Part shown: positions 1 to 64,000 of the stretch, one piece after another
Numbering within the stretch: the first letter of the stretch is position 1
How the letters are laid out: every line of letters starts with the position of its first letter
Assembly: GCF_007860095.1 (NCBI RefSeq)
Contig: NZ_SJPT01000003.1
Location: 207,764 to 271,763, forward strand
Direction of reading: 5' to 3'
DNA: 64,000 nucleotides
Source of the DNA: Novipirellula galeiformis
GTDB taxonomy: Bacteria; Planctomycetota; Planctomycetia; Pirellulales; Pirellulaceae
Notes under the pieces: generated by a model
Databases searched by the model: none
Told to the model about the DNA's origin: nothing
The model's input: only the letters and a program-made list of their open reading frames with translations
Program-made: the position numbers and the translations under genes

Positions 1-1432
1 AAATTTCGCCTACTCCCGTCACGTCTTGCTCTACGTCTTGCTCTACGCTGGAGATTTCGCTGGAGCCCAATAACGCTTGTAACTCCGGCGAACTTCTCTC
101 CGGCAATTGCGCCAGCGCCGTTAAAAGACAAGGGATTCGAATCGCCAACCCCGCGACCATTCCCACCACCAATGCAATCGCCACCCCCAACGGTCCCAGC
201 CGCGGAATGACCAAGAATGCCAATCCCGCCGTCACGGCACAGCGCACACAATCGGCCCAGAAGTTTCGATTCGAAAGCGCAACTGCGAGTAACCCGTTGC
301 CCACAACAATATCAATCGTCTGCACCCAACATCCCAACGCTAAACACTGCATGACCCGGCTGACATCGTCATACTCCGAACCATAAACCAATTGCACCAG
401 CCATTGGCCACCGATCCCTAATACCAACGCCATCAAGGTGACGACCGACAACGCATAAACCAGAAACGTCTGCACCGTTTTGCGAAGCGCCACCGACCCT
501 CCCTGGGCGTACGAAACCGACATTTGCGGAGCCATGTATTTCCCCAGCCCACGCAAAAAGGTTTGGGCAAGACCGATCAGCGTTAAACAAGCCGCCAGCA
601 ACCCGGTCGCTTGCGTCCCATGCGTGATCGCCAACAACCACGGTAACACCGTCGGTGCACTACTGCCGACCAAATAAGAGCCCAACGTCCAACGCCCAAT
701 CTTCCAATTATGGCGAAAATCGCTGGCGATCAAATTCAAAGTCACCTTCACATTTCGGATCAACCGCGGAAGCCAAAATGCACCCACCAATGCCGACGCA
801 CCCCCGATCGCGATTAACGTATGCCCGACCGTCAATGATTCGTTCCACCACCACAACAACAGTGCGACGAGTTGGACTGCCGCAACGGCACCGTCAAGCA
901 GCACCGCTTCGGCTTGCCGCAATTGGTTGTGCAGCAAGCTATGAATGAATTCGCGAAGCATCATCCCCGGTAACAAGATCGTTAACAACAACATGCTGCT
1001 GGCCAGAGGACCGTTGGCCGAGTCGGTGAGCCCCATCCCGACCGCAGTGACGGCGATAAGCCCGATCGCCAGCAAGGTCAATAACGCTGCATGAGCCAAA
1101 ACGCTGCCCGTGTACCCCTTGCTCCGCTGGCCGTTAAAGTGCGGTGCCCGAACGAGATAGGGAGTGTGGACCAATTGATCCGTAATGCATTGAAGCACCG
1201 TATACATGCTGAGCGTGATGAACAGGATGCCCAGATTCTCTTTACCGAGATAGCGTCCGACGATCAACGAGGTAACAAAGTTGGTGCCACTGACGATCCC
1301 TTGATCCAACAGCGCTAAACCACCACGGTTGGAAGCCACGCGACGTGTTGCCACCATGATCGCGTTTCTGCGCGTCCTGGATACTCGCACGGTCTCCGCA
1401 CAGGCCGCCGGCTCAGCCAAATGTTGAGTCAT
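1..1432 (-). CDS. Wzx-like polysaccharide flippase (partial, runs off left end)
   Basis: The minus-strand frame is open from the ATG at 1430-1432 to the left edge, about 477 codons, with no stop inside the window. The protein starts with a short basic tail and then shows roughly a dozen hydrophobic segments typical of MATE/MVF-type O-antigen and exopolysaccharide flippases, which move undecaprenyl-linked repeat units across the inner membrane. The opening segment (ALLDQGIVSGTNFVTSLIVG, near residue 40) resembles the first helix of this family. The start overlaps the stop of the upstream deacetylase gene in an ATGA arrangement, which implies translational coupling. The last visible residues are Glu/Asp/Val-rich and soluble, so the gene is probably nearly complete. 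The sugar specificity cannot be read. Confidence 0.85.
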   Translation of the reverse strand, partial: MTQHLAEPAACAETVRVSRTRRNAIMVATRRVASNRGGLALLDQGIVSGTNFVTSLIVGRYLGKENLGILFITLSMYTVLQCITDQLVHTPYLVRAPHFNGQRSKGYTGSVLAHAALLTLLAIGLIAVTAVGMGLTDSANGPLASSMLLLTILLPGMMLREFIHSLLHNQLRQAEAVLLDGAVAAVQLVALLLWWWNESLTVGHTLIAIGGASALVGAFWLPRLIRNVKVTLNLIASDFRHNWKIGRWTLGSYLVGSSAPTVLPWLLAITHGTQATGLLAACLTLIGLAQTFLRGLGKYMAPQMSVSYAQGGSVALRKTVQTFLVYALSVVTLMALVLGIGGQWLVQLVYGSEYDDVSRVMQCLALGCWVQTIDIVVGNGLLAVALSNRNFWADCVRCAVTAGLAFLVIPRLGPLGVAIALVVGMVAGLAIRIPCLLTALAQLPERSSPELQALLGSSEISSVEQDVEQDVTGVGEI

Positions 1433-2394
1433 GACTTGCCCCTTACGGATTGGACACGTCGCCAAACGGACCGAATTCGCTTGGACCATCCATCCAATTT
1501 GCCCGCGATGCTCGCCCCGGTATCTCCGCATGCAACATCAAATCGAGGCATGAAGTACAAGTCGTCATCTTTGGTCACCACGTCATTGTCAATTCGAAAC
1601 GCACTGCTGCACCCAGCCGCCCGCGCGATCTCGCCCATCTGTTTCGTCGCAAAACCAATCTTGCTAACTCCAAACGGATAAGCATAGGGAGGCGATTCAA
1701 CCCCGAACTCACGCCGAAGTATCGCATTGCATTGACGTATTTCCTGGTCGAGGTCTTCGACGTTGTTACGAAAATCAGCATGGGTGTGCGTATGACAACC
1801 GAGCTCGATCAGCGACGAATCTTGAAATTGACGACACTGCTGCAGCGTCATCGGTTTCCATATTTCCTCAGGTACCGATGCGTCGGGCTGATCAATCCAA
1901 TTATCAAACGGAAAGGGAACTTCGCTGTCGAGATAGGCGGTGGCCAAAAACAACGTCGCCGGGACACGCAGTTCCTCGAGAATCGGCAACGCATACGTCA
2001 AATTATTGAGATAGCCATCATCGAACGTGACCGCAAAGACCTTCTCATCCACCGTTTCTCCCGCCGACTTTGCAGCAACAAGTCGATCCAACGGCCATGC
2101 TTTGTAACCGTGCTTGAGCAACCAATCGAGTTGTTTGCCAAATTGATGGGGAGGAACGTTGTAAGTCGGCGGAAAGCGATGTCGGGGCAACGGACAAACA
2201 CGATGGTACATCAAAACCCCGAACGACCCCCGAGCTGCCGTGCGTCCAAACGAACGGAGCGGGACCGTCATCCAACTCACCCCATTGTGTCTCCAACGGT
2301 CCCAGCGAGCTTGGCGTTTCGAAATCAACTTCGTGAAGCGGGGCAACGTCAAACGAGACGACTCGGAACCCGCATTCTCCACTGTATCATGCAT
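1429..2394 (-). CDS. Polysaccharide deacetylase (CE4, NodB fold)
   Basis: A 321-residue protein with the carbohydrate esterase 4 motifs in order: LMYHRV near residues 61-66, TFDDGY at 123-128 (catalytic and metal-binding Asp pair), HTHTH at 201-205 supplying the metal-binding His-x3-His, and YPFG near 239-242. Family members remove N- or O-acetyl groups from amino sugars. No clear signal peptide is seen, although the first 60 residues are basic and of unknown function, so cytoplasmic or membrane-peripheral action is possible. It overlaps the upstream chain-length gene by one base (TAATG) and the downstream flippase by four (ATGA). This places it in a tightly coupled exopolysaccharide operon, where it probably modifies the growing polymer or its repeat unit. 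Confidence 0.9.
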   Translation of the reverse strand: MHDTVENAGSESSRLTLPRFTKLISKRQARWDRWRHNGVSWMTVPLRSFGRTAARGSFGVLMYHRVCPLPRHRFPPTYNVPPHQFGKQLDWLLKHGYKAWPLDRLVAAKSAGETVDEKVFAVTFDDGYLNNLTYALPILEELRVPATLFLATAYLDSEVPFPFDNWIDQPDASVPEEIWKPMTLQQCRQFQDSSLIELGCHTHTHADFRNNVEDLDQEIRQCNAILRREFGVESPPYAYPFGVSKIGFATKQMGEIARAAGCSSAFRIDNDVVTKDDDLYFMPRFDVACGDTGASIAGKLDGWSKRIRSVWRRVQSVRGKS

Positions 2395-4037
2395 TACCGT
2401 TCCGCAGATTCGAACTGACCCGGCTCGCGTTCACGTATCAATCCATGCCCGGAATGCCGTGCGATACGACTTCGCAACGACGCAACCTCCGCTGCCGAAG
2501 AACGGTTGGATGTCGACGGGCTATCCATTGTCGACGGGCTATCTAATGTTGACGATGACTCGGAAACCTGGGTGACAACATGCTGAGACATTTCACCCTC
2601 GTCTTTTAGATACTCAATCGCAAACGGCAATACCGCCGCTCCAAAACATGCAATCAAGAAACCTAACACCAACGTAATCGGTTTATTGGGAGACACCGGA
2701 CGCTGAAGCAATCGCGGTTCCTCAATCACGCCGATACTGGTGATCGCTTTGGTACCAAGCTCATGCTCCAAACGCGCTTGCTCGAGCTTTAACGCATGGG
2801 CTTCAAACTTCGCTTTGGCTACATCCCGCTGCGTTTCAAGATCGAAGATCTCGTTTTCTTGATCCGCCAAAGACTCGAGCGATTTTCCTAATTGCTCGTT
2901 CTGTTGCGAAAGCACTTCGCTCGCCGCAACGTAAGCAGCGAAATTCGCACTCTCGGAGTTCCATTGTAGCGCCAAGTCTTGATGCAGTGGATTCATGCCG
3001 CGCGACGTTTGCGTGTCGTGCAGATTCATCTTTGTGAAAATGTCGGACACCTCCTTTAGCTGACGCTGTACCGCCTGCAAATTCGGATGGTCGGCGGTAA
3101 ACTTGCTGAGCAGCTCCTTTTCGCGGATTTGCAAATCATACAACTGTTGCCTGAGCACTGCGGTGGATTGCTGATCGATTCCACTGGTTGCTCCCGTCAC
3201 GACACTCTCAGGCGTCACCGCAAGTTGTTCGGTCAAGCTCTTCAGTCGTCCGCTGCTGGTCGCCAACAGTCGTTCATTTTCTGACATTGCCGCCTGAGTC
3301 TCCCCCATGCGACTTTCCAAGATTCCACGTTTGCCCGCGATCGAACTCACCCCCAGTCGCTTTTTGGCATTCATCAACGTTTCACTCGCCGCGGTTAACC
3401 GCTCTAACAATATGTCGTTCTGTTCAAGAAAGAACTCGAACGCTCCCGCGGTGCGATTGATGCGATTATGCTCCTCGAGAAATACCTCCGAGAGCGCTTG
3501 CATCACGAGATGGGCTTGTTCGGGCGACGACGAAAAGTAGGTGACATTAATGACATTGGATTGGTTGGGGGAATGCACTCGCAACCCCGATTCAATCGTC
3601 ACCATCGCCTTCTCGCGGTCCGAGATCGGATCCAGATTCTGAAACATTTGCTTCGCCTTCGCGAGCAAGGAAAGCGGTTGGTTAGGATCGCGATCCAAGA
3701 TGGTGTCGATCCCCAAACGATCGACCACCTTCTCTGCGACCGATTGACTTGCAATCACCTCGGTCGTCGAGCGAACCACACTATCCGCCGTCATGTGCAA
3801 TCCCATCGTTTCGCCGACGGTCGCAATCGGGTCAAGCGAGACCGACTCGTGCCCCAGACGTACCAAGTACTCCGCCTGAGACGCATACTTCCGCGGTGCA
3901 AAAATGACGAGCAAGACAGCCGTCACCAACACCAGTACGAAAAACGCGACACTTATCCATAAATGTTTGAAGACGATAGAGACCGCCTGTCTCCAACTAT
4001 GAGTCGTATTTATGGTGGGGTGATTCACTAAACACAT
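2394..4037 (-). CDS. Wzz/GumC-type polysaccharide chain-length determinant
   Basis: A 547-residue protein with the polysaccharide co-polymerase layout: a cytoplasmic N-terminus, a transmembrane helix at about residues 28-47, a long periplasmic region rich in heptad repeats (about 190-430), and a second helix near 455-480 preceded by the Pro-rich PVSPNKP stretch typical of Wzz/GumC. The C-terminal cytoplasmic tail is short and Ser/Thr-rich and has no Walker motifs, so this form lacks the fused BY-kinase found in many relatives. It is the first gene of the minus-strand operon and would set polymer length or couple synthesis to export. The divergent sugar transferase at 5028 likely starts the same pathway. 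Confidence 0.9.
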   Translation of the reverse strand: MCLVNHPTINTTHSWRQAVSIVFKHLWISVAFFVLVLVTAVLLVIFAPRKYASQAEYLVRLGHESVSLDPIATVGETMGLHMTADSVVRSTTEVIASQSVAEKVVDRLGIDTILDRDPNQPLSLLAKAKQMFQNLDPISDREKAMVTIESGLRVHSPNQSNVINVTYFSSSPEQAHLVMQALSEVFLEEHNRINRTAGAFEFFLEQNDILLERLTAASETLMNAKKRLGVSSIAGKRGILESRMGETQAAMSENERLLATSSGRLKSLTEQLAVTPESVVTGATSGIDQQSTAVLRQQLYDLQIREKELLSKFTADHPNLQAVQRQLKEVSDIFTKMNLHDTQTSRGMNPLHQDLALQWNSESANFAAYVAASEVLSQQNEQLGKSLESLADQENEIFDLETQRDVAKAKFEAHALKLEQARLEHELGTKAITSIGVIEEPRLLQRPVSPNKPITLVLGFLIACFGAAVLPFAIEYLKDEGEMSQHVVTQVSESSSTLDSPSTMDSPSTSNRSSAAEVASLRSRIARHSGHGLIREREPGQFESAER

Positions 4038-5027
4038 TCATGGGTGCAAGGATAAAACATACAACACGTTTATTCTCACCACCCTAAACAAAACTGCAAG
4101 CGAACCCCATCCTTAAAACCCTTTTTACACGCGAATTGATTGAGTGAAAGAGCTTCGGATTGTCGCAGCATGCGCAATTATAATGATGATGCCGATTGCA
4201 CCGGCTTGAGACGCTATATGGTTTTCGTAGCAGGACGTCTGCCGAACCTAATCTCGAAATTTCCCGCACCTTAGTTTATCCCCCAACTCATGCGGGACAT
4301 CCCCACCTCGGTTCGCTCGCCAAGATTCCAATCGATCCTCCGCAGAGGAAAGTCGGATTCCAAAAGGCCCCTAGCAGTCTCAATTCTCCGCTCTCCCATC
4401 CGACGCCCCGCGAACAAGACACTTCCCCCGACTGTCGCCACCGGCACCCAACGTTCTTACTAGTTGCATTTTTTTTTGTAATGACGGGCGATCCAATCGG
4501 TGAGTCAATACACCCACTCGATGCCGCTCGGCGAACTCATCTGGGAACCATTTCGGGTGACGCAGACGCTTGCGATCCCCCCCATCACCGCCACGACAAA
4601 AACGGCGTATTGCAACAATCAACACCCCAAACGACGGATTGAGTCCGCAGCCAATCCACTACCTTTTTGCAAGTTATCGATCTGATCGCAACGCACATGG
4701 GCGGGTCCGCACATAGGATCAATGCGATTCAGAATGATTGCAAAACTAGGCCTACTTCCTATAAAAGTTTTAACTAGACTGTTACTGAACAAATCAGAAG
4801 TAAAGTAGCAAAGGATAAGTTGCAATTCACCAATTTTGTGCACCGGTCGGACTGTTCAAAGTCATCGAGACTTGTATCTTGAAATCGACACGGATGTATG
4901 AGATTGGGGCATTAATCGGATTGGAGCATCTTCGGACTACTGACATCGATGCAGTCGGTATTCCGTCGCGACTTTCAACAGGGCACAGGCTCAAAAAAAT
5001 CCCTCTTATCAATTTTGGACGCACACC
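4038..5027. other. Divergent intergenic region of the exopolysaccharide locus
   Basis: About 990 bases separate the divergent chain-length and sugar transferase genes. Small open frames exist, but none shows a recognisable motif or codon bias. The part from about 4700 to 5027 is more AT-rich than the neighbouring genes and probably holds promoters. A TATAAT hexamer occurs at 4179-4184, but no convincing -35 partner was found, so no promoter is called. No repeat or RNA structure stands out. Confidence 0.5.
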
Positions 5028-6245
5028 GTGCTGCAACTCATTTCACGTTACACCACTGAGTTCGCCTTTCGTCGCCGCCTTAACACTTGGATCTTGACGG
5101 AGCGTGAGTTCAATCGCGAGATCGCTCGAGAGCGCGCTCGGACCGTACGACGCAACATCCCATTCTGTGTTTTGTCCATTGAACTGTGTCGCGGACATCG
5201 CAACACAAAGAACGTTCGCAAGCTCGCTAAGCTGATTCGCCGGAACGTTCGGATGAGTGACGAGAAGGGGCACCTCAGCCGCTTCACGATCGGAGTGTTG
5301 CTACTAGACACGCCGGAGATGGGAGGAAGAATCGTGATGGACCGGCTCAACGGCTTGGCTAACTCGCACGATCACAAAGTGGAGATCTCGCTGCGCGTCT
5401 ATGATCCACAAGCGTTTGGGCAGGACAAAGAGTCTGGCGATGACGAGGATTCCTCATCGGGTGGTGGAACCCCGTCGGGTCGCGAGCCCCAGGTTCAACT
5501 GCGAGCCCCGCTCGTCGCGGCAGACCAAGCACGTTACTCGCATGCCGATTTGATTGGCCCCCAAGCCGCGTCATCCAGCCCACCCGCTTCGCGCGGCCCC
5601 CGAGCGTATGACTTCATGGCTCCGCGTGTCGATACGGTTAGCTTCAAAGTAGACTCGATCGTCAAGCGAGGGTTCGATATCGTCTGTGCCAGCCTCGGTT
5701 TGGTGCTTGCCGCCCCTGTGGTCGCGATGGCCGCTTTAGCCGTGCGACGTGACGGCGGCCCTGCGTTCTTTCTACAACACCGTGAAGGACGCGATGGGGT
5801 GCCGTTCACGATGTACAAATTGCGAACGATGGTGGTCAATGCAGAATCGCAACAAGATAGTCTGCGTGAACAGAGTGAACGCGATGGGCCGGCATTCAAG
5901 ATGACCCACGACCCTCGCGTGACCCGACTGGGCCAATTCCTGCGTTCGACCTGCCTCGACGAATTGCCGCAATTGTACAACGTCCTTCGAGGCGAGATGT
6001 CAATCGTCGGACCACGCCCTTTGCCTGTGAGCGAAAGCCGAGCATGCGAAACTTGGCATCGACGTCGCTTGGATGTTCGACCGGGGATCACCTGTTATTG
6101 GCAAGTCGCCAAAGAAAAGGCGGATACATTCGATGCCTGGATGCGAATGGACTTGGCCTACGTTGACCACGCCAATCTTTGGAATGACATGACCCTGATG
6201 GCCCAAACCGTCAGCGTTCCACTGCGCCGCAAAGGCAGTCGCTAA
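5028..6245 (+). CDS. Initiating sugar transferase with N-terminal degenerate GGDEF-like domain
   Basis: A 405-residue protein starting at GTG. The C-terminal half (about 213-400) is a bacterial sugar transferase (WbaP/WcaJ class): a hydrophobic segment FDIVCASLGLVLAAPVVAMA, then KLRTM, LDELPQLYNVL and MSIVGPRP. Such enzymes load the first sugar-phosphate onto undecaprenyl phosphate at the inner membrane. Residues about 20-125 read like a GGDEF domain (LTEREFNREI, PFCVLSIEL, SDEKGHLSRFTIGVLLLD), but the signature loop is replaced by SRFTIG, so cyclic-di-GMP synthesis is not expected. A flexible Ser/Gly/Pro-rich linker joins the two. The usual N-terminal multi-helix region of WbaP is absent. 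The domain may be regulatory. The start is less certain than the family call. Confidence 0.88.
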   Translation: MLQLISRYTTEFAFRRRLNTWILTEREFNREIARERARTVRRNIPFCVLSIELCRGHRNTKNVRKLAKLIRRNVRMSDEKGHLSRFTIGVLLLDTPEMGGRIVMDRLNGLANSHDHKVEISLRVYDPQAFGQDKESGDDEDSSSGGGTPSGREPQVQLRAPLVAADQARYSHADLIGPQAASSSPPASRGPRAYDFMAPRVDTVSFKVDSIVKRGFDIVCASLGLVLAAPVVAMAALAVRRDGGPAFFLQHREGRDGVPFTMYKLRTMVVNAESQQDSLREQSERDGPAFKMTHDPRVTRLGQFLRSTCLDELPQLYNVLRGEMSIVGPRPLPVSESRACETWHRRRLDVRPGITCYWQVAKEKADTFDAWMRMDLAYVDHANLWNDMTLMAQTVSVPLRRKGSR

Positions 6246-6259
6246 GTTCCTAGGTCGTG

Positions 6260-8374
6260 CTACGGCAACCACTGAACCGCATCGGCAACGACGTGACCAT
6301 TGGCTCCATCGTTGGTGATTCGAACCGTTGCTTTCGCATTGGCATCAAATGGAAACTTACCGAGTGACACAAACAACCCTTCGATCGCGGGCGTTTCTTT
6401 CTGGTTCACGCTCACCGTCGACGAACCCGCGGCGTGATGCACGGTGATCTTGACGTTACTAGCACGATTCGAGTTTGCCGGATAGGCAACGCGAACCTCG
6501 TATTCACCCGCCTTGGGTAATGTCGCCGTAAAGGTCATCGTGGCTAGACCATCCGCCTGGTGACCGTCATGCACATAGCCGTGATCAACAAACTTGGATG
6601 ACGACGTGCTCGGCAACCAAGTGCCAGTGAATTCCGCCTTAGCATCATCGACGACGATGCCTTTCAGTTGATCGCTAGAGACTCCCTTGCCGGTCGTTCG
6701 CTTTTCAGAACCGCTGTACTCGAGCACCTGTCCGTCGGCCCGCAAACGCTGACTCAACTTCTCGTAATCTACATCTTGCACTGCAATTTTTTCATCGATC
6801 GCCATCACTGCGGCGGTCGCCGAACTGTGGCCCAAAATCATAAAGACAGGCTCCATTCGAATCGAGCCAAATGCAATGTGTGAACTGGATACACAAACAG
6901 GAACCAATAGGTTTTCGCATTCTGATTTTTTGGGAACGAGCGAACCGTATGCGATTTGATAAGGCCCTTTCGTGCTGACGCCAATGTCACCTTCGTTTTG
7001 TACGTGACCTTCGGGCGTGATGTAACGCTGGACGTTATGCGAATCCATCGTATAAGAGCCCATCCCAACCGACTCGGGAGTTTCACTGCGTTTGAGCAAT
7101 TCGTTCTCGGTCATGACGAAGTCACCCACCATCCGCCGAGCTTCACGGATATAGAGTTGATGCGGCCAATTTCCGTTATCGACAAACTCATCTTTGGCCA
7201 ATCCCCACTTCCGCATTTGTTGTCGAGTTTGTTCGGGCACGCGTGGATCGTTGGCGATGAAATACAGCCATCCTTGCTGATAGGTTTCGTGCTCCTTGAT
7301 AATCTCGCGGCGTCGCTCATAGCTCGCTTCGGGATAGTCATAGTTAAAACCGATGTTATCGGTACTCATTGGACCATGGTTATTGGTATCGGTTTTGTAG
7401 TTGGGAATCGGGTCGAACTTGGCGAACGTTTGGTTGAATCCAGCGTCAAAAATCCGGACGAGTAACTCATATTGCGAAGGGTCATAGCCAGCCGGTTTGG
7501 CAAACGGGACTCGATTGGGTTCATGATTGGTCAAACACATGCGAAAGCAGTAGGCTTGAACACGATGGTCGCCAGCAAACTTTTCACCTGGCGGTTGAGC
7601 ACTCACCCGCGGCAACACCCCACTCGCAGGATCCCCGGGAACCACGTAGGGGCTGACCGGCTTGTCGAGTATGCCGAAATGGTGTGCATGATGAAGCACT
7701 CCGGTTTGCACCCCATTGAAACGTTCTCCATAGGTCGCCGCCGCTTCACGACCGACATGATAGGTGACGCCCGCGGAGGCCATCAGATCACCTTCGTAGG
7801 TGGCATCGATGAACATTTTCCCTGCATACGATTTTCCGCTGAGCATTCGGATCCCCACGATGCGGCCATCCTTCATCGTGACGCCCGATTCGCGGTCAAG
7901 ATACTCGTCGCGGAAAACCGGGATTTCAAACTCGCGGACATAGTCCTCGTAAACTTGCTCAGCGACGTGCGGTTCAAAGATCCACATCGTCCGATTTTCG
8001 CCATCGATGGCTAGGGTTCCTTGCCCCTTGTTGCCATATTGCGTTTGCGGTTGATGAGGCCAAGCGGCGGGATGCTGGTACGCTTTCCAAATGCGATGAT
8101 AGAAATCTCGTGCTAATCCACCGATCACCGACTTGTTTCCTGTGTCGGTCCATCCTAATCCTCCACTGGTCAATCCGCCGAGATGCTTATCGGGGCCGAC
8201 GATCACAACTGACTTGCCCATCTTTTTTGCCTGGACCGCCGCGATCACTCCCGCCGAGGTGCCGCCATACACCACGATGTCGTATTGATTCGTCGCAGCC
8301 TCGGCTGCTTTTCCTTGATGAACTGTTGCCAGGAAGAAAGACAAAACGAGCAAGGGTGCGAGTAACCGATTCAT
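6260..8374 (-). CDS. Secreted FAD-dependent oxidoreductase with golvesin/xanthan-lyase-type C-terminal domain
   Basis: A 704-residue protein with a signal peptide (MNRLLAPLLVLSFFLATVHQGKA). The mature part begins with a Rossmann dinucleotide-binding segment, YDIVVYGGTSAGVIAAVQA, followed by GGLTSGGLGWTD, as in the FAD-dependent oxidoreductase family PF12831 common in planctomycetes. The last 130 residues form a beta-rich module (HDGHQADG, GEYEVRVAYPANSNRASN, ADAVQWLP). It matches the C-terminal domain found in golvesin and xanthan lyase and probably binds carbohydrate. The substrate is unknown. Location beside the exopolysaccharide genes suggests, but does not show, action on extracellular glycans. 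It faces away from the M3 peptidase gene across a 194-base divergent gap. Confidence 0.85.
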   Translation of the reverse strand: MNRLLAPLLVLSFFLATVHQGKAAEAATNQYDIVVYGGTSAGVIAAVQAKKMGKSVVIVGPDKHLGGLTSGGLGWTDTGNKSVIGGLARDFYHRIWKAYQHPAAWPHQPQTQYGNKGQGTLAIDGENRTMWIFEPHVAEQVYEDYVREFEIPVFRDEYLDRESGVTMKDGRIVGIRMLSGKSYAGKMFIDATYEGDLMASAGVTYHVGREAAATYGERFNGVQTGVLHHAHHFGILDKPVSPYVVPGDPASGVLPRVSAQPPGEKFAGDHRVQAYCFRMCLTNHEPNRVPFAKPAGYDPSQYELLVRIFDAGFNQTFAKFDPIPNYKTDTNNHGPMSTDNIGFNYDYPEASYERRREIIKEHETYQQGWLYFIANDPRVPEQTRQQMRKWGLAKDEFVDNGNWPHQLYIREARRMVGDFVMTENELLKRSETPESVGMGSYTMDSHNVQRYITPEGHVQNEGDIGVSTKGPYQIAYGSLVPKKSECENLLVPVCVSSSHIAFGSIRMEPVFMILGHSSATAAVMAIDEKIAVQDVDYEKLSQRLRADGQVLEYSGSEKRTTGKGVSSDQLKGIVVDDAKAEFTGTWLPSTSSSKFVDHGYVHDGHQADGLATMTFTATLPKAGEYEVRVAYPANSNRASNVKITVHHAAGSSTVSVNQKETPAIEGLFVSLGKFPFDANAKATVRITNDGANGHVVADAVQWLP

Positions 8375-8568
8375 CGTGGTGAACTCCGAAAGAAGGAAGC
8401 ACGCTTAACACGCGAGCGTGAATGAGACCTGAAGAAATTGATCATCGAAACAACATGGACCTACGCGCCGCATGGCATGCCGATGACGTCTGGCCGAGAC
8501 ATTGTAGAATAACCTGCGCCCCAATTCACGTTTCTTCGTCAACATGACGTCCGAACAAGGACTTTTCC

Positions 8569-10764
8569 GTGCCCTCCACCGTGCCCTCAACGAAATATCC
8601 CTTTTTCCCAACGCTCGTCCTGCTCACGAGCGTTCTAACTCTAGTCCCCGATTATGCCAACGCAGACGAAGTGACTGCGAACACGCACGCGCCAACGAAA
8701 GACGAGAAAATAGAAATGAGTTCGGATTCTGTAATGCTTAAACCATGGACCGGTCCCTACGGTGGCGTTCCTCCTTGGAACTTGGTCCGCCAAGACGAAT
8801 TCCTGCCAGCGATCGAGACGGCGATTCAAATCGCGAGCGAAGAGCTCAGCACAATCGCTAACCAAAGTGAACCGCCCACGTTTGAAAACACCATTATCGC
8901 GCTGGAGAAAGCGGGCAAGACGCTTGATCGTGTGGAAACGCTGTTTGATGTCCACACCGGCAACCTGAACGTCGGCTCGATTCCCGATATGGAACGCGCC
9001 ATCGCGCCGAAGTTGTCCGAATACCGCGACAGCATCTATCAAAACGAAAAACTGTTCAAACGCATCGAAGCGATCTATCAAAGTGACGCGATGAAGTCGT
9101 TTACCGTCGCTCAAAAACGATTGGTTGACGATCTTTACAAAACCTTTGTTCGCCAAGGCGCAAAATTGAACTCCAGCGACAAAGCCAAGTTGTCGCAAAT
9201 CAATACACGATTGGCTCGACTGTTCACTGATTTCAGCCAAAACGTGCTCGAAGACGAAAAAGGCTATGTCACTTGGATTGATCACGAATCGGATCTGGCC
9301 GGATTGCCCGACAGCGTCATTGCGGCGATGAAATCGGCCGCCGAAGAACGCAACAAGCCTGATCAATGGGCCGTCACCAACACGCGTTCGTCGATGGATC
9401 CGTTTCTGACGTACGCGGACAACCGTGATTTGCGGGAAACGGTTTGGCGAAACTATTACAACCGCGGCGACAACGGGGATGCCCACGATAACAACGCGAT
9501 CATCTCCGAGATCCTCAGCTTGCGTACCGCGCGAGCCAAATTGCTCGGGTACAAGAACCATGCCGAGTGGCGATTGGAACCGACCATGGCCAAGACGCCG
9601 GCCGCGACCATGGACTTGATGATGAAGGTGTGGCCCAAAGCGGTCGCGCGTGTTCGCGAAGAAGTGGCCGATATGCAAACGATCGCCAATTCCGAGAACA
9701 CCAACATCACCATCGCGCCGTGGGACTACCGCTACTACGCCGAGAAAGTACGCAAAGACAAATACGACCTCGATTTCAACGAAGTCAAACCGTACCTGCA
9801 GCTAGAAAAGTTGCGTGAAGCGATGATGTGGGCCGCCGGAGAATTGTACGGAATGCAGTTCACTGAGATCAAAGACGTCCCCGTGTTTCACCCCGACGTG
9901 CGCGTTTGGAAGGTTGAAGACGCCGATGGCAACCGTGTTGGTTTGTGGTACCTCGATCCCTACGCTCGCGAAGGCAAACGCAGTGGCGCGTGGATGATGG
10001 ATTACCGCAGTCAAGAAAACATCGACGAACCGATCACGCCAGTCGTTTCAAACAATTCGAACTTTGTCAAAGGGGTCGCAGGACAACCGTCATTGATCTC
10101 GTGGGACGACGCCGTGACATTGTTTCACGAATTCGGGCATGCACTGCATAGCTTGAACTCGAAGGTAAATTATCCTTCACAAGCAGGAACCAGGGTCGCG
10201 CGTGATTACGTCGAGTTTCCGTCCCAGATCATGGAGCATTGGCTCGACACTCCGGAAGTGCTCAGCCAATATGCGGTGCATTACGAAACCGGCCAACCGA
10301 TGCCTCAGGCACTGCTGGACAAAATCAAGAAAGCATCCAAATTCAACCAAGGCTTTGATACGGTGGAGTATTTGGCCAGTGCGATTGTTGACATGAAGTT
10401 GCACACCACGGATCAGACATCGATTGATCCCGACGCGTTTGAAAAACAAACGTTGAAGGAGATTGGTATGCCCGACGAGATTCCGATGCGTCACCGCACG
10501 CCCCAGTTTGCTCACATTTTCAGCAGCGATTCGTATTCGGCGGGCTACTACAGCTACCTGTGGTCGGACGCGTTGACCGCCGACGCAGTCGAAGTGTTCG
10601 AGGACGCCGGCAGTTTCTACGACAAAGCCACCGCAAAGAGTTTGCACGACAACGTGATGAGCGTGGGCGACACGATCGATCCCGCCGAAGGTTTCCGGCG
10701 ATTCCGAGGCCGCGATGTCGACACCAGTGCCCTATTGCGCAAACGCGGCTTCCCGGTCGAGTAG
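8569..10764 (+). CDS. M3 family oligopeptidase (Dcp/OpdA-like zinc metallopeptidase)
   Basis: A 731-residue protein with the M3 signature LFHEFGHALH; the zinc-binding HEFGH is at about residues 520-524, and a downstream Glu ligand is expected in the YVEFPSQIMEHW segment. Length and the C-terminal motif FSSDSYSAGYYSYLWSDAL fit the oligopeptidase A/Dcp group, which trims short peptides. The N-terminus (MPSTVPSTKYPFFPTLVLLT) looks like a signal peptide or anchor, so the enzyme is probably periplasmic or exported, as for many planctomycete M3 enzymes and unlike E. coli OpdA. It is a single-gene unit whose 3' end carries the hairpin described at 10781-10855. Confidence 0.92.
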   Translation: MPSTVPSTKYPFFPTLVLLTSVLTLVPDYANADEVTANTHAPTKDEKIEMSSDSVMLKPWTGPYGGVPPWNLVRQDEFLPAIETAIQIASEELSTIANQSEPPTFENTIIALEKAGKTLDRVETLFDVHTGNLNVGSIPDMERAIAPKLSEYRDSIYQNEKLFKRIEAIYQSDAMKSFTVAQKRLVDDLYKTFVRQGAKLNSSDKAKLSQINTRLARLFTDFSQNVLEDEKGYVTWIDHESDLAGLPDSVIAAMKSAAEERNKPDQWAVTNTRSSMDPFLTYADNRDLRETVWRNYYNRGDNGDAHDNNAIISEILSLRTARAKLLGYKNHAEWRLEPTMAKTPAATMDLMMKVWPKAVARVREEVADMQTIANSENTNITIAPWDYRYYAEKVRKDKYDLDFNEVKPYLQLEKLREAMMWAAGELYGMQFTEIKDVPVFHPDVRVWKVEDADGNRVGLWYLDPYAREGKRSGAWMMDYRSQENIDEPITPVVSNNSNFVKGVAGQPSLISWDDAVTLFHEFGHALHSLNSKVNYPSQAGTRVARDYVEFPSQIMEHWLDTPEVLSQYAVHYETGQPMPQALLDKIKKASKFNQGFDTVEYLASAIVDMKLHTTDQTSIDPDAFEKQTLKEIGMPDEIPMRHRTPQFAHIFSSDSYSAGYYSYLWSDALTADAVEVFEDAGSFYDKATAKSLHDNVMSVGDTIDPAEGFRRFRGRDVDTSALLRKRGFPVE

Positions 10765-10780
10765 GGCTGGCGATTGTCAC

Positions 10781-10855
10781 CAACGCTGTGAAGCTCTTCT
10801 AGCAACTCCCCACCTTCTGGCGAAGGTAGCTACGAGAAAATGCTTCACAGCGTTG
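10781..10855. repeat. Nested inverted repeat, probable bidirectional terminator
   Basis: CAACGCTGTGAAGC at 10781-10794 is perfectly complementary to 10842-10855. Inside it is a second stem, ACCTTC (10812-10817) with GAAGGT (10822-10827), closed by a TGGC tetraloop. It lies 17 bases after the M3 peptidase stop and about 140 bases beyond the convergent rtcA stop. The inner 25-base element (10810-10834) reappears at 39508-39532 with compensatory changes. No U-run follows, so the terminator role is an inference. Confidence 0.6.
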
Positions 10856-10992
10856 CGTTTGGGCGCTAGTGCGGGTTGGATGATGATGGAACCGTCGCTC
10901 GCGCCAAAACGGCTAACGAAATCAGTCGTCGCCGAAGTTGGTGGAGAGGTGATAGGCTGCAACCCACGACTTGCCTGGGCTAGGTTGACTCG

Positions 10993-12033
10993 TTACCCAC
11001 GCGGTCCAAAGCGGACCGTTACCGATCCGCTTTCGTCGTCCTCTTGGACGTCCACTTTGATGTCCAAAAAGAGCTCCAGCACATCGAGGTGCGTCTTGCT
11101 GTGCCGCGACAACGGGCCGCTGCGAAATTCGCTGCAGCGGCCCTGCATGGCCGCCAAACCTAGCGGCAACATAAGCTGATCGGCCAAATGTTCGCCGACC
11201 GGAACATCTCTGGCGAGATGGGCTCGCGTTTGTCGCAGCACGCCTCGCGCGATGTGCTCTGCCTTGACGCCCACTTTGCCAAACCCGGTGAACGTCTCGG
11301 TGACACTCGGTGCTGCCCACTGAATCATGACCACGTTACCGGGGCCCCGCGGTTGCGACACTTCATGAACGTGAAAGCAATCGGCGGCCCAGTTTGTTTT
11401 TCGCCGAATCGTGTCACATTCACGCTGCCCCACCGACTTGGGAATCGCCGAGACGATCGCGGTCACGCGAGGCGATGCCTTCGGATCACACTCGATCAGC
11501 GTAAGCCCATTTAAAGTCCGACACGGAGTGATGTTCAACTGAAACTTTCCGCCGCCAGCGGGATAAAAACCATAGGCTTCGATTTCAACTTCGCTGGCGA
11601 CTCCCATCTTGGCCAATTGCGGCAAAAACGAATCTCGAAAAAAATCCAACGGGGGTGCCGCTGGATTATGAGTGCCTCCTTCGAAAGTCACGCTCGACGG
11701 ATGGTCCGCAAGCATCAAAGCCGGCAAGACGGTTTGCGCGACCAAGACCGCGCTGCCTGCAGTACCTACTTTGAAGTCGAAATTGCCACCACGGGTTTCA
11801 TTTGGCTCGAACGTGATCAATTGCGATCCGATCGCATCACCTTCGATCACCGCATCACAAACCGCACCGACGGCCCGTACCGACGTGAGGTGTTGTCGCA
11901 TCAGCCCTGGTTTCCGACGACCGGCTCGAATGTTGACGATCCGAATCGGTTGCTTGGTCACCGCGGCGAGCGCGAGCGAGGAGCGGAGGATTTGTCCGCC
12001 GCCCTCGCCCTGAGATCCATCAATTTCAATCAT
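10993..12033 (-). CDS. rtcA: RNA 3'-terminal phosphate cyclase
   Basis: RtcA converts RNA 3'-phosphate ends to 2',3'-cyclic phosphates with ATP through a histidine-AMP intermediate. The N-terminus IEIDGSQGEGGGQILRSSLA and the following IRAGRRKPGLMRQHL are the family hallmarks, and the C-terminal HLADQLMLPLGLA segment, containing a His near the expected adenylylation site, is present. I chose the ATG at 12031-12033, giving 346 residues and an 8-base overlap with rtcB. An in-frame ATG five codons upstream (12048) is the alternative. The gene follows rtcB directly, so both are probably one transcript under the sigma-54 promoter at 13650-13665. Gene order is rtcB-rtcA, as in E. coli. Confidence 0.95.
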   Translation of the reverse strand: MIEIDGSQGEGGGQILRSSLALAAVTKQPIRIVNIRAGRRKPGLMRQHLTSVRAVGAVCDAVIEGDAIGSQLITFEPNETRGGNFDFKVGTAGSAVLVAQTVLPALMLADHPSSVTFEGGTHNPAAPPLDFFRDSFLPQLAKMGVASEVEIEAYGFYPAGGGKFQLNITPCRTLNGLTLIECDPKASPRVTAIVSAIPKSVGQRECDTIRRKTNWAADCFHVHEVSQPRGPGNVVMIQWAAPSVTETFTGFGKVGVKAEHIARGVLRQTRAHLARDVPVGEHLADQLMLPLGLAAMQGRCSEFRSGPLSRHSKTHLDVLELFLDIKVDVQEDDESGSVTVRFGPRG

Positions 12034-13531
12034 CCGCTTTACTCGCATCCTTAATCACGAAACGTGCTTTCAAGCGAGCGACTTCGCTCGCCAATCCCGC
12101 GGTCTTCACCGATCGCAACACTTCCTCGAAATCCTTGTACGCTGCCGGAGCTTCATCCTTGGGATAAAACCGGCAATTGCTGAGGATATCGTGCTGCTCA
12201 AACTCTTTGTCGATGGTCGCTTGATCCAAAACACGATTGGCATGACGTCGCCCGAGCGTGCGTCCGGCGCCGTGATTCACACTAAAGCACGCCTGCTCGG
12301 CTCCCGCATCCGCCACCATCACCGCCGATCCATCACGAGGATTTCCCGGCAACAAAATCGGGTGTCCGGTATCGGCAAACGGGGTCTCACGCAAAGCATA
12401 ATGCCCCGCGGGAAACGCACGTGTCGCTCCTTTACGATGCACCCATGTCGGCCGATTATCCATGATCTCCTTGCGTGCAATGTTGTGACTGATGAAATAG
12501 ACCAACGATCCCGTCGTTCCCGGCAATACTTCTTGAAACGCTTCTAGTACGAGAGCGTTAATCAACAAGTGGTTCGCCGTGGCAAAATTGGCTCCCAGCG
12601 CCATGTCGTCCAAATAGTCGTCGGCTTCGCTTGTTCCCAGTGGCGCGTAAACCAATTGGCGATCACCGGCCGGCAGTGGAATGTCCCACTTGCTGAACTT
12701 GTGTTGCAAGGTTTTGAACTGGCCCGATGCCAAGTTATGCCCGAAACCTCGCGATCCACAATGCGACAAAAAGGCAACCTTTCCGTCACGCAGCCCAAAC
12801 GTTTCAGCCACCGAGCGAGAACGGTCATCGTCCCCGACGTGAACCACTTCGCATTCACCGAAATGGTTCCCGCCGCCGTACGACCCCAGTTGGCTCATCT
12901 TGTCCGAAAAATTACTCATATGCCGCTGAGCAAGCAGAACCTCCAAACGATTTCCCAGCGCATCGCGGGTCTCGTCATGTCCAAGGTGGAATGAATCTTC
13001 GCATCGATCGGCCCAGTCAACTGGAATGCCAAGTTGCTGACAAACACTTTCGCTGGCTCCTTCGACGACGAGTTGCTTCCCTAGCGTGCGGTTCACGGGA
13101 CGCGACTTCTTTACACTTCGTTGCCCTTTGCCTGCTCCGGTCGGAGTGCGTTGACAAATGGCCGAGATCAGTGCACGTCGTGTTTGCCGGTCTTCGATGA
13201 CGTCCGCAGGGACATCCAATTGCAACAAACTCATCGAACACTTGATGTCCACTCCCACGGGTCCTGGGTAAATGTGCGTGGGCGATACCATCACACATCC
13301 CACCGGAGCTCCGTATCCGAGATGGGCATCGGGATTGAGCACGACATCGGTCACGCCGGGTGCGAGCCGCGAATTGATCGCTTGTTGCAAACAAACGTCG
13401 TCAAACGTATCGCGAATCGCCTCGGTCCCAATCACCTTGATCGGCGGCGTCGTTTCGGTCGGCAAGATCGCGGTGGCTTCTCCGGTTGCGATCATTCTGG
13501 TTGGTGCAGGCTTGTGAAGCGTCGTATGCAT
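12026..13531 (-). CDS. rtcB: RNA-splicing ligase RtcB
   Basis: RtcB joins RNA 2',3'-cyclic phosphate or 3'-phosphate ends to 5'-OH ends using GTP and Mn(II). Visible family features are PDAHLGYGAPVGCV, the metal-ligand cysteine in GVDIKCSMS, GGGNHFGECE, SHCGSRGFGH, and HGAGR near the C-terminus containing the guanylylated histidine. The frame is open back to 13681, but the ATG at 13529-13531 is preferred: it has AAAGG upstream, and the sigma-54 promoter at 13650-13665 would start transcription inside the longer frame. This gives 501 residues, somewhat longer than E. coli RtcB, with extra basic sequence (KGQRSVKKSR) in the first third. It overlaps rtcA and faces away from rtcR. Confidence 0.95.
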   Translation of the reverse strand: MHTTLHKPAPTRMIATGEATAILPTETTPPIKVIGTEAIRDTFDDVCLQQAINSRLAPGVTDVVLNPDAHLGYGAPVGCVMVSPTHIYPGPVGVDIKCSMSLLQLDVPADVIEDRQTRRALISAICQRTPTGAGKGQRSVKKSRPVNRTLGKQLVVEGASESVCQQLGIPVDWADRCEDSFHLGHDETRDALGNRLEVLLAQRHMSNFSDKMSQLGSYGGGNHFGECEVVHVGDDDRSRSVAETFGLRDGKVAFLSHCGSRGFGHNLASGQFKTLQHKFSKWDIPLPAGDRQLVYAPLGTSEADDYLDDMALGANFATANHLLINALVLEAFQEVLPGTTGSLVYFISHNIARKEIMDNRPTWVHRKGATRAFPAGHYALRETPFADTGHPILLPGNPRDGSAVMVADAGAEQACFSVNHGAGRTLGRRHANRVLDQATIDKEFEQHDILSNCRFYPKDEAPAAYKDFEEVLRSVKTAGLASEVARLKARFVIKDASKADD

Positions 13532-13649
13532 TGCGATGCCTTTGATTCGAGTGAACGGGCGAGCCAGGTGATCGGTAATGTGACTGGCTGAAAAAATTCG
13601 GGGCAAATTCGGAAGCACGCTCCCAGCCTTTGCTTGAATCGGTTTACTT

Positions 13650-13665
13650 TGCACAAGGTGTGCCA
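13650..13665 (-). promoter_or_regulatory. Sigma-54 (-24/-12) promoter of rtcBA
   Basis: On the minus strand the bases read TGGCACACCTTGTGCA. The invariant GG and GC are exactly ten bases apart, and the -24 box TGGCAC is perfect; the -12 box is GTGCA instead of TTGCA. Transcription would begin near 13640, about 110 bases before the rtcB ATG at 13531. The adjacent activator gene rtcR encodes an AAA+ protein with the GAFTGA loop that contacts sigma-54, which supports the call. No upstream activator site was recognised. Confidence 0.8.
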
Positions 13666-13788
13666 AACCACACAGGCACAAACATAACCTGTTTACACAT
13701 AACGACTTAACAAACTTACAAGAGTTTTAGCACACAAAAACAGCCCCGCCATATCTCTCCATTCATCGCGTGACTTATAATCCTGTCT

Positions 13789-15402
13789 ATGAATAAGTCG
13801 CGCGTCGTTATCGGTTTTCTCGGTACCCAATTAGACCAACCCGCCAAGCGAGGTGATCGCTGGTCGGGTTGGCGGCCCAGTATTGCCGTGTGTCAGCAGC
13901 CCGACTTGATCGTCGATCGATTTGAATTGCTGTGTGATCGACGACACGAAAAGCTGGCCGAAAGCGTGGTCGCCGACATCCGCTCGGTCTCTCCCGAAAC
14001 CGAGGTGCGTCTGCATTGGAATCAGCTTCGCGACCCCTGGGATTTCGAAGAGGTCTATGCGCTACTGCACCAGTTCACTCGTGACTACTCGTTTGACGCC
14101 GATCACGAGGAATACCTCGCCCACATTACCACAGGCACGCACGTCGCACAGATTTGTTTGTTCTTGTTGACCGAATCACGTCACTTGCCCGCCGCGCTGC
14201 TGCAGACCTCGCCACCGAATCGCAGCGGCAAAGACCCTCGCGGTGTCTACAGCGTGATCGATTTAGATTTATCGCGGTACGATCAATTGGCCAGCCGGTT
14301 TCAGGCCGAACACCAGGAAGGATTGTCGTTTCTAAAATCGGGGATCGAGACACGGAACAAGGCCTTCAATCAATTGATCGAACGGATCGAACAGGTATCG
14401 CTAGCGACCCGTGCGCCGATTTTGTTGAGTGGGCCAACGGGAGCGGGCAAGTCACAACTCGCCCAACGCATCTTTGCGTTGAAACGACATCGTCAACAAG
14501 TTGCCGGCCCGTTGGTTGAGGTGAATTGTGCCACGATTCGCGGCGAACAAGCGATGTCGACGCTGTTCGGCCATGTAAAAGGCGCGTTCACCGGGGCAGC
14601 CGCTGCACGTGCTGGGCTGCTGAAATCGGCTGACCAGGGAGTGCTGTTTTTAGACGAGATTGGCGAACTGGGTTCCGACGAACAAGCGATGTTGTTGCGC
14701 GCGATCGAAGAGAAGACCTTTCTCGCGGTTGGATCGGATGACGCGACGTCGAGCGATTTCCAATTGATCGCAGGCACCAACCGTGACTTGCACCAAGAAG
14801 TCGGACGCGGCAATTTCCGTGAAGACCTTCTGGCCCGCATCAATTTGTGGTCGTTCGCGATGCCAGGATTGGCCCAGCGTCGCGACGACATCGATCCCAA
14901 CATTGAATTTGAATTACAAAAGTTCACCACGACTCATGGGCGGAAGGTGACGTTCAACAAGGAAGCACGCAAAAAGTTTATCGAGTTTGCCCATGATCCA
15001 TCGACGCCTTGGAAGGCCAACTTCCGCGACTTGAACGCGGCGATCACACGGATGGCAACGCTGTCGCCGGGCGGACGCATTACGACCGACATGGTGGACG
15101 AAGAAATCCAGCGGCTGAGGTGCAGTTGGCGAGGATCGGAGAAGCCCGATAGCCATGCCGCGACATTGCGAAGCGTGCTGGATGAGAATCAAATTGCCCA
15201 ACTCGATCGATTTGATCAAGCCGCGCTTGCCGAAGTGATCAAGGTGTGCTCGCAATCGTCGTCGCTCTCCGCCGCCGGTCGCGAGCTCTTCCAAATCTCA
15301 CGGCAATCCAAGCAAAGGGCAAATGATGCCGATCGGCTACGAAAATATCTAGCAAAATTCGGGATCCAGTGGAGCGATATCGCAGCGGGGGAATTTTCTT
15401 AG
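13789..15402 (+). CDS. rtcR: RtcR, CARF-domain sigma-54-dependent activator of rtcBA
   Basis: A 537-residue regulator. Residues 1 to about 180 match the RtcR-type CARF domain (VVIGFLGTQLD at the start, HITTGTHVAQICLFLL further on), which is known to sense RNA-derived ligands. The central AAA+ domain has Walker A GPTGAGKS at 215-222, GAFTGA at 265-270, Walker B VLFLDEIGEL, and NFREDLLARI. The C-terminus (LSAAGRELFQISRQSKQRANDADRLRKYL) is the DNA-binding helix-turn-helix. It is divergent from rtcBA and should activate the promoter at 13650-13665. A TATAAT hexamer at 13776-13781 lies only seven bases before the ATG, so a very short leader is possible, but no -35 is evident. Length equals that of E. 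coli RtcR. Confidence 0.95.
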   Translation: MNKSRVVIGFLGTQLDQPAKRGDRWSGWRPSIAVCQQPDLIVDRFELLCDRRHEKLAESVVADIRSVSPETEVRLHWNQLRDPWDFEEVYALLHQFTRDYSFDADHEEYLAHITTGTHVAQICLFLLTESRHLPAALLQTSPPNRSGKDPRGVYSVIDLDLSRYDQLASRFQAEHQEGLSFLKSGIETRNKAFNQLIERIEQVSLATRAPILLSGPTGAGKSQLAQRIFALKRHRQQVAGPLVEVNCATIRGEQAMSTLFGHVKGAFTGAAAARAGLLKSADQGVLFLDEIGELGSDEQAMLLRAIEEKTFLAVGSDDATSSDFQLIAGTNRDLHQEVGRGNFREDLLARINLWSFAMPGLAQRRDDIDPNIEFELQKFTTTHGRKVTFNKEARKKFIEFAHDPSTPWKANFRDLNAAITRMATLSPGGRITTDMVDEEIQRLRCSWRGSEKPDSHAATLRSVLDENQIAQLDRFDQAALAEVIKVCSQSSSLSAAGRELFQISRQSKQRANDADRLRKYLAKFGIQWSDIAAGEFS

Positions 15403-15504
15403 CGAACGCACCGCGGACGTCCAATTTCCTTAGCGCCCTGAAATTCGTGGGCTGATGCCTTACGATGGTGGAGCAAAACCCACTCAATTCACGCTAATCA
15501 CACC

Positions 15505-16488
15505 ATGCCCAACCGACACCAAAATTTCGCTCACCGGATCGCAGCTCACGCTGCGCCTGCGATGTTTTGGATTTCGCTCGTTTTCCTGGTCTGCCAATCG
15601 GTTTTGGTGGTCTTGTGGGTTGATGTGCCGAATTTAGAGGAAACTCTGATTCGCGATCCGGTCACCGATGAAGCGGTCGCGTTCACGTTGCCGCCGATCA
15701 GCCGTACCGAAGTTGCGGCCACCCTTCTGATGCTGCTGATTTGGCCGATCGTGATCACCGAATCGATCTATCATTGGTTGACCCGCCCCTGGGACACAGA
15801 GACCCGTTGGACGCATTTCTACTCGTTTGTGTTTTGTATTTGCCCATCATTGCGAATGTGTGCACGCAGTTTCGAGATGGGAAACCGCATTTGGCTACCG
15901 ACGCTGGGATGGCGCAAGGCAGACGCACGCTTACGCCGACGACTGGAGCGGTACTTCAGCTTGCCGATGATCTGGATCGCATTGTTGATCATGCCAGTGT
16001 TGCTGATCGAATTGCTGCTAAAGAACCAAGTCGCCCAATACGACTGGCTTCGGTTTGCACTGCATTTCAGCACCGGAGCGATTTGGTTCTGTTTCGCCGC
16101 CGAGTTCATCTTGATGGTCTCGGTAGCGGAAAAGAAAATCGTCTACTGCAAAACTCACTGGCTCGATCTTGCGATCATATTATTACCACTCGTCTCGTTC
16201 CTGCGTTCGCTTCAATTTTTGCGAGCCACGGGAATCACGAAGATGGTTCGGTTGTCTCAGATCAACCAAGTCGCACGAATGTATCGATTGCGTGGAACGG
16301 CGATCAAGGCCGTGCGGGCGTTGGTATTGCTGGACATACTTGAACGCATCCTTCGCCCCTCCCCCGAACGCTCGCTCGTGAAGTTAAACGCACAACTCGT
16401 CGAACTGGAGAAGGAAGCGAAGGCGGTGCGGCGTAAAATCGCCAAGCTCGAACGCGATGTGCCCGTGGAAATGTGTGCCGAAGAGTAA
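15505..16488 (+). CDS. Voltage-sensor-like membrane protein, C-terminal coiled coil
   Basis: A 327-residue membrane protein with hydrophobic segments near residues 20-40, 70-95, 150-170, 190-215 and 220-240. The last is followed by SFLRSLQFLRATGITKMVRL, a pattern of regularly spaced arginines that resembles the S4 region of voltage-sensor domains. The C-terminal 40 residues (LVELEKEAKAVRRKIAKLER) form a charged coiled coil. No potassium-selectivity TVGYG loop or other pore motif is visible, so it may be a voltage-sensing or ion-transport-like protein without its own pore. It stands alone, downstream of rtcR by 102 bases on the same strand. Function unknown. Confidence 0.7.
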   Translation: MPNRHQNFAHRIAAHAAPAMFWISLVFLVCQSVLVVLWVDVPNLEETLIRDPVTDEAVAFTLPPISRTEVAATLLMLLIWPIVITESIYHWLTRPWDTETRWTHFYSFVFCICPSLRMCARSFEMGNRIWLPTLGWRKADARLRRRLERYFSLPMIWIALLIMPVLLIELLLKNQVAQYDWLRFALHFSTGAIWFCFAAEFILMVSVAEKKIVYCKTHWLDLAIILLPLVSFLRSLQFLRATGITKMVRLSQINQVARMYRLRGTAIKAVRALVLLDILERILRPSPERSLVKLNAQLVELEKEAKAVRRKIAKLERDVPVEMCAEE

Positions 16489-16516
16489 CGGAGTCGACGC
16501 CAAACGTCATTTTGCC

Positions 16517-16893
16517 AAACATGACACCCACGCAGACCAACTTGCTGCACTGAGAATTGGAAAAATGATTGTGGGACAAAATGATTTAAAACCAAAACGA
16601 CCTTGGTCCTGGAAATCATTTTGCCAAGCAATCATTCTGCCAAGCCCGCAAACATGACACCTACGCAGAACCACTTACTGCACCGAGAACTGGCAAAATG
16701 ATTGCGGGACAAAATGATTAAAACCCAAACCACCCCGATCCTGGAAATCATTTTGCCAAGTAATCATTCTGCCAAGCCCGCAAACATGACCCCCACGCAG
16801 ACCAACTTGCTGCACTGAGAATAGGCAGAATGATTGTGGGGCAAAATGATTTAGAACCAAACCACCCTGACCTTTACAACCATTCTGCCAAGA
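16517..16893. repeat. Three tandem copies of a 132-133-bp unit with internal inverted repeats
   Basis: Units start at 16517, 16650 and 16782, each beginning AAACATGAC; the third is shortened to about 112 bases. Each unit holds paired arms such as GGCAAAATGATT and AATCATTTTGCC (about 16692-16756), plus a second arm pair ending AATCATTCTGCC, so it can fold into a large hairpin or cruciform. Short frames within it encode repetitive, biased peptides and are not considered genes. The array fills the convergent gap between the membrane-protein and efflux-pump genes. Confidence 0.85.
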
Positions 16894-16919
16894 CCACGTA
16901 CTTAAGTACCTCGAGGAAC

Positions 16920-16950
16920 GGGGGACTTGTCATTTTACGATTTGTCCCCC
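16920..16950. terminator. Stem-loop between convergent genes
   Basis: GGGGGAC at 16920-16926 pairs perfectly with GTCCCCC at 16944-16950 across a 17-base AT-rich loop. It sits 10 bases beyond the minus-strand efflux pump stop and could end transcripts from either side. There is no U-run, so the call is tentative. Confidence 0.4.
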
Positions 16951-16960
16951 AACGGATGCA

Positions 16961-19900
16961 CTATGCCAGAACGTTGGCTTCGTCCGCACTCTCGTCCTCG
17001 CCGGTTTTCACTCCCTTGGCGAACCAGGGATAAATCGCGGGGATCACGAACCCGGTTAGCAATGTGCTGGTGATCAACCCGCCGATCACCACGGTGGCCA
17101 GCGGCCGCTGCATCTCGGCACCATCGCTGGTCGAAAACGCCATCGGAATGAATCCGAAGCTTGCCACCAAGGCGGTCATCAAGACCGGACGCAATCGGTT
17201 GAGTGCCGTTTGCTCGGTGACTTGATCCATCGGCATTCCCGCTAATCGGGCATGTTCCGCCGCGCTCACCCAGACCAAACCATTGAGCACGGCGACCCCA
17301 AACAGAGCGATAAAGCCAACACCGGCGGAAATACTAAACGGCATCTCACGCAGCGCAAGTGCAAAGATCCCGCCGCTAGCCGCCATCGGCACAGCCATGA
17401 AAATCAACATCGCCAACGACACACTGTGGAACGTGGTGTGCAACAGTAGGAAGATCAACAGCAACACAATCGGTGTGATCACGAGCAAACGACGACTGGC
17501 GGATTGCAAGTTTTCAAAGTCACCGCCCCAACGAATCTCATACCCCACGGGCAGATCGATTTGCTCGGCGACGGCCCGTTTTGCGTCACCCACAAAACTG
17601 GCAACGTCTCGACCACGAACATTGGCGGCAACAAAAGTTCGTCGTCGCACGTTGTCGTGTTCGACCGAGGGCGGTGTCTCCTCGAGCTTCAAATCGGCTA
17701 ATTCGCCCAATGGCACAATCCGTCCACCGACCGAATCGACGGGCAATTGTCGCAGCAACTCCTCGTCTTTTCGCCATGCTTCGGGGATCCGCACCAAGAT
17801 CGGGTAACGCGCACGCCCCTCAATGATCGTCCCGACATTGCGTCCGCCTAATGATTCGATCGCTCCCAGAACTTTCGAGGCGTTGATACCGTATCGCGCC
17901 AGTGCCTCGCGGTTGGGACGAATCGACCATGTTTGCAAATTAGCTTGGTAATCGGCACGCACGTCCGCCGAACCAGGGATCATCTTCAAGACACTTTCGA
18001 TCTCCTTGGATTTCTTCGCTAACACATCCAAGTCGTTGCCGTAGAGCAACACGGCCACGTCGGATTTCACTCCCGCCACCAACTCATCGACTCGCATTTC
18101 GATCGGCTGGGTAAACCCGAACGCCACTCCGGCGACACGACCGTTGAGTTGCTCGTCCATCTCGGCAATCAAATCGTCGCGTGTGGTGCCTTCTCGCCAT
18201 TGGTCATGTGGCTTCAAGATCACCCAAACATCCGTTTGGTGAACCCCCATCACATCGTTTGCGATTTCCGGTCGCCCCGTTTTGCAAAAGACCGTTTTGA
18301 CTTCGGGGAATTCCATCAAAATCGTTTCGATCTCGGTGCTCATTTCGGTTGCACCTTCGATCGTCGCGCTGGGTAAACGCACCGCTTCGACGAGCAAGTC
18401 GCCCTCTTCGAGCCGCGGCATAAACTCGGCCCCGAGTTGGGCAGCGACGGGCACACTCATGCCGAATACCGCTAACGCCAACATGGTTGTGAATACGGGG
18501 GCGGCGATCGCGCGATGCACCAAAGGACGATAGATCCATTTGATTAGCCGGATGAACCAGACATCTTTGTCTTTCAAATTCCGTGGCAACGCAATGGCCG
18601 CAAGCGTTGGCATTAGCGTCATCGATAGAATCAACGAGCCAAACAGGGCAAACAACACCGTCATCGCCATCGGCCGAAACAATTTCCCCTCCGTCCCTTC
18701 GAGCAGGAGCACCGGAATGTACACGACGGCGATAATCAGTTCACCGAACATCGTCGGTTTACGCACTTCGATACAGGCGTCCCGAATCACCTCGACACGT
18801 TTACGAGCATTGCCCACATTGTGCGAAAGTTTGTGCATACAGTTTTCGATCATGATCACCGAGGAGTCGACGATCAAACCAAAGTCGATGGCTCCCAAAC
18901 TCATCAAACTTGCGGAAATCGCAGTGGCATACATCAAGTTCGCCGCGAACAACATCGAAAGCGGAATCGCCAAGGCGACGATAAAACCAGCTCGAAAGCT
19001 GCCCAACATCACTAACAACACCAAAATGACCAACAAGCCGCCTTCGACTAGATTCTTCATCACGGTTTTTAGCGTCCGGCCGATCAAGGCTGAACGATCA
19101 TAAGTAATTTCCATCGACACGCCCGGCGCCAGCGTCGGCATGATCTCGTCGATTCGCGACTTGACTCGCTCGACGACTTCGCGTGAATTCTCACCGATCA
19201 ACATCATCACCAAACCGGTGACCGCTTCGCCACGTCCATCACGTGTGACGGCACCTTGCCGCGTCATCGGAGCGATCGCAACCTCGGCGATATCCGACAA
19301 CAGGATCGGCACTCCATCGTCATTACGACGAATCACAATACTGCGAATTTCATCGACGTCCCGCAACAACGCCTCACCTCGGATAAACCGCTGCTCGTCG
19401 TGATAAACGACATAACCGCCACCGGTCGATCCATTGTTCTCTTCGACACGGCTAAACAGATCGCTAAGCGTGACATTGTTACTAACAAGGGCATCGGGGT
19501 TGGGACGGATCTCGAAAGTTTTATAGAAACCGCCATGCGTATTGATCTCGGTCACCCCACGCACCTCGCGTAGTTTTGGTGCAATCTCCCACTCTAACAT
19601 CGTCCGCAGTTGCATCGGCGTGTAGTCATCGCCACGCACTTCGAACTGCAATATCTCGCCTAGTGCCGTCGTTAGCGGCCCTAACTCAGGAGTCCCGTAG
19701 CCCGGCGGGATCGCCGCAGTGGCCGTTGGCAATCGTTCGGTGACGACTTGGCGGGCGAAATAGATATCGGTGCCTTCGTCAAAGACAATCGTCACAACCG
19801 AGATTCCGAACTTCGATACACTACGGATCTCTTCGACGTTGGGCAGTCCGCCCATTGTCGATTCAACCGGATAGGTAATGTATTGTTCCACTTCGACCGG

Positions 19901-20071
19901 CGATAACGAACCGGCGTCCGTAATCACCGCGACTTGGACATTGGTCATATCGGGAACTGCGTCGATCGGTAATTCGATCGCACTTTTCACCCCCGCGGCG
20001 GCCATTAGAAAGGTGACCGCGAGGACGATGAAGCGATTCTCGAGACAGAATTCAATTAGTTTTTGTAACAT
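16961..20071 (-). CDS. CzcA/CusA-family heavy-metal efflux RND permease
   Basis: A 1036-residue inner-membrane pump of the HME-RND family, which exports metal cations by proton antiport as a trimer. The proton-relay signature DFGLIVDSSVIMIEN carries the Asp, Asp and Glu at the spacing known from CzcA. The periplasmic region has RLEEGDLLVEAVRLP and TGRPEIANDVMG, closer to CzcA (Co/Zn/Cd) than to CusA (Cu/Ag), though the metal cannot be fixed from sequence alone. The ATG at 20071 is preferred over the frame start at 20095 because GGAGGAAT lies just upstream. The adaptor gene stop is embedded in that ribosome-binding site. It is the last gene of the operon. No outer-membrane TolC-like factor is nearby. 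Confidence 0.93.
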   Translation of the reverse strand: MLQKLIEFCLENRFIVLAVTFLMAAAGVKSAIELPIDAVPDMTNVQVAVITDAGSLSPVEVEQYITYPVESTMGGLPNVEEIRSVSKFGISVVTIVFDEGTDIYFARQVVTERLPTATAAIPPGYGTPELGPLTTALGEILQFEVRGDDYTPMQLRTMLEWEIAPKLREVRGVTEINTHGGFYKTFEIRPNPDALVSNNVTLSDLFSRVEENNGSTGGGYVVYHDEQRFIRGEALLRDVDEIRSIVIRRNDDGVPILLSDIAEVAIAPMTRQGAVTRDGRGEAVTGLVMMLIGENSREVVERVKSRIDEIMPTLAPGVSMEITYDRSALIGRTLKTVMKNLVEGGLLVILVLLVMLGSFRAGFIVALAIPLSMLFAANLMYATAISASLMSLGAIDFGLIVDSSVIMIENCMHKLSHNVGNARKRVEVIRDACIEVRKPTMFGELIIAVVYIPVLLLEGTEGKLFRPMAMTVLFALFGSLILSMTLMPTLAAIALPRNLKDKDVWFIRLIKWIYRPLVHRAIAAPVFTTMLALAVFGMSVPVAAQLGAEFMPRLEEGDLLVEAVRLPSATIEGATEMSTEIETILMEFPEVKTVFCKTGRPEIANDVMGVHQTDVWVILKPHDQWREGTTRDDLIAEMDEQLNGRVAGVAFGFTQPIEMRVDELVAGVKSDVAVLLYGNDLDVLAKKSKEIESVLKMIPGSADVRADYQANLQTWSIRPNREALARYGINASKVLGAIESLGGRNVGTIIEGRARYPILVRIPEAWRKDEELLRQLPVDSVGGRIVPLGELADLKLEETPPSVEHDNVRRRTFVAANVRGRDVASFVGDAKRAVAEQIDLPVGYEIRWGGDFENLQSASRRLLVITPIVLLLIFLLLHTTFHSVSLAMLIFMAVPMAASGGIFALALREMPFSISAGVGFIALFGVAVLNGLVWVSAAEHARLAGMPMDQVTEQTALNRLRPVLMTALVASFGFIPMAFSTSDGAEMQRPLATVVIGGLITSTLLTGFVIPAIYPWFAKGVKTGEDESADEANVLA

Positions 20072-20075
20072 CAGA

Positions 20076-21551
20076 TTATTCCTCCTCACCGGCAAGAAGA
20101 ATTTCGCTCTTCAGCTTAAAAACGCCTTCGACCACGACCTGATCGCCGACGGTCAATCCCGAAGTGATTTCGGTCATCTCGTTTTGCTGGTCACCGGTCG
20201 CGACGTCCACACGACAAAATTCGGAATCGCTGTCCGCGATAAACACAAACGTTTGGTTCTCGTGCATCACAACCGCTTTGGTTGGCACCGCGATCACTTC
20301 ACGCAACTCCGACGTGGGGACGGTCATGCGAATGAACATTCCCGGTCGCAAACGCGGGTCAGACGTAGCGACCGAGGCGACCAACGGTGCCGCCCCCGTG
20401 GCCAAATTCACACGACGCCCCACTAGGATCACTTGGCCTTCGAACACCGTGTCGGCAATCGCAGGCGCGGTAATGGCCACGGCTTTTCCTACCGCAACGG
20501 TGATCGCATTCCAATCACTTTGCCGAATATCCGCTTCGGCCCATAAGTGCGACGTATCCGCGATGGTGAAAATGGGTTCTCCTACGGAGACACGCTCAGT
20601 CGTCGTGAGCAACCGTTCTTCGACCGTCCCGTCGATGGGAGAAACTAGATCAACGTTCGAAAGCGTATCTTTCTTGACTTGGCGAAACGAAGCTTGCGTC
20701 ACCACGGGAGCCGCGGGCCCCAGCAGTGCGTTGAGCCGCTGAAGTGCAATATCGACTTCGCGTTGAGCGGCTTCCGCGGCGGCAGTCGATTGTTTGCACT
20801 TTTGACTGACATCAAACAACGCCTGGTCCATCCGCGACGTAAGCGCCGCGTCGGCGGTTTGCTTTTCTCGCTCGCGTTCGGTCTGGATCCGTCCGGCAAT
20901 CGCGCCGACGTCAGCGGCTTCGCGAGATCCGTTGGCAATCGCAATTGCCGATCGTTTTCGAGCATACGCTTCGATCAACGTGCGACCATAATCCCCCAAC
21001 GTCTCGGCGGCCATTCCGTCGACAAGATGTTCCGGTGATTCTCCGCCGCGAATCAATGCGACAAGTTCTTCGACGCCGCTGCAAATTTCCGAATGACGTT
21101 TTTGTTCGTTCAAAGCGAGCTGTAAATTTGCCAACCGCGATTGAATCTCGCTGCGGGCTTGCCCCACCTCCGGACTGCTGATGCGGGCAACCACTTGGCC
21201 CCGATGAACCGGATTGCCAGGCTGAACCAGGATTTCCGTCAGAATTCCATCACAGGCGGAATGGATCGAAACGTGGCGATTTTGGTCATAGTCCAGTCGT
21301 CCAGGCAACGTACAAGTCGATTGCAGCATCCGGCGTTGGACCGTTTCAACTTGGATCGCAGCGGAGGCGAGTTTGGGGAGCGGCAATTTGACCGTGCGAA
21401 TTTCCGGAGCGGATGAGTTCGCCGAATCAAGTTCGACGTGCCCGAGATCGGCGGAGTCGATCCTCGGCTCGTCTGAGCGAGGCCAGAACAACAGGGCGCC
21501 ACCAATACCGAGAGCGCATAGTCCGAGCGCGTAAAGTAATTTCTTGTGCAT
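20076..21551 (-). CDS. Efflux RND periplasmic adaptor (CusB/CzcB family)
   Basis: A 491-residue membrane-fusion protein. It begins with one hydrophobic helix (LYALGLCALGIGGALLFW), followed by a beta-barrel/lipoyl half (PGRLDYDQNRHVSIHSACDG, EILVQPGNPVHRGQVVARISSPEV), a long alpha-helical hairpin rich in Glu/Arg/Ala (about 130-265), and the second lipoyl and barrel parts (DLVSPIDGTVEERLLTTTERVSVGEPIFTIAD, TVPTSELREVIAVPTKAV). It would bridge the CzcA-type pump to an outer-membrane channel. The stop overlaps the pump's ribosome-binding site, so the two are translationally linked. The C-terminus ends in GEEE with no extra metal-chaperone domain. The starting ATG is not preceded by a strong Shine-Dalgarno. 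Confidence 0.92.
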   Translation of the reverse strand: MHKKLLYALGLCALGIGGALLFWPRSDEPRIDSADLGHVELDSANSSAPEIRTVKLPLPKLASAAIQVETVQRRMLQSTCTLPGRLDYDQNRHVSIHSACDGILTEILVQPGNPVHRGQVVARISSPEVGQARSEIQSRLANLQLALNEQKRHSEICSGVEELVALIRGGESPEHLVDGMAAETLGDYGRTLIEAYARKRSAIAIANGSREAADVGAIAGRIQTEREREKQTADAALTSRMDQALFDVSQKCKQSTAAAEAAQREVDIALQRLNALLGPAAPVVTQASFRQVKKDTLSNVDLVSPIDGTVEERLLTTTERVSVGEPIFTIADTSHLWAEADIRQSDWNAITVAVGKAVAITAPAIADTVFEGQVILVGRRVNLATGAAPLVASVATSDPRLRPGMFIRMTVPTSELREVIAVPTKAVVMHENQTFVFIADSDSEFCRVDVATGDQQNEMTEITSGLTVGDQVVVEGVFKLKSEILLAGEEE

Positions 21552-21719
21552 GGTTCGTATTCGCCAAAGTGTCTTTGAAACGATCCAAAGACGGTGTGCG
21601 GGAAAAAGAGAGGCGTTCAGGGGCGTGTGCTCGCGGGTTCAAACGCGAAAAGCGAACCGAGGTTTTGCGCACGTACGTGCAGCCGTCCTGATCAGCTTTT
21701 CAAGCGAGCGTGGAACGCG

Positions 21720-22286
21720 CTAGGTCCGCGAAACGCAAACGAGCGTGCAGAGAGGCACGTCAAGATAGGTTTGCGTAAACGAATGACGTGGCATTGAATC
21801 GCTCAACGAGGGAGCAATGCAAACGGGGAACTCCAACGCGAACCAGCAATTCCTCGCGTCCAAATGCAACACGTCCCACAGGCAAGCCACGTCATCCTCA
21901 AGGGTTGAATCCCCTTGATTGCCCCAAATCCCTAAAGGAGAAAAGGCAGCCGAGTGAGGAAGATCCGATGAATCCTCCGTTGGGACGGGAAAGTCGCAGG
22001 GCATGAACCAATGCCAATGCACCCCACCGTTCTGCTCTCCCTCGGAGAGCAACCGAACGTCCCGAACGCAGTCGCCGACTTGGTGGTGGCGTGCGAGATG
22101 GGTATTCAGCGAGTTACCCCCCATCGCTTCGTGAGAATGAGCGACGGGTAATGGAAATTGAGCGAGCAGTAACCAGACCAAAGCCGCGATCCGCAAGCAG
22201 CGGCTGCTAATGGATCGGCGACCCGCTACGCAATGCAGCGTCAAGCGGCTGGAGCGGACGTCGACCGGGGCGGGAAGGTGAGCCAT
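21720..22286 (-). CDS. His/Cys-containing exported protein preceding the metal efflux genes
   Basis: A 188-residue protein that I cannot assign to a named family. A basic start and a hydrophobic stretch (IAALVWLLLAQFPLPVAHSH, near residues 33-52) look like a signal sequence or anchor. The mature part contains clustered histidines (HSHE, ARHH, HWHW) and several cysteines, a composition that often goes with metal binding. It is on the same strand as the efflux adaptor, 168 bases upstream. Its position as first gene of the unit suggests a role in periplasmic metal capture or sensing. This is an inference from composition and location only. Confidence 0.55.
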   Translation of the reverse strand: MAHLPAPVDVRSSRLTLHCVAGRRSISSRCLRIAALVWLLLAQFPLPVAHSHEAMGGNSLNTHLARHHQVGDCVRDVRLLSEGEQNGGVHWHWFMPCDFPVPTEDSSDLPHSAAFSPLGIWGNQGDSTLEDDVACLWDVLHLDARNCWFALEFPVCIAPSLSDSMPRHSFTQTYLDVPLCTLVCVSRT

Positions 22287-22480
22287 GATTCCACAATCCT
22301 AGTTAGCCCCCACCCGATCGTCAATTCATTTTGCGCCGCCGCGATTGCCGCTCCCGTGCCAAGTCCACCGCAACTCGGGGGAGGAGGCGAGTGCGGGGAC
22401 ACCGCAGATTCCAACGAAAAAACGCCGCAGCATGCAATTCGCACGCTACGGCGGAATGAAATTCGTTGATTTCGTTTGAG

Positions 22481-23641
22481 CTATCGATTCAGTTCGATAC
22501 CGAAGGTTCCACCCACCATCACGACGTCTTGGTCCTGGGAACCGCCCCGTTCTTGGTTGGTGCCGGTTGGATCGACGGGGCCTCCTCGCCAAATCCCGGT
22601 CGCCAAGTCGATGACCTGGAAACCTGTTCGAATTTTGATGGCACGAGTGAGTTGATAGGCTAGCTCGCCGCGAATATCGAATCCGATAACGAACTGCTCA
22701 TTTCGCTCGAACAAGGGACGCGTTCTGGAGGTGGTAACGAAGTCGGGTGTTTCGTCGATCCCGACGGTGGTATCGATTTGCCGCTGAGTCATTGCCGACT
22801 GCAGACTGCCGCCGACAAAACCGCGGAAGTCAGCGGTGTAGGTAAAGCGATTGCGGAATTTGATATAACGGAAACCGAACTGGGCAGCCAGGATATCGTT
22901 TTTAGTTGTCGCCGAATCGGTGGTCAATTGTTCGTAGTCGTCACCGAGAAAAACATCGGGCAGAGCCGTACCGTCGGCTGTGGTTCGATAGTCTTGGTTG
23001 ACGACATAGTCATCGAGCTTTGCCCAACGGAAGCCAACCAACGGCTCAAGAATTCCACCGTAATGGTACGGTTCCATACGCCATGTCTTGTTCAATTCGA
23101 AGCTATCGTATTCCATCGCGTTGAGCGAATTTGCTACGAAATACAACCGTTGGTCGTAGCCGGGCGTATTGCCATCACTGGGGATCAGCGGACCACTGTC
23201 CCCCTCTTCGTCATCGGCGTCGGCGACGACCCCAAATCGGATCAGCCGTTCACGAGCGACGATATCGTATTTACCGGGTCCGCCCAGATTGGTGTAGGTG
23301 AACATCCAACCGTGTTCGACGTCGGGCAACATGTAGCCGACTTCGTAGCGATGTCCCCAACCCCGATCCATCTCGGTTTCGGCGTCTTGAATTTTTTCTA
23401 ACTCAGGCCGCGATGCGTACAGTGCCAAGCGATCGTAGGTCGCAAACCAACCCGTGTTGGCTCGCTTCTTGGGCTTCAAATCGGCCAAGTCCATATCATA
23501 GACTGGTCGAAACCATTGAAAGTCAGGATCGAACGCCAAAGGGTCCGCTGGTGGCACATGGTCTTGTGCATATCCTGTAGCAATGGCGCCCAGCATCGCT
23601 ATTGTTGTGAGCAGGCTTGCCGTCAGCTTCCGTACCGACAT
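22481..23641 (-). CDS. BBP7-like outer-membrane beta-barrel protein
   Basis: The protein has a signal peptide (MSVRKLTASLLTTIAMLGAIATGYA) and then alternating beta-strand patterns with many aromatic residues, ending in VVMVGGTFGIELNR, a typical last strand of the planctomycete BBP7 beta-barrel family. The repeated Tyr/Phe/Trp-Arg strands (QFGFRYIKFRNRFTYTADFRGFVGG) fit an outer-membrane barrel. The frame is open to a GTG at 23722, and a further ATG is at 23662. I chose the ATG at 23639-23641, which starts directly at the basic signal-peptide region, giving 386 residues. It is transcribed alone, downstream of a long non-coding stretch. Its cargo or ligand is unknown. Confidence 0.7.
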   Translation of the reverse strand: MSVRKLTASLLTTIAMLGAIATGYAQDHVPPADPLAFDPDFQWFRPVYDMDLADLKPKKRANTGWFATYDRLALYASRPELEKIQDAETEMDRGWGHRYEVGYMLPDVEHGWMFTYTNLGGPGKYDIVARERLIRFGVVADADDEEGDSGPLIPSDGNTPGYDQRLYFVANSLNAMEYDSFELNKTWRMEPYHYGGILEPLVGFRWAKLDDYVVNQDYRTTADGTALPDVFLGDDYEQLTTDSATTKNDILAAQFGFRYIKFRNRFTYTADFRGFVGGSLQSAMTQRQIDTTVGIDETPDFVTTSRTRPLFERNEQFVIGFDIRGELAYQLTRAIKIRTGFQVIDLATGIWRGGPVDPTGTNQERGGSQDQDVVMVGGTFGIELNR

Positions 23642-23722
23642 CGCGTGTTCCACCATCTTCATGAAGTTTGATTTGTCAAGTGACACATCCGTCACTCTAT
23701 GCCTAATGGCCGCATCGCCCAC

Positions 23723-24259
23723 TCGATTGACACATCGCCAAGGGAATGATCGGGGCGGTTCCCCTCTGAAATCCTCTCACCGTCACCGACAGTAACCCCA
23801 GGTGGGGTCATGCGGTTCAGAAGGAACAAATCAGGTTGTACTGGTAGTATCGGCTGGCTCGATCGCCAAGGCTTAGTTTGTTTGGCATTAGAAACAGCAA
23901 AAGTCCGAGAATCTGTAGAACCGGAACACCTTGCCAGCGATTTCACGTGAAAAACGGGGATTCCACGATGTGAATCGGGATAAAAAAAGCATCCTTCGCG
24001 GCCGATTCGCCGTCGTTCCGCTGCCATTTCGCGGCTGGAGCCTACGGGATTCGCCTCTCCGGCCCGTGGCCGGAAGCAAAAACATGCGTCGCGGCTCTCG
24101 CAGCCAGCAGCGACTTTTCCCCTGAGCTCAAACGACTCAGCCCTTTCCGCGATCCGGTCGACCTCGCCCCCAACTCGGAGCGTGGCCGTCGAGCAATTCC
24201 GAGCGATTCCGACGCGATCGGATAGGCTGGCCCGATAGGCTAGGCGGATACGAAACCCA
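23723..24259. other. Gene-poor stretch upstream of the BBP7-like gene
   Basis: About 540 bases with no supported gene. A 199-codon minus-strand frame crosses it and overlaps the tadA end, but it is Arg/Ser/Cys-rich with no motif and looks spurious. A GC-rich segment near 24000-24120 contains short self-complementary pieces (GGCCCGTGGCC near 24059-24069). Nothing firm is called. Confidence 0.4.
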
Positions 24260-24763
24260 CTACTTCTTGCCCATCGCCCGCTTGCTGGCAAAAAAGTCGG
24301 TTAGCACCTTGCCGCACCGATCTGCCATGACGCCGGAGGTGACTAAACATCGATGGTTTAAGCGCGTGTCCTCGAGCAAGTGATACAGACTGGCCACCGC
24401 GCCCGCCTTGGGATCAGCCGCCCCAAAGACGACTCGTGGAATCCGCGATTGCAAAATCGCCCCGGCACACATGATGCAGGGCTCCAGCGTGACATACAGC
24501 GTCGTTTGCTCGAGCCGCCAATCTTCGACCGCCGCTGCCGCTTGCGTGATCGCAATCATTTCGGCATGAGCGGTGGGGTCTTTCAAGCTTTCACGTTGAT
24601 TCGACGCGGCAGCGATGATCGAATGATCGCGAACGATAATCGCCCCGACGGGCACCTCATCCGCATCGACCGCTTGAAAAGCCAACTCAAGTGCTCGGCC
24701 CATCCAATGCGAGTCCGACTCGAGCAACAAATTGGACGGCAACTCCATTTCTCGATCACTCAC
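24260..24763 (-). CDS. tadA: tRNA-specific adenosine deaminase
   Basis: A 167-residue cytidine-deaminase-fold enzyme that converts the wobble adenosine of tRNA-Arg(ACG) to inosine. The zinc site is complete: HAEM supplies the His and catalytic Glu, and [12 protein letters not shown] supplies the two Cys. The C-terminal [20 protein letters not shown] and [10 protein letters not shown] stretches match TadA rather than other deaminases. Translation appears to start at GTG (24761-24763), overlapping the stop of the upstream DUF1080 gene by four bases. An ATG five codons later is the alternative. The C-terminal tail is short ([11 protein letters not shown]). It is normally essential. Confidence 0.93.
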
Positions 24764-25653
24764 TTGGAATCCTTTTCCTCACGGTCGGTGGCTTCTGGCT
24801 GCTTGGTCTCGGCAAAATCTGCGGGCGTCAAGCGACGCACGCGCATGTTACGAAGTTCCGCATCACATTGAAACGCGGCGACGCCAAAGGGCTCGCATTG
24901 GTCCATCTCGGCTCGTATACCAAACTCATGTCCCTGCCGCTCTTGGTCGATCATTTTCTTGTCATCTAACCAACACTGGATCGCCTTGTCCGTCACCCGG
25001 ACCCGGACGCGATACCATTTATCGTTATCAAAATTGAGGAACTGGGTCGTTGGATTCTGGCTCGCATCCTCACCATCGATGCTGCTGATCCCCATGATGC
25101 CGCCTCCCCAACCGCCCAAGATCAAGCTGACGTTTGCTTCACCGACCGGAAAGGTTAGGCCGCAGAAGAAGTCGTAGCCTTCGACACGCTGCGCTTCGAG
25201 AGCCACTTCGTAGTTTTCTCGGATCACGTCGCCTTCCCAGCGAATACCGGTCAACGGGTCGCCGTACGCTAGCTTTGCCGAATTCCCTTTGATTTCCACT
25301 AAGCCGTCACCGCCAAATTGGCAAACGACCCAAGATCCTTCAATCGGCTTCCACTGGATGTGCTTGGCCTCCGCCGCTTTCTTGGCGTTGTTTTTTGGAG
25401 CGGTGTCTTGTTGAGCGTTGGGCTTTTTCTGTGAATCCGCAGTCTTCGATTTTTCGCTACCCGTTTTTTCGCTACCCGTTTGCTCCACAACGCTCGGCTC
25501 GGATTCCGAAGCGGTGGCTGTGGGGGGCTGAGCCGAAACCGGATCGGAACCCACTAGACCGAGGGTTGAAAACGCGATCGCCGCAAGGACCACGCCACGA
25601 CAACTGGGCTTGGAAGTGAACACCGAAAACTTGTAAAGCAGCTTGTAAAGCAC
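24760..25653 (-). CDS. Secreted DUF1080/concanavalin-fold protein
   Basis: A 297-residue protein beginning at GTG with AAGGAAT five bases upstream. Residues 1-42 act as signal peptide ([21 protein letters not shown]). A Ser/Glu/Lys-rich spacer with imperfect repeats ([19 protein letters not shown]) runs to about residue 95. The rest resembles the DUF1080 (3-keto-disaccharide hydrolase-like, concanavalin-type) domain abundant in planctomycetes: [70 protein letters not shown] role in extracellular sugar binding or breakdown is possible; catalytic residues cannot be assigned. It overlaps tadA by four bases, an unexpected pairing that may reflect only shared transcription. Confidence 0.75.
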
Positions 25654-25804
25654 CGTCGATTCCTTACCGAAAAAGATTACGGATGAAATGGATTAAAAAC
25701 GGACACCAAAAACCCCCTCTGCGGGGCGGAATACCGTTAGTCTGAGGGGACCGAGCTGTTGATCTTTGCCCAACCACCTTGTTTAGAAACAAAACGGAGT
25801 CACG

Positions 25805-26251
25805 ATGTCGTCTGCTCCAGCTTATCCCATCTCGGGGAGATCGATGCAGTCAATTACGAAAAAAACCATTCTCGGCATTCGTCTAGCGGTGCTTGCGTTG
25901 GTGGGATATTGGTTATTGATCTTTGTGCTGACCCACCTGCCCGCGGAGTCGCTGAAGCCCCCCAAGGTCAACGATAAACTAGCGCACTTTCTCGCCTATG
26001 GCGGACTGGGGATGCTGATGTGCTACGTGACGACCTCGGATCGCGTGATCAAGCGTTTTGGCTCAATTGCGGCGATCGGCATGACTTACGCGGCGTTGGA
26101 CGAATACACGCAAAGTTTCGTCGAGGGGCGTTATTCCGATCCGTACGATTTTCTCGCGGACGCCGCTGGTTTGTGCACCGCCATCTTGGTTTACGCAACC
26201 CTTCGTGGCGTCTTTTCCCTTTGGAAGAAATCGCGTACCGCGTTGACTTAG
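25805..26251 (+). CDS. VanZ family membrane protein
   Basis: A 148-residue protein with four hydrophobic segments and the VanZ signature: LTHLPA near residue 40, NDKLAHFLAYGGLGML, and YAALDEYTQSFVEGRYSDPYDFLADAAG. VanZ-like proteins are small inner-membrane proteins of uncertain function; one member contributes to teicoplanin resistance in VanA strains. That phenotype should not be inferred here. GGAG precedes the ATG by seven bases. An internal ATG at codon 14 is also preceded by GGGGAG. It is the only gene in its unit, upstream of proA by 131 bases. Confidence 0.85.
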   Translation: MSSAPAYPISGRSMQSITKKTILGIRLAVLALVGYWLLIFVLTHLPAESLKPPKVNDKLAHFLAYGGLGMLMCYVTTSDRVIKRFGSIAAIGMTYAALDEYTQSFVEGRYSDPYDFLADAAGLCTAILVYATLRGVFSLWKKSRTALT

Positions 26252-26382
26252 GCGCCGCTGATTCCTGCTCCGACATTCGAATTCGCCGTTGACCCCTCGC
26301 ACCGCATCGTCGACAATCAATCGCAGGCTATGAAAGCCTAGAAATTGCTTAGTTTTATGCCGCTTGGACCCCTCTGGTTAAC

Positions 26383-27660
26383 ATGTCGACGACTGCCGCT
26401 ACCGCTGAAATCGCCCAATATTGTCTGCAGACGGCCGAAGCGGCTCGCGCTGCGTCCTATGAACTCGCGTCGCTCGATGCAGAAGTCAAAAACACTTGGC
26501 TACGCCATGCCGCCGCCGCCCTGATCGCAGCGAGCGATGCGATCATTGCGGAAAATAAAAAAGATCTTGCAGCCGCAGCCGACTATGGGCTGAGCGACGC
26601 CGCGATCGATCGACTCCGACTCGACCCCGACCGGATTGCCTCGATCGCCAGCGGGCTTGAAGAAATCGCCGCGTTGCCGGATCCCGTCGGCGAAGTGATC
26701 GAAGGACACACACGGCCTGGGGGATTACAAATTTTAAAACGTCGCGTCCCGCTGGGCGTCGTTTTCTTTATCTACGAAAGTCGCCCCAACGTGACCGCCG
26801 ATGCCGCGGGCATTTGTGTGAAAAGCGGTAACGCAGTGATCCTTCGCGGGGGCAAGGAAGCGATCCACAGCAGCCAAGCGATCGTGAACGTGTTGTCTCA
26901 GTCAGCGGAACAGTGCGGGGTGCCGAAGAACGCTGTGCAGCTCGTCTCGACCACCGATCGCCAAGCCGTCGGCGAATTTTTAGCGTTGGGCGAGCTGATC
27001 GATGTGACGATCCCGCGTGGTGGCGAAGGCTTGATCCGCCGTGTGGCTGCCGAAGCGACGATGCCCGTGATCAAACACTTCGATGGCAATTGCCACGTCT
27101 ATGTCGACCAACACGCCGACATCGCGATGGCCGTTGAGATCATTGAAAACGCAAAATGCCAACGGATGGGTGTCTGTAACGCCTGCGAATCGCTGCTGGT
27201 TCATGAAGCAATTGCAGCCGAGGCGCTGCCCAAAATCGCCCAACGCTTGAGCGAGCGTGGGATCGAAATTCGCGCGGACCAGCGTGCCATCCGCTGGATC
27301 GAAAACGCCATCCCGGCTACCGACGAAGATTGGTCAACGGAGTACTTGGGCCCCACGATCAGTGTCGCTATCGTCGACTCACCCCAAGCCGCAGCCGAGC
27401 ATATCAATCGCTATGGTTCGCATCACACCGACGCGATCGTCACCAACGACCTCCGCACGGCCGAACGCTTTACCTCGCTGGTCGACAGCGCCGCGGTGAT
27501 GGTCAACGCCAGCACGCGGTTCAACGACGGCAGCGTCTTTGGACTCGGCGCCGAAATCGGCATTTCGACTGACAAATTCCATGCGCGTGGGCCGTGTGGA
27601 CTGCGTGAATTGACCACCTACAAATACATCGTTCGTGGCGATGGCCATGTGCGGACCTAG
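26383..27660 (+). CDS. proA: Gamma-glutamyl phosphate reductase
   Basis: A 425-residue NADPH-dependent enzyme reducing gamma-glutamyl phosphate to glutamate semialdehyde, the second step of proline synthesis. The ALDH-fold landmarks are clear: RVPLGVVFFIYESRPNVTADAAG, KSGNAVILRGGKEA, TIPRGGEGLIRRV, the catalytic cysteine region RMGVCNACESLLVHE, and GPCGLRELTTYKY at the C-terminus. Length is that of typical ProA (about 415-420). No proB is adjacent, so the pathway genes are dispersed here, as is common in planctomycetes. Confidence 0.97.
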   Translation: MSTTAATAEIAQYCLQTAEAARAASYELASLDAEVKNTWLRHAAAALIAASDAIIAENKKDLAAAADYGLSDAAIDRLRLDPDRIASIASGLEEIAALPDPVGEVIEGHTRPGGLQILKRRVPLGVVFFIYESRPNVTADAAGICVKSGNAVILRGGKEAIHSSQAIVNVLSQSAEQCGVPKNAVQLVSTTDRQAVGEFLALGELIDVTIPRGGEGLIRRVAAEATMPVIKHFDGNCHVYVDQHADIAMAVEIIENAKCQRMGVCNACESLLVHEAIAAEALPKIAQRLSERGIEIRADQRAIRWIENAIPATDEDWSTEYLGPTISVAIVDSPQAAAEHINRYGSHHTDAIVTNDLRTAERFTSLVDSAAVMVNASTRFNDGSVFGLGAEIGISTDKFHARGPCGLRELTTYKYIVRGDGHVRT

Positions 27661-27841
27661 ACGACCTAGCAACGCGGGACGACCGGCCATCGTAGGACGG
27701 ACCGGGCTGCGTCGGGGAAACGCCAAGGCGTAGATCTTGAAGTTGGGCAACGCATGCACCGATCCCACTCCAGCAGCGATCGATCGCAATTCAACGCCGC
27801 ACGCAATTCCGCGACGATCGTAATCAACAAGGACAACGGAA

Positions 27842-28927
27842 ATGTCAGACGAATCGCTCAGCCAAAACCAGGTTGAAAGCTTGCTTAAGGCGATGGAATC
27901 GGCCGACGCCCCCACGTCGAAACCGAGCGATACCGCAACGAGCGATGGAGACGTGATGTCGTCTCGCGGCATCAAAACGGCGCATCAAAAAGCTTCGGGG
28001 TTGATGCCCAGCGGCACGCGCGTGACGTCGTATGACTTCAAACGTCCCGAACGCGTCGGCAAAGACCAGATGCGGGCGATGCATTCGTTGCACGAGGCAC
28101 TGGCCCGCAACTACGGCGCGTCGATGTCCGGTTTGCTGCGAACGATGATCGAAGTCAAATTGCAAAGCGTTGATCAATTGACGTATAGCGAATTCGTCTT
28201 CAGTCTCGATAACCCGAGTTGCTTCAGCGTGCTGAAGCCGAACCCGCTCGAAGGTCACTGGATTCTCGATGTCGCTCCGACGCTGTCGTATGCGGTCATC
28301 GACCGCATGTTGGGCGGAGACCCCAAACCGGGCGAGGCGATCCGTCGTCCTTTGACCGAGATCGAAACTCGCTTGATCCGCCGCATCGTCGACCTGTTTC
28401 TGACGCAATTGACCGCCGCCTGGGAGAACATCGTCGGGCTGGATCTCGAGATCGACCGGATGGAAAGCAATCCGCAATTGGTGCAAATCGTTCCCCCGAA
28501 TGAAGTCATCATCTTGGTTGGATTCGAGGTCTTGCTGGGCAAAAATCGCGGCATGATGAATCTGTGCATTCCCTTTAATACGATTGAGGGATTCAACTCA
28601 CAATTATCACGAAACGGTTGGGTCGGTTACGGCAAAGGAAAGCCGACCGAAAGGACACGCGAACGCATCTCAACCAACATCGAAAGCGCCCCGGTGGATG
28701 TGGTTGTCACATTAGCAAAGTCGAAAATTCGAACCAGAGATTTACTCGAATTGTCAGTAGGCGACGTGATCACGACCGAGAAAGAGGTCAGCGCCCCGCT
28801 CGAACTCTCGATTCAAGACGTCCCCAAGTTCAACGCGCGAGCCGGTGCTTTTAAAGGTAAAAAAGCGGTCCGCATCGAATCGATCCTGGAATCCAAACGC
28901 TTGCCCCCGGATGAAGAACCGGCCTAG
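27842..28927 (+). CDS. fliM: Flagellar motor switch protein FliM
   Basis: A 361-residue C-ring component that binds CheY-P and sets rotation direction. The N-terminus SDESLSQNQVESLLKAM matches the conserved CheY-binding peptide (LSQxEIDALL in most bacteria). The middle domain has DFKRPERVGKDQMRAMHSLHE, NYGASMSGLLRT and LEGHWILDVAPTLSYAVIDRMLGG. The C-terminal SPOA domain (VDVVVTLAKSKIRTRDLLELSVGDVI) binds FliN. AAGG lies a dozen bases upstream of the ATG. No other flagellar or chemotaxis gene occurs in the window, so it is an orphan locus. The length is slightly longer than E. coli FliM owing to a Thr/Ser-rich linker near residues 20-60. Confidence 0.95.
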   Translation: MSDESLSQNQVESLLKAMESADAPTSKPSDTATSDGDVMSSRGIKTAHQKASGLMPSGTRVTSYDFKRPERVGKDQMRAMHSLHEALARNYGASMSGLLRTMIEVKLQSVDQLTYSEFVFSLDNPSCFSVLKPNPLEGHWILDVAPTLSYAVIDRMLGGDPKPGEAIRRPLTEIETRLIRRIVDLFLTQLTAAWENIVGLDLEIDRMESNPQLVQIVPPNEVIILVGFEVLLGKNRGMMNLCIPFNTIEGFNSQLSRNGWVGYGKGKPTERTRERISTNIESAPVDVVVTLAKSKIRTRDLLELSVGDVITTEKEVSAPLELSIQDVPKFNARAGAFKGKKAVRIESILESKRLPPDEEPA

Positions 28928-29042
28928 TGCGTGGAGCGTCGACCGATCGCAACGAGATTCCCCCCCGCTGCGATAACTCACCCCCGCTGCGATGCGGTTG
29001 GCAATGTCGCTTTTCAATAACGCGAGACTGGAAGAGCGGCCG

Positions 29043-29786
29043 TTAAAAGAAGGTCAACTTGACCCCGGTCGCCACCATCACGACGACGAGGAAGACGAAC
29101 ACAAATCGGTTTCCTTTCTTGATCGCTAATTTGGCCCCCACGACGCCGCCACAGACATTGCCCACGGCCATCACAAGTCCGGGCAACCACTGGACCAAGC
29201 CGTAACTGACGAACACCAATGTGGCCGTCAGCGTGACGATGAAGGCGATCCAGTTTTTGATCGCGCTGGATGAGACTAAGTCGCCGGTATGGAGCAAGCT
29301 CATCGCAAGCATCAACAAGATCCCCAATCCGGCTTGGATAAACCCAACATAGATTCCGATGGCGAAAAACAATGGCAGGATTTTCCAGCTGATGTTTTCG
29401 GGCTGCGCATCGATCTGCGTCAATCGCTTGGGGTTCATGCATAACAGCACCGCCATCGCCAAGAACATCACTCCAAAGAGCGACTTGAACGTATCGCTGG
29501 GCAAGTAGATCGCCATCAACGCGCCCACAGGCACTCCCAACAGCGTGGGAATGGCTAAGCGAAAGGCGAGCGGTTGGTTGAAATGCCCGTGCCGCCGAAA
29601 CGTGGCAACCGCCGCAGCGCTAGAGAAGAGAATGGCGACACGGTTGGTTCCGTTGGCAAGCTTGGGGTCCAAGCCGAATAGCATCAGGGCCGGAAGCGTT
29701 AGAAACGAGCCGCCACCAGCGATCGTGTTGATGATGCCCGCCAAAAAGCCCGCGACCATCAAAAGCAAATACCAGATCCATTCCAT
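29043..29786 (-). CDS. TSUP (TauE/SafE) family sulfite/anion exporter-like permease
   Basis: A 247-residue membrane protein with about eight hydrophobic helices. The TSUP hallmark near the N-terminus (GGGSFLTLPALMLFGLDPKLANGTNRVAI, residues about 24-53) is present and is repeated in weaker form in the second half, as expected from the internal duplication of this family. Members transport sulfite, sulfoacetate or other sulfur-containing anions across the inner membrane. The substrate cannot be predicted. It stands between fliM (convergent, 115-base gap) and hemL on the same strand, 125 bases upstream of hemL's end, with no functional link apparent. Confidence 0.88.
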   Translation of the reverse strand: MEWIWYLLLMVAGFLAGIINTIAGGGSFLTLPALMLFGLDPKLANGTNRVAILFSSAAAVATFRRHGHFNQPLAFRLAIPTLLGVPVGALMAIYLPSDTFKSLFGVMFLAMAVLLCMNPKRLTQIDAQPENISWKILPLFFAIGIYVGFIQAGLGILLMLAMSLLHTGDLVSSSAIKNWIAFIVTLTATLVFVSYGLVQWLPGLVMAVGNVCGGVVGAKLAIKKGNRFVFVFLVVVMVATGVKLTFF

Positions 29787-29911
29787 GTTTTGTCAATCGC
29801 GATCGTTTTCGAGTTAGCGGCTCGGCGCAAGCGATCCGGCGTTTATCAAACGAATTTACCCACTGCAGCCGGACGGCCCCGCGCCGTGTCGCTCACCGGC
29901 ACAAGCCGAGC

Positions 29912-31219
29912 TCAAAACGACGCCAAGACCTTCTTCGCCGCATCGATGGTTTGATCGATCATCGCTTCGGTGTGCGTACGACTGAAAAAGAGAGATTCGA
30001 ATTGGCTGCACGGCATATAAATGCCTTCGCCAATCATGCCCCAAAAGTATTTGCCAAACGCGGCTCGATCCGAGCGGTCGGCGTCAGCCCAATTCATCAC
30101 CGGATCGGGGTTAAAGAACAACGTCACCATGCTACCGACATGTTGCACTTGATGGGGCACTCCGGCATCGGCCGCCGCGGCAGCAAGCCCTTCGGCGAGT
30201 CGGTCGCCCAGGCGGTCCAACGACTCGTAAGGCGAGTCTTGTTTCAAAATCTTCAGCGTGGTGCTGCCGGCTGCCACCGCGACGGGATTTCCGCTAAGCG
30301 TGCCGGCTTGGAAGACCTTACCCGCAGGCAAGACTTGATCCATGATCTCGGCACGACCTCCGTAGGCCGCCAGCGGCATGCCGCCGCCGACGATTTTGCC
30401 CAGCGTGGTCATGTCCGGGGTGACTCCGAATCGCTCTTGCGCCCCACCATAGGCCAAACGAAAGCCGGTCATGACTTCATCAAAAATCAAGATGGTGCCA
30501 GCTTGCTCGGTCAAGGACCGTAGCGAATTTAAAAACTCCGAGGTTGGAATCACCAACCCCATGTTGCCCACGACCGGCTCCAGAATCACTGCGGCAATCT
30601 TTTGGTCGTGCTTGGCAAACGCATCGGCCAACGCTTGCGGATCGTTGTAGGGAAGCACGATGGTATCGCCGCCCGCACCGGCCGTCACGCCCGGCGAATC
30701 GGGAACACCAAGCGTGGCCGCCGCGCTGCCTGCGGCCACCAATAAACTATCGACATGGCCGTGATAGTTGCCCGAAAACTTGATCACTTTGTCGCGTCCC
30801 GTCGCCCCGCGAGCGACACGAATCGCACTCATCGTCGCCTCGGTGCCGCTGTTGACCAAACGCACCCGCTCGATTGAGGGGACGGCGTCGATGATCTGCT
30901 CGGCGAGCTCGGATTCCGCTTCGGTCGGCGCCCCGTAACTACTTCCCCGCCCGACCGCGCGGACGACCGCTTCGACCACTTCGGGGCACGCATGGCCTAG
31001 AATCATCGGCCCCCACGATCCGATGAAATCGAGAAATTGACGCCCATCGATGTCGAAAATGTACGGCCCTTGGGCACGATCGATGAACAACGGCGAACCG
31101 CCGACCGCTCCAAACGCACGCGCCGGGCTGTTCACCCCTCCAGGAATCAGCGCACGAGCACGATCGAACGCGGCAAGACTTTTGGGACCAATCGAATGAT
31201 CAATCGTTTTTGATGTCAC
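29912..31219 (-). CDS. hemL: Glutamate-1-semialdehyde 2,1-aminomutase
   Basis: A 435-residue PLP enzyme that makes 5-aminolevulinate from glutamate semialdehyde in the C5 heme pathway. The fold-type I aminotransferase landmarks are present: FIGSWGPMILGHACPEV, NSGTEATMSAIRVARGATGRDKVIKF, FDEVMTGFR, and the Schiff-base lysine in TLGKIVGGGMPLAAYGG. The presumed start is GTG (31217-31219), and a later start cannot be excluded. Length is that of the family. A nested hairpin (31312-31351) lies about 90 bases upstream and could be in the 5' leader. No other heme gene is adjacent. Confidence 0.96.
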   Translation of the reverse strand: MTSKTIDHSIGPKSLAAFDRARALIPGGVNSPARAFGAVGGSPLFIDRAQGPYIFDIDGRQFLDFIGSWGPMILGHACPEVVEAVVRAVGRGSSYGAPTEAESELAEQIIDAVPSIERVRLVNSGTEATMSAIRVARGATGRDKVIKFSGNYHGHVDSLLVAAGSAAATLGVPDSPGVTAGAGGDTIVLPYNDPQALADAFAKHDQKIAAVILEPVVGNMGLVIPTSEFLNSLRSLTEQAGTILIFDEVMTGFRLAYGGAQERFGVTPDMTTLGKIVGGGMPLAAYGGRAEIMDQVLPAGKVFQAGTLSGNPVAVAAGSTTLKILKQDSPYESLDRLGDRLAEGLAAAAADAGVPHQVQHVGSMVTLFFNPDPVMNWADADRSDRAAFGKYFWGMIGEGIYMPCSQFESLFFSRTHTEAMIDQTIDAAKKVLASF

Positions 31220-31311
31220 GGCAAAGCGGAGGGGGAAATGGGGGAATGAAAACGAGACCTGTAGGGAGACAATCCCCGTAGATTACCTGAAAATCGCCAT
31301 TGGCTTTAGCC

Positions 31312-31351
31312 GGGGTGTCGAAAGTCATGCTTTCGCTAGACGAAGCACCCC
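31312..31351. repeat. Nested inverted repeat upstream of hemL
   Basis: GGGGTG (31312-31317) pairs with CACCCC (31346-31351). Inside it, CGAAAG (31319-31324) pairs with CTTTCG (31330-31335) around a TCATG loop. The element sits in the hemL upstream gap (31220-31476), where no gene is seen. It may be a leader structure or a dispersed hairpin repeat; the sequence alone cannot tell. Confidence 0.45.
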
Positions 31352-31476
31352 ATCGCAACACCACGCTCGCGCTCAACCGCGGTGTGCCCTAGGAGAGCAG
31401 CCCCAGGAAGAAGTTGAGCGAGAGGGGGGGCGGAGGGCGGGGCGACGGAAAGATTAACGACGAGGATAGCCGAGTG

Positions 31477-31845
31477 CTAATGGGGCAAGCTACACAACTC
31501 GATCCAGTGACCATCGGGATCCTGCACAAACGTTTGCAAGGCTCCATCGGGGCGAGTTTGGCGCGGCATTCGCGTTGCTTCGAACTTGTCTAACTGCGTT
31601 TCCCATTCGTCCAAGGAGTCCACCTGAAGTGCAAAGTGGCCTCCCCGATGATGCGAATGAACCGGGGTGCGTCGATCCCCAATCAAATGAAGTTCTTGGC
31701 GCTCACCGAGCTGAAACCAAGCGCCCGGAAAATCAAACGCAGGCCGATCGAGTTGGGGCAAACGCATCGCATCGCGGTAGAACGCAATGCTTTCTTGGAC
31801 GTCCGCAACGTGGATGGCGATATGATTAAGCTCAATAACTCGCAT
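31477..31845 (-). CDS. VOC superfamily glyoxalase-like protein
   Basis: A 122-residue single-domain vicinal-oxygen-chelate protein: VIELNHIAIHVADVQESIAFYRDAM opens the first beta-alpha-beta module, LGERQELHLIGD follows, and HFALQVDSLDEWETQLDKF with QTFVQDPDGHWIELCSLPH forms the second. Candidate metal ligands are the two His and Glu residues in HIAIHV, ELHL, HFAL and WIEL. The exact reaction (glyoxalase I, dioxygenase, fosfomycin-type) cannot be assigned. The ATG at 31845 has AAGGA eight bases upstream and is preferred to one six codons earlier (31863). Confidence 0.85.
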   Translation of the reverse strand: MRVIELNHIAIHVADVQESIAFYRDAMRLPQLDRPAFDFPGAWFQLGERQELHLIGDRRTPVHSHHRGGHFALQVDSLDEWETQLDKFEATRMPRQTRPDGALQTFVQDPDGHWIELCSLPH

Positions 31846-31919
31846 GCTGGGAATCCTTGGCAAAGGGACAACGATCTTCAGAAGACGAACCGGTTTGCCC
31901 CCCGCTTACTGTATCGCAA

Positions 31920-33254
31920 TCAGTTCACTCGGTAAATCATTTGATCGGGCGCGATCACAATCATGTATTCATTGTGACCATCGACCATGGTCACCTGCTT
32001 TGTCACCCCCATCCCCATGGGCTCTCCACGCATGCCCAAGGAGTGGAGCGAAATTTCGTGATCGCCGACGGGCAACTCGACCCGCAACACTTGAATTTCA
32101 CGTGGAAGCAGCCCCCAACAACGCGTGTCGGCGTTCTCGACGCTGCCCCACGCCGAGGCCACAGCGAATTGGAAGAGCGATCCAGCCGCTCCGCTCAAAC
32201 CCAACTGATTCCCTGTCATGGCGACCGTGGTTTCTTTGGTCGCACGACGAATGACCGCCCGCGCGATCGTCCACGGCATCTCCGCAGCGACCTGACGCTT
32301 GGCCAATTCGGCAACGTCCGTCAAGGTTTGCGTGACGCCGATGCCTACCCCACCTGAGCGCACTCCAACCGCGACCGCATTGGATGGCGGAATCATCACC
32401 TGAGGGACCTTTACCGTCGCGATGTTGGGCAGCGCCATCGCTCTCGATTCGCCCCCTTTTTCGTTGGCTTGGACATTGATCACCGCGGACGCGATTTGCA
32501 TGGCGGAACTTGTCGTGGGTGCATCGACCTGCTCCAGCACGGGCCCACGCCCGACACATGCAATCACATACAACACCCCATGACCTGGGGCGCTGTGCGC
32601 TCCCACGCTGGCGCGAACCACGTCGGCATGAGCGGGTGCAAAATTGGGCTCGACCGAGGTGACTAGTTCATACGCGCGAACCGCGTCGTCGTAATCGTGA
32701 TGCGTGGCCTCTCGCAACACGCCTCGCAAATAGGGAGCCAAGGCAATCGGTTGATACGTTTCACTGGCCGATGCCAAGCCTCGCTTGCCGGCCTCGTCGG
32801 CCAATTCGTTTTGCCGCATCGCCGCTTGAATCGCATAGCTTTCGGCGTCCTCGCCGCCCGTCGCCAATGAGCAAACCGCCAACATCGCGCGAATCATCAC
32901 CTGTTCGTAGCCCGCCGGCTGGTACGCGCGTGCGGTGTCATCGGTGATGATGGCTGCGGTCTCATGAAGCGGTGCCACTTTGGGCAACGCGTCAAATTGG
33001 TCACGCAGCTTCCGCAGCCGAGCTTCGGCCGCCGCCGCATCTCCGCGAGCCAATTCGACCATCGCCAAATCGAGCGCGGCGGCATCGCCGAAACGACGGC
33101 GAGATTGGGCAAGTTCCGAGAACGTCGTGTGCGACTTGTCTAAATCGCCAGTGGCGAACGCATCGCGAGCGACATCGATCTTGCGCAGCGGTGCCGCACA
33201 ACCGCTCAGCAGCAGCAGGATCAACATTGCTCCGATCGACCGATGCCGCTTCAT
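31920..33254 (-). CDS. Lipoprotein with TPR-like region (COG3014-like)
   Basis: A 444-residue lipoprotein when started at the ATG 33252-33254, which is followed by a basic N-region and the lipobox LLLLLSGCAAP. The frame extends 35 codons further upstream, but that part is His/Arg-rich and not signal-like. Residues about 30-210 contain helix-turn-helix repeats resembling TPRs (AFATGDLDKSHTTFSELAQ, AAAAEARLRKLRDQF, DDAVRAYELVTSVEP). The C-terminal part has ALPNIATVKVPQ and VELPVGDHEISLHSLG. The architecture recalls the COG3014 lipoprotein family that, in gamma-proteobacteria, sits next to an LpoB-like protein. Here the neighbouring upstream gene is LpoB-like, which supports the match. Function unknown, presumably envelope. 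Confidence 0.65.
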   Translation of the reverse strand: MKRHRSIGAMLILLLLSGCAAPLRKIDVARDAFATGDLDKSHTTFSELAQSRRRFGDAAALDLAMVELARGDAAAAEARLRKLRDQFDALPKVAPLHETAAIITDDTARAYQPAGYEQVMIRAMLAVCSLATGGEDAESYAIQAAMRQNELADEAGKRGLASASETYQPIALAPYLRGVLREATHHDYDDAVRAYELVTSVEPNFAPAHADVVRASVGAHSAPGHGVLYVIACVGRGPVLEQVDAPTTSSAMQIASAVINVQANEKGGESRAMALPNIATVKVPQVMIPPSNAVAVGVRSGGVGIGVTQTLTDVAELAKRQVAAEMPWTIARAVIRRATKETTVAMTGNQLGLSGAAGSLFQFAVASAWGSVENADTRCWGLLPREIQVLRVELPVGDHEISLHSLGMRGEPMGMGVTKQVTMVDGHNEYMIVIAPDQMIYRVN

Positions 33255-33453
33255 TGTTTCCCGGTGATGATTTTGGGGGGAAGTATCGCCGTGATGATGG
33301 TTTCCCCGCGATTGACGGGCCTGCGGTTTTATGGGTAGGCAAAACGCAACAGCCCACATCCGCCCGTCATGCCTGCCCCCGTTGAGAGCACGAGCACGTG
33401 GAAGAGCCCGGGCACGTGGAGGGCTCGAGGTGGCAAAGGGTGCCGGGATCGGA

Positions 33454-34173
33454 TCAACCGTCGCCTTGACCTAGACCGAAATTCCACCATTTTCCTGCTC
33501 GGGTTTTCGAATAACCTTTGCGGATTTTCGCCGACTCTTTCATAAAGTCGCCGGTGTGCAGATTCACCATTTCCAAGGTCAAGAGATAATCACGCTGGGT
33601 ACTCTTGTTGCGATCGGTCGTACCGCTGGTCACGGTTGCGTACAACAGATAGTCGACGGGTGCCCCTTGGCGTCCCAGTGCCGCAGCGAATGCGCTGCGG
33701 TTTTCGGGCAGGAACAAGGCGTCCGGACGCAGTCGTGTTTCGACCAAGGCGGCGTCGACCATCCGTCGGCTGATGCAGCGGAACGTCTCGGCCGAATTGA
33801 TTTGAGAATCGATCCGCTCGTACAACTGGTCTTTGAAATCAAGCATTTCTTCGGCGCTCTTGTTCTCGATCCCAATAAAGCAGACGGTTGCCGGTCCGGA
33901 GGCCAAGGCGGAGCCGACTTCGCTATTGAGCCCGATCGCGGAAGCCGCGTCAAAGGAAACCGGTTGGATTGCCGGCGGGCATCGCCCCAGCAGTTTCGCG
34001 ACCGATTCATCGACCAAAGGGTTCCACGTCGCCGCCCCGGCGGTGTGGCTGCCTGCCATATCGATGTCGTTATCAGCCAGAATGTGGCCGTATTGGCCAC
34101 TCGCACAGCCAGCGATGACCGCGATCAAACCGACCCCAAGCATGCTGAGTGAAAAGAGAGCAATTTTTGTCAT
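33454..34173 (-). CDS. LpoB-like lipoprotein (PBP activator family)
   Basis: A 239-residue lipoprotein: ATG at 34171-34173, hydrophobic signal (IALFSLSMLGVGLIAVIAGC) with the lipobox cysteine, then about 60 variable residues. The conserved domain follows: TVCFIGIENKSAEEMLDFKDQLYERIDSQINSAETFRCISRRMVDAAL, a region with VDYLLYATVTSG, and LTLEMVNLHTGDFMKESAKIRKGYSK. This matches the LpoB family (PF13036), whose E. coli member activates peptidoglycan synthase PBP1b from the outer membrane. Relatives in other phyla are not proven to do so. It lies 200 bases upstream of the TPR lipoprotein on the same strand, consistent with a shared unit. Confidence 0.7.
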   Translation of the reverse strand: MTKIALFSLSMLGVGLIAVIAGCASGQYGHILADNDIDMAGSHTAGAATWNPLVDESVAKLLGRCPPAIQPVSFDAASAIGLNSEVGSALASGPATVCFIGIENKSAEEMLDFKDQLYERIDSQINSAETFRCISRRMVDAALVETRLRPDALFLPENRSAFAAALGRQGAPVDYLLYATVTSGTTDRNKSTQRDYLLTLEMVNLHTGDFMKESAKIRKGYSKTRAGKWWNFGLGQGDG

Positions 34174-34677
34174 TGGACGTCCATCCATTGAATCCACCAC
34201 GTTTCGTGGCTCCGTCGATTTTTCGGCCCCTGCGGAATTTTGATCCCCAGTGACTTTAAAACGTGTGTTTAAATGCGATTTGTTTGATAGCGGCGAGGCT
34301 AAAAACGCGGCTCATTCTTCAAAAATAAAGATTTCTAGAAGAATTCCTGGCTCGAATGTTGCCAGTCGCCTTGTCGGTTTGATGTGAGGTATCAAAATGT
34401 GAGGCACATAGGCTATACCACTGCCCTTGGCCAAAACGATGCCTTTCGCTAATGGTACCGGCCCACTCCGATTGCATCGGTTATCCCACTGGGACCGCGT
34501 TGACAAATTAAGCTGGATCGAGAAACTCACGCGAGTCTTCCCGGACTTCCAAAGCAACGCAAATCCCCCCATGTGAACCTTCCCCGTCATTTGTGCTCCT
34601 CAGTTTGGCGGCGATCCGCACTAAATTTGATACCGAGCTAGCTTTCTTCAAGAATTTTCTGAGACCTTTCATCACTT
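34174..34677. other. Divergent gap between the lipoproteins and the acidic-protein gene
   Basis: About 500 bases without a supported gene. A 92-codon minus-strand frame (34312-34590) has no motif and no ribosome-binding site worth noting. The stretch is AT-richer than its surroundings at 34250-34400 and 34600-34670 and probably contains the promoters for both sides. No repeat was recognised. Confidence 0.4.
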
Positions 34678-35193
34678 ATGTCTATCGCTTCCGAACAATT
34701 CGAATTGGCTCCACCGATCGTGACGTCGAACAACACCCGGGGGGCCGGTCCGCTTGGGGGCACGCATCTAGGCGACTTCGCCACAGCGGGTTCCGAATCA
34801 TCCCTACCGTCCACGTGGGTGGGTGGATTGCAAACGGCGCCAGCCCGTTTGGTCAATCTGGATGACGAAGACGACGACCGGGACGATGATGACGACGAAG
34901 ATTCCGGTTTTGGCTCGGATGACGATTCCGAAGGCGGTGGCGGCACCGACGATGGCTTCAACGACGGACTCGACGAAGACGACGAGGTCGATGAATTTGA
35001 CGACATCGACGAAGATGATTTTGACGACGATTTCGACGACGATTTCGAGGAAGAACTCGAAGACGACTACGAAATCGAAATCGAAGACGAAATCAGTGCC
35101 GAGTTTGGCTTAAGCAGCGGCGACGGCAGCGAAGACGACGACCTCGAAGATTTTGATGATTTTGATGACGTCGACGAAGATCTAAACGACTAA
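34678..35193 (+). CDS. Highly acidic Asp/Glu-rich protein
   Basis: A 171-residue protein of unknown family. The first 60 residues are of ordinary composition (STWVGGLQTAPARLVNL at the end). The rest is dominated by Asp and Glu in irregular runs such as DDEDDDRDDDDDED and DDFDDDFDDDFEEELEDD, interrupted by Gly/Ser (DDDSEGGGGTDDG). The calculated charge would be extremely negative, so binding of calcium or other cations, or contact with basic proteins, is plausible. No signal peptide is evident. A stem-loop at 35197-35215 follows the stop. Such tails also arise in planctomycete proteins of unknown role. I do not assign a function. Confidence 0.7.
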   Translation: MSIASEQFELAPPIVTSNNTRGAGPLGGTHLGDFATAGSESSLPSTWVGGLQTAPARLVNLDDEDDDRDDDDDEDSGFGSDDDSEGGGGTDDGFNDGLDEDDEVDEFDDIDEDDFDDDFDDDFEEELEDDYEIEIEDEISAEFGLSSGDGSEDDDLEDFDDFDDVDEDLND

Positions 35194-35194
35194 C

Positions 35195-35219
35195 GGCACA
35201 GCCTTTTTCGCTGTGTTTA
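35195..35219 (+). terminator. Stem-loop terminator after the acidic-protein gene
   Basis: CACAGC (35197-35202) pairs with GCTGTG (35210-35215) around a CTTTTTC loop and is followed by TTTAG. It starts three bases after the stop codon. The stem is short and the T-run brief, so strength is uncertain. Confidence 0.5.
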
Positions 35220-35447
35220 GCGAGTGATGTAGCGGTGCGGGCTGAGCCGCCCGCTGTATCGGTGACGTTCCTTTATCCTGTGTTCGGCTGGCCCCACGCC
35301 GTACCGCTGCGAAATGAAGTCATCTCTGTGAACACCGGTGCTGCAAAGATCGCTGCAAATCGGATATGTTTTCGGCAATGCATGTCGTAGTCCAGCCAAT
35401 CCGAGGCTGGCGTCCGAGAACCGTTGTCCTAGCGTCCAAAGCGATTG

Positions 35448-38400
35448 ATGATGTCCGCTTCCGTGAGTCCCTTTCGTGCTCCACCGAGCAGCCCTAATTT
35501 CCCAAAACTTGAACTCGAAGTTTTGCAATTTTGGGATGATCACGACATCTACAAGCAATCGTTGGCCCAACGTGCCGGGGCACCGTCGTTCGTGTTCTAC
35601 GAAGGACCACCGACCGCCAACGGGCTCCCTCATCCGGGTCACTGTCTGACTCGATCAATCAAGGACGTTTTTCCTCGCTATAAAACGATGCGTGGCTATC
35701 GTTGCGAACGCAAAGCGGGCTGGGATACCCACGGATTGCCGGTCGAAGTCGAAGTCGGCAAAGAACTGGGCATCCATAGCAAGGAAGAGATCGAAGCGTT
35801 CGGGGTCGAACCCTTCATCCAAAAATGCCAACAAAGCGTGTTTCGCTACATGCAACAGTGGCAAGACCTGACCCGCCGACTCGGTTTCTGGGTCGATCTC
35901 GAAAAGGCCTACGTCACCTACCACCAAAGCTATATCGAAAGCGTTTGGTGGAGTTTGAAGACACTCTTTGAGCGGGGGTTGTTGTACCAAGGCCACAAGA
36001 TCGTGTGGTGGTGGGCCCAAGGCGGCACAGCGCTGTCCGCGGGCGAAGTCGGCCAGGGATATCGCGAAGTCGCCGACCCCAGCGTTTATGTGCTGTTCCC
36101 GCTGGTCGACAATCCCCAACGCTCGCTGGTGGTTTGGACCACCACCCCGTGGACCTTGCCCAGCAACATGTACGCGGCGGTCCACACCGAATTGCAATAC
36201 GCCGTCGTCCGCGACGATGAAACCGGACAAGAACTGGTGATCGCCGCCGACTTGGTGGAAACGATCGCCGGCAAACTAAAACGCGACTTGCCCGTCCTGG
36301 AAACGATCTCGGGCCAATCGTTGATCGGAAAACGTTACGTGCCGCCATTTGACAACTACTACAAAACACTTGGCGATGCGGAGGGGAACCTGACCGGCGG
36401 CGAATCCGAAGCATGGATGTGGCGCGTCGTTGCCGCCGATTTCGTGACCACCGAATCGGGTAGCGGTATCGTGCACCAAGCTCCGGCGTTCGGCGAAGTC
36501 GATTACGAAGTCTTTGCGCAAGAACAAGCACGCTTCGTCGAAACCGATCGTCCCGAATTGCTGTGTGCGGTTGGGCCCGACGGCAAGTTCACCGACGAAT
36601 TTGCGGAGATGAAAGGGACTTGGGTCAAGGACGCGGACAAACCGATTTCGCGGATGTTACGCGAATCTGGCAAGTTGCTGCTGCTCGAACAATACCTTCA
36701 CGACTATCCGTTCTGTTGGCGTGCCAGCGAAGATCCGTTGATCCAATATCCTCGTCGCAGCTGGTTCGTACGCACGACCAAATTTCGCGACTTGATGCTC
36801 AAAAACAATTCGCAAATCGGATGGCAACCCGAACATATCCAAAATGGTCGCTTCGGCAATTTCTTGGAATCCAACGTCGATTGGGCGTTGTCGCGTGAAC
36901 GTTTCTGGGGCACCCCGTTGCCGATCTGGGTCTGCCAAGAAACCGGACAAATGGAAGCGGTCGCAAGCTACGACGAAGTGCTCGCCAAACCGGGACTCGC
37001 AGGGACCGAAGTGTGGGACCAAGCCAAGGCGGCCAATCCTGAATTAGCGGACGATTTGCGAGTTCATAAACCGTACATCGACGCGGTCACCTACGACTCA
37101 CCGTTCGCCGAGGGCGCGCGGATGCAACGCGTAACCGAGGTCATCGATTGTTGGTACGACAGCGGTGCGATGCCGTTCGCCCAATGGGGTTGGCCGCATC
37201 AAAATAACGAATCGTTCCAAGATCAGTTCCCCGCCGACTTTATCTCCGAAGCCCTCGACCAAACCCGCGGCTGGTTCTACAGCCAATTGGCGATCAGCAC
37301 GATGTTGTTCGGCGAAGGGGCCTCGATCAGCGAGCGAGATGACGACGCGGAAGCTAAAAAGGGAGCTGACAGTTCTTCGGACGCTGGTTTGCAAAATCTC
37401 GACCAGAGTTATCCGCATCCCTATCGCAACTGCATCGTGCTCGGGTTGATGCTCGGCGAAGACGGCAACAAGATGAGCAAGAGCTTGCGAAACTACCGCG
37501 AGCCCAACGAGATTTTTGACAAATACGGCGCCGATGCACTGCGTTGGTTTTTCTTTGCCGGTCAACCCCCGTGGACGGCGATCCGCTACCGCGAACAATC
37601 GATTAAGGATTCAATCCCCGAGTTTTTGCTGCGACTTTGGAACGTCTTCAGTTTCTTCAGCATTTACGCGGGAATCGATGGTTTTGATCCAACGACGGCC
37701 AAAGCGGCCGACGACCAACTGAGTTCCGCCAGCCTCGAGTCAGCCCCCACCTACCGCGACATCCGTGAGCGAAGTGAAATTGATCGCTGGATCATGTCGG
37801 AACTCCATCGCACCAACGAGATCGTCGTTGAAAGGATGGACGCGCTGGATAACTACAACGCGTGCCAAGCGATCACGTCGTTTGTCGATGGATTGAGCAA
37901 TTGGTATGTGCGTCGCAGTCGCGATCGATTTTGGGCCAGCGAAAAGGATTCGCAAGACAAACACGATGCCTATTGGACGTTGTACGAATCGCTGCTGCAA
38001 ATCACCAAGATTGTCGCTCCGTTTGTGCCCTTTTTGTCCGAGACGCTGTGGCGAAGTTTGAGCGAACCGTTCGGGGACCAAGTGCGGAAGAGCGTACACC
38101 TGTGCGACTATCCGATCGCCGACCAGGAGCGCATCGATGCGAAACTTTCAAACAGCATGAAATTATTGCGTGAGATCGCATCGTTGGGACGCTCCGCTCG
38201 CGCCGAAGCGAAATTGAAAGTTCGCTTGCCCCTTTCGCAAGTCGAAGTGGTGTTGGCCGACCCGTCGGAGATCGAGTGGCTCAAGTCGCACGACTCGCTC
38301 GTCCGTGAAGAGCTAAACGTTAAATCAGTCGACTACACCACCGATGGCGACCAATACGTCCAGTACTCCGTCGTACCCAACTTCAAACGCCTCGGCCCAC

Positions 38401-38885
38401 GCGTCGGCAAGAACGTTCCTGCGGTAAAAAAAGCACTCGCGTCTGCCGACGGCAATACGCTGCTAACGACACTCGAACGCGATGGCTTTGTCGCAATCGA
38501 ACTGCCCGATGGCCAAACGCTGAAATTGGATAACGAAGACATCCAAGTCCGGCTCAAAGCCAAGGACGGTTGGGCGGCGAGTCAAGGTACCAATAGCGTG
38601 GTGGTGTTGAACACAGAAGTCACCGACGAACTTCGCCGAGAAGGGATCGCAAAAGATCTGATCCGCACGATTCAAAGCAAGCGAAAAGAGATTGATTGCG
38701 AATACACCGATCGCATCACGATCGGGATCGTGAGCAAGGATGACGATGTTGCGACCGCGTTAAAGGAGCACGGTGATTTGATTTGCCGCGAAACGCTGGG
38801 CAGTGAATTGCGATCCGTTGCGATTGACGGTACCGAAGCGATCGATACCGAATTTGGCCAAGTCTTCGTACAAAAGAATTCGTGA
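35448..38885 (+). CDS. ileS: Isoleucyl-tRNA synthetase, type 2 (eukaryotic-like)
   Basis: A 1145-residue class I synthetase that charges tRNA-Ile. The HIGH-equivalent HPGH is in [17 protein letters not shown] (residues about 62-65) and KMSKS is in [14 protein letters not shown] (about 675-679). The editing CP1 domain lies between (for example [15 protein letters not shown]). The C-terminus extends past the anticodon-binding domain with a DUF5915-like region ([26 protein letters not shown]) and has no zinc ribbon, which marks the eukaryotic-type (IleRS2) form rather than the 940-residue bacterial type 1. A Ser/Asp-rich insert precedes the KMSKS segment. The first codons are TTG-ATG-ATG; I used the first ATG. 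It overlaps purN by one base. Confidence 0.96.
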
Positions 38886-39493
38886 TGCCAAATTCGAAAT
38901 CGACCGGCGTGAAGCTTCCCATTGCGGTATTCCTCAGTGGCAGTGGTCGAACGCTCGCCAATTTGATCCGTCATCGCGACGAACACGGATTGCCAATCGA
39001 AATTCGCTTGGTGATCAGCAGTCGTGCCAATGTGCGGGGCATTGAAATCGCCCAGCAAGATGGCATCGAGACGCGATGCATTCGCAAACGGGATTACCCA
39101 GACCCGATTGCACACATGCGACAAATGTTTGATCCGTGCCGCGACGCGGAGGTGAAGTACGTGGTGATGGCCGGGTATATGAATCACGTCTTGATCCCGA
39201 ACGATTTCGAGAATCGCGTGATCAACATTCACCCCTCCCTATTACCCTCCTTTGGAGGCGCTGGAATGTACGGCCATCACGTGCACGAAGCCGCACTCAA
39301 ACGAGGCGTCAAGATCAGCGGATGCACGGTCCATTTCGTCGACAACGAATACGATAACGGGCCAATCATTGTGCAACGTTCGTGCCCGGTGCATCCCGAT
39401 GACGACGCCGACACCTTAGCCGCACGTGTGTTTGCACAAGAGTGCCTGGCATTACCCGAAGCGTTGCGCAGGCTAGAGCATTTTGACAAATGA
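38885..39493 (+). CDS. purN: Phosphoribosylglycinamide formyltransferase
   Basis: A 202-residue folate-dependent enzyme that formylates GAR in de novo purine synthesis. Family features are PIAVFLSGSGRTLANLI near the start (phosphate loop), AGYMNHVL, the catalytic Asn/His in INIHPSLLPSF, and the Asp in CTVHFVDNEYDNGPIIVQ. The start ATG shares one base with the ileS stop (TGATG), so the two are translationally coupled. A purine gene following a tRNA synthetase is unusual but gives no functional clue. The hairpin at 39508-39532 lies 14 bases after the stop. Confidence 0.94.
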   Translation: MPNSKSTGVKLPIAVFLSGSGRTLANLIRHRDEHGLPIEIRLVISSRANVRGIEIAQQDGIETRCIRKRDYPDPIAHMRQMFDPCRDAEVKYVVMAGYMNHVLIPNDFENRVINIHPSLLPSFGGAGMYGHHVHEAALKRGVKISGCTVHFVDNEYDNGPIIVQRSCPVHPDDDADTLAARVFAQECLALPEALRRLEHFDK

Positions 39494-39507
39494 CATGGGA
39501 TTCAAGC

Positions 39508-39532
39508 CGTAGCTACGTTCGCCAGAACGTGG
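39508..39532 (+). repeat. Dispersed hairpin element, copy 2 (probable terminator of purN)
   Basis: The bases contain the stem ACGTTC (39515-39520) and GAACGT (39525-39530) around a GCCA loop, flanked by CGTAGCT and GG. The reverse strand at 10810-10834 has the same element with ACCTTC/GAAGGT. Both differ at one base pair, and both arms change together. It begins 14 bases after purN. Confidence 0.6.
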
Positions 39533-39679
39533 CCCACCATCGGGCGACGGTAGCGACATCAATCGAAAAGTTGCGTTAGGGATGGCAACGTGAGGCGGGG
39601 ATGGCGTGGTGAAGCTCGGTTACTGGCGGAATTCGGTTACTGGCAGAGTTCAGTTTCTGGCGAAACGACGCGAGCGGCA

Positions 39680-40807
39680 TCACGCCGGCGAAGGGCGGCC
39701 GTAGTAAAACCCTTGGCCTAATTGAAAGCCGAGGTCGATGCAAGCGTTTGATTCGCCTTCGGTTTCGACCCCTTCAGCGAGCGGCAAGATATCCAAGTCA
39801 CAAACCATGTTGACTAGGTTTGCCAACATTTTGCGTCGGCTCGCATCCGCGGTATCAATTCCTCGGATCAACGAGATATCGAACTTTACCACATACGGTC
39901 TCGTTTCCACGAGTTCGGCGAGCCGTGCTTGGCCGGAGCCAAAGTCGTCGTAGGCAAGCCGGATCCGTTGTTCTTCGAGTACATCGACCAACGTTTTCAT
40001 CACATCACGATTGGTGACGGCTGACTCGTGAATTTCCAAAACGAGGTTGGCATTGCCTGCCATCTGGCGGGCTTGAATCAACGATTCGACTAGCCCTTGG
40101 ATGTCTTCGACTTCCTTGGGATGTGTATTGACAAACAACATCGGGCTTTCGGGGAAATCGCGACCGACGCGAATGCCTTCCCAACGAAGCAAGCGACTCA
40201 ATTCCACTTCGAGGCTTAATTGTTCGGCGGCTTGAAACATCGCGCCCACGGATTCGAGCCCGAACACGCTGCCGCGTCCCAGGATTTCGTGACCGACCAT
40301 CTCGTGTGACGGGCAACGCAGATCGACAATGGCTTGAAAATGCGGTTTAACGAGCCGTTCAGCCATCAAGCGGTCAAATTGCACCAGCGCTAACGCTTGG
40401 TCGCAAATATTTTCGGCAATCGTACCGTGAGTCGCTCCGGTCACCGATTGTCGATAAATCCGAAAGGGAGCTTCGGCAAAGTGGATCAAATCCTCTTCCG
40501 AAATCCGAATCGTCTGGTGTGGCTCAACCCGCTTCCCGTTGACGTAGGTTCCGTTGGTGCTACCGAGATCGGTTAATTGCAGCGCCCCGTCGCGAATACT
40601 CAGTGCAGCATGCTGGCCGCTCACGGTACGAAATTGGAGACGCAGCGAGACGCCTGGCTTGCGACCGATCACGTAAGGTTCGACATCGATCGGCAGGTGA
40701 AGGATCGATTCGCCAGGCTGAGTTGGTCCCGCTAGAAACCAAATGTCTTCCATAAGCGCACTATTGCGCCGGAGACGTTCGAGAGCCGAGTTTTCAATCG
40801 TTGCCAT
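39680..40807 (-). CDS. FHA-EAL domain signalling protein
   Basis: A 375-residue cytoplasmic protein. The FHA domain (about 42-110) has GRK at 48-50, SGQH at 63-66 and GSTNGTYVNGK at 82-92, the conserved phosphothreonine-binding loops. Residues about 150-372 form an EAL-type domain: EILGRG at the signature site, FVNTHPKE, LVLEIHESAV, YDDFGSGQA, VVKFDISLIRG and LPLAEGVETEGES. Most metal- and substrate-binding acids are kept, so cyclic-di-GMP hydrolysis is possible, although the signature is EIL instead of EAL. It is divergent from the AAA ATPase and kinase genes (205-base gap). An FHA reader next to a Ser/Thr kinase suggests a link between phosphorylation and cyclic-di-GMP signalling. Confidence 0.85.
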   Translation of the reverse strand: MATIENSALERLRRNSALMEDIWFLAGPTQPGESILHLPIDVEPYVIGRKPGVSLRLQFRTVSGQHAALSIRDGALQLTDLGSTNGTYVNGKRVEPHQTIRISEEDLIHFAEAPFRIYRQSVTGATHGTIAENICDQALALVQFDRLMAERLVKPHFQAIVDLRCPSHEMVGHEILGRGSVFGLESVGAMFQAAEQLSLEVELSRLLRWEGIRVGRDFPESPMLFVNTHPKEVEDIQGLVESLIQARQMAGNANLVLEIHESAVTNRDVMKTLVDVLEEQRIRLAYDDFGSGQARLAELVETRPYVVKFDISLIRGIDTADASRRKMLANLVNMVCDLDILPLAEGVETEGESNACIDLGFQLGQGFYYGRPSPA

Positions 40808-41012
40808 TAATCTTGTACGCTCAAGGGGCGGATGTGTTTTGTGCGCAGCGGTCCACTTACTTTCGAAGCGGTCCTGCTGCGGGACCTAAAAACCTACGTT
40901 GCAATTAGCCCAGGGTCGTCACTCCTTCTCAAATTTCTCCTACAAAAGTGCTTTCTCGCGAGAACTCGCTCCGTTTCTCTTATTTACAAGCTAGGTTTGA
41001 AGGCGGCAATCC

Positions 41013-42467
41013 ATGTTCGCTAACGGGCAAAGTTTGCCTATCACGACGCCTTGCCCCACATCCTCGGATCCTCACGCTCCAACATCCGCAACCACGTTCC
41101 CTTTCCCGCATCGTACATTCATCAACACCGTTGCTAACGTTATGACTGCACTCGCAAGCGATACACAATCCTTCGAACCAAGCATGTTAGGAGGGTTGTT
41201 GTCGGACGACACATTTTGGCCGACCCAACCTCGAGATTTGCAGGAGACGGGTTTAAGCGCTGCCTACGTCGACGGGCTGATGCTAAAAATCCTGTTGGTC
41301 GGTGGAACGCTTAGCGGCCGAAACGGCGCCGAACGTATCGGCATTCCGTTCCGTGTCATTGAACCGATACTCGATGCGCTGCGAACGCGCAAGCTCGTCA
41401 CTCACGTTCGTCCGGCGCCGTTTAACGATTATTACTATTCGTTGACCGAAGCGGGGCAAAAACAAGCCAACCACCAAATGACTCAGTGCAGTTACACCGG
41501 TCCGGCTCCGGTCACCCTCTCCGATTACGTGCTCAGCGTTGAAGCTCAAGCCGCCGGCTTGGACCCGATCGATCGCGAACAGTTGCGCAGCGCGTTGAGT
41601 TCGATTTCGTACCAAAGCGAGCTACTTGATCACTTGGGTCCCGCGGTGAACAGCAATACCGGGATGTTCTTATTCGGGCCACCGGGCAACGGCAAAACAA
41701 CGATTGCCCGCTGCCTAACGCAGTGCCTTGGCCAAGAGATTTGGATTCCGCATGCGATCCTTGATGATGGAAATCTAATCAAGTTGCAAGACGATGCGTT
41801 CCATCGCCCCGCGCCGGTCCCCGAGATGGTCGGAGACATATTGAAGGGTCAAGAATGGGACAATCGCTGGATTCGCATTCGCCGCCCCACCGTGGTCGTA
41901 GGTGGTGAATTGGTGATGGACAATCTCGAAGTGCGACACGATCCTCGCTCGAATATCTGTGAAGCACCGCTGCAAATGAAAAGCAATTGCGGTTGCTTGC
42001 TGATCGATGACTTTGGACGGCAACGCATTGCTCCCGAGGAATTGTTGAACCGCTGGATCATTCCGCTAGAGAACAAGTGTGATTACTTAACGCTGCCAAC
42101 GGGAAAGAAAGTTCAAATTCCGTTTGAACAACTGATCATATTTTCGACCAACATCGATCCCAGTTCTCTAGTGGACGAAGCCTTCCTGCGACGCGTGCCC
42201 TACAAGATCTACGTTTCGGATCCAAGTCGCGAAGAGTATCGAGAAATCATGCTCGGTGTCACCAACTCGCTTGGATTCCCCAACACGCCTCAAGCGGCGG
42301 AGCATTTGTTCAAATTCTATGAGGACAGCGGACGTAAGATGCGACGCTGTCATCCTCGCGATTTGCTGACCCAGGTCGCGAATTTTTGCAAGTACCGCAA
42401 GCTGCCGCTGACGTTACAACCCGATTACCTCGATCACGCCTGCCGAAGCTACTTTAGCCAACTGTAA
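41013..42467 (+). CDS. AAA family ATPase with N-terminal winged-helix-like region
   Basis: A 484-residue protein. Residues about 90-155 (GRNGAERIGIPFRVIEPILDALRTRKLV, then YYYSLTEAGQ) read like a winged helix. The ATPase core has Walker A GPPGNGKTT from residue 222, Walker B CLLIDDFGRQ (Asp-Asp at about 332-333), a sensor-1 Asn in IFSTNIDPSS, and an arginine-finger candidate in EAFLRRVPYKIYV, followed by a helical lid ending in HPRDLLTQVANFCKY. GAAGGCGG precedes the ATG at 41013; an internal ATG at codon 43 is the alternative. The family is uncharacterised as far as I can tell. The kinase-tubulin gene begins 185 bases downstream on the same strand, so the two probably act together. Confidence 0.75.
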   Translation: MFANGQSLPITTPCPTSSDPHAPTSATTFPFPHRTFINTVANVMTALASDTQSFEPSMLGGLLSDDTFWPTQPRDLQETGLSAAYVDGLMLKILLVGGTLSGRNGAERIGIPFRVIEPILDALRTRKLVTHVRPAPFNDYYYSLTEAGQKQANHQMTQCSYTGPAPVTLSDYVLSVEAQAAGLDPIDREQLRSALSSISYQSELLDHLGPAVNSNTGMFLFGPPGNGKTTIARCLTQCLGQEIWIPHAILDDGNLIKLQDDAFHRPAPVPEMVGDILKGQEWDNRWIRIRRPTVVVGGELVMDNLEVRHDPRSNICEAPLQMKSNCGCLLIDDFGRQRIAPEELLNRWIIPLENKCDYLTLPTGKKVQIPFEQLIIFSTNIDPSSLVDEAFLRRVPYKIYVSDPSREEYREIMLGVTNSLGFPNTPQAAEHLFKFYEDSGRKMRRCHPRDLLTQVANFCKYRKLPLTLQPDYLDHACRSYFSQL

Positions 42468-42651
42468 TGCTCCGAGACGGCCCCACCTTTGGAGCGCAAG
42501 ACGGTTGCCTTCGCCCCCCAGAGAATCGGGTGATCGTCGCGATCCTAAAACGAAGGCCTCCGACGTGAGGAGGTCGCGGCATCGCAGTGCAAGCAGACAT
42601 TCATCCGCAACGCCCCCGTTCCCCCGTTCCCACGTAGAAAGCCGCCTCGCG

Positions 42652-45600
42652 ATGACAGCGACCGACTCGAAAAAAATCAGCGCTGGTTACGAACCGATCC
42701 CAGGTTACGTGCTCGAAAAACTGATCGGGCGAGGTGGGTTCGGAGAGGTTTGGCGCGCCGATGCGCCCGGTGGGATCAAGAAGGCGGTCAAGTTTGTCTT
42801 CGGGGCCCACGATCAACAACGGGCTTCACGAGAGCTCAAATCGCTCGAACGAATCAAGGGCGTCAGCCACCCCTTTCTATTGACGCTAGAACGCTTTGGA
42901 ATTGTCGATGATCAATTGGTGATCGTCACGGAATTGGCCGACGGCTCACTCGAAGACGTGTTTCGCCAACATCGTGACCGCGGATCTTGTGGTATCCCCC
43001 ACGACAAATTGCTCGCATACCTGCATGATTCCGCAGACGCACTGGATTATTTGCACGAGCACTATCAGCTACAACACCTCGACATCAAACCTGGGAATTT
43101 GTTAATCGTCGGGGGACATGTCAAGGTAGCGGATTTTGGGTTGCTCAAGGACTTGCGAGACGCGGATTGCAGTGTCGTCGGTGGTTTAACCCCGGTTTAT
43201 GCACCGCCGGAGGTCTTCGATGGTCGGCCGAGCTTGCACAGCGACCAATATTCACTGGCGGTGATGTACCAGGAATTGTTGACCGGCACGCGTCCCTTTA
43301 GTGGGCGGACGATCGCCCAATTGGCGACCCAACACGTTCACAACGCTCCGGATCTCGAACCCCTTCCCCCCTGTGACCGCCCCGCGGTCGCCAAGGCGCT
43401 CGAAAAAAAACCAGAGCGACGATTTGAGAATTGCCGGTCGTTTGTCAAAGCGTTGATGAATCCACGCAAACGAGGCCCCTCGATTCGTCCTCATGCGGGT
43501 GAATTGTCTCAAGAGGATACCGCCGAAGGCATCCCGCTCGGAGTCGGTATCCAAGCGACGATGGCGAAAGATTTACCGGCCCTTGAAGATGGAGCAATCC
43601 AATCCGATCGTCGCATCGTTTCCAACATGCTGATGGTTGCACTCGGAGGTACCGGGGCTGACGTTTTACGCGAGATGCGAAGTCGCGTCGCCAGCATGCA
43701 TTCAACGTCTCCAGTCCGCTTGCATTCGTTGCTGATCGACACCGACGAAAAAACACTTAGCCTCGCTCGAGTGGGCAACTCGAATTCCTCGCTGCCGCCA
43801 ATTGAGATCGTTCCGATCCCACTGCGTTCGCCCAACGAATACCGACAATCGCTCTCCAACAATCGACTGGGCACCGTTTCTCGTCGCTGGATCTACAATG
43901 TTCCACGTAGTCTTTCGACCGAAGGCATGCGGCCACTGGGACGGCTAGCCCTTGTCGATAACGGCGGCAAAGTCACTACGGCCATCGAGAGAGTGATCAA
44001 AGATCTCGTAGCGTCCGGTAGCCAAGAAAGCCCCAGCATCTACGTCGTTGGCTCGCTCAGCGGTGGGACCGGAAGCGGGATTTATCTCGATGTCGTGCAT
44101 TTATTGCGGCATTACCTCGACATCAACGAGCTCGAACAAGTCAAAATCCTCTCGATGTTAGCCATCAAGGGACTCACACGCAGCCCATCGGTTTCCCTTG
44201 CCCACCATGACGCACAAGCGGCATTGATCGAGATGCGACACTATCTGCAACCGGGAAACGGCTATCCCGGCGACCCGGGTGCGGGGTGGCCCAGCGTCCC
44301 GGCAGCCCGCACTCCGCTGAAACACACCTATTTGATTGCCAGTAACGAGGCGGATCCCACCTCGCCCACGCCGGTCAATGTGATTAGCGACTACGTGTGG
44401 TCCGATGCCACCGGGGCTGGCGAATTACTAGCCAAAGCTCGCCAGTGGGAAACGACATCGCCCGAGACGTCGATCACCAAACCGCAATTGCGATCCGTTG
44501 GCATCGTCCCCCTCGGCGTCATCCGGCGGCCCGAAGAGAAAATCCTGACACCGGCGACAGTGAAATACTTGCTGCTACGTTGGTTGGGACACCCCGGTCA
44601 CGCCAAAAAATACGCCGAACTGCTAACCCAACGTTTCCTGCGACGCACGGGATTTTCTCGTGATAGCCTGGTCGACGTGATCCTGGAACCGCTAGCATCC
44701 GAACCGCACGATCGCTGTCGCCAAATGCAACACCGAATCGATGCGACCGCTCGCGATCAGGGACATCCGCTCACGATCGCTGAGGGACGCCGTTTGCTCC
44801 CCCAATGGGCAAACGAAATTGTCTCGATGTCAAAAGTGAATCCCTTCATCGAGCAACTTTACAGTGTCTTGAGCGGGGAATTGTTCAACCGACTTTCGCA
44901 CCGCAGCACGAACATTGCCACCGCCGTGGCAGGACTGCAACGTTTTCAGACCGAAGTGGTTGCCGTTTCCGCAGCCCTGCGAGAGGAAAACGCAACGAGT
45001 GAACTCGACTTGAATCCGCAACCCTCAGCATCATTGTGGACCGCCGAGATGGCGGCCGAGGCGATCGTACACGAATTGAAGCAACTTGCCGCCGACCATG
45101 CCACACTCCTTGCAACTCGGGTCGACGAAACCATCACCCGATTGAATGACGTCGCTACGACCTTCGCCGTTACGATTTCGGAATTGGCCGATGGACGCAG
45201 CGCAACGCTCAACCCCTGGGATGAGATGCCCGAGGAAATCTCGTCACAATTCGAAGACATTGTCGCTGAACTGCACACGTCGATGGTAAATCCAATCCTG
45301 ATTCGTCCGCTGATCGGCGGCGTGATTGCGATGGAGGCAAACCAAGTTAAAACACGGATGAGCGAAGCGGCCTCGCCATTGGTGGGACGCGTCTTGACAT
45401 CCCTAAGCTCCTCCTCGGTCACCCCATCGAACTCCGCGGATAGGAACTCAGGGGACGGGAGCTCGAGGGACGGTGACGTCACGACATCGCTGGTCAACTC
45501 AAGCGAACTCTCCGGCAACACCAAGACCGCCATACTCACCGAATGCAGCTCCCCCCACACCGTAACGTCACCCAAGACGTCTACGGAACCAACCGTTACG

Positions 45601-45936
45601 TCCATGGCAACCGCATTGCAACACGCTCGCCCCTCCCTACTGGATTGCGGCGGGGCCCAACGCTTGATTCTGGCCGTCGGGACCCACTCGGAGCAAATCC
45701 AACTCGAGGCCGAACTTCGCCAATTCCACTCCGGTGAATTGACAACTACCTTGATTCCGGGCACGACCGCGAAATTGATTCACGAAGCTCAACGGATCGA
45801 TTTGAATGAAGTGATCGCTCGGCTCTCGACGCTCAACGCGAGCAACCTTCAAGTCAGTGGCCGTTTGATGACCCGTTCGGACATCGATTGGAAAAAGAGT
45901 GAACCCCGCTCTCAGCTCGTCGCCGAATCACGCTAG
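42652..45936 (+). CDS. Serine/threonine kinase fused to a tubulin-like domain
   Basis: A 1094-residue protein. Residues about 13-270 are a Hanks-type kinase: glycine loop IGRGGFGEVW, lysine in AVKF, catalytic loop HLDIKPGN (about 143-150), DFG at about 161 and an APPE motif. The Arg normally before the catalytic Asp is Leu, so it is a non-RD kinase. From about residue 325 the sequence matches the tubulin-like family PF13809: LMVALGGTGADVLREMRSRV near 333 and the GTP-binding signature SLSGGTGSGIYLD near 470. A low-complexity Ser/Thr segment (about 920-985) precedes a conserved C-terminal end. No transmembrane helix is seen. The frame opens at 42505, but the ATG at 42652 directly precedes the kinase domain. 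Confidence 0.88.
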   Translation: MTATDSKKISAGYEPIPGYVLEKLIGRGGFGEVWRADAPGGIKKAVKFVFGAHDQQRASRELKSLERIKGVSHPFLLTLERFGIVDDQLVIVTELADGSLEDVFRQHRDRGSCGIPHDKLLAYLHDSADALDYLHEHYQLQHLDIKPGNLLIVGGHVKVADFGLLKDLRDADCSVVGGLTPVYAPPEVFDGRPSLHSDQYSLAVMYQELLTGTRPFSGRTIAQLATQHVHNAPDLEPLPPCDRPAVAKALEKKPERRFENCRSFVKALMNPRKRGPSIRPHAGELSQEDTAEGIPLGVGIQATMAKDLPALEDGAIQSDRRIVSNMLMVALGGTGADVLREMRSRVASMHSTSPVRLHSLLIDTDEKTLSLARVGNSNSSLPPIEIVPIPLRSPNEYRQSLSNNRLGTVSRRWIYNVPRSLSTEGMRPLGRLALVDNGGKVTTAIERVIKDLVASGSQESPSIYVVGSLSGGTGSGIYLDVVHLLRHYLDINELEQVKILSMLAIKGLTRSPSVSLAHHDAQAALIEMRHYLQPGNGYPGDPGAGWPSVPAARTPLKHTYLIASNEADPTSPTPVNVISDYVWSDATGAGELLAKARQWETTSPETSITKPQLRSVGIVPLGVIRRPEEKILTPATVKYLLLRWLGHPGHAKKYAELLTQRFLRRTGFSRDSLVDVILEPLASEPHDRCRQMQHRIDATARDQGHPLTIAEGRRLLPQWANEIVSMSKVNPFIEQLYSVLSGELFNRLSHRSTNIATAVAGLQRFQTEVVAVSAALREENATSELDLNPQPSASLWTAEMAAEAIVHELKQLAADHATLLATRVDETITRLNDVATTFAVTISELADGRSATLNPWDEMPEEISSQFEDIVAELHTSMVNPILIRPLIGGVIAMEANQVKTRMSEAASPLVGRVLTSLSSSSVTPSNSADRNSGDGSSRDGDVTTSLVNSSELSGNTKTAILTECSSPHTVTSPKTSTEPTVTSMATALQHARPSLLDCGGAQRLILAVGTHSEQIQLEAELRQFHSGELTTTLIPGTTAKLIHEAQRIDLNEVIARLSTLNASNLQVSGRLMTRSDIDWKKSEPRSQLVAESR

Positions 45937-45949
45937 CCGGACGGGGGGC

Positions 45950-46531
45950 CTACTTAGCCGCACACTTTGCTTTGACGGCACAGCCGGCACAGCCCGTCCC
46001 GCAACCGGTCCCGCCCGCTTCGCTGGTACCACACCCAGGTCCACACCCCTCGCCTAGCAGTTTGGCAAAATGGCGTGATCGCACGATCGACTCGTATCGC
46101 TCGGTCACTTCCTTGGTGATCGCTTCCGCGGTGGCGTCGACTTCCCCTAGGAAGTGCATGATCAACGAGCCGCCATCAAAGATTTGGTCGACATCCAATA
46201 AAACCGCTGCGGAGCCCGATTGTTGGAGTGACGCCCGACAGGCCTCGACGGCTTCGCGTTTGTGTCGTTCGAGCCGCCGGATCAAGAGCTCGTCTTCGTT
46301 GGTGGTATGGCGAATCAAGCGAACGCTCGGCATTTTGTTGACCGAATCGCCCGCCTGGCTGCCCAGCCCTCGAGCGTTGGCTTGCCCCAGCACGGTGCCC
46401 AGTTCGACGCCACGGCCGGTTCGGACGATCGCACGGGCCCCAAACTGAAACTCGGCCTGCTCTGCGCCAGCGTTCCCCTGGCCGATAAAAATATCGCCGA
46501 GGACGCCGATTCGTACGTAATAATGACTCAT
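45950..46531 (-). CDS. PSP1-domain protein with Cys-rich C-terminus
   Basis: A 193-residue protein. VRIGVLGDIF opens it, and VRTGRGVELGTVLGQ, NEDELLIRRLERHKREAVEACRASLQQSG, VLLDVDQIFDGGSLIMHFLGEVDATAEAITKEV and RSRHFAKLLGEGCG resemble the PSP1/YaaT domain (PF04468), a small domain of unknown enzymology found in RicT/YaaT, which forms the FeS-containing RicAFT complex of Bacillus. The C-terminal tail is exceptionally Cys-rich (GEGCGPGCGTSEAGGTGCGT and CAGCAVKAKC), suggesting metal or FeS binding. Start is ambiguous between a GTG at 46543 and the ATG at 46531; I used the ATG. It is convergent with the kinase-tubulin gene (13-base gap) and divergent from bioB. Confidence 0.75.
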   Translation of the reverse strand: MSHYYVRIGVLGDIFIGQGNAGAEQAEFQFGARAIVRTGRGVELGTVLGQANARGLGSQAGDSVNKMPSVRLIRHTTNEDELLIRRLERHKREAVEACRASLQQSGSAAVLLDVDQIFDGGSLIMHFLGEVDATAEAITKEVTERYESIVRSRHFAKLLGEGCGPGCGTSEAGGTGCGTGCAGCAVKAKCAAK

Positions 46532-46677
46532 TGGGAAAAACACATTTTAGACGACTTGTCGATTTGCCTCGGCACGCTCAACATGTTGGCATTCTCACGG
46601 TTGAATGAACAGTGAGAAACCAATGAAAACGGACCGAAACGAGCGAAGCTCGCCCCGAGAGAAGAAGGCAAAATAAT

Positions 46678-47721
46678 ATGACGGCCAGTCCCGAAGCGAC
46701 CACCACGCCATCCGAAACGCAAATCAATGCAGATCGCTACCAAAAACTGGCAGAAAGCGTCCTCGCGGGCGAGCCAATTTCTCGCCAAGACGCTCTCTCC
46801 ATCTTAACCGCCCCGGACGTCGACGTTCTGCCGATTCTGGCAGCAGGCTATCAAATACGTCACCGCTACTTCGGTCGCTCGGTTCAATTGTACTTTTTGA
46901 TGAACGCCAAAAGCGGTCTTTGCCCCGAGGATTGCCACTATTGCAGCCAATCGAAGATCTCCACAGCCCCGATCCCCAAATACAACATCCTGAAGCGGGA
47001 CGATTTGATGAAGGCCGCCGAAATTGCGGCCAACCAAGGTGCGAAGACCTATTGCCTTGTCATCTCGGCACGCGGACCGAACGAACGTGAAATGTCGGCC
47101 GTCGAAACGATCGTGCCTGAAATCAAGGAAAAGTACGGACTCGATATCTGTGCCTGCCTGGGACTGCTCAACCGCGAGCAAGCCGACCGCTTGAAGGCGT
47201 GCGGTGTCGATCGAGTCAACCATAACTTGAACACCAGCGAAGAACATTACGCCGATATCTGTACCACCCATACCTACGCCGACCGTGTCCAAACGCTCCG
47301 CAACGTTCGCGATGCAGGCATGGAAATGTGTAGCGGCGGGATTATCGGAATGGGAGAATCCCCCGAGGACGTCGTCTCGATGGCGTTTGATCTTCGCGAC
47401 CTTGGGGTCCACTCGATCCCGCTCAACTTCCTCAACGCAATCGAAGGCACCCCGCTGCAAGGCAACATGGATCTGAATGCGAACCAGTGCTTAAAAGCCC
47501 TGGCGATGTTCCGGTTTGTGAACCCCGACCGTGAATTGCGAATTTCGGGCGGCCGCGAATTGCACCTTCGGTCGCTTCAACCAATGGGGTTGTACGTCGC
47601 CAACAGCATGTTTGTCGGCGACTACCTCACGACCAAGGGGCAAGCCCCGCAAGCCGATTACGACATGATCACGGACCTCGGCTTCGAAGTCACTCAGAAC
47701 GTCGAGCCAGCAACCTCGTAA
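46678..47721 (+). CDS. bioB: Biotin synthase
   Basis: A 347-residue radical-SAM enzyme that inserts sulfur into dethiobiotin. The [4Fe-4S] motif CPEDCHYC is at residues 82-89, followed by YCLVISARGPNE, CACLGLL, NHNLNTSEEHY and ELHLRSLQPMGLYVANSMFVGDYLTTKGQ, all typical of BioB. Length agrees with the family. GAAGAAGG lies upstream of the ATG. No bioA, bioD or bioF is adjacent. No obvious BirA-type operator was seen in the 146-base divergent gap. The product biotin is needed by the acetyl-CoA carboxylase genes at 56902-58746. Confidence 0.97.
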   Translation: MTASPEATTTPSETQINADRYQKLAESVLAGEPISRQDALSILTAPDVDVLPILAAGYQIRHRYFGRSVQLYFLMNAKSGLCPEDCHYCSQSKISTAPIPKYNILKRDDLMKAAEIAANQGAKTYCLVISARGPNEREMSAVETIVPEIKEKYGLDICACLGLLNREQADRLKACGVDRVNHNLNTSEEHYADICTTHTYADRVQTLRNVRDAGMEMCSGGIIGMGESPEDVVSMAFDLRDLGVHSIPLNFLNAIEGTPLQGNMDLNANQCLKALAMFRFVNPDRELRISGGRELHLRSLQPMGLYVANSMFVGDYLTTKGQAPQADYDMITDLGFEVTQNVEPATS

Positions 47722-47766
47722 CGAGCGACGATGCTCGTTCCCATTGCAGGAGCGGGCCAATCTTTA

Positions 47767-47810
47767 AAAACAGGCCAAGCTTCAAAACAGGCCAAGCTTC
47801 AAAACAGGCC
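47767..47810. repeat. Direct repeat of 17 bp, about 2.6 copies
   Basis: The unit AAAACAGGCCAAGCTTC occurs at 47767-47783 and 47784-47800, followed by the first ten bases at 47801-47810. It lies after bioB in the convergent gap with the sialate O-acetylesterase gene. Its role is unknown. Confidence 0.7.
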
Positions 47811-47962
47811 GCCAACGTCGCTCGGATCTCCGAGCCGTTGGCGTATGGTGGCGGAACAAAAACAATCTGAAATGATTGTCCGTTGATCGTTTCAAGCTCA
47901 ACTGTTTTAGCAGCCCAGCCCGGGCGCCCACTGGAAAAGCGGGTCACCCTTTCTGCGAAGCG

Positions 47963-49501
47963 TTATTTCACGACGCCTTCGGTTTTGCCTTTCCAATCGT
48001 CGGTGCGAAACGGCGTTAACGCCAACCCTTCGGCGCTTTGCACGTTACAGACCGGGTTGTTGGCCCAGGCATAGCGAACCGAAACGGGATTCTCAATTCC
48101 GTCGGCCCACACCTCGATCGTTTCTTTATCAACGATCTTGGCCTTGGCGAAGACGAACTTTTGGTCGGCACCGGCAATGCTAAAACCGATTGCATTGTTG
48201 ACGTCAAACGTATCCAGCCCGCCACCCACATGATCAAACTTTAGCGTCACGCGGTCGCCCTTGACCTGCATCCCTTCGGGCGTGCCTCGATAAGTCGGAC
48301 TTTGGTGGGCGATTTTGTAGCCGTAGTCTTTGGCCAAAGCCCATCGCGCCAACCGAGTCCCCACGCCTTGTTTGTTCTTGGGATGAATGTCGTTCGCTTC
48401 GCCGAGATTCAAGATCACCGCTTCGCCGGTGTTTGGCAAACGCGACATGGTCATCGTTTGTGCTTCACGTAGTTCCGCCCATTCGCTATCGACGGGGGCA
48501 TCGACTTCGTTTTTGTAATCCGCAAGCTGAACCCAATAGAATGGAAAATCGCCCTGCTTCCATTCATCACGCCAGCTTTGAATCATCAGCGGAAACAGGT
48601 CACGATACTGGTACGCACGGCCTGCGTTGGATTCCCCTTGGTACCAAATCGCCCCTCGGATTGTGTAGCCGATCGTTGGCTTGAGCACGCCGTTATAAAT
48701 ATTCGCGGGGCGTTGATTACCGGTAAGCGGGTTTCGGGGTGCTCGCGGAGCGTTGCCTTTCTTTTCTTTTGCCCATTCCGCGTGAAGCTCCTTCCACTTA
48801 GCCACTGCGGCTTCGTGGTTATGGTTCGCCGCGAGATAGTCCCATCTGCCAAGCAATTCGGCGTAGTTTCCGTCTTCCTCTAACACCTTACGTTCGATCC
48901 ACGCTTCCGCCGCCGAACCGCCCCACGCGTTGTCGATCAAGCCGATGGGAATGTCGAGCGTTTGATTGAGTTGACGTCCAAAGAAGTAACCCACCGCCGA
49001 AAAATTTCTGACCGATTCCGGGGTACACGCCGTCCATTGGCCATTGAAATCCTTTTGTGGTTCCTGGACCCCGACTTGCGGCACTGAAATCAAACGGATG
49101 TTCGGATAGTTGGCGGCGAGTGATTCGAGGTCCGCATCGTTGGAACTCGCAACCGCCATCCCCATGTTGGATTGTCCCGAGCAAACCCAGACTTCGCCAA
49201 TCAACACATCGCGAAACGTTTTTGATTGATCCGCCGAGATCGTCATTTCATGCGGTCCCCCGGCCGGCAAGGCATCAATGCTAAGATCGAATCGTCCCGA
49301 CGCATCCGCCTTTGTCGATGCGGAATGCCCAGCCAATTCAGCCGAAACCTCTTGTCCAGCGACGGTCCATCCCCATACGTGGATTGGCTGATCACGCTGA
49401 AGCACCATCGAATCACCAAAGATCGAAGACATCTTCAGCTCAGCGCTGGCCGACGACGCGACCAACATTAACGCCAGTAGTGAAAGGAAACGAAAACGCA
49501 T
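47963..49501 (-). CDS. Sialate O-acetylesterase-like SGNH hydrolase
   Basis: A 512-residue secreted esterase; the ATG at 49499-49501 begins a signal peptide (MRFRFLSLLALMLVASSASA), while the frame extends 92 codons further upstream without sense. The sialate O-acetylesterase family (PF03629) signs are WVCSGQSNMGMAVASS (catalytic Ser in GQSN), NAWGGSAAEAW, WYQGESNAGRAYQY and NDIHPKNKQGVGTRLARWAL (catalytic Asp/His pair). The N-terminal beta-rich part (about 20-100) is the usual jelly-roll-like domain. It would remove acetyl esters from sialic acids or other glycans outside the cytoplasm. The gene is alone in its unit. The 5' flank to 50129 has no supported gene. Confidence 0.9.
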   Translation of the reverse strand: MRFRFLSLLALMLVASSASAELKMSSIFGDSMVLQRDQPIHVWGWTVAGQEVSAELAGHSASTKADASGRFDLSIDALPAGGPHEMTISADQSKTFRDVLIGEVWVCSGQSNMGMAVASSNDADLESLAANYPNIRLISVPQVGVQEPQKDFNGQWTACTPESVRNFSAVGYFFGRQLNQTLDIPIGLIDNAWGGSAAEAWIERKVLEEDGNYAELLGRWDYLAANHNHEAAVAKWKELHAEWAKEKKGNAPRAPRNPLTGNQRPANIYNGVLKPTIGYTIRGAIWYQGESNAGRAYQYRDLFPLMIQSWRDEWKQGDFPFYWVQLADYKNEVDAPVDSEWAELREAQTMTMSRLPNTGEAVILNLGEANDIHPKNKQGVGTRLARWALAKDYGYKIAHQSPTYRGTPEGMQVKGDRVTLKFDHVGGGLDTFDVNNAIGFSIAGADQKFVFAKAKIVDKETIEVWADGIENPVSVRYAWANNPVCNVQSAEGLALTPFRTDDWKGKTEGVVK

Positions 49502-50129
49502 GGGGACAACTCTCTGGGGTTCAAAGGTGGGAGACAAAGCAAAATTTCTGACTCCAAAATGATAACGCAAACTCCGCGACGCGTGGAAAAAAGGAGAACG
49601 TTTACCGTGGACTGCAAAAAAGGGGTGATGACGTTGGGTTTGGGGGGGGACTGTGCTTCCGCCAACCAAGTCCGCTCTCACCCGGCTCCCGAACTTGTCG
49701 GGGGAGAAGTCACTGAAAAGCAACGCCCCCTGAGGCACGCGATCTAAGACACGCCCTCTAAGGCACGGCAAGCCCAATGAATCAGTCGCCCATGCCTATC
49801 CCCGCCCGCAAAAATTGGCATCACCGCGTCCATCAATGCGCCGAAAAGCCCGCTGCCCACAAAGCCTCCTACCCCCCCCTCGCAAGGATCGTGCTGATCG
49901 GACACCTGCAGCGCACGGGCCCCACCCCGAGTTTAGCCCCACCCGAGCTCGAAACGTTTCGCTCGATGATCGACGAGGCGGTACTGATTTGACGGTGATC
50001 GAAGTCAAACAATCGGGTCCCGGACCCGCCAACCGCCAACGGGAGATACAAACCAAGGCTCAAAACGGCGTTGGCTGTGGAAGACATGTTTGCAGTCGCG
50101 GCCCTTAAAGTGACTCGACGCTGCAAAGA
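49502..50129. other. Gap upstream of the sialate O-acetylesterase gene
   Basis: About 630 bases with only short frames. A 71-codon plus-strand frame at 49777-49992 ends in APPELETFRSMIDEAVLI and could be a small protein, but there is no ribosome-binding site or family signal, so it is not called. No repeat or RNA structure was recognised. Confidence 0.35.
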
Positions 50130-50738
50130 TTAGTTTGGATGCGCGAGCACCCAGATCTGGACCAACTCAGCTACCGATTGGACATTCAACTTCTTCAAGA
50201 TCGACGAGCGTCGTTTTTCAATCGTGCGCAGTCCACAATCCAATCGCGAGGCGATGACCTTATTGGCCAACCCTTCGACAAGCAACTTTGCGACATCCAA
50301 CTCTTTTTCGTCCAACGTCGCCACCAATCGCTTTGCATCGTCAAGCTGCGTGTCCTTGCGGAGATTCTCTTGCTCCAACCGAACCGCTTCTTCAATCCCC
50401 TTGCGCAATTCTGCCCGACCACACGGTTTCTCGATCAACGTGATCGCTCCACCGCGAATCGCTCGTACCGTCGATGGCACGTCGGCAAAACCTGTGACCA
50501 TCACAATGGGAATCGTGATCGACATTTCACGCAATAGCTCAATCAATTCCACGCCATTCATGCCGGGCATCTTTTTGTCCGTCACCACGCACGCAGGACG
50601 TTGGCCGTTGTACTTTGAAATGAATTCTTCAGCCGACTCGTATGACGCGACGGGCAAGTTCATCGAATTCGCTAATTCCACAACCACTTGGCGACATTCC
50701 TTGTCATCATCGACAACATGAATCGTAGGCAGTTGCAT
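50130..50738 (-). CDS. FixJ/NarL-type response regulator
   Basis: A 202-residue two-component regulator. The receiver domain starts IHVVDDDKECRQV, with the phospho-acceptor Asp in CVVTDKKMPGMNG and the Thr/Lys switch residues in VMVTGFADV and LIEKPCGRAEL. The C-terminal LuxR-type helix-turn-helix is LDEKELDVAKLLVEGLANKVIASRLDCGLRTIEKRRSSILKKLNV. The ATG at 50736-50738 starts at the receiver domain; the open frame runs upstream to 50933 without homology. A degenerate histidine kinase lies at 52288 on the other strand across a 1.5-kb gap and may be its partner. Target genes are unknown. Confidence 0.9.
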   Translation of the reverse strand: MQLPTIHVVDDDKECRQVVVELANSMNLPVASYESAEEFISKYNGQRPACVVTDKKMPGMNGVELIELLREMSITIPIVMVTGFADVPSTVRAIRGGAITLIEKPCGRAELRKGIEEAVRLEQENLRKDTQLDDAKRLVATLDEKELDVAKLLVEGLANKVIASRLDCGLRTIEKRRSSILKKLNVQSVAELVQIWVLAHPN

Positions 50739-51614
50739 GAAAATAGCTTCACAAAGTGGAGTGCGAAATAGCATTGGAGAATCGACAACCATCTCCGATG
50801 AAGATAGATCATACTGCATTTTGAAAGTTTCCGTCAAACTTACCAAACCAATTCTTCCCCAACCTCGATACTTCCCACGCTGAGAACGCTCCGCCAACAA
50901 CGTCGAACGTGCATCACCACTCGAGCACGACAAGAACCAAAAAACCCCTCCGCGGCGGGGCTCCGCTCTATTGCAAGATCAAACGCGACGTGGACGGCCC
51001 CGCTTGCCCATCGCCTCTCTCTCGCAGTCAATAATCTTCCGCTGGCGTGCTTCCCGAGCATCGCACGGTTTGGCTGTGGCAAACCACCAAGCGATCGCGG
51101 CACCACACTACACACCGTCCCTATCCGGTATGCCTCGAAGACGATGGGACACTTTTTCCATGTTCGATTCGGTGGTCGTTAATGTCGCGTGTTACCCCAA
51201 TCTCTCGGCGCCGAAGCGGCGAAAAAAAACGACGACCACATGGTCGTCAACTGCAAGCCTTCGAGCCAAGCAATTCCTGTATCCCGCTCCCACACTTTCG
51301 CCCAAATCAAGGACGCCATCAACACAAAGGTAAACGCCGGATAATAGCGCCGCATTCGGATTGGGATCTGGAAGCAGGCAAGTTCCTGGGGGAACGCGGG
51401 TGTTTCCGGAGCGCGCTAACCGACACCGTTGAAGATCTCAGAACGGTAGGGACACCCTAAACTACAATCACTCGCATCGGATCCAAGCGGTGGTGCATTG
51501 AGCAAACCAGAACACTCGGGGTGGAGGCAGGGACGAGAAACCGTGACTGAGAATTTGATGGCAGAGCAGAATGAATCTGGCGTAATCGCGATGCTCGTGC
51601 GGAGAGGGCTAAAG

Positions 51615-51650
51615 TCCCAAAGGAAGATACCGAGGTATCTTCCTTTGGGA
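51615..51650. repeat. Perfect 17-bp inverted repeat with 2-base loop
   Basis: TCCCAAAGGAAGATACC (51615-51631) is exactly complementary to 51634-51650, with GA between. The result is a near-continuous palindrome of 36 bases, far beyond chance for a random position. No U-run follows on either side. Confidence 0.8.
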
Positions 51651-51798
51651 ATCCCATCATGATTCCAACCAAGCTGTTGCCCACTACAATCGCAAGACGT
51701 CGTCGAATGCGATGTAGAAACTTGTGAAATCAAACGGGTTTGTACTTCAGCACATTTTGAAGAACTGGTTCTTCATTGCAAGTGACCAAGATCGAGTC

Positions 51799-51821
51799 TG
51801 TCAGATTGCCCCAATCTGACA
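51799..51821. repeat. Perfect 10-bp hairpin
   Basis: TGTCAGATTG (51799-51808) pairs with CAATCTGACA (51812-51821) around a CCC loop. It lies 150 bases from the 51615 palindrome in the same gene-poor region. Confidence 0.7.
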
Positions 51822-52287
51822 AACCTTACTCCAAAGAACCTCACTCCAGCTTGCCTCTCTCTTCCAAAACATTTGCAGCGTGCCCCGCGTGCAAAGAAGG
51901 AGAATTTTGGAAATGAAAGAGAGCTGAGATAAGTATTCGCAATCACTGCGGCCAAGGAGGAACTGAAAATGAAACACCCTCACTTGATTACTTAGAGTAT
52001 CGGACATATCCAAGCACCGTGAGTGTCGGAATTGAATGTTTGCGGTAAGCCGCAGACGTCCCGAAACTCCCTTCTCCACAGCTTCCAGCGTTATAGGAAA
52101 TAATATTATGATTTACGAACCCTGTCGGATGCCCCGAGCTTTCAATGTGATTGGCGGGATCGATTTCAATCGACTCGCGACCATGGTAGAACGATAGGCC
52201 CCAATTGCCTTCGTTTTGAGATGTCATTTCAGCGTACGCCTCGCACCTCATCTTTGATTCGCATGGCAAACGACAAGGAGCCCCAGA

Positions 52288-53436
52288 GTGTCCGAGCGCG
52301 AAACCGAAGCTTCCGATATCCTCCTTCGATTCTTTTATGAACGTGAGTTCGAACACGCTAACGATGCGGTGGTCGTCTTACAAATCAGCTCGCCGCTAAA
52401 CGTGGTTGCTGCGAACCGCAGTGCCTGCGAACTCCTCGAGTGGCCTTCGCATTATCGCACCTCCGCGTTTGCTGAAGAGATTCTCGCGATCACGGGACTC
52501 GACTCGGATGTCAACCATTGGACGCGGTCCGCGCAAGACGAACTGAGCCCGGTCCCCAGTGCCCCCAAACAAATTGAGCTTGGGTCGGTTCAATGGACTC
52601 CGTTTCAAAACGGTCGCGATTTATTCGCGATGATTGTCATCAAGCCAAACCTCATTGCGGTGGCGACCGAGGGTGCATCCCGACTCGCTTCGGATGCCTC
52701 GTTGGCCCAAGCGACCAACTCGATGGCCGTGGCCCATTGGATTAAGACCTTTATTCATGAGATCTGCCAACCGCTTCATGTAAACCAATCCATGGCAGAC
52801 ATCATTGAACTCGAAGCGGAGAAAAACCTGCTCGACGCGACGTCTCTCCAACCGCGACTCGAGCGCATGCAATCCGCCGGGAAACAACTTCGCGAGTGTC
52901 TATCCAATTTCCGAAAACAAATTCACTTAATCGAACCCGAGTTCACTGGCCTCAACATCCACAAACTTTTGCATCGCACCGCAGCGAGCTTTCCTCATTC
53001 GAGCCAAAGTCAACTTCGTCTTGCGATCGATCTAGCGGAACCTTTTGGTGAGATCCACGGCAACGAAGCGTTACTTGAGAACGCGATCCTAACCAGCCTT
53101 GAGTTATTGCGTGCGGCGACGGTCCGCGATCCATCCCCTCAGCCGTCCCCGGCCACAATGAACGTAACCGTGCACGACGAACAAATCCAGATTGAGCTGA
53201 TGACCGAGGCGACAACCACGTTGGCGTTCATCGAAGAACCGTTGCTAGAGCAACCTCATCCGCGACTCCTGCCTGCTGCGAAATGGAGTGTGTGCGATTC
53301 GATCGTTCAACTGCATCACGGTGAACTTCGCCGTGTCACCGTCAATCAATCCGATCGGATCCAAATTCAATTGCCCGTCGCTACAACAAAAACGCTGACG
53401 CCGAACTCGCGCGTCTCATTGCACCGAGCATGGTAG
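52288..53436 (+). CDS. PAS-like/degenerate histidine-kinase protein
   Basis: A 382-residue protein beginning at GTG with AAGGAG eight bases upstream. Residues about 10-135 resemble a PAS fold (EFEHANDAVVVLQISSPLNVVAANRSACELL). The phosphorylation helix reads FIHEICQPLHVNQSMADIIELE (from about residue 155), like the HExxQPL motif of FixL-type kinases, so the phospho-accepting His is present. The ATPase half keeps an N-box-like NEALLENAILTSLELL, but the G1 and G2 glycine boxes are missing, so autophosphorylation is doubtful. It may be a phosphotransfer or sensor protein for the FixJ-type regulator at 50130. No transmembrane segment is visible, which implies a cytoplasmic signal. Confidence 0.72.
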   Translation: MSERETEASDILLRFFYEREFEHANDAVVVLQISSPLNVVAANRSACELLEWPSHYRTSAFAEEILAITGLDSDVNHWTRSAQDELSPVPSAPKQIELGSVQWTPFQNGRDLFAMIVIKPNLIAVATEGASRLASDASLAQATNSMAVAHWIKTFIHEICQPLHVNQSMADIIELEAEKNLLDATSLQPRLERMQSAGKQLRECLSNFRKQIHLIEPEFTGLNIHKLLHRTAASFPHSSQSQLRLAIDLAEPFGEIHGNEALLENAILTSLELLRAATVRDPSPQPSPATMNVTVHDEQIQIELMTEATTTLAFIEEPLLEQPHPRLLPAAKWSVCDSIVQLHHGELRRVTVNQSDRIQIQLPVATTKTLTPNSRVSLHRAW

Positions 53437-53875
53437 ACGGCAACGCTTGGGGGTTGCCCATTGTCGCGACGACAGCGAAAACGGCCGCAGGACTAACCAA
53501 CGATGTTGACGAGATGAAGCCGCACGCGGAAGACGCTTGAAGTCGCCTCAGCGGAAGTCACCTCAGCGATCGCAACGTCCTCTCATCGACTGCGCCGCAT
53601 CGCAAATCAGACGCCATCGTTCCACCGATTGATAATGAGTTTCATTAACCGGAAATGGGACGTTTGCCGGCTTCTTTATGAATCGTTTCGCAACAAGCCG
53701 TTTCTCGCTTGTCATGCCATGGACGCGCCGATAGAGTCCCAATAGAGGCGTACGGAGATCGGCCAGCGAGTTGGATCCCCCGAGTACGCGTCTCACCTTG
53801 CTTGAACAACCCCCTACAGTGGAAGATGCTTTCGCGTTTTCCGCTTATAACAACTCACTCATTAGGATATCGATC
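53437..53875. other. Gap between the kinase-like and ferritin-like genes
   Basis: About 440 bases with no supported gene. A 77-codon minus-strand frame (53563-53796, ending ICDAAQSMRGRCDR) has no motif. Promoter elements for the ferritin-like gene presumably lie near its end, but I see no clear pair of hexamers. Confidence 0.35.
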
Positions 53876-54328
53876 ATGAATAGCGATGCCGTCATTACTC
53901 AGCTCAACGAAATCCTCAAGCATGAATGGACCGGAGTAGCTCAGTATTCGCAAGCGTCCTTTATTATCGAAGGGCCTTGGCGAGAGGTTTACTCGGCAAA
54001 GTTTGAAGAAGACGCCGAAGAGTCGTTCAATCACGCCAAGCTCATTGGCAACAAGATTGTTTCGCTCGGAGGCGTTCCCGTTGCCCAACGCAATGAGATC
54101 AAGCAAACACGCGATCTAAGAGAGATGCTCGAAAACGCACTTGCGTTTGAGTCCAAGGCGGTCGAGATGTACGAAAAGGCCCTCGAATTGGCCGAAGGCA
54201 CCCGCTCGCTGGTCGTCTTCCTCGAAGACATCCTCGTGCAAGAACAAGAAGGCGTGGACGAGTACTCCAAACTCCTTCGCGAAAGCTCAACCGCGCAAGC
54301 CGAATTGTCGGCTCGCAAATCAGGTTGA
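53876..54328 (+). CDS. Ferritin-like (bacterioferritin family) protein
   Basis: A 150-residue four-helix protein starting at the ATG 53876-53878, eight bases after AGGA. Helix motifs align with bacterioferritin: LNEILKHEWTGVAQYSQASF (Glu17), EEDAEESFNHAKLIGNKIVSLGGVP (Glu and His), ALAFESKAVEMYEKALELA, and LEDILVQEQEGVDEYSKLL. The last Glu is kept, but the second di-iron His of bacterioferritin (EEGHIDW) is Val here, and heme-ligand methionine is not evident. It is probably an iron- or oxidant-handling cytoplasmic protein, perhaps with altered or absent ferroxidase chemistry. The frame is open upstream to 53771, but that part is unlike the family. Confidence 0.8.
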   Translation: MNSDAVITQLNEILKHEWTGVAQYSQASFIIEGPWREVYSAKFEEDAEESFNHAKLIGNKIVSLGGVPVAQRNEIKQTRDLREMLENALAFESKAVEMYEKALELAEGTRSLVVFLEDILVQEQEGVDEYSKLLRESSTAQAELSARKSG

Positions 54329-54331
54329 TCT

Positions 54332-54637
54332 CTAAGCCCTCTTCGTCGCTGAGGCAAAGGAGAGGATCGATTGACCGCTCGCTTCGGAGTCGGTGGGGTG
54401 GATGTCGTGCAGCGTTTGGCTGCACCCCCGAGCCAGCGGTAGCCCTAAAACGTTCTTCAGCCCGCTAAACTCCGCGCGTGTTAATTCGAGCGATTGCTGA
54501 GTAAACCAACCGACATTAGACGAAAACGTTTCCGTTCTCAGCTCAAACGGCTTGGCATGTCGCTCGCGAAGCACCAGCAGCACACGATGTCCATCGGACG
54601 AATCGACGACGCCGAGAATCTGTTCAGTGAAGGGCAT
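54332..54637 (-). CDS. Small conserved hypothetical protein
   Basis: A 101-residue protein. The core FELRTETFSSNVGWFTQQSLELTRAEFSGLKNVLG has an alternating beta-strand then helix pattern resembling small PC4-like or KOW-type nucleic-acid-binding folds, but I cannot assign a family. The remaining C-terminal 30 residues are Ser/Ala-rich. It is convergent with the ferritin-like gene, with only three bases between the stops, which argues for a real gene. AGTGAAGG-like purines do not occur near the start; initiation signals are weak. Cytoplasmic location is likely, as no signal is seen. Confidence 0.6.
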   Translation of the reverse strand: MPFTEQILGVVDSSDGHRVLLVLRERHAKPFELRTETFSSNVGWFTQQSLELTRAEFSGLKNVLGLPLARGCSQTLHDIHPTDSEASGQSILSFASATKRA

Positions 54638-55126
54638 TGGGCTCTCAAGTGATGGAACTTCCGGGCTTCACTCCTGTGCCCAGTGCCCTCCTATTCTGCA
54701 CTGAATTGTAGTCGCGTCAATCCGTTATTGAGAACCGCTTGCAATAACGAGTCGACACAGGCCCAACCCTCACCCATTCAATGGGCCAACCCAATAAGCA
54801 AACGAGCTATCCCCCCACCCCAAAACACTGGCATTGCGTACAGTACCCATGTCGTAATAAGGAGCCCGCTTCACTCAATGCGCCCAATGCTCAGTTAGAG
54901 CAATGCTCAGTTAGAGCGATGCTCAGTTCGAGCGTCGTGTCGTGTCCAGCGGGATGGCCACCTGGGCGGGATCATCCTGGTCGAAGGCAAGCACCGCCGT
55001 ATCACCGAAAGCGTCGTATCACCAAAAGAGTCGTTATCGCGAACGATAAGCTTGCTCTGAAAGATTGTTTGCCCCGAAAGACTCGGGGCCAGATGTTCAA
55101 CGCCCAGGTCGCTTTAACGCGGTTGA
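54638..55126. other. Gap with a short tandem repeat
   Basis: About 490 bases without a supported gene. It contains three copies of a 16-bp unit (54885-54932). Nearby, short similar pieces (GTATCACCGAAAGCGTC, then GTATCACCAAAAGAGTC near 55000-55030) form a second imperfect repeat. No coding signal was found. Confidence 0.4.
54885..54932. repeat. Three tandem 16-bp repeats
   Basis: CAATGCTCAGTTAGAG at 54885-54900 and 54901-54916, then CGATGCTCAGTTCGAG at 54917-54932. The period is exact and the third copy has two changes. Function unknown. Confidence 0.8.
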
Positions 55127-56044
55127 TTAATCTTTGCTCGCCGGATTGGCGGCATCATCAGCGACTTCCGCGGGCGTGGGTACCACTTCGACATCGGAAT
55201 CAAGCTCTTTTGCTGGAGTCGGTTCCAACTTCGGGGCAGCCTTGGTCTGCGTCTCCGCATCGGGCTGCGAGTCCGCTTTAGGGGCCACGCTCGGCTCGTC
55301 CGACTCCGTAACCGTAGCGGGTTCACCGCTGACCACTCCCGGCGGTGCAACCGAGATCACCGTTGATCCGTCCTCCAGAACCATGCCTGGGCGAAGATCA
55401 GCGGAGGAGGGATCGACACGTCCCGCCGCGTAAGGCGAAACGGCACGAGGTTGATGTTGAAACTCACTGCTATAGCCTGGAACGCCATAGGGCGACTCAA
55501 TCGCCCCGTCGTACCGGTAGGAAGTTCCGTATGAATCAACCGGAACCTCGCCATAAACCGGATCCGGTGTGTAGCTCAAGCTAGGTTGAGTGAAATAGTC
55601 GGGAGCGAAACCACGATACGTCGTAGAGTAGCTCGAGGAGGGATAACGATAGGTATCGATCCCATAATCGATGCCACCGTAACCGAGACTGCCGTACCCG
55701 AAGCCACCGTAACCGTAGGGATAACCGCCCCCGATGGAGAGACTAAAGCCGCGGCCGGAATAGACATTGCTGCCATAGAATCCCCCGCCGTAATGGCCTC
55801 CGCCGTGATACACGTGCCCCGAGTGCCCATGACCCGAGTGCCCATGACCCGAGTGCCCGTGCCCCGAATGCCCGTGCCCCGAATGCCCATGACCCGAATG
55901 CCCGTGCCCCGAGTGCCCGTGACCCGAGTGCCCGTGACCTGAATGCCCGCCGCCATGACGTTGAGCCCACAGCGGCGCTGCAGCTAGCACCCCTACGGCA
56001 ACGGTCGTGGCAAGAACAATGCGACGAAAATGAAACAGCAACAT
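55127..56044 (-). CDS. Secreted His/Gly-rich repeat protein
   Basis: A 305-residue exported protein: the signal peptide is MLLFHFRRIVLATTVAVGVLAAAPLWA. It is followed by eight exact SGHGH pentapeptides, then a Gly/Tyr-rich region (YGGGFYGSNVYSG, GYPYGYGGFGYGSLGYGG). The C-terminal half is Pro/Glu/Ala-rich and contains VLEDGSTVISVAPPGVVSGEP. The His repeat is likely to bind transition metals (Cu, Ni or Zn), and the Gly/Tyr part may be surface-associated. The ATG at 56042-56044 is preferred to an upstream TTG at 56053 because AAGGAG then sits at a usable distance. No family is recognised. It is a single-gene unit. Confidence 0.75.
   Translation of the reverse strand: MLLFHFRRIVLATTVAVGVLAAAPLWAQRHGGGHSGHGHSGHGHSGHGHSGHGHSGHGHSGHGHSGHGHSGHGHSGHVYHGGGHYGGGFYGSNVYSGRGFSLSIGGGYPYGYGGFGYGSLGYGGIDYGIDTYRYPSSSYSTTYRGFAPDYFTQPSLSYTPDPVYGEVPVDSYGTSYRYDGAIESPYGVPGYSSEFQHQPRAVSPYAAGRVDPSSADLRPGMVLEDGSTVISVAPPGVVSGEPATVTESDEPSVAPKADSQPDAETQTKAAPKLEPTPAKELDSDVEVVPTPAEVADDAANPASKD
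55824..55943 (-). repeat. Eight tandem 15-bp repeats encoding SGHGH
   Basis: On the plus strand the unit reads TGCCC(A/G)TG(A/C)CCCGA(G/A), with eight copies from 55824 to 55943. Only silent positions differ, except a single T in the last copy, so the peptide is kept exactly while the codons vary. Confidence 0.9.
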
Positions 56045-56293
56045 GGACCCCAACTCCTTCGCGAATAACGCGGTACAACATCAGGCGTGCCGACGGCGTT
56101 ATCGTTTCGCCTCGGTGCATCATCTCGCGCACCAACCGAATCGCCGTCAATCATGCACAGCCTACCTTCTCTATCCTAGATCCCTGGTAGGGTTTGGCAA
56201 ATGATTTAGCCCGCAAACGTCGAACAAGCCGCTCAAACGCTCAAACGGAGGGGCATATTGATTGCACACCACCCCATGGCTAGCCGCCGCGGA

Positions 56294-56821
56294 TCACGCT
56301 TCCGTCTTTGCAGCCTTGTAGACGGCTGCGGAATCGACGTAGTGCTGCGCCGTTTCGATCAATCGCTGACGTTGTTCGGGCGTCACATCGGCGATGACCT
56401 TCGCAGGCACCCCCACGGCCAATTTACCTGGTGGAATGACCGCTCCTTCGGTGACAACCGCCCCGGCAGCGACGATCGCACCGGCCCCGATCTTCGCTCG
56501 GCTGAGCACGACCGCGCGAATCCCGATCAACGCGCCGTCTTCGACCGTAGCACCATGCACGACCGCGGAATGCCCCACCGTCACGTCATCGCCAATTTGG
56601 CAGGGCGCATCGTGATCGGTGTGCAACAGCGACAAATCTTGAATGTTGGTTCGCTTGCCGATACGCACGAACTCGGTATCCCCTCGCACGACCGATCCGA
56701 ACCACACACTTGAGGATTCGCCGATCGTAACATCCCCACAAATGGTGACGTTGTCCGCGACAAACGCAGAGGGATCAATTTTTTCAGGACGAAAAACAGG
56801 ATCGATTTGACGTTCCGACAT
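56294..56821 (-). CDS. Gamma-carbonic-anhydrase-like hexapeptide protein
   Basis: A 175-residue left-handed beta-helix protein. The repeated hexapeptide pattern is plain (VTICGDVTIGESSSVWFGSV, IGDDVTVGHSAVVHGATV, GAGAIVAAGAVVTEG). Three candidate zinc-binding His are in LLHTDHDAPC, VGHSAVV and VHGATV, placed as in the Cam/gamma-carbonic anhydrase family. The downstream LAVGVPAKVIADVT is the usual end of this family (YrdA/PaaY type). The enzyme could hydrate CO2 or, as in PaaY, act on other substrates. GCGAGGTT precedes the ATG. The gene is 80 bases beyond the accC stop and probably part of the accC-side unit or a separate one. Confidence 0.85.
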   Translation of the reverse strand: MSERQIDPVFRPEKIDPSAFVADNVTICGDVTIGESSSVWFGSVVRGDTEFVRIGKRTNIQDLSLLHTDHDAPCQIGDDVTVGHSAVVHGATVEDGALIGIRAVVLSRAKIGAGAIVAAGAVVTEGAVIPPGKLAVGVPAKVIADVTPEQRQRLIETAQHYVDSAAVYKAAKTEA

Positions 56822-56901
56822 AACCTCGCTGCATCCTTAATGAATTCCGCATCCTGGAATGCGGCGTCGAAAACTTGCCAGGCGTTTCGTGGCGACCCGA
56901 C

Positions 56902-58245
56902 TTAGCTCAAAAATTCGCGTTCGACGAACTTCGTGTCGTGGCGACCTTCGAGAAACTCAGGGTGCTGCAGCACTTTGTCGTGGAACGAAGTGGTCGTGCA
57001 GATCCCTTCGACCTGCATTTCTCGCAGCGCCCGCCGCATCGTCGCGATCGCTTCGGCACGGGTCGGTCGATGAATGATCAATTTGCCAATCATCGAATCG
57101 TAATGCGGTGGCACGGTGTAACCGGCGTAGACATGGGAATCGAACCGCACTCCCATCCCCCCTGGGACAAACATCTTCTCTATCCGTCCCGGATTGGGCT
57201 GGAAGTTCTTGTCGGGATCTTCGGCGTTGATCCGACATTCAATCGCAGCACCTTGGCACTTCACGTCCTCTTGTCGGAACGAAAGCTTTTCGCCAGCGGC
57301 AACACGAATTTGTTCCTTGATCAAATCGATCCCAGTGATCATCTCGGTCACAGGATGCTCGACTTGAATCCGTGCATTGACTTCGATGAAGTAGAAATTG
57401 TTATCGGTGTCAACGATAAACTCGACTGTTGCGGCATTGGTGTATTCCGCACCACGAATCATCCGCACCGCCGCTTCACAGATTTCGATTCGTCGATCTT
57501 CGGGAAGACTTGGACTCGGTGCTTCTTCGATCAACTTTTGGTGACGTCGTTGCACGCTGCAATCACGCTCGAACAAATGGCAAACATTGCCATGCGAGTC
57601 GGCAATCACTTGAACTTCGACGTGACGTGGCGAACCGACATACCGTTCAAGGTAAACGCCGCCATTCCCGAATGCCGCTTCGGCTTCGGTACGTGCTTGC
57701 GACAATGCCGTCGACAACGATTGCTCGTCCACGGCGACTCGCATCCCTTTGCCACCACCACCGGCGGTCGCTTTGATCAAAACAGGGAAGCCGATTTTTT
57801 TGGCGATCTCGACCGCATCCGCGTCATTGTCGATCAAGCCATCACTGCCTGGAACGACCGGAACCTTGTTCGCGATCGCCATCGAGCGAGCGGTGTTCTT
57901 GTCGCCAAGCTTTTCCATCGCTTGAGGGCTTGGCCCGATGAACTCAAATCCGCTGGAGCGACAGACTTCGTTAAAGTGGGCATTCTCGGCAAGGAAGCCA
58001 TAGCCGGGATGAATCGCATCCACGCCAGCCACTTCCGCCGCAGCGATGATTTGATCGATTTTCAAATAGCTATCGCTGCTGCGTGGTTTGCCCACACAAT
58101 AAGCTTCATCGGCCAATTTGACGTGCATGGAGTCAACGTCGGCTTGGCTGTACACCGCCACCGAACCAATACCCATTTCACGGCAAGCACGAATCACGCG
58201 CAACGCGATCTCGCCACGATTGGCAATCAGGATTTTTTTAATCAC
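56902..58245 (-). CDS. accC: Biotin carboxylase subunit of acetyl-CoA carboxylase
   Basis: A 447-residue ATP-grasp enzyme carboxylating biotin on AccB with bicarbonate. Landmarks are [25 protein letters not shown] at the start, [10 protein letters not shown], the glycine-rich ATP loop [12 protein letters not shown], and [29 protein letters not shown]. The start codon appears to be GTG. Length is that of AccC (449 in E. coli). It follows accB by 21 bases on the same strand, the common accB-accC arrangement. No accA or accD is in the window, so the carboxyltransferase is encoded elsewhere. Confidence 0.97.
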
Positions 58246-58266
58246 AGAGTGTGTCTACGTTGGATG

Positions 58267-58746
58267 TTAAGCGCTGGGATCGATACGAAACATGGGCTTA
58301 CCGAAGTCAACCGGTTGTTGATCGTTGGCAAGAATCTCGACAACCGTTCCACTGCATTCTGCCGGAATTTCGTTGAAGACCTTCATGGCTTCGACGATAC
58401 AGACGATGGTGTCTTCGGTGACCCGTTGCCCGACTTTGACGAACGGCTCCGATTCAGGATTCGCACGTGAATAAAACGTGCCGATCATGGGCGCATCGAT
58501 CGTAATCGTGTTCGCATGGGGATCCGCCGCTGCCGGAGCCGGAGCGGATGCAGAGCCAGCCGCCACGGGGGCTGGCGCCGCTGTGGGCACGTAGACTGGT
58601 GCTGCAGAGCCACGGTTAAGCTTGATTTTCTCATCGCCTTGCTGGAGATCAACCTCCGACAATTCGTGCTCTTCCATCAACGCTACGATCATGCGAAGTC
58701 GCTCGATATCGAAAATATCGGGCCCTGGCTTTCCGCCTTTACTCAT
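58267..58746 (-). CDS. accB: Biotin carboxyl carrier protein of acetyl-CoA carboxylase
   Basis: A 159-residue carrier whose lysine is biotinylated in the motif EAMKV (CIVEAMKVFNEIPAECSGTVVEIL). N-terminal residues (DIFDIERLRMIVALMEEHELSEVDL) match AccB, and a Pro/Ala-rich swinging linker follows (AAPAPVAAGSASAPAPAAA). The ATG at 58746 is preceded by GGTGAG and starts just before this conserved part; the frame extends to 58821, overlapping the peptidase gene, with ATGs at 58779 and 58746. It is co-transcribed with accC and probably with the peptidase upstream. Confidence 0.95.
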   Translation of the reverse strand: MSKGGKPGPDIFDIERLRMIVALMEEHELSEVDLQQGDEKIKLNRGSAAPVYVPTAAPAPVAAGSASAPAPAAADPHANTITIDAPMIGTFYSRANPESEPFVKVGQRVTEDTIVCIVEAMKVFNEIPAECSGTVVEILANDQQPVDFGKPMFRIDPSA

Positions 58747-58802
58747 ACTGGACTCACCGTCAGAAAGATTGACGTTCATGTAAATTTTAGGAAGCGGAAG
58801 TT

Positions 58803-59888
58803 TTACAGCACCAAGCGACAATCATCGAGTCCCTTTGCTAGGGTAGTGAGCACTTCGCAACCAGAATTAGTCACAAGCACATCATCTTCGATGCGAATGC
58901 CAAACTCGTTACCGATATACACCCCGGGTTCGACGGTCACTATCATACCCGCAGCAAGCACATCTTCACAATTCGACGACATTCGTGGCGATTCATGGAT
59001 TTGCAGCCCGATTCCGTGGCCGAGACTGTGATTGAACTTTGCGCCGAGCCCCGCCTTTTGGATCACATCACGGGCGACCAGATCCACCTTGTTGGCCTGC
59101 ACGCCAGGCCGAATTGCGGCAATCGCGGCTAATTGAGCCGCTAAAACGGTTTCATAAGCTCGCTCAAACTCGCTAGAAATTTTTCCGCTCCAGAGGGTGC
59201 GGGTGATATCACTTGCGTAACCGCGATAGTTTGCCCCCCAATCGATCAAAATCGTTCCCGACTTCGGCAGAAAAATTTCCGCAGGCTGATAATGCGGCAG
59301 AGCGCCGGCGGCATCAAACGCAACAATCGGTTTGAAACTCGCCGAGTCGGCGCCCAAGAAACGCATTTTGGCTTCTAATTCATGAGCGATCGCGCGCTCG
59401 GTCCACTTCGGCGATAACATCGGCAATATCGCTTGGAAACTGCGTTGGGCAATCGAAACCGCTTCACGGGTCGTCTGAATTTCACTCTCGTCCTTGATCA
59501 TTCGCTGTTTCTCAACCACTCCCGCAGTTTCAACCCAGGTGATCTCGGGACACTTCGCGGCCAACGCTCGGTATTGAGCCAGCGAAACAACGGACGATTC
59601 AATCCCAATGCGTCGATATTGCGAATCGGACAGCACTTGTTGCAGCAAATCCAACATCAATTGGCTCGGCGGGCGAATCACCGGCGACAACGAAGGGCAC
59701 TCGCTGGCAATTTGAATTTCATAGCGACCATCGCTCAGAATCGTCGTTTCGCTCGGGGCGACCAGCAAATAACTGCTGTCGCCGGTAAATCCCGAAAGGT
59801 AGCGAACATTGATTTCATCGATCACCAACATCGCATCGATCTCGAGCGACGAAAGTGATTGCTGTAGCGTGTCGAGTCGTTGAGCCAT
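58803..59888 (-). CDS. M24 family Xaa-Pro aminopeptidase-like protein
   Basis: A 361-residue pita-bread metallopeptidase. Residues 1 to about 130 are a creatinase-type N-terminal domain (NVRYLSGFTGDSSYLLVAPS). The catalytic half keeps all five metal ligands: DWGANYRGYASDITRTLW (two Asp), HSLGHGIGLQIHESPR (His), VTVEPGVYI (Glu) and GIRIEDDVLVT (Glu). It probably removes N-terminal residues before proline. The gene just precedes accB, as in many bacteria where pepQ/pepP and efp accompany accBC; no efp is present here. AccB starts 57 bases after its stop when the ATG at 58746 is used. Confidence 0.93.
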   Translation of the reverse strand: MAQRLDTLQQSLSSLEIDAMLVIDEINVRYLSGFTGDSSYLLVAPSETTILSDGRYEIQIASECPSLSPVIRPPSQLMLDLLQQVLSDSQYRRIGIESSVVSLAQYRALAAKCPEITWVETAGVVEKQRMIKDESEIQTTREAVSIAQRSFQAILPMLSPKWTERAIAHELEAKMRFLGADSASFKPIVAFDAAGALPHYQPAEIFLPKSGTILIDWGANYRGYASDITRTLWSGKISSEFERAYETVLAAQLAAIAAIRPGVQANKVDLVARDVIQKAGLGAKFNHSLGHGIGLQIHESPRMSSNCEDVLAAGMIVTVEPGVYIGNEFGIRIEDDVLVTNSGCEVLTTLAKGLDDCRLVL

Positions 59889-59891
59889 GAT

Positions 59892-60758
59892 TTAATCGTG
59901 ATGCGGGTGTGCTTTGGGGTCGTAATCTTGGTGCGATTGATTCACGTGCACATGAATCTGGGGGTAGTTTGCGTAGAGCCAACGCCACCCCGATGCGGTC
60001 ACCGCAGAATTATCTAAATACAGCGATTCAAGATAGGGCAACGAGGCCAACGACTTCAGCCCCTCGTTGGTCACGGCGATATCGATCAAATGAATCCCGC
60101 GCAGCGATTGGATCTTGGCGATTTCTCGACAAACTTCGTTACCTAGCTTGGGTGAGGCGATTCTCAGTTGTCGCAATTCGGGAATCGCCCTGAGCATCCC
60201 CACGCCCTTGGACGTGCATGCGGCATGGGGCAAATTGACGTACCACAGCGATTTGCACTCCGCCAACGTTGCCATCCCTTGGTCCGTAATCGGCGAATGA
60301 CGCAATCGCACAAGCTGTAGCTTAGGAAACGTCGTGAATTTAACGATGCCCGCGTCACTGATTTTTCCTTGATCGACAATCACCGTCTCAAGTTCAGCCA
60401 ACCCTTCGAGTTGAACGAGCATGTCGTCGTCGATTTCAAACGAGTCGATATGCAATGCGGTTTGCGTGCCATTTTCAAGCCCAGCCTTCAGCAGGCTAAA
60501 ACGCGCTTGGTTCGACAGCGGAGCGGGTTGAACCGAAACCGGAGCTTGCCCCGAATTGGTGAACGCAAAACCCCCGTAGGCTGCCGCCACGGCGACAAGA
60601 AGCAGCGTGCTCGCCAACCCGATGCGGCGCCGATTCCACGACTTTTTCGTGACCGCAGCCACTTCGGAAACGCCCGCATCGTCGCTCACCTCAGCGGCGG
60701 TAGCGGAGTCGCCCAGCAATTCTTGTTTTGCGTCTTTTTCCATCACCACGTTCTTCAT
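59892..60758 (-). CDS. Membrane-anchored leucine-rich-repeat protein
   Basis: A 288-residue protein. The first 42 residues are acidic and soluble, a single transmembrane helix follows (IGLASTLLLVAVAAAYGGFAF, about 46-66), and the rest carries four to five leucine-rich repeats of the cysteine-free bacterial type (LETVIVDQGKISDAGIVKF, LQLVRLRHSPITDQGMATL, LRGIHLIDIAVTNEGLKSL, LESLYLDNSAVTASGWRWL). It ends in a His-rich tail (HPHHD). The N-in, C-out orientation would place the repeats in the periplasm. GAGGGGGCCTC precedes the ATG. It is the first gene of the unit with the peptidase and acc genes, three bases apart from the peptidase start. Function is unknown; protein-protein contact is likely. 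Confidence 0.8.
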   Translation of the reverse strand: MKNVVMEKDAKQELLGDSATAAEVSDDAGVSEVAAVTKKSWNRRRIGLASTLLLVAVAAAYGGFAFTNSGQAPVSVQPAPLSNQARFSLLKAGLENGTQTALHIDSFEIDDDMLVQLEGLAELETVIVDQGKISDAGIVKFTTFPKLQLVRLRHSPITDQGMATLAECKSLWYVNLPHAACTSKGVGMLRAIPELRQLRIASPKLGNEVCREIAKIQSLRGIHLIDIAVTNEGLKSLASLPYLESLYLDNSAVTASGWRWLYANYPQIHVHVNQSHQDYDPKAHPHHD

Positions 60759-60793
60759 GAGGCCCCCTCTTTTCGAATGGGCCCTTTCGAGGA

Positions 60794-60813
60794 GGGCCTT
60801 TTGAGCAAGGCCC
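60794..60813. repeat. Short hairpin upstream of the LRR gene
   Basis: GGGCCTT (60794-60800) pairs with AAGGCCC (60807-60813) around TTGAGC. It lies 36-55 bases before the LRR start on the minus strand and could be in the leader. No consequence can be stated. Confidence 0.4.
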
Positions 60814-61285
60814 TTGGGGACGGAAAGCTCGCGTCCCGCGATTTTCGCGAGGCGAACTGCGTCCGGTTAGATCCTGGCATCGGGGTGTTACCGAAGTAAA
60901 ACCCCGATGCACAGAGAAATTTCATCGCCGAGCGACTCAGTGAGACGATTGACCCAGTAACCGTCGCACTCAGACATGGATGCTCCAGCCATCACTTGAT
61001 GACCTGTGAACGATTCCCGCAAAACGTTCACTTGCGATGAAATTCCTTGTTGTTTGTTTGGTGTTACGACCGCTTTGCGACCGTGGGTGTGGGATTAACA
61101 CCTAAGGGAGAGGCCTGTCAACGCCGATTCCAAAAACAAACCATTTCGATCCGTTTCACCCCCAAATCGGCCCGCGTCTTCGCTGACGCGACGCAGGCCG
61201 AATGATTCCACCCCATCTTCAGCCCCATCGGGCGGGCGAAAGCTCCCGAACTTTCGCCTCGCCTAAAACATTCCCGAGGATGCGA
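60814..61285. other. Gap between the LRR operon and the Ala/Glu-rich gene
   Basis: About 470 bases without a supported gene. One stem-loop near 61231-61263 could end the minus-strand transcript of the Ala/Glu-rich gene (see next entry). The rest, 60900-61200, looks like promoter region for the LRR-accC unit, but no definite hexamers were found. Confidence 0.4.
61231..61263 (-). terminator. Bulged stem-loop downstream of the Ala/Glu-rich gene
   Basis: GGCGGGCGAAAG (61231-61242) can pair with CTTTCGCCTCGCC (61251-61263) with one bulge, around an 8-base loop. It begins 23 bases beyond the stop of the minus-strand gene. There is no U-run, so intrinsic termination is uncertain. Confidence 0.4.
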
Positions 61286-63412
61286 TTAGCGGATATCCGT
61301 TGCATTCTCGGAAACCGCTTCGCCCACCACTTCGGCAACTTGCTCGGCCGCCTCGGACGCTGCGACCGCTTCGGCACGAACCAACAAGGCTTGGCCAACC
61401 GATTCGGCTACGGGTTGCAGCGGGGTTACAGGCCAAATACCCGCGAGCAACTCAACCGCCTGGTCAGTGACTTGATTGCCCGAGGCCACCACCGAACGGA
61501 ACCGAGAGCCAAGTTGATAACCGAGTTGGTGAGTCGAATCCTGACGGATAACCCGCGACACTTCGAGGGTCAACGTATCCATCTTCCAAACCAACTCGTC
61601 CAGCAAACAATCGGCTGAACATTCAATCACCACCTGGCTCGCCTCCGCTTCGTCTAACGCCACGGCGTCGGATGCCGGTTCGGCCGCCACGACGACATCC
61701 ACGGACTCATCGCCCATCGACCAATCGTCCAGCATCTCATACTCCATCGCCACCGCATCGTAGGGCATGTCGTCCGCTCCCCCATCCTCCGACGCGATCG
61801 CTTCGGTCGCGACCTCGGACATCACCTCTTCGCGGGTGGCCGGCTCATCAATCGCCAACGCTTCGGCAATCGCTTCCTCCGCGGAAGCTTCATTCACGAC
61901 GACTGCTGCGGCAGGCGTTTCATCCGCAACCGCGTCGTCCCCTTCCCGATCGTCCTCCATCGCCACGGCGTGGGAGGGCATTTTATCGGCTGCTTCCTCC
62001 TCCAACGCAACGGGTTCCGTCGAGACCTCGAGCATGACCACTTCGTTAGTGGCCGCCTCAGCAAACGCCAACGCCTCATCAAACGCCAACGCTTCGGCAA
62101 TCGCGTCCTCCGCGGAAGCTTCATTCACGACGACTGCTGCGGCGGGCCCTTCCACGACAACCGCGTCATCCAACGCACTATCATCCTGCATCGCCAAGGC
62201 GTGGGAGGGCATTTCATCGGCTGCTTCCTCCTCCAACGCGACGGGTTCCGTCGAGACCTCGAGCATGACCACTTCGTTGGTGGCCGCCTCAGCAAACGCC
62301 AACGCCTCGCCAATCGCCTCCTCGCTGGAAGCTTCCTTCACGACGACCGCTTCCGCATGCACTTCCTCCGACGCCACTTCCTCCGTCGCCACTTCCTTCA
62401 CCGCTACTGCTTCGCCTTCCGCCTCAACTTCGCCTTCCGCCCCAGCTTCGCTTTGCATCTCGACCTCGGACCACATATCGAACTTTTCGACATGGTTGTT
62501 GCGTTGGAGAATGCAATAGGGTTTGTAAACCAGCGGAGCGAAGTTCCAAACCGGAATATCGCGTGCTGCCAGATCATACGGCAGATACTCTTCGCTGATC
62601 GTCGCGATAATCGCCCCCGATCCGACCACGGGTGACGCGACCGCAAGTTCCTCGACCGCGGCTTCGCTTTCTTCGAAACCGGCTTCTTCGAGCACGAGCT
62701 CATTCAGCGAAGAACCGACCGATGAATCGCTCTTGGGAGGGTTGGTCGCCATGGCATTGCTGGTGTCGAGCAAGCCTTCGGCTTCGTGACCGGGAGCGTC
62801 CCCATCGATCGGTTCTTCGGTAGCGAGAAAATACATATCGCTACCCATCTCATCGGTTGTCGCGGAATCGGCGAAACAATGATTGTCTGTGGTGTCTACA
62901 ATCGGTGCTGGCAAAATGCCCTCGTAATGAGTGGCCGTTTCCGCTTCAACTTCGTTACCGCTAGACGCGACTGCGTCATGCGTGCTGCTCTCCTCTGCCC
63001 TTAGCTGGAGTCGCGAGATTTCCTCGAGCGAGCTCTGAGCATACGGGGTTACCATTGCGAACGGTTCGATCAATTGTTGGATCGAAATTCCCGCTCGGCG
63101 ACTGACGCTTTCCGCTACGGCAAACAACGCTGGCATCATCGCACTCTGCTCAGGTGCGTTAGGATGCTTCTCTTCAATCCCGTCTTGCGAAGTAGCGGAA
63201 AGCGTCGACGTTCCGACAGGACTCGAATCGTGAGTCCCCCATTCGCACCAGGCTTCGTATTCATCAATGGTCGAGCTCAGCGGCGCGACTTCCTGGGTGG
63301 TATCAAGGTCAACGTCCACTGCGTCACTCGCATAGGAGCCTGTGACGGTGATACCGGCAATCAAACATGACAATAGGAAGCGGCGAACACGCTGCGTCAA
63401 ACAAACTTTCAT
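61286..63412 (-). CDS. Secreted Ala/Glu-rich protein with 70-residue repeats
   Basis: A 708-residue exported protein: GAGGA precedes the ATG, and a signal peptide (FLLSCLIAGITVTGSYA) follows a basic start. The acidic body (Glu, Ala, Val) contains about three repeats of 70-75 residues around 61650-62330, each with the pattern AIAEALAFAEAATNEVVMLEV, then ADEMPSHALAM, then a VVV-NEASAE end; the first two are nearly identical, the third diverged. Outside the repeats there is a Tyr/Pro segment (EYLPYDLAARDIPVWNFAPL) and a C-terminal region with CSADCLLDELVWKMD. No family is recognised. Its surface or periplasmic location suggests a structural or adhesive role. Confidence 0.7.
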   Translation of the reverse strand: MKVCLTQRVRRFLLSCLIAGITVTGSYASDAVDVDLDTTQEVAPLSSTIDEYEAWCEWGTHDSSPVGTSTLSATSQDGIEEKHPNAPEQSAMMPALFAVAESVSRRAGISIQQLIEPFAMVTPYAQSSLEEISRLQLRAEESSTHDAVASSGNEVEAETATHYEGILPAPIVDTTDNHCFADSATTDEMGSDMYFLATEEPIDGDAPGHEAEGLLDTSNAMATNPPKSDSSVGSSLNELVLEEAGFEESEAAVEELAVASPVVGSGAIIATISEEYLPYDLAARDIPVWNFAPLVYKPYCILQRNNHVEKFDMWSEVEMQSEAGAEGEVEAEGEAVAVKEVATEEVASEEVHAEAVVVKEASSEEAIGEALAFAEAATNEVVMLEVSTEPVALEEEAADEMPSHALAMQDDSALDDAVVVEGPAAAVVVNEASAEDAIAEALAFDEALAFAEAATNEVVMLEVSTEPVALEEEAADKMPSHAVAMEDDREGDDAVADETPAAAVVVNEASAEEAIAEALAIDEPATREEVMSEVATEAIASEDGGADDMPYDAVAMEYEMLDDWSMGDESVDVVVAAEPASDAVALDEAEASQVVIECSADCLLDELVWKMDTLTLEVSRVIRQDSTHQLGYQLGSRFRSVVASGNQVTDQAVELLAGIWPVTPLQPVAESVGQALLVRAEAVAASEAAEQVAEVVGEAVSENATDIR

Positions 63413-63808
63413 CGATAAATCCTCATGATAAAATTCTATGAAACCTCGGTGAGCTGCCGACGTCGGAGGTGGTCGGAGACTCTAGATGGGGTCCAGCGAG
63501 GTACACAGAAGACGTCGCTAGCGAGGGCGACTCTGTGCGGATGGGGCTGGCGGGAATTCCGAAGATCCAATCGCTCTTCATGAGCTGATGGGATTCACAC
63601 CCGTCGTTAGCAATCTTGCGGAACACTAAGCATATCGGCGACTTTCCGGACTACGGTCACCCTAGCGTCCACGAAAACCCTAACGATCCCCTGTGACTGT
63701 TCCGGTCGTAGCGACTAGGAAGAGCCAGGACCATGACGCACAATTCCGCACAAGTATGGCCGCCCGTCTGCTCCCGAGTGAGCGTGCCGGTTGCTCCCGA
63801 GTGGTCGG
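63413..63808. other. Gap upstream of the Ala/Glu-rich gene
   Basis: About 400 bases without a supported gene. It should contain the promoter of the Ala/Glu-rich gene and lies downstream of the Rrf2 regulator. No repeat or clear promoter was identified. Confidence 0.35.
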
Positions 63809-64000
63809 TCATTTCGACGGACGCAATCGCCAATCCGCATTCCCTTTGTCCTGGGCATACGCTTTGCGAAAAACATCAAAGTCCGTATTGTGAAGCACCG
63901 CATCGGTGGCGTTGCGAACATCGACGAGCCGGTCGTGCAGCGGGCAAAGATCACCAGCCCCACAGATGCCACCTCCAAACGGACAATGCGATGCGTCCCC
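63809..64000 (-). CDS. Rrf2-family transcriptional regulator (partial, C-terminal end)
   Basis: The minus-strand frame enters from the right edge and ends at the TGA at 63809-63811, giving the last 63 residues. The sequence CPFGGGICGAGDLCPLHDRLVDVRNATDAVL has three cysteines (CX6CX5C) in the position used by IscR/NsrR-type Rrf2 proteins to bind an iron-sulfur cluster, and the LHDRLVDVR helix after them is typical. It probably senses redox, nitric oxide or iron-sulfur status; the DNA-binding half is outside the window. The end of the gene (DWRLRPSK) is basic. Confidence 0.75.
   Translation of the reverse strand, partial: GDASHCPFGGGICGAGDLCPLHDRLVDVRNATDAVLHNTDFDVFRKAYAQDKGNADWRLRPSK

Follow-up and report, generated by a model that had tools for sequence, protein, structure and literature searches.

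A kinase-tubulin-like fusion protein of Novipirellula galeiformis and its recurrent FHA-EAL and AAA+-type neighbors in planctomycetes

A protein (T) that fuses a Hanks-type kinase to a tubulin-like domain is encoded in a 64,000-nucleotide stretch of the Novipirellula galeiformis genome (hereafter, the window; Table 1). Evidence for a coupled system is strongest outside its gene (42652-45936), in two neighbors: an FHA-EAL protein (F) and an AAA+-type ATPase (A). Given that F and A accompany T, the protein points to a signaling hub and not to a lost division ring. We place about even confidence in the reading that T belongs to a planctomycete signaling module with F, A, and in some cases a GGDEF protein (X), in which the kinase mark is read by F, rather than being a cytoskeletal protein that works on its own. 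No paper of the literature searched reported a conserved module of T, F, and A.

Table 1. Coordinates of T, its parts, and its neighbors in the window
Feature	Position	Strand	Basis or remark
F, FHA-EAL protein, 375 aa	39680-40807	-	Divergent from A; upstream of T
A, AAA+-type ATPase, 484 aa	41013-42467	+	Immediately upstream of T, same strand
T, kinase-tubulin-like (FtsZl1/PF13809) fusion protein, 1094 aa	42652-45936	+	Pfam; fusion shared by 115 distinct loci
Hanks-type kinase domain, residues 19-272	42706-43467	+	Pfam Pkinase PF00069, E 2.3e-31
Linker from kinase to tubulin-like domain, 51 residues	43468-43620	+	Candidate phosphothreonine site(s)
Tubulin-like domain (PF13809), predicted nucleotide-binding, residues 327-565	43630-44346	+	Pfam; Foldseek (FtsZ)
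T4 phosphate loop SGGTGSG, residues 470-476	44059-44079	+	Gly471 and Gly472 in 67/67
Long helical region, residues 626-921	44527-45414	+	Secondary structure of AlphaFold2 model
C-terminal alpha/beta element (residues 1002-1061) and conserved C-terminal motif	45655-45891	+	Model and alignment

T is read in a single unbroken frame from an ATG at 42652 to a stop codon ending at 45936, the same frame being open from an upstream TTG at 42505, and it holds IGRGGFGEVW, HLDIKPGN, DFG, LMVALGGTGADVL, and SLSGGTGSG. PF00069 and Tubulin_2 PF13809 both matched, the latter at E 3.5e-25 and 89.5 bits against a cut-off of 27, so that the fusion claimed in a sequence-only reading of this DNA was borne out, as was the family assignment for which it had proposed a profile check. 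A sequencing error merging two genes, which the same reading had named as a possible refutation, is excluded because the fusion recurs in 115 distinct loci. The AlphaFold2 model of T had a mean pLDDT of 84.5, with values below 50 at residues 275-297. A search with the single T sequence returned no relative; the alignment-based search gave the best 80 of 474 loci. Promoter and terminator scans over 39500-46700 gave signals at or below the chance level.

The residues expected of a Hanks-type Ser/Thr kinase (Lys47, Glu61, the catalytic Asp within HLD142-144, Asn149, and DFG161-163) were present in 67/67 aligned sequences; given that the 66 relatives of T in this alignment were recruited by kinase patterns, the conservation of HLD is partly by construction. 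Among the 43 kinase-type fusions (T included) found by PF13809 alone, a search blind to the kinase, HLD[IV]KP was present in 42 and HLN in 1. Arg does not precede the catalytic Asp of T, and the proposal of a non-RD kinase was thus upheld. When whole T was submitted to Foldseek, the matches listed were kinases only, the top four being kinase-domain entries of M. tuberculosis PknF, PknB, and PknA. T therefore resembles the PknB/PknA group in these matches and in its catalytic residues, and differs from it in being non-RD (HLD) and in its tubulin-like fusion. The linker is richer in Thr than the proteins overall (8.3% versus 5.3%, 67 sequences), and every linker contains at least two; a common phosphosite motif was not found there, T-x-x-D/E occurring in 23/67.

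Because the whole-T comparison listed only kinases, residues 318-1094 were modeled separately (pLDDT 86.6). The best Foldseek match of this part was FtsZ (E 2.4e-05), and all 50 matches listed were FtsZ, tubulin, BtubA, TubZ, CetZ, or tubulin-holding complexes, with target-normalized TM-scores of 0.35-0.51. The predicted structure thus agrees with the tubulin/FtsZ fold that had been claimed from the sequence. This fold search was preferred because, in a profile search of the PDB, helical bundles dominated the 60 matches listed, with one weak tubulin/FtsZ match (E 0.31) among them. Arg427, Glu527, and the two central glycines of the T4 loop are invariant (67/67), the remaining loop positions varying in some members; compared with the FtsZl1 signature GGGTG(S/T)G, the window sequence SGGTGSG has Ser in place of the first Gly. 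The catalytic T7 loop of FtsZ carries the motif NxDxxD/E. A canonical T7 loop was not found in the ∼120 residues searched after strand S6, whose position was taken from the model; the motif occurred in 2/67 sequences. T is therefore like FtsZ, TubZ, CetZ, and tubulin in its fold and T4 glycines, but differs from them in its score against PF00091, the classical tubulin/FtsZ GTPase model (16.6 bits, under the cut-off of 33), in the lack of a PF12327 match, in the T7 acids, and in its long helical region.

The statement that planctomycetes lack FtsZ was borne out in this genome: the best PF00091 match was 14.9 bits versus the cut-off of 33, and PF12327 gave no match at E up to 10, each profile detecting 13/14 control genomes. 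This absence, with the fold and the T4 glycines, favors a reading in which T replaces FtsZ in planctomycetes, forming a GTP-driven filament under kinase control that would build or position the division or budding site. Three observations weigh against it and render it quite unlikely: the scarcity of the T7 motif; the absence of PF13809 from 23/60 near-relative genomes and from 370/392 genomes sampled across the phylum; and the report that T6-H7 could not be confidently identified in the FtsZl1 family (Makarova and Koonin, PMC2875224). The distribution of PF13809 in particular disfavors replacement of FtsZ. Given that the T7 acids were not found and that PF13809 is patchy among relatives and across the phylum, the cytoskeletal, filament, or FtsZ-substitute role suggested by the sequence-only reading is not supported as stated. 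That phosphorylation may be coupled to the tubulin-like domain is plausible.

The fusion was already published in 2010, with four planctomycete cases (Makarova and Koonin, PMC2875224), and was mentioned again in 2023 and 2024. T shares with the FtsZl1 proteins of that paper a tubulin-like domain that bears the GTP-binding loop and precedes a long helical region, and those planctomycete members that carry a kinase at the N terminus have the architecture of T. The long coiled-coil or helical region (helices at 626-921) and mostly helical C-terminal part of the family were found in T, and in the model strands are present too in the C-terminal element (residues 985-1093). The strands at 612-620 and 1002-1050 are candidates for a tubulin C-terminal domain split by the helical region. 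The conserved C-terminal motif comprises R1071, R1075, D1077, and W1080 (52, 65, 64, and 62 of 67 sequences, respectively). The recurrent FtsZl1 partners described in PMC2875224 are vWA proteins, GTPases, separate kinases, and OmpA-like proteins. By contrast, the vWA and GTPase operon, typical of the family though not strictly defining, was not the recurrent context at the fused loci, where the partners are the FHA-EAL protein, the AAA+-type ATPase, and, in some lineages, the GGDEF protein. A vWA-like family, judged by eye, adjoins four kinase-less PF13809 loci. A reviewer of PMC2875224 pointed to a diguanylate phosphodiesterase, Psta_0487, adjoining FtsZl1 in Pirellula staleyi and, citing this among other neighbors, proposed a transport or signaling reading, which the authors set aside because such neighbors seemed lineage-specific.

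The recurrence of the neighbors was assessed at the 43 fused loci recruited by PF13809 alone, which together with 72 named loci made up the 115 distinct fused loci. F was nearby in 40 of the 43, A in 32, and either in 42; the sole locus with neither, L068, has a dead kinase. In the full set, F was found in 92, A in 87, either in 103, and both in 76. At 16 kinase-less PF13809 loci, A was found at 1 and F at 0 (Fisher p = 1.3e-11 versus fused; this and the other Fisher values overstate independence because rows share ancestry). One further locus, L175, not scored as fused, has a fused gene with the kinase in a separate open reading frame and neither F nor A. Neither F nor A lay near ten fused named loci, seven of which are titled Gemmatales, Gemmataceae, or Fimbriiglobus, and among 11 Gemmatales-type loci no common neighbor occurred in at least 3.

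The same pattern was observed in the 60 near-relative genomes. The high-scoring A subfamily was present in 30/37 PF13809-positive versus 0/23 negative genomes (p = 1.7e-10), or 34/37 versus 0/23 (p = 1.1e-13) when four broken pieces, assigned by judgment, were counted; the score classes (660 versus 628 bits) were divided by eye. Full-length F was present in 32/37 positive versus 2/23 negative genomes (G014 and G017; p = 1.6e-9), and in 32/33 positive genomes with a catalytic-motif fused kinase versus 0/4 without one (p = 7.6e-5). Given that the PF13809 proteins of G022 and G055 are kinase-less and of other types, only G006 and G040 are informative kinase losses. In G006, the glycine loop of the fused kinase is lost, HLN is present, and F is missing; in G040, the kinase is lost, the tubulin-like part remains with A kept beside it, and F is missing.

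These distributions bear on two alternatives. Were the neighbors co-inherited by linkage alone, F would read another kinase and A would be unrelated in function; the occurrence of F in two PF13809-less genomes fits such a history, as does the finding that in some genomes F and A are distant from T or on a different contig. It is nonetheless improbable in our judgment, as the association with T outlasts several rearrangements of order and strand, the A subfamily is confined to PF13809-positive genomes, and G006 and G040 lack F as well as an intact kinase. Limited weight is given to the possibility that the tubulin-like domain regulates the kinase without forming filaments, as a nucleotide sensor or oligomerization platform, with F a partner of the kinase only. 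The T7 result, the long helical region after the fold, and the fact that F tracks the intact kinase and not the tubulin-like domain are consistent with that role; the invariance of the T4 glycines, Arg427, and Glu527 and the retention of A in G040 argue against it.

Pfam assigned FHA (PF00498, E 1.6e-18) and EAL (PF00563, E 6.5e-32) domains to F; among 34 members, FHA was found in 34 and EAL in 33. The phosphothreonine-binding core of FHA domains comprises G-R, S, H, S-T-N, and N. This core is intact in the window protein and in 90/92 F proteins, the other two being cut by a contig edge. EAL phosphodiesterases have eleven substrate and metal positions, all of which (11/11) are intact in the window F; across the 92 F proteins, 63 have an intact EAL (10-11 of 11) and 29 a heavily eroded one (0-6). 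This erosion shows that the module can dispense with c-di-GMP turnover. F thus resembles known FHA readers and EAL phosphodiesterases in its core and in the window's EAL positions, but differs in joining both domains beside a kinase-tubulin fusion and in the eroded members. The state of EAL varies with X, the GGDEF protein that neighbors some fused loci outside the window: 26 eroded-EAL F proteins adjoin an X without GG[DE]EF and 8 intact ones an X with it (Fisher p = 5.5e-8), and no mixed pairing, intact beside motif-less X or the reverse, was seen. On the tree, whose labels derive from a preliminary neighbor count (102/115, with wrong-frame open reading frames in at least one locus, L095; final count, 103/115), the EAL state requires five changes, of which strongly supported branches force only one. 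A search of the N. galeiformis genome for X gave separate GGDEF, receiver-region, and CBS-region matches and none spanning the X profile.

A scored 18.6 bits against Pfam AAA PF00004, below the cut-off of 21.2. Its Walker A, LLIDDFG, STN, and RR motifs are conserved in an alignment of 24 members, and on this basis we take A to be AAA+. Most of the 60 genomes also contain an A paralogue (≤628 bits), the context of which gave no clue to the function of A because no neighbor recurred in more than 3 of 14 regions.

A conflict or defense system of kinase, tubulin-like, and AAA+ proteins, resembling the tubulin-containing systems of Kaur and co-workers 2020 (PMC7159879), was also considered, given that tubulin proteins figure in GTPase-centered conflict systems. 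The kinase domain of T matched PADLOC mad6 (E 1.6e-45) and PD-T4-6 (E 1.7e-37), but the PADLOC matches listed for T all fell within the kinase part, the matches of A were no more than weak (IetA and TRIP13, best E 2.1e-09), and F gave none. In neighbor clustering of 59 loci, only F, A, and X recurred in more than 8; this lack of recurrent effector-like neighbors disfavors the defense reading, which we regard as very unlikely.

For the signaling module, the following scheme may be drawn. The kinase half of T would phosphorylate a threonine on T or a close partner, onto which the FHA domain of F would dock, so that the EAL phosphodiesterase for c-di-GMP would be drawn to the tubulin-like scaffold; if an X with an intact GGDEF motif is nearby, a c-di-GMP synthase may be recruited too. 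The tubulin-like domain would bind nucleotide and govern how the hub is assembled or which conformation it adopts, and A would remodel or reset the hub. The output, at a guess, could be local c-di-GMP control of a motile/attached switch or of budding. In a bolder version, which we consider unlikely, T would form a kinase filament, whose nucleotide-driven assembly through the tubulin-like part would boost local kinase activity; the phosphorylated filament would recruit the FHA-EAL protein and thereby create a c-di-GMP-poor zone at one site in the cell, and A would dissolve the filament. If that were true, a second messenger in FtsZ-less bacteria would have a cytoskeletal polymer as its moving platform.

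In summary, the FHA-EAL neighbor recurs over a large planctomycete clade and tracks the intact kinase. Through this recurrence, the function of kinase-fused FtsZl1, a question since 2010, becomes directly testable. Should F bind phosphorylated T by way of its FHA domain and T polymerize, bacteria that lost FtsZ would link phosphorylation to a relative of tubulin and to c-di-GMP.

The sequence-only reading had proposed that one polypeptide, here called T, joins a Hanks-type kinase to a tubulin-like GTPase-fold domain and perhaps has a cytoskeletal or positioning role. The frame proved intact and carries both domains, and every motif quoted in that reading is present within it. The kinase is non-RD, with the catalytic residues retained. 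PF13809 (FtsZ-like 1 family, FtsZl1) was matched well over the Pfam cut-off by the tubulin-like part, whose match to PF00091 was below cut-off only. Confident AlphaFold2 models were obtained for whole T (mean pLDDT 84.5) and for residues 318-1094 (mean pLDDT 86.6). When the latter was searched with Foldseek, all of the 50 matches listed were FtsZ, tubulins, BtubA, TubZ, CetZ or tubulin-holding complexes, with target-normalised TM-scores of 0.35-0.51. Given the intact two-domain frame and these matches, T is neither an artefactual join of two genes nor a protein lacking the tubulin fold. The kinase-tubulin fusion is thus real, and it is already known: it is in print from Makarova and Koonin (PMC2875224) and is reported again in PMC9871819, and is therefore not new. 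The available portions of three accounts of planctomycete or PVC cell division (PMC10632474, PMC6952346 and PMC12283558) do not mention such a protein.

The surroundings of T were compared by extracting stretches of 3-19.5 kb that surround 58 PF13809 places (a 59th, the second in genome G140, lies inside one of these stretches) and clustering the neighbours together with the window. Three families were prominent: F, an FHA-EAL protein; A, an AAA+-type ATPase; and X, a GGDEF-type protein that is absent from the 64-kb window.

Features of the window, with T and its neighbours first
Feature	Positions	Strand	Remark
F (FHA-EAL)	39680-40807	-	upstream of T; neighbour clustering
A (AAA+-type)	41013-42467	+	directly upstream of T; neighbour clustering
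T (kinase-FtsZl1 fusion)	42652-45936	+	1094 aa
PSP1-like protein	45950-46543	-	just downstream of T; 23.7 bits vs cut-off 27; Cys/Gly-rich C-terminus
RtcR-type sigma-54 activator	13789-15402	+	PF06956
171-aa frame	34678-35193	+	C-terminal part extremely Asp/Glu-rich; no Pfam match at E 0.001
308-aa frame	55127-56053	-	Gly-His-Ser-Gly-His repeat run near N-terminus; no Pfam match at E 0.001

By kinase profile, 43 of the 59 PF13809-found loci are fused; F lies near 40 of these, A near 32 and either near 42, and the sole locus with neither (L068) has a dead kinase. The set was enlarged with 80 named planctomycete loci, which are biased to window-like members and are of no use as proof of HLD conservation because they were found through the kinase patterns LQHLD[IV]KP and GxGG[YF]GEVW (best 80 of 474). 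Once duplicates were removed, the 139 loci yielded 132 distinct T proteins, of which 115 are fused and 17 not scored as fused. With these best 80 of 474 included, F was near 92 of the 115 fused loci, A near 87, either near 103 and both near 76. The 12 with neither comprise L068, L118, whose contig spans 4.6 kb, and a further ten (L167, L177, L179, L180, L183-L187, L189); Gemmatales, Gemmataceae or Fimbriiglobus appears in the titles of seven of the ten, and no neighbour recurred in at least three of them. Among the 17 loci not scored as fused, A was found at one (L055) and F at none; one of them, L175, is a fused gene with the kinase in a separate ORF. Four gene orders were observed. In one, shared by the window, F is divergent from A-T; in a second, F immediately precedes T and X is divergent; the others are A-T-F and X-F-A-T, the latter with all genes in one direction (L080, L096, L097).

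Co-occurrence was also evident genome-wide. Of 60 near relatives, a set that includes the own genome, 37 have PF13809. The A profile separated two score classes, at least 660 bits (30 genomes) and at most 628 bits (a paralogue in most), plus contig-broken pieces. The high-scoring class occurred in 30/37 PF13809-positive and 0/23 negative genomes, or in 34/37 positives with the broken pieces of four more genomes, assigned by match start and location. The paralogue (for example G000:C1:1168678-1169943, in L198), present in most relatives, was viewed in 14 regions, and no gene recurred beside it in more than three. Full-length F occurred in 32/37 positive versus 2/23 negative genomes (G014, G017).

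F follows the intact kinase. A fused kinase bearing the catalytic-loop motif is found in 33 of the 37 genomes, and F is present in 32 of these versus none of the four without; the exception, G001, has a contig break inside A. In G006 (L068) the fused pseudokinase has lost the glycine loop and has HLN for HLD, and this genome has neither F at full length nor an A of the high-scoring subfamily. In G040 the kinase and F are gone, with A kept beside T. Since the PF13809 proteins of G022 and G055 lack a kinase and belong to other types, G006 and G040 are the sole informative losses.

Of 92 F proteins, 90 have an intact set of FHA core residues, and the remaining two (L131, L170) start at a contig edge. 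The EAL positions fall into two states: intact in 63 F proteins (11/11 in 62, 10/11 in one) and eroded in 29, which keep between 0 and 6 of the 11. An X within 6.5 kb carries a GG[DE]EF motif at 8 loci and lacks it at 26; EAL is intact at all of the former and eroded at all of the latter. With no X in reach there are 55 intact and 3 eroded F proteins. Pfam assigned GGDEF to 15, CBS to 15 and a receiver domain to 10 of 20 X members. On the T tree the intact/eroded label requires five changes (seven against all other rows), and because strongly supported branches force only one, the pattern represents clustering rather than many independent events. Our reading is that c-di-GMP turnover may have been lost jointly in F and X in part of the clade, with phosphothreonine reading kept.

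In 67 T sequences, the linker between the halves averages 68 residues and is Thr-rich (8.3% versus 5.3% overall), with no shared phosphosite motif found. In the tubulin-like part two T4 glycines, Arg427 and Glu527 are kept in 67/67, and the T7 acids were not found (a T7-type motif occurs in 2 of 67); nucleotide binding without canonical hydrolysis would be expected.

Across the phylum, PF13809 was detected in 22 of 392 sampled genomes, 19 of them over cut-off, and 10 of the 22, own genome counted, are kinase-fused by motif screen. The fused form is not universal even among close relatives, and this patchiness argues against T as a general FtsZ substitute. No FtsZ was found in the own genome by two models. 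At L212 (G000:C1:444598-444702) a 598-aa frame has a sub-threshold PF00091 match (14.9 bits vs cut-off 33). Fused and separate kinase-less FtsZl1 coexist in G010 (L063, L071), where the kinase-less protein adjoins a member of a family that looks vWA-like by eye.

The constant core of the module is an intact kinase and an intact FHA domain. The simplest explanation of this core would be that the T kinase makes phosphothreonine and that F reads it. The cytoskeletal character of the module is unproven. Among the open-licence papers listed in literature searches, none presents either F or A as a conserved partner of T, and the supplements of PMC2875224 may list these neighbours. In summary, what appears to be new here is the conserved kinase/FHA-EAL/AAA+-type module, a variant of the FtsZl1 theme with a testable mechanism.
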